Shown here: piece after piece, positions 1 to 6,152 of the stretch
How positions within the stretch are numbered: the first letter of the stretch is position 1
Layout: each line of letters starts with the position of its first letter
Source: Tannerella sp.
Lineage (GTDB): Bacteria > Bacteroidota > Bacteroidia > Bacteroidales > Tannerellaceae
Length of the DNA stretch: 6,152 bases
Direction: 5' to 3'
NCBI GenBank assembly: GCA_031288935.1
Contig: JAITQL010000161.1
Location: 1 to 6,152 of the forward strand
The notes under the pieces: model-generated
Told to the model about the DNA's origin: nothing
Seen by the model: only the letters and a program-made list of their open reading frames with translations
The model's database searches: none
Translations under genes and position numbers: made by a program

Positions 1-1
1 A

Positions 2-49
2 TTTCTTTGCGAAGACGCGGGCGGGTTGAGGAGAACAGAGAACAGGTAA
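2..49 (+). CDS. possible 3' end of an upstream gene (thiG-like C-terminus?)
   Basis: A frame open from the left edge ends at TAA 47-49, three bases before the ThiC-like start, reading FLCEDAGGLRRTENR. Known context: in Bacteroides-type thiamin operons thiG commonly precedes thiC, and ThiG proteins often end in a segment like SPLTGFL. The first residues here would fit the end of such a segment, and the tight spacing would fit an operon. Only 15 residues are visible and the other two forward frames are also short and open, so this is a guess from context. If correct, the ThiC-like gene is the last gene of a thi operon. Confidence 0.25.
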   Translation, partial: FLCEDAGGLRRTENR

Positions 50-52
50 TCT

Positions 53-1558
53 ATGACAGGTAAAGTATATATCCCCGGTCAAATCCATAAAATCCGGGTG
101 GGTATGAGTCAGATTGTATTGTCTGACACGGAGGCGTTGAAATCAGATGGCACGAAAATTTTCAAGAGCAATAATCCCGTAACGGTGTATGATACGGCCG
201 GACCTTATTCCGATTCGCAACACACACATTCCGTCCGGAAAGGGATTGAGCGCATACGCGGCGAATGGAACGAAAAACGAAAAGATATCGCCCTTTTCAA
301 TCCGCCGTCCGACAAACCGCTCGCGAAAATCGTTTATCCGATACAATCACCCGTTTTCGAGGCAAAGGACGGAAAGCAAATCACCCAGATGTATTACGCC
401 AAGCGCCGCATCATCACGCCGGAAATGGAATACGTCGCCATCCGCGAAAACCAGCAGGTGGAAGCAATGGGATTAAAATCCTATATCACGCCGGACTTTG
501 TGCGGAAAGAAATCGTCTCCGGACGCGCCATCATCCCCTCGAACATCAACCATCCCGAAGTGGAACCGATGATTATCGGACGCCGGTTCCTGGTGAAAAT
601 CAACACGAATATCAACCCCTGCGGCCTGCACGTGGACGAGGAGGTTAAACAGATGATCCGCTGTTGCCGGTGGGGAACGGATACGATGATCGACCTGTCG
701 TCGCAAACGGATTGCCATCTCACGCGCGAATGGCTGATCCGCAACTGTCCGGTGCCGATGGGCACAAGTCCGCTCTACCAGGCGCTGGCCAGGGCCGGAG
801 GGAAACCGGAGCAGTTAAACTGGGAAATCTTCCGCGAGACCTTGATCGAACAAGCCCGGCAGGGAGTAGATTTTATGACCGTCCACGCGGCCATGCGAAG
901 AAAATACCTGCTCATGACAAGCAATCGCCTGGTAAATCTCGTTTCCCGCAGCGGGATTATCCTGAGCGAATGGATGAACGTGCATAAGCAGGAAAATTTC
1001 CTCTACACGCACTTTGACGAAATTTGCGAGATCCTGAAAGCGTACGACGTCGCGCTCTTTTTATGCAGCGGACTGCGTCCCGATGCCATTTACGACGCCA
1101 ACGACCATGCCCATATCAGCGAACTGACGGAGATGCGGCATCTGATTGAAATTGCCCGGGATCAATACGTGCAGACGATTGCCGAAGGCCCCGGACACGT
1201 CCCCCTGCACAAAATCGAAGCCAATACGAAGGAGCACCTGTACATCTGCAAGGGCATACCTTTCTTTACGATGGGGATGAACATCACCGACATTGCCGGT
1301 ATCTACAGCTTTATCGCCTCCGCAATCGGAAGCGCGCAAATCGCATGGCACGGCGCGTCCCTGATCAGCAACGACAGCCTCGCGCTGCTCAACGGCAACG
1401 CGATCCGGGCCAGTATCATTGCACACAAAATCGCCGCTCATGCGGCCGACCTGGCCAAAGGGCATCCCGGAGCGCAGGTACGCGACAACGCGCTCTGCAA
1501 AGCCCGCTGCGAAGGACGGATGAATGATATTCAACAGTTGACGATCGACTTTCACTGA
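53..1558 (+). CDS. thiC: divergent ThiC-family protein (phosphomethylpyrimidine synthase homologue) without the Fe-S motif
   Basis: ThiC normally converts aminoimidazole ribotide to hydroxymethylpyrimidine phosphate in thiamin synthesis, using SAM and a [4Fe-4S] cluster held by a C-terminal CX2CX4C motif. This 501-residue protein is clearly a homologue: ITQMYYAK at 110-117, ITPEMEYVAIREN at 121-133, NINHPEVEPMIIGR at 164-177, EGPGHVP at 378-384 and KIAAHAADLAKGHPGAQ at 459-475. It stops at residue 501, about 60 or more residues short, so CX2CX4C is absent. Of the two metal-ligand histidines, His382 (GPGHVP) remains; the KEHLxLP histidine aligns with Ser442. Substrate-loop signatures differ throughout: NIGNSA becomes NINPCG, DLSTG becomes DLSSQ, GDGLRPG becomes CSGLRPD, and TDIAPGYDH becomes TDIAGIYSF. 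The frame is intact, which argues against a fresh pseudogene. ATG 53 is the first start after the upstream stop and is preceded by a purine-rich stretch. Canonical ThiC activity is unlikely; it may be a pseudoenzyme, a repurposed paralogue or an early decaying copy. Confidence 0.9.
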   Translation: MTGKVYIPGQIHKIRVGMSQIVLSDTEALKSDGTKIFKSNNPVTVYDTAGPYSDSQHTHSVRKGIERIRGEWNEKRKDIALFNPPSDKPLAKIVYPIQSPVFEAKDGKQITQMYYAKRRIITPEMEYVAIRENQQVEAMGLKSYITPDFVRKEIVSGRAIIPSNINHPEVEPMIIGRRFLVKINTNINPCGLHVDEEVKQMIRCCRWGTDTMIDLSSQTDCHLTREWLIRNCPVPMGTSPLYQALARAGGKPEQLNWEIFRETLIEQARQGVDFMTVHAAMRRKYLLMTSNRLVNLVSRSGIILSEWMNVHKQENFLYTHFDEICEILKAYDVALFLCSGLRPDAIYDANDHAHISELTEMRHLIEIARDQYVQTIAEGPGHVPLHKIEANTKEHLYICKGIPFFTMGMNITDIAGIYSFIASAIGSAQIAWHGASLISNDSLALLNGNAIRASIIAHKIAAHAADLAKGHPGAQVRDNALCKARCEGRMNDIQQLTIDFH

Positions 1559-1582
1559 ACGCCGGACAAGCGGGCAGGTCTC

Positions 1583-2164
1583 TCAAGAAAACTTCTTCAG
1601 TTCCTGATACAGGCGTTGCACGGGCAGCCCCATTACGTTATAAAAAGACCCCCGGATTCCCTGCACGCCGATGTAGCCGATCCATTCCTGGATCCCGTAG
1701 GCGCCGGCCTTGTCGCAGGGATGAAACGTGTCGACATAGTAGCAGATTTCTTCGTCGCTCAGCACGGCGAAGTCCACCGACGAGGTGACGGAAAAGTCCA
1801 CTTGCCGGCTGCGCGTGGAGATGACAACGCCGGTGACGACTTCGTGGCGAAGGCCGGACAGGCGCTGCAACATGCGGACGGCGGCATCGCGGCCGGCAGG
1901 TTTTTCGAGGATATCGCCCTCCAGTATGACAACGGTATCGGCCGTAATGAGCAGTTCGTTTTCCTTCAGAGACGCGGTGTAGGCCGCCGCTTTTTTCCGG
2001 GCAATACGGCAGGGAATCTCCGCAGGAGGGCATCCGGCCGGATGCGACTCGTCGATGCCCGGAATCACCCGCACCTCGAAGTCCAGCCCCAGCCCGCTCA
2101 GCAACTCCCTGCGTCGCGGCGAAGCGGACGCAAGGATGACATGATAGTTTTCCAATATTTTCAC
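1583..2164 (-). CDS. maf: Maf family nucleoside triphosphate pyrophosphatase
   Basis: Maf proteins are cytoplasmic housecleaning enzymes that hydrolyse non-canonical or modified nucleoside triphosphates to the monophosphate and pyrophosphate; the YhdE-type subgroup acts on dTTP and UTP. The 193-residue product has the usual family length and all signature blocks: LASASPRRRELL (11-22, phosphate-binding N-terminus), ARKKA (55-59), ITADTVV (73-79, acidic metal or catalytic site around Asp76), EKPAGR (87-92), HEVVTGV (107-113) and DKAGAYGIQE (151-160). The last block is the form seen in the dTTP/UTP-type branch. The tail GSFYNVMGLPV (172-182) is typical of Bacteroidales Maf as I recall it. The ATG lies about 20-25 bases downstream of a good Bacteroides-type promoter. 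The gene converges on the ThiC-like gene with a 24-base gap in which I see no clear terminator hairpin. Nothing looks broken. Confidence 0.95.
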   Translation of the reverse strand: MKILENYHVILASASPRRRELLSGLGLDFEVRVIPGIDESHPAGCPPAEIPCRIARKKAAAYTASLKENELLITADTVVILEGDILEKPAGRDAAVRMLQRLSGLRHEVVTGVVISTRSRQVDFSVTSSVDFAVLSDEEICYYVDTFHPCDKAGAYGIQEWIGYIGVQGIRGSFYNVMGLPVQRLYQELKKFS

Positions 2165-2192
2165 GACAGCTTGTTTTCGTATTTTACCGGCG

Positions 2193-2223
2193 CAAATGTA
2201 CGGGAAAATTTCAAGGATTCAAG
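2193..2223 (-). promoter_or_regulatory. predicted Bacteroidetes-type promoter of maf
   Basis: Read on the minus strand, 2200-2193 is TACATTTG, a perfect match to the Bacteroides -7 consensus TAnnTTTG. Exactly 19 bases upstream, at 2223-2220, is CTTG, a three-of-four match to the -33 box TTTG. Transcription would start near 2187, giving a leader of roughly 20-25 bases before the maf ATG at 2164. The -33 box lies inside a copy of the dispersed CAAGGATTCAAGG repeat (2212-2224). Confidence 0.6.
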
Positions 2224-2224
2224 G
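2212..2224. repeat. dispersed intergenic repeat, copy A (CAAGGATTCAAGG)
   Basis: The 13-base sequence CAAGGATTCAAGG occurs here and, as an exact reverse complement, at 5979-5991. The 8-base period (AAGGATTC followed by AAGG) matches copies in the menA leader and upstream of the peptidase gene. It covers the -33 region of the predicted maf promoter. Confidence 0.6.
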
Positions 2225-2241
2225 GCGGGTTCTCCACTTCA

Positions 2242-2268
2242 CTGCGGTAGCGGTTTACCGTACCGCAG
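2242..2268. repeat. hairpin-forming inverted repeat
   Basis: CTGCGGTA at 2242-2249 pairs perfectly with TACCGCAG at 2261-2268. Inside, CGG at 2251-2253 pairs with CCG at 2258-2260 around a TTTA loop, leaving only G2250 bulged. This makes an 11-base-pair GC-rich stem. No T-run follows on either strand, so it is not a standard intrinsic terminator. It lies between the two divergent promoters of the maf gap. Confidence 0.6.
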
Positions 2269-2311
2269 GATGGATACGGTTTGCCGCCCGGCCCTGCGGA
2301 AGGGATATTCT

Positions 2312-2359
2312 CCGGTATGATTGTTTCCGGCCGGCGGCCGGAAAGATCTTCCATGCCGG
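2312..2359. repeat. composite stem-loop with a perfect 9-bp core
   Basis: The core pairs TTTCCGGCC (2324-2332) with GGCCGGAAA (2336-2344) around a three-base loop. An outer stem pairs CCGGTATG (2312-2319) with CATGCCGG (2352-2359) through one G-U pair, giving a 48-base structure with an internal loop. No T-tract follows, so a terminator is unlikely. It could be a protein-binding site, an RNA structure or the remnant of a small repeat element. Confidence 0.5.
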
Positions 2360-2360
2360 T

Positions 2361-2399
2361 TTATTTGCAGGAAATCAAACTTTGTGTTTTATTTGCAGG
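2361..2399. repeat. 11-bp direct repeat TTATTTGCAGG
   Basis: TTATTTGCAGG occurs at 2361-2371 and again at 2389-2399, 28 bases apart. The shorter core TTTGCAG occurs a third time at 2451-2457, overlapping the -7 box of the downstream gene. These may be binding sites or chance in an AT-rich stretch. Confidence 0.4.
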
Positions 2400-2402
2400 C
2401 GA

Positions 2403-2426
2403 AAACAGGCGGATATTCGCCTGTTT
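2403..2426. promoter_or_regulatory. palindrome, possible operator of the 2486 gene
   Basis: AAACAGGCG at 2403-2411 and CGCCTGTTT at 2418-2426 form a perfect 9-base inverted repeat with a 6-base spacer. The last three bases of the right arm are the first three of the proposed -33 TTTG box (2424-2427). An arm length of 9 with a short spacer is typical of a dimeric repressor site. On the minus strand a four-T run follows the stem, but no gene ends there, so a terminator is less likely. Confidence 0.45.
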
Positions 2427-2454
2427 GAAAAATAAACCTTACCCGTTTCGTTTG
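2424..2454 (+). promoter_or_regulatory. predicted Bacteroidetes-type promoter of the 2486 gene
   Basis: TTTG at 2424-2427 serves as the -33 box. After exactly 19 bases, TTCGTTTG at 2447-2454 matches TAnnTTTG at five of six defined positions. Transcription would begin near 2461, which favours ATG 2486 over ATG 2468 as the start, with a leader of about 25 bases. The palindrome at 2403-2426 overlaps the -33 box. Confidence 0.45.
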
Positions 2455-2485
2455 CAGAAACAGATAAATGTATAATTGTAGAAAG

Positions 2486-3220
2486 ATGGACAAACCGGCA
2501 TTCAATAAAAACCTGAAGGAAACAGCGGATCCTCCCCGCATGATTCACGGCATCTTCAACTGGTGCGACCGGTGGTGCGAGCGGTGCAGCCACACCCGGC
2601 ACTGTACGGTCTATCAAACCGCGCCTCGCCGGACAAACGGCAACGCGGACGATTTTTGCAAATCGCTTGCCGCACTCTTCGACGCAACAATGGATGTATT
2701 GAAAGAACAAGCCCAAAAAGCAGGCCTGGATTTCAATGCACTGCAAGATATGGATATGGCAAACGATTTAGAAAGAAAGAAGTATGCGGTTCGGAATAAC
2801 AGCTGTCTCCTGCTTGCCAAACAGTATGGAAGACAAGTGAACAAATGGTTCGACGCTTTCGCCGAAAAAGAAGCGGTCGGCATGGAAATACGCTTGCAAG
2901 ACCCGATGTTGTCGGATTGTTTGGAAGTAATCCGGTGGTATCAATACTTTCTCGAAGTAAAAACAGCACGGGCGCTGATGTCGCAAAAAGAGGAAGAAGA
3001 GGAACATTCGACTGCCTGCGACTCGCTCGGAAATGCCAAAGCCGTATTGGTTTCACTTGAGCGAAGCATCGGCGCGTGGGGTTATCTGTTCCAAAAAATC
3101 ACGGAAGACGAAGACCCTGTTTTGGCGATACTTGTTGATTTGCAAAAGTTGTGCAGACAGGTGGAACGGCAGTTTCCCGAAGCAAGGAATTTTATTCGTC
3201 CCGGCCTGGATGAACGGTAA
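2486..3220 (+). CDS. conserved hypothetical protein with N-terminal four-cysteine cluster
   Basis: I cannot assign a function. The product is 244 residues from ATG 2486; an in-frame ATG at 2468 would add six residues, but 2486 fits the proposed promoter better and has an A-rich AGAAAG just before it. Near the N-terminus, IHGIFNWCDRWCERC leads into four cysteines at 27, 31, 34 and 40 (CX3CX2CX5C), with histidines at 21, 36 and 39 nearby: a likely zinc or iron-sulfur site. The rest reads as soluble and mostly helical, with WYQYFLEVKTARALM at about 151-165, a glutamate run at 169-173, and AKAVLVSLERSIGAWGYL at about 184-201. There is no signal peptide or membrane segment. From memory, Bacteroidetes genomes contain uncharacterised proteins with a similar GIFNYCDRWCERC start and an FxxAxxFxRPG-like tail, as here (QFPEARNFIRPG, 229-240). 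It converges on menA with an 80-base gap. Confidence 0.85.
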   Translation: MDKPAFNKNLKETADPPRMIHGIFNWCDRWCERCSHTRHCTVYQTAPRRTNGNADDFCKSLAALFDATMDVLKEQAQKAGLDFNALQDMDMANDLERKKYAVRNNSCLLLAKQYGRQVNKWFDAFAEKEAVGMEIRLQDPMLSDCLEVIRWYQYFLEVKTARALMSQKEEEEEHSTACDSLGNAKAVLVSLERSIGAWGYLFQKITEDEDPVLAILVDLQKLCRQVERQFPEARNFIRPGLDER

Positions 3221-3300
3221 CGAAGAGGAACCCGTCTCCCGCAATCCCCTGCCGTCGCAGCAGAACAGCATTCCTGCATCCCTGCACCTTGAACTGCCGG

Positions 3301-4173
3301 TCAACACAGCAGGAGCGATACCAGCAGCGAAGCATACAGAAGCACGTTGCGTGCCGTTTGTTCCAGTGTCCGGTTCAGTTCGCCGCCCCGCAGCCGGAAC
3401 AAATCCTGCCAGGTAAAGATTTGCAGCAGGATGATCATGAAAAACAAAATCCAGCTGTTCCAGTGACGGTAGAGGTAGACCGGAAAAGAGAAAACAACGG
3501 CCAGCAGGATGTTCGCCAGATACAGCACGCGGCCGAAGCGCCGGCCAAACAGGACGACGGTCGTTCGTTTCCCGACCGCCGCATCCTGTTCGCAGTCCCG
3601 GTAATTATTCACCAGCAGGATATTCACCGAAAGCAGTCCCGGGGAAAGCGACAGCCAGAAGGCCGTCATGCTGAAAGCGTGTGCCTGCACGTAGTACGTG
3701 AAGCAAACCGGGACGATCCCGTAAAACACCAGCACGCAGACGTCGCCCCATCCCCGGTAGGCCAGCGGATAGGGGCCGGCCGTGTATGCCAGCACGCAAA
3801 CGACCATCGCCACGCCCACCCCGATCAGCTCCCATCCGGCAAGGAACAGCAGTCCGCACCCGCACAGACAGGCGGCGCCCAGCACGCCCAGCGCCCCGTG
3901 CAGCATCGCTGCCGGGGCAATCCAGCCCGAAGCCACCGCCCGCGCCTGTCCCAAACGTCCCTCCCGGTCGGCGCCTTTTCCGAAGTCGAAATAATCATTT
4001 GCCAGGTTCGCCGCCACCTGCGCCAGCAAGGCAACGCCCAGACACAACACGGCCGGAGCCGGCCGGAACACCCCGTCGCGGAACGCCAGCGCACAGCCGA
4101 CCAGCACCGGACTGACCGATGCCGTCAACGTCTTCGGACGCGCCGCCAGCAACCACGCTTTCCACTTCTTCAT
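3301..4173 (-). CDS. menA: 1,4-dihydroxy-2-naphthoate polyprenyltransferase MenA
   Basis: MenA is an integral membrane enzyme of the UbiA family. It attaches a polyprenyl chain to 1,4-dihydroxy-2-naphthoate, giving demethylmenaquinone, so it serves respiratory quinone synthesis. The 290-residue product has the usual length. It opens with WLLAARPKTLTASVSPVLVG (7-26), characteristic of MenA. The first aspartate motif is NDYFDFGKGAD at 59-69, and the second is NNYRDCEQDAAVGKRT at 189-204; these bind the prenyl diphosphate through magnesium. About eight or nine hydrophobic helices are visible, roughly at 15-33, 40-58, 93-112, 114-133, 143-162, 170-188, 217-235, 240-255 and 274-289. The peptidase gene lies 91 bases upstream on the same strand, so read-through from it is possible. 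No well-spaced promoter is visible: the best -7-like site (4188-4181, AATCTTTG) has TTTG only 16 bases upstream. The leader consists largely of octamer repeats. Confidence 0.95.
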   Translation of the reverse strand: MKKWKAWLLAARPKTLTASVSPVLVGCALAFRDGVFRPAPAVLCLGVALLAQVAANLANDYFDFGKGADREGRLGQARAVASGWIAPAAMLHGALGVLGAACLCGCGLLFLAGWELIGVGVAMVVCVLAYTAGPYPLAYRGWGDVCVLVFYGIVPVCFTYYVQAHAFSMTAFWLSLSPGLLSVNILLVNNYRDCEQDAAVGKRTTVVLFGRRFGRVLYLANILLAVVFSFPVYLYRHWNSWILFFMIILLQIFTWQDLFRLRGGELNRTLEQTARNVLLYASLLVSLLLC

Positions 4174-4174
4174 T

Positions 4175-4222
4175 TCAATTCAAAGATTCTATGATTCAAT
4201 GATTCAAAAATGCAAGGATTCA
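4175..4222. repeat. 8-bp tandem repeat in the menA leader (about six units), copy B
   Basis: Six consecutive octamers occupy 4175-4222, each resembling RTGATTCA or AAGATTCA. Units 4191-4198 and 4199-4206 are identical (ATGATTCA), 4183-4190 is AAGATTCT, 4215-4222 is AGGATTCA, and 4175-4182 and 4207-4214 are more diverged. The array ends one base from the menA start codon, so it makes up most of the immediate 5' leader. AAATGCAAGGATTCA at 4208-4222 recurs as an exact reverse complement at 5982-5996. Confidence 0.7.
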
Positions 4223-4264
4223 TTCCCGATTTCTGCCGGCCGCTGTTTTTCTGCCGTTTCCATG

Positions 4265-5809
4265 TTACTGATAAAGTCCTTCACGGGAGAGCAGGTGATC
4301 CAGATTGGCCACCCCCAGCCCGATCACCGCCATCACGGTGGCGGCATGTCGCTGGTATTCGGGGATGCTTTTCGTATACAAGTCCCGCTCCGTATGCCAT
4401 ATTTCGCGGTAGTGGAAGTTATAGCCCTTGACGTCGTCTTCATCCAGCGTGATGGCGGGGATGCCCTTGATGGCGAAGACGGAGGCGTCGGTTCCGCTCA
4501 GGCGCGCGGGTTTCGGACGCGGGCCGGTTTCCTTGACTTCAAACGGGATGTCGGGATGGATGGACGACAGCGGCGCGCAGATTTGCACGAAGTCCGCATA
4601 CATGGCCTTCGGCACGCTGATGCTGATCGGCGGCAGGGGGCCTCCGTCGCGGTTGAAAAGGTTTGAAATCCTGTCCCAGTGTTCGGGATGCGACGCCGCC
4701 CAGGCCTGTGCGCCCAGCAGTCCGTATTCCTCGCCGGCAAAGGCAATGAACAGCATGCTGCGTTTCGGCCGGATGCCCGACCGGGCAACCAGGCGGGCTG
4801 CCTCGATGACGGACGTAACGCCCGACCCGCAGTCCACGCCGCCGGTGGCCGCATCGTGCGAGTCCAGGTGACCGCTCAGCATGACGTATTCGTCCGGATA
4901 ATCGCTCCCCCGGATTTTCCCGGCCACGCTGTAATATTTCACCGGCCCCATCTTGAAATGGTTGCGGATGTCAAATTCCAGCTCGAACACGCGCCGTTCC
5001 AGCACCATCTGCCTGACGGTTTCAAACTGGTGTTCGTCCAGCTTGATGTCCGGCGTGACGGGCAGCCGGTCGAACGTCATGGTCGAGTCCTTGACGACGC
5101 TCTGGTCATACAGCGCCACCAGCGGCACGGGCGCCGACTGGATGATTCCCAAAATGCCCGCTTCGCGCATTTCCCGGTAAAACAGCGCCGGCTCGTCGAG
5201 CAGCGTCAGCAGGGTATCGTTTTTGTGCTTCAGGCGATTGTTTTCGGCAATCGCCTGATTCTTCCCGCGAATTTCGACGTTTCGGGCAATGATGTCCGCA
5301 CGGGCAGAATCGGCGCGGGCGGAATGCTGAATCGCCCATCCGACGCTCCGGCCGGTGACCAGTACCCACGCACCTTTCAGGGCGCCCCTGATGCGCTCGA
5401 AATCTTCGCGCGTCTTGGGTTCGAGCAACACCGGGCCGCGTTGCAATCCCTTCGTTCCGGAAGAATAGGACGGCGTAACGAAATGCAGCGCCATGGCCTG
5501 GTCGCCGCCCAGCATCCTTCCGAACCACGGGCCGCGGTTGAATCCTACCGGCAACGTCCCGCCCTCATTCAATTCCACTTCCAGTCCCCATTCGCTGAAC
5601 TTGGACGCCACCCAGTCCACGGCGTTGTCATACGCATCCGACCCGATCGGCCGCCCGCCAAACCGGTTTGTAAGGACATCCAGGTGATCCATCACCTGAT
5701 TGTCCGTTTTCCCCATCTCAATCAGTCTCTCGACGCCTGCATGCTGTGCCGAAGCAGTCGCCACCGTCATACAGATCCCTGCGACGTACATCAATACTAT
5801 CTTCTTCAT
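4265..5809 (-). CDS. secreted M28 family zinc metallopeptidase with PA-like insert
   Basis: This is a two-zinc exopeptidase of family M28 (aminopeptidase or carboxypeptidase Q-like), acting outside the cytoplasm. I start it at ATG 5807-5809, giving 514 residues; an in-frame TTG at 5834-5836 lies inside the predicted -7 box. Residues 1-21 form a signal peptide (KK, hydrophobic core, ATASA then Gln22). Residues about 120-250 fit a protease-associated-type insert, including a charged RADSARADIIARN helix. The catalytic domain runs from about 290 to 505. Likely ligands by family pattern: His314 (SGHLDSH), bridging Asp326 (GVDCGSG), Glu360/Glu361 (AGEEYG, catalytic base and zinc ligand), Asp388 (NRDGG) and His472 (WHTERD). 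The residue after the bridging Asp is Cys327, where Asp or Asn is more usual. All ligands are present, so it should be active. Substrate preference cannot be read. menA follows 91 bases downstream on the same strand. Confidence 0.92.
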   Translation of the reverse strand: MKKIVLMYVAGICMTVATASAQHAGVERLIEMGKTDNQVMDHLDVLTNRFGGRPIGSDAYDNAVDWVASKFSEWGLEVELNEGGTLPVGFNRGPWFGRMLGGDQAMALHFVTPSYSSGTKGLQRGPVLLEPKTREDFERIRGALKGAWVLVTGRSVGWAIQHSARADSARADIIARNVEIRGKNQAIAENNRLKHKNDTLLTLLDEPALFYREMREAGILGIIQSAPVPLVALYDQSVVKDSTMTFDRLPVTPDIKLDEHQFETVRQMVLERRVFELEFDIRNHFKMGPVKYYSVAGKIRGSDYPDEYVMLSGHLDSHDAATGGVDCGSGVTSVIEAARLVARSGIRPKRSMLFIAFAGEEYGLLGAQAWAASHPEHWDRISNLFNRDGGPLPPISISVPKAMYADFVQICAPLSSIHPDIPFEVKETGPRPKPARLSGTDASVFAIKGIPAITLDEDDVKGYNFHYREIWHTERDLYTKSIPEYQRHAATVMAVIGLGVANLDHLLSREGLYQ

Positions 5810-5833
5810 CTTTTTAATTTTTAATTCGGGGGG

Positions 5834-5865
5834 CAAATATATTCAAAAAAAACCGGTTCTGCGAA
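5834..5865 (-). promoter_or_regulatory. predicted Bacteroidetes-type promoter of the M28 peptidase gene
   Basis: On the minus strand 5841-5834 reads TATATTTG, a perfect TAnnTTTG -7 box. Twenty bases upstream, 5865-5862 is TTCG, a three-of-four match to TTTG. Transcription would start near 5827, leaving a leader of about 18 bases before ATG 5809. That leader contains two AATTAAAAA units, the A-rich type of ribosome site common in this phylum. This placement rules out the TTG at 5834-5836 as the start. Confidence 0.5.
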
Positions 5866-5875
5866 TAACGAAGGG

Positions 5876-5996
5876 TCAAGATTCAAAGATTCTCACGGAT
5901 TCCCGCGATTTCAGCGACTTCAAATCTGCGGCATCCGCGTTGAAATCCCTTTCATCCGCGTGAAACGCATCCCTGAATCCTTGAATCCTTGCATTT
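5876..5996. repeat. intergenic repeat element with inverted octamer ends, copies C and D
   Basis: The left end carries two octamers, AAGATTCA (5878-5885) and AAGATTCT (5886-5893). The right end carries two in the opposite orientation (GAATCCTT units within 5975-5991). The ends therefore form an imperfect inverted repeat of about 20-25 bases around a 121-base element. Inside are two 21-base-spaced units starting CATCCGCGT, at 5932 and 5953. The right end is the exact reverse complement of parts of the repeats at 2212-2224 and 4208-4222. This suggests a small dispersed non-coding element. The minus-strand frame open across it (to 5876) reads like translated repeat and is not supported as a gene. 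Confidence 0.5.
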
Positions 5997-6152
5997 CCCC
6001 CCCCGTCTTCACGCACCGCACATCCAGCGCCGTACGCCTGTTCCGCCGCCTCTCTGCCACGCTTCGGCGCGACGCGGCGACAGGTATTTTGCGGGCAATG
6101 ACCGTCTTCGACAACGCACCGGAAGGTTTCCACTTCGAAAGGGAAGCCGTCC
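5997..6152. other. unassigned window end; possible edge of a gene of uncertain strand
   Basis: The segment begins with a run of eight C (5997-6004) and is GC-rich. Two frames sharing codon boundaries stay open to the edge. The minus-strand one would be the C-terminal part of a gene (including EVETFRCVVEDGHCPQNTC) and has many G-starting codons. The plus-strand one could start at ATG 6098 (MTVFDNAPEGFHFEREAV). I recognise neither and cannot decide between them. If the minus frame is real, its last 40 or so codons would run through the C/G tract and the repeat element, which is suspicious. Confidence 0.3.

Follow-up and report, generated by a model that had tools for sequence, protein, structure and literature searches.

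Results

A ThiC homologue without the cysteine motif

The window, that is, the whole stretch of 6,152 nucleotides analysed here, carries near its start a gene for a Cys-less ThiC paralogue with the following domains.

53..1558, plus strand: coding sequence of the Cys-less ThiC paralogue (501 amino acids; stop codon TGA at 1556-1558)
59..289, plus strand: ThiC-associated N-terminal domain PF13667, residues 3-79 (Pfam, 79.9 bits)
383..1549, plus strand: ThiC_Rad_SAM domain PF01964, residues 111-499, without the C-terminal cluster part (Pfam, 383.5 bits)

As read from the open reading frames, the frame at 53-1558 (plus strand) contains no internal stop across its 501 codons, and a TAA in frame at 47-49, the second codon before the start, makes ATG 53 the earliest start. 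An earlier, sequence-only reading of this DNA had described a ThiC homologue with an intact frame, which the open 501 codons and the Pfam ThiC domains bear out. The window protein has the PF01964 domain and the ThiC fold, and its scores fall short of each of the three NCBIfam cut-offs for ThiC equivalogs (608.2 versus 650, 419.9 versus 460 and 359.6 versus 410). Three of three canonical ThiC proteins used as controls lie above all three cut-offs, as does the full-length, damaged relative L107. Of six further Cys-less proteins that were scanned, five fall below all three, and one, L070, exceeds two of the three.

No CX2CX4C motif, which binds [4Fe-4S] in ThiC, was found anywhere in the window protein, and the motif is missing from 56 of 56 rows of the clade described below. 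As had been claimed, the tail is absent and the protein ends at residue 501, which in our alignment, read against excerpts of the published ThiC structure description, is close to the point where the tether to the cluster-binding loop starts. A maf open reading frame converges with the gene and ends at 1583; only 24 bases separate the two stops, which leaves no room for a hidden remnant of the tail. Elsewhere in the window, a 250-amino acid open reading frame at 2468-3220, between maf and menA, has no Pfam or NCBIfam match, and a menA-like prenyltransferase (3301-4173) and an M28 peptidase (4265-5836) are encoded on the minus strand. Neither of the latter two adjoins the Cys-less gene in the loci fetched from relatives.

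Active-site residues

Residue roles were assigned from structures and mutants of Arabidopsis (At) and Caulobacter (Cc) ThiC, as given in excerpts of two papers (PMC4389238, PMC11117688). Residues were counted over 40 rows of the window's own genus, including 12 proteins placed in the genus by their position in the tree, and over 16 rows from other genera; L107 and P0055, which are full-length with a damaged motif, and L090, which is cut by a contig end, were left out of these counts.

608..610, plus strand: Asn186 codon, corresponding to Cc Asn219 / At Asn228 (AIR 3'-OH); 29 of 40 own-genus rows
776..778, plus strand: Tyr242 codon, corresponding to At Tyr286 (AIR phosphate); 36 of 40 own-genus rows
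884..886, plus strand: His278 codon, corresponding to At His322 (AIR phosphate); 39 of 40 own-genus rows
944..946, plus strand: Ser298 codon, corresponding to At Ser342 (AIR phosphate); 40 of 40 own-genus rows
1067..1069, plus strand: Ser339 codon, in place of the catalytic acid Asp (Cc374 / At383); Ser in 29, Cys in 10 and Asn in 1 of 40 rows
1076..1078, plus strand: Arg342 codon, corresponding to At Arg386 (AIR phosphate and SAM carboxylate); 40 of 40 own-genus rows
1184..1186, plus strand: Glu378 codon, corresponding to Cc Glu413 / At Glu422 (AIR 2'-OH); 40 of 40 own-genus rows
1196..1198, plus strand: His382 codon, first metal histidine (Cc417 / At426); 40 of 40 own-genus rows
1367..1390, plus strand: residues 439-446, a shortened and rebuilt stretch at the position of ThiC CYVTPKEHLxLP (alignment)
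1424..1522, plus strand: residues 458-490, a conserved C-terminal helical stretch (alignment)

Six loops had been named as altered and four residues as missing, and the alignment shows both: NIGNSA has become NINPC-, DLSTG DLSSQ, FTIHAG MTVHAA, SRGGS SRSGI, GDGLRPG CSGLRPD and DIAPGYDH DIAGIYSF, and a four-residue gap lies at Cc 482-485. The changes are indeed concentrated at the active site, since the window protein keeps 16 of 40 canonical-invariant residues within the named loops versus 120 of 158 elsewhere (Fisher p = 3.6e-5). The description of the active site as dismantled, by contrast, fits only half of it. All six ribose/phosphate contacts are present (Asn186, Tyr242, His278, Ser298, Arg342 and Glu378), together with the first metal histidine, His382. 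What the sequence-only reading overlooked is this selectivity, in which the SAM/radical half is mostly lost and the ribose-phosphate half retained.

Among the lost residues, the catalytic Asp374 and Cys474 (Cc numbering) are replaced by Ser339 and Ser439, and of the two metal histidines (Cc417 and Cc481) the window has the first, without the second. The loss of the second histidine had been recognized correctly; its assigned partner, Ser442, appears opposite Cc His481 in one alignment and Leu446 in the other. Cys474, Glu480 and His481 are all three missing from the stretch of residues 439-446. The excerpts report that HMP-P was not detected with AtThiC Asp383Ala, that Asp-to-Asn at the acid position partly rescues activity, that CcThiC Cys474Ser traps an intermediate, and that removal of one metal histidine from CcThiC lowers activity only five-fold (PMC4389238, PMC11117688). 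Given the partial rescue and the five-fold effect, single losses do not prove inactivity, and the argument for the predicted inactivity is carried by the missing cluster motif. With neither that motif nor Asp374 nor Cys474, SAM cleavage and HMP-P synthesis would presumably be impossible.

Residues 458-490 would form part of the three-helix bundle at the dimer interface that the excerpted ThiC structure descriptions contain. A model built on the ThiC alignment would resemble ThiC regardless of function, and a fold search past ThiC returned general TIM barrels, for example, dihydropteroate synthase, with no pointer to function.

Relatives and phylogeny

Among the 120 best-listed of 8000 scored candidates, 30 proteins lack CX2CX4C (P0001-P0029 and P0033, the window included); they are 487-522 amino acids long and 60-100% identical to the window protein. 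Another 88 of the 120 carry the motif, and P0055 and P0056 are full-length with a damaged motif. A frameshift or truncation artefact is ruled out by the 30 motif-less proteins, which come from many contigs. Eighteen of them carry the source name phosphomethylpyrimidine synthase. The close relatives are named Tannerella sp., Parabacteroides sp. or Tannerellaceae, and further genera of the family contribute loci; from the style of their isolate names, we take these Tannerella bins to be of termite-gut origin. Within the window's genus, 28 of 41 genomes contain a Cys-less copy and 13 do not. Nine of the 41 have neither form of ThiC, so the protein is dispensable in some.

In a tree of 94 rows, from which L063, L067 and L071 had been dropped as fragments or repeats, 59 rows are motif-less and 56 of these form one clade (SH-aLRT 99), all within the window's bacterial family. 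Outside it fall three motif-less rows: L107 and P0055, both full-length, and L090, which a contig end cuts short. A second tree, built under a mixture model with the tail columns removed and with 23 of the 56 Cys-less rows and four canonical rows left out, recovered 33 of 33 Cys-less rows as monophyletic (100/98). The search for relatives with the same losses, proposed with the sequence-only reading, therefore found them, and as a single clade in both trees. The clade is nested in a ThiC branch that also contains Parabacteroides proteins, with L107 as its sister (90/93, second tree). The ThiC of the own-genus thiamin operon lies on a separate branch (100/99, second tree), which argues that the Cys-less clade derives from an older second ThiC lineage.

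Several proteins resemble intermediate states. In the full-length L107 (L107:6367-8061), all three cluster cysteines are replaced, Asp374 has become Ser and His481 Gln, and the tail is present; it is the sole ThiC match of G090, a 99% complete genome. The motif is damaged by substitutions in the full-length L161 (Parabacteroides sp. isolate RGIG7277) and by a two-residue deletion in the full-length P0055 and P0056, of which P0055 branches close to the base of the Cys-less clade. In L070, the tail and Cys474 are gone and Asp374 and His481 are still present. These few rows (L107, P0055, L161 and L070) suggest that the cluster may have been lost early and the pocket altered later. L141, L142 and L161 are in neither tree.

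An order-wide search of 393 genomes, judged by frame length, gave a match in 124. Outside the family, matches above 440 bits have open frames of at least 536 amino acids, except for one of 516 that starts at query residue 104; lower-scoring matches are either fragments or ThiC types that are shorter. When 80 loci were screened for the cysteine motif, 74 had it; the six without are three from Tannerella sp. together with L141, L142 and L161. L141 (NZ_JARXXA010000024.1, Parabacteroides sp. PH5-46), whose record is not marked as a MAG, is a truncated Cys-less ThiC and the sole ThiC match of its genome, in which TPK is present and thiE has no match.

Selection and the pattern of conservation

Pairwise dN/dS was calculated by the Nei-Gojobori method for 88 pairs in nine hand-picked sets of Cys-less genes (L043, L045, L077, L079, L082 and L093 are in no set), pairs with dS below 2.5 being taken as usable. 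All 80 usable pairs, from eight of the nine sets, gave 0.055-0.235; the other eight were saturated, among them all three of set g36. Values this far from 1 show that the Cys-less gene is under purifying selection. The median in the window's set of eight is 0.158, compared with 0.092 for canonical ThiC of the genus (33 of 45 pairs), so selection on the window's set is somewhat weaker. A decaying thiC copy that stays open by chance would agree with the scores under the ThiC cut-offs, the scattered losses and the absence from 13 of 41 genus genomes. It is contradicted by the dN/dS values, by the lack of any stop inside the ThiC matches listed and by a location conserved in 25 of 28 genomes, and we regard it as the least probable of the explanations weighed here. 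The window accordingly shows none of the marks of a pseudogene, that is, relaxed selection, dN/dS near 1 or damage to the frame.

Constraint is distributed unevenly over the active site. Across own-genus rows, the mean entropy is 0.32 bits at ribose/phosphate positions, 0.75 at base-side/chemistry positions and 2.48 at SAM/metal-only positions, which vary freely (median 0.90). The six ligand contacts present in the window are thus residues kept under constraint, as would be expected of a ribotide-binding pseudoenzyme. Of the 40 own-genus rows, none keeps Asp374 or Gly221, one each keeps Cys474 and His481, eight keep Glu480, 19 Arg334 and 23 Leu250, and the cysteine tail is kept in none.

Retention was computed over 198 columns invariant in canonical ThiC. 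In the own genus it averages 0.93 at ribose/phosphate positions, 0.23 at SAM/metal/chemistry positions and 0.71 in the 182 other columns; by resampling, the ribose/phosphate retention is borderline (p = 0.05) and the SAM/metal/chemistry loss is significant (p = 0.00015). The other genera (16 rows) show a weaker contrast (0.66, 0.36 and a background of 0.71), with Asp374 in seven, Cys474 in four and His481 in four rows, so that a single ligand across the whole clade is not assured.

The base side of the pocket bears on the possibility that the protein is a new, non-radical enzyme, with a rebuilt ribotide site, new polar residues on the base side and His382, His278 and Glu378 as catalytic residues. 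In the own genus, base-side positions have been re-fixed to a few residues and do not drift (Ser/Cys at Cc374, Phe at Cc440 and Ser/Gly at Cc474, each in 39 of 40 rows), and all 40 rows have His417 and Glu413, as such an enzyme might require. Against it, the six positions that have become newly fixed hold Phe, Phe, Ala, Ala, Ser and Leu, with no conserved new acid or base among them, and the genus neighbourhoods contain no operon partner that points to a pathway. A new enzyme is a serious alternative, though less likely than not.

Genome context and thiamin genes

In 25 of the 28 genus genomes with a Cys-less copy, the gene lies apart from thiamin genes and is transcribed divergently from a DUF4290-murA-rimM-M23-dxr-rseP cluster. 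Pfam, applied to one copy of each cluster gene, confirmed the names, though for murA it goes no further than the EPSP_synthase family and for rseP no further than peptidase M50. The exceptions are the window and G010, which have contig ends there, and G028, which has other neighbours. In 12 genus genomes without a Cys-less copy we inspected 13 DUF4290 loci. A thioredoxin-like gene stands directly before DUF4290 at nine of them, and tblastn found no remnant of a ThiC gene at any of the 13 (two chance-level hits). One subgroup carries the Cys-less gene, in opposite sense, between the thioredoxin-like gene and DUF4290. The pattern suggests either a single insertion within the genus or a presence that was lost later. 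In three other genera, a patatin-DUF6363 gene (Pfam) is convergent with the Cys-less gene and touches or overlaps it (L074, L076, L077, L079, L080, L084 and L086), and a fourth genus (g28) has a GDSL esterase immediately downstream (L068 and L072). These neighbourhoods look like inherited locations, not operons. Under strict filters, no TPP riboswitch was matched on the contigs of Cys-less genes, the window's contig starting 52 bases before the gene.

Thiamin status was judged from gene content (searches for thiE, thiG, TPK and thiC, and the TPP riboswitch), and several genomes are incomplete, which makes absences soft. In the window's own genome (55.66% complete), a thiamin pyrophosphokinase is encoded on a contig that also bears a TPP riboswitch; the genome gave no match to thiE, partial thiG-like matches of 28.2 and 28.6 bits only, and no ThiC match apart from the Cys-less protein. 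The proposed check for a second, canonical thiC thus gave none in the sequence available for this genome, whose gene content suggests that thiamin is only salvaged. Gene content is the same in G013, G015 and G026, which are 99% complete. TPK occurs in 14 of 41 genus genomes, and the Cys-less protein in 10 of those 14 and in 18 of the 27 without TPK. None of the 14 has a full-length thiE or thiG; some have partial thiG-like matches of at most 35.5 bits, several over the Pfam cut-off of 23, and two have thiE-like matches of about 20 bits. Among 19 further genomes of the family, two of which carry full-length forms with a damaged motif, ten have no thiE match, all ten with TPK, and five have both thiE and TPK. 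The protein thus seems to be kept where thiamin is apparently just taken up, and it occurs both there and beside canonical thiC.

Such a distribution has consequences for the idea that the protein regulates or stabilises canonical ThiC as its partner, which the conserved dimer-bundle stretch and the presence of both forms in eight genus genomes might suggest. Of the 28 genus genomes that contain the Cys-less protein, 20 gave no canonical copy, among them three that are 99% complete (G013, G015 and G026), and the same is true of G094 and G096 of another genus, likewise at 99%. We therefore set this explanation aside as improbable.

Seven operons of the form thiD-thiE-thiE-thiG-thiH lack thiC between thiG and thiH (L108-L113 and L115; genomes G033, G034, G035, G022, G061, G009 and G016). 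A Cys-less copy is present in five of these genomes (G022, G033, G034, G035 and G061), and neither form was found in G009 and G016. Their gene content resembles that of the HMP-auxotroph type described in an excerpt of PMC6593275. In L056, L095, L116 and L117, two ThiE/TenI-like operon genes appear to be fused into a single frame of 405-444 amino acids.

The five genomes with a Cys-less copy would suit an explanation in which HMP-P is still made and the Fe-S cluster comes in trans, either from another protein or from canonical ThiC in a mixed dimer. It is also in its favour that the ThiC cluster domain is swapped between protomers, according to the excerpts (PMC4389238, PMC11117688), and that Asp374 and Cys474 persist in seven and four of the 16 other-genus rows. 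However, the Asp383Ala (At) and Cys474Ser (Cc) mutants fail or stall, and the window has neither residue; in the own genus, Asp374 is missing from 40 of 40 rows and Cys474 from 39 of 40. Moreover, in ten of the genus genomes that carry the protein, no full-length thiE or thiG was found that could make use of HMP-P, and G009 and G016 share the thiC-less operon without a Cys-less copy having been found, HMP uptake being simpler there. A cluster supplied in trans is thus very improbable.

Discussion

The sequence-only reading proposed a pseudoenzyme or a paralogue with new chemistry. The clade, the dN/dS values and the Bza score given below all favour this proposal and do not separate its two options. 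The reading that we prefer, with a probability of roughly 0.55, is that the gene encodes a radical-free ThiC paralogue that binds a ribotide such as AIR, is predicted to be a homodimer and acts outside thiamin synthesis. Given the selective retention of the ribose-phosphate half of the site, the simplest inference for the ligand is a ribotide, with AIR, the ligand of the ancestral enzyme, as the obvious candidate. AIR is the branch point of purine and thiamin synthesis (PMC4389238, PMC11117688, in the excerpts used here). In the proposed mechanism, the cysteine motif and most residues for SAM, metal and radical chemistry have been lost, the pocket would still accept a ribose-5-phosphate ligand, the C-terminal dimer bundle would still function, and the protein would sense, store or sequester, or non-radically convert its ligand. 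Between a new enzyme and a protein that binds or senses its ligand, we lean toward the latter, about 60 to 40. As a proposition about the family as a whole, that it made an Fe-S-less, SAM-less ThiC into a radical-free sensor or converter of a purine-pathway ribotide outside vitamin B1 synthesis is more tentative, at somewhat less than even odds.

What is new here is the clade, the selection acting on it and the half-site pattern. If the preferred reading is correct, this would be, to our knowledge, the first ThiC lineage living without the iron-sulfur cluster, and it would show which of the two halves of a radical SAM active site may suffice for a function. An AIR-binding protein would also bear on how cells divide AIR between purine and thiamin synthesis. 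Naming these proteins phosphomethylpyrimidine synthase could falsely predict thiamin synthesis in genomes that apparently take thiamin up. In a literature search confined to open-licence PMC papers, the portions seen contained no description of a Cys-less ThiC or a ThiC pseudoenzyme.

By comparison with ThiC (TIGR00190, NF006763; PDB 3EPN, 4S28), the window protein shares the fold, the ThiC-associated domain, the ribose/phosphate contacts, the first metal histidine and the C-terminal helical stretch, and it is 56-60% identical to the 88 motif-bearing ThiC proteins among the 120 listed. Unlike ThiC, it lacks the CX2CX4C tail, the second metal histidine, Asp374 and Cys474, its SAM contacts are altered, it scores below the equivalog cut-offs, and its gene lies outside a thi operon. 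The hydroxybenzimidazole synthases BzaA, BzaB and BzaF are likewise ThiC paralogues with a changed function, which we take to keep the cysteine motif. They use radical chemistry, unlike the predicted radical-free window protein. With the BzaB model TIGR04386 the window scores 258.5 bits, below the cut-off of 700, and this score together with the missing CX2CX4C rules out a Bza paralogue; the earlier view that the present case is distinct from BzaA/B/F therefore stands.

Nearer to the window are L107, P0055/P0056 and L161, which have also lost one or more cluster cysteines, and L107 shares the loss of Asp374 and His481. Unlike the window, they retain the C-terminal tail region and have the appearance of earlier steps on a comparable route. 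In pseudoenzymes with a kept substrate site, catalytic residues are gone and the ligand site is retained, a pattern that the window protein shares.
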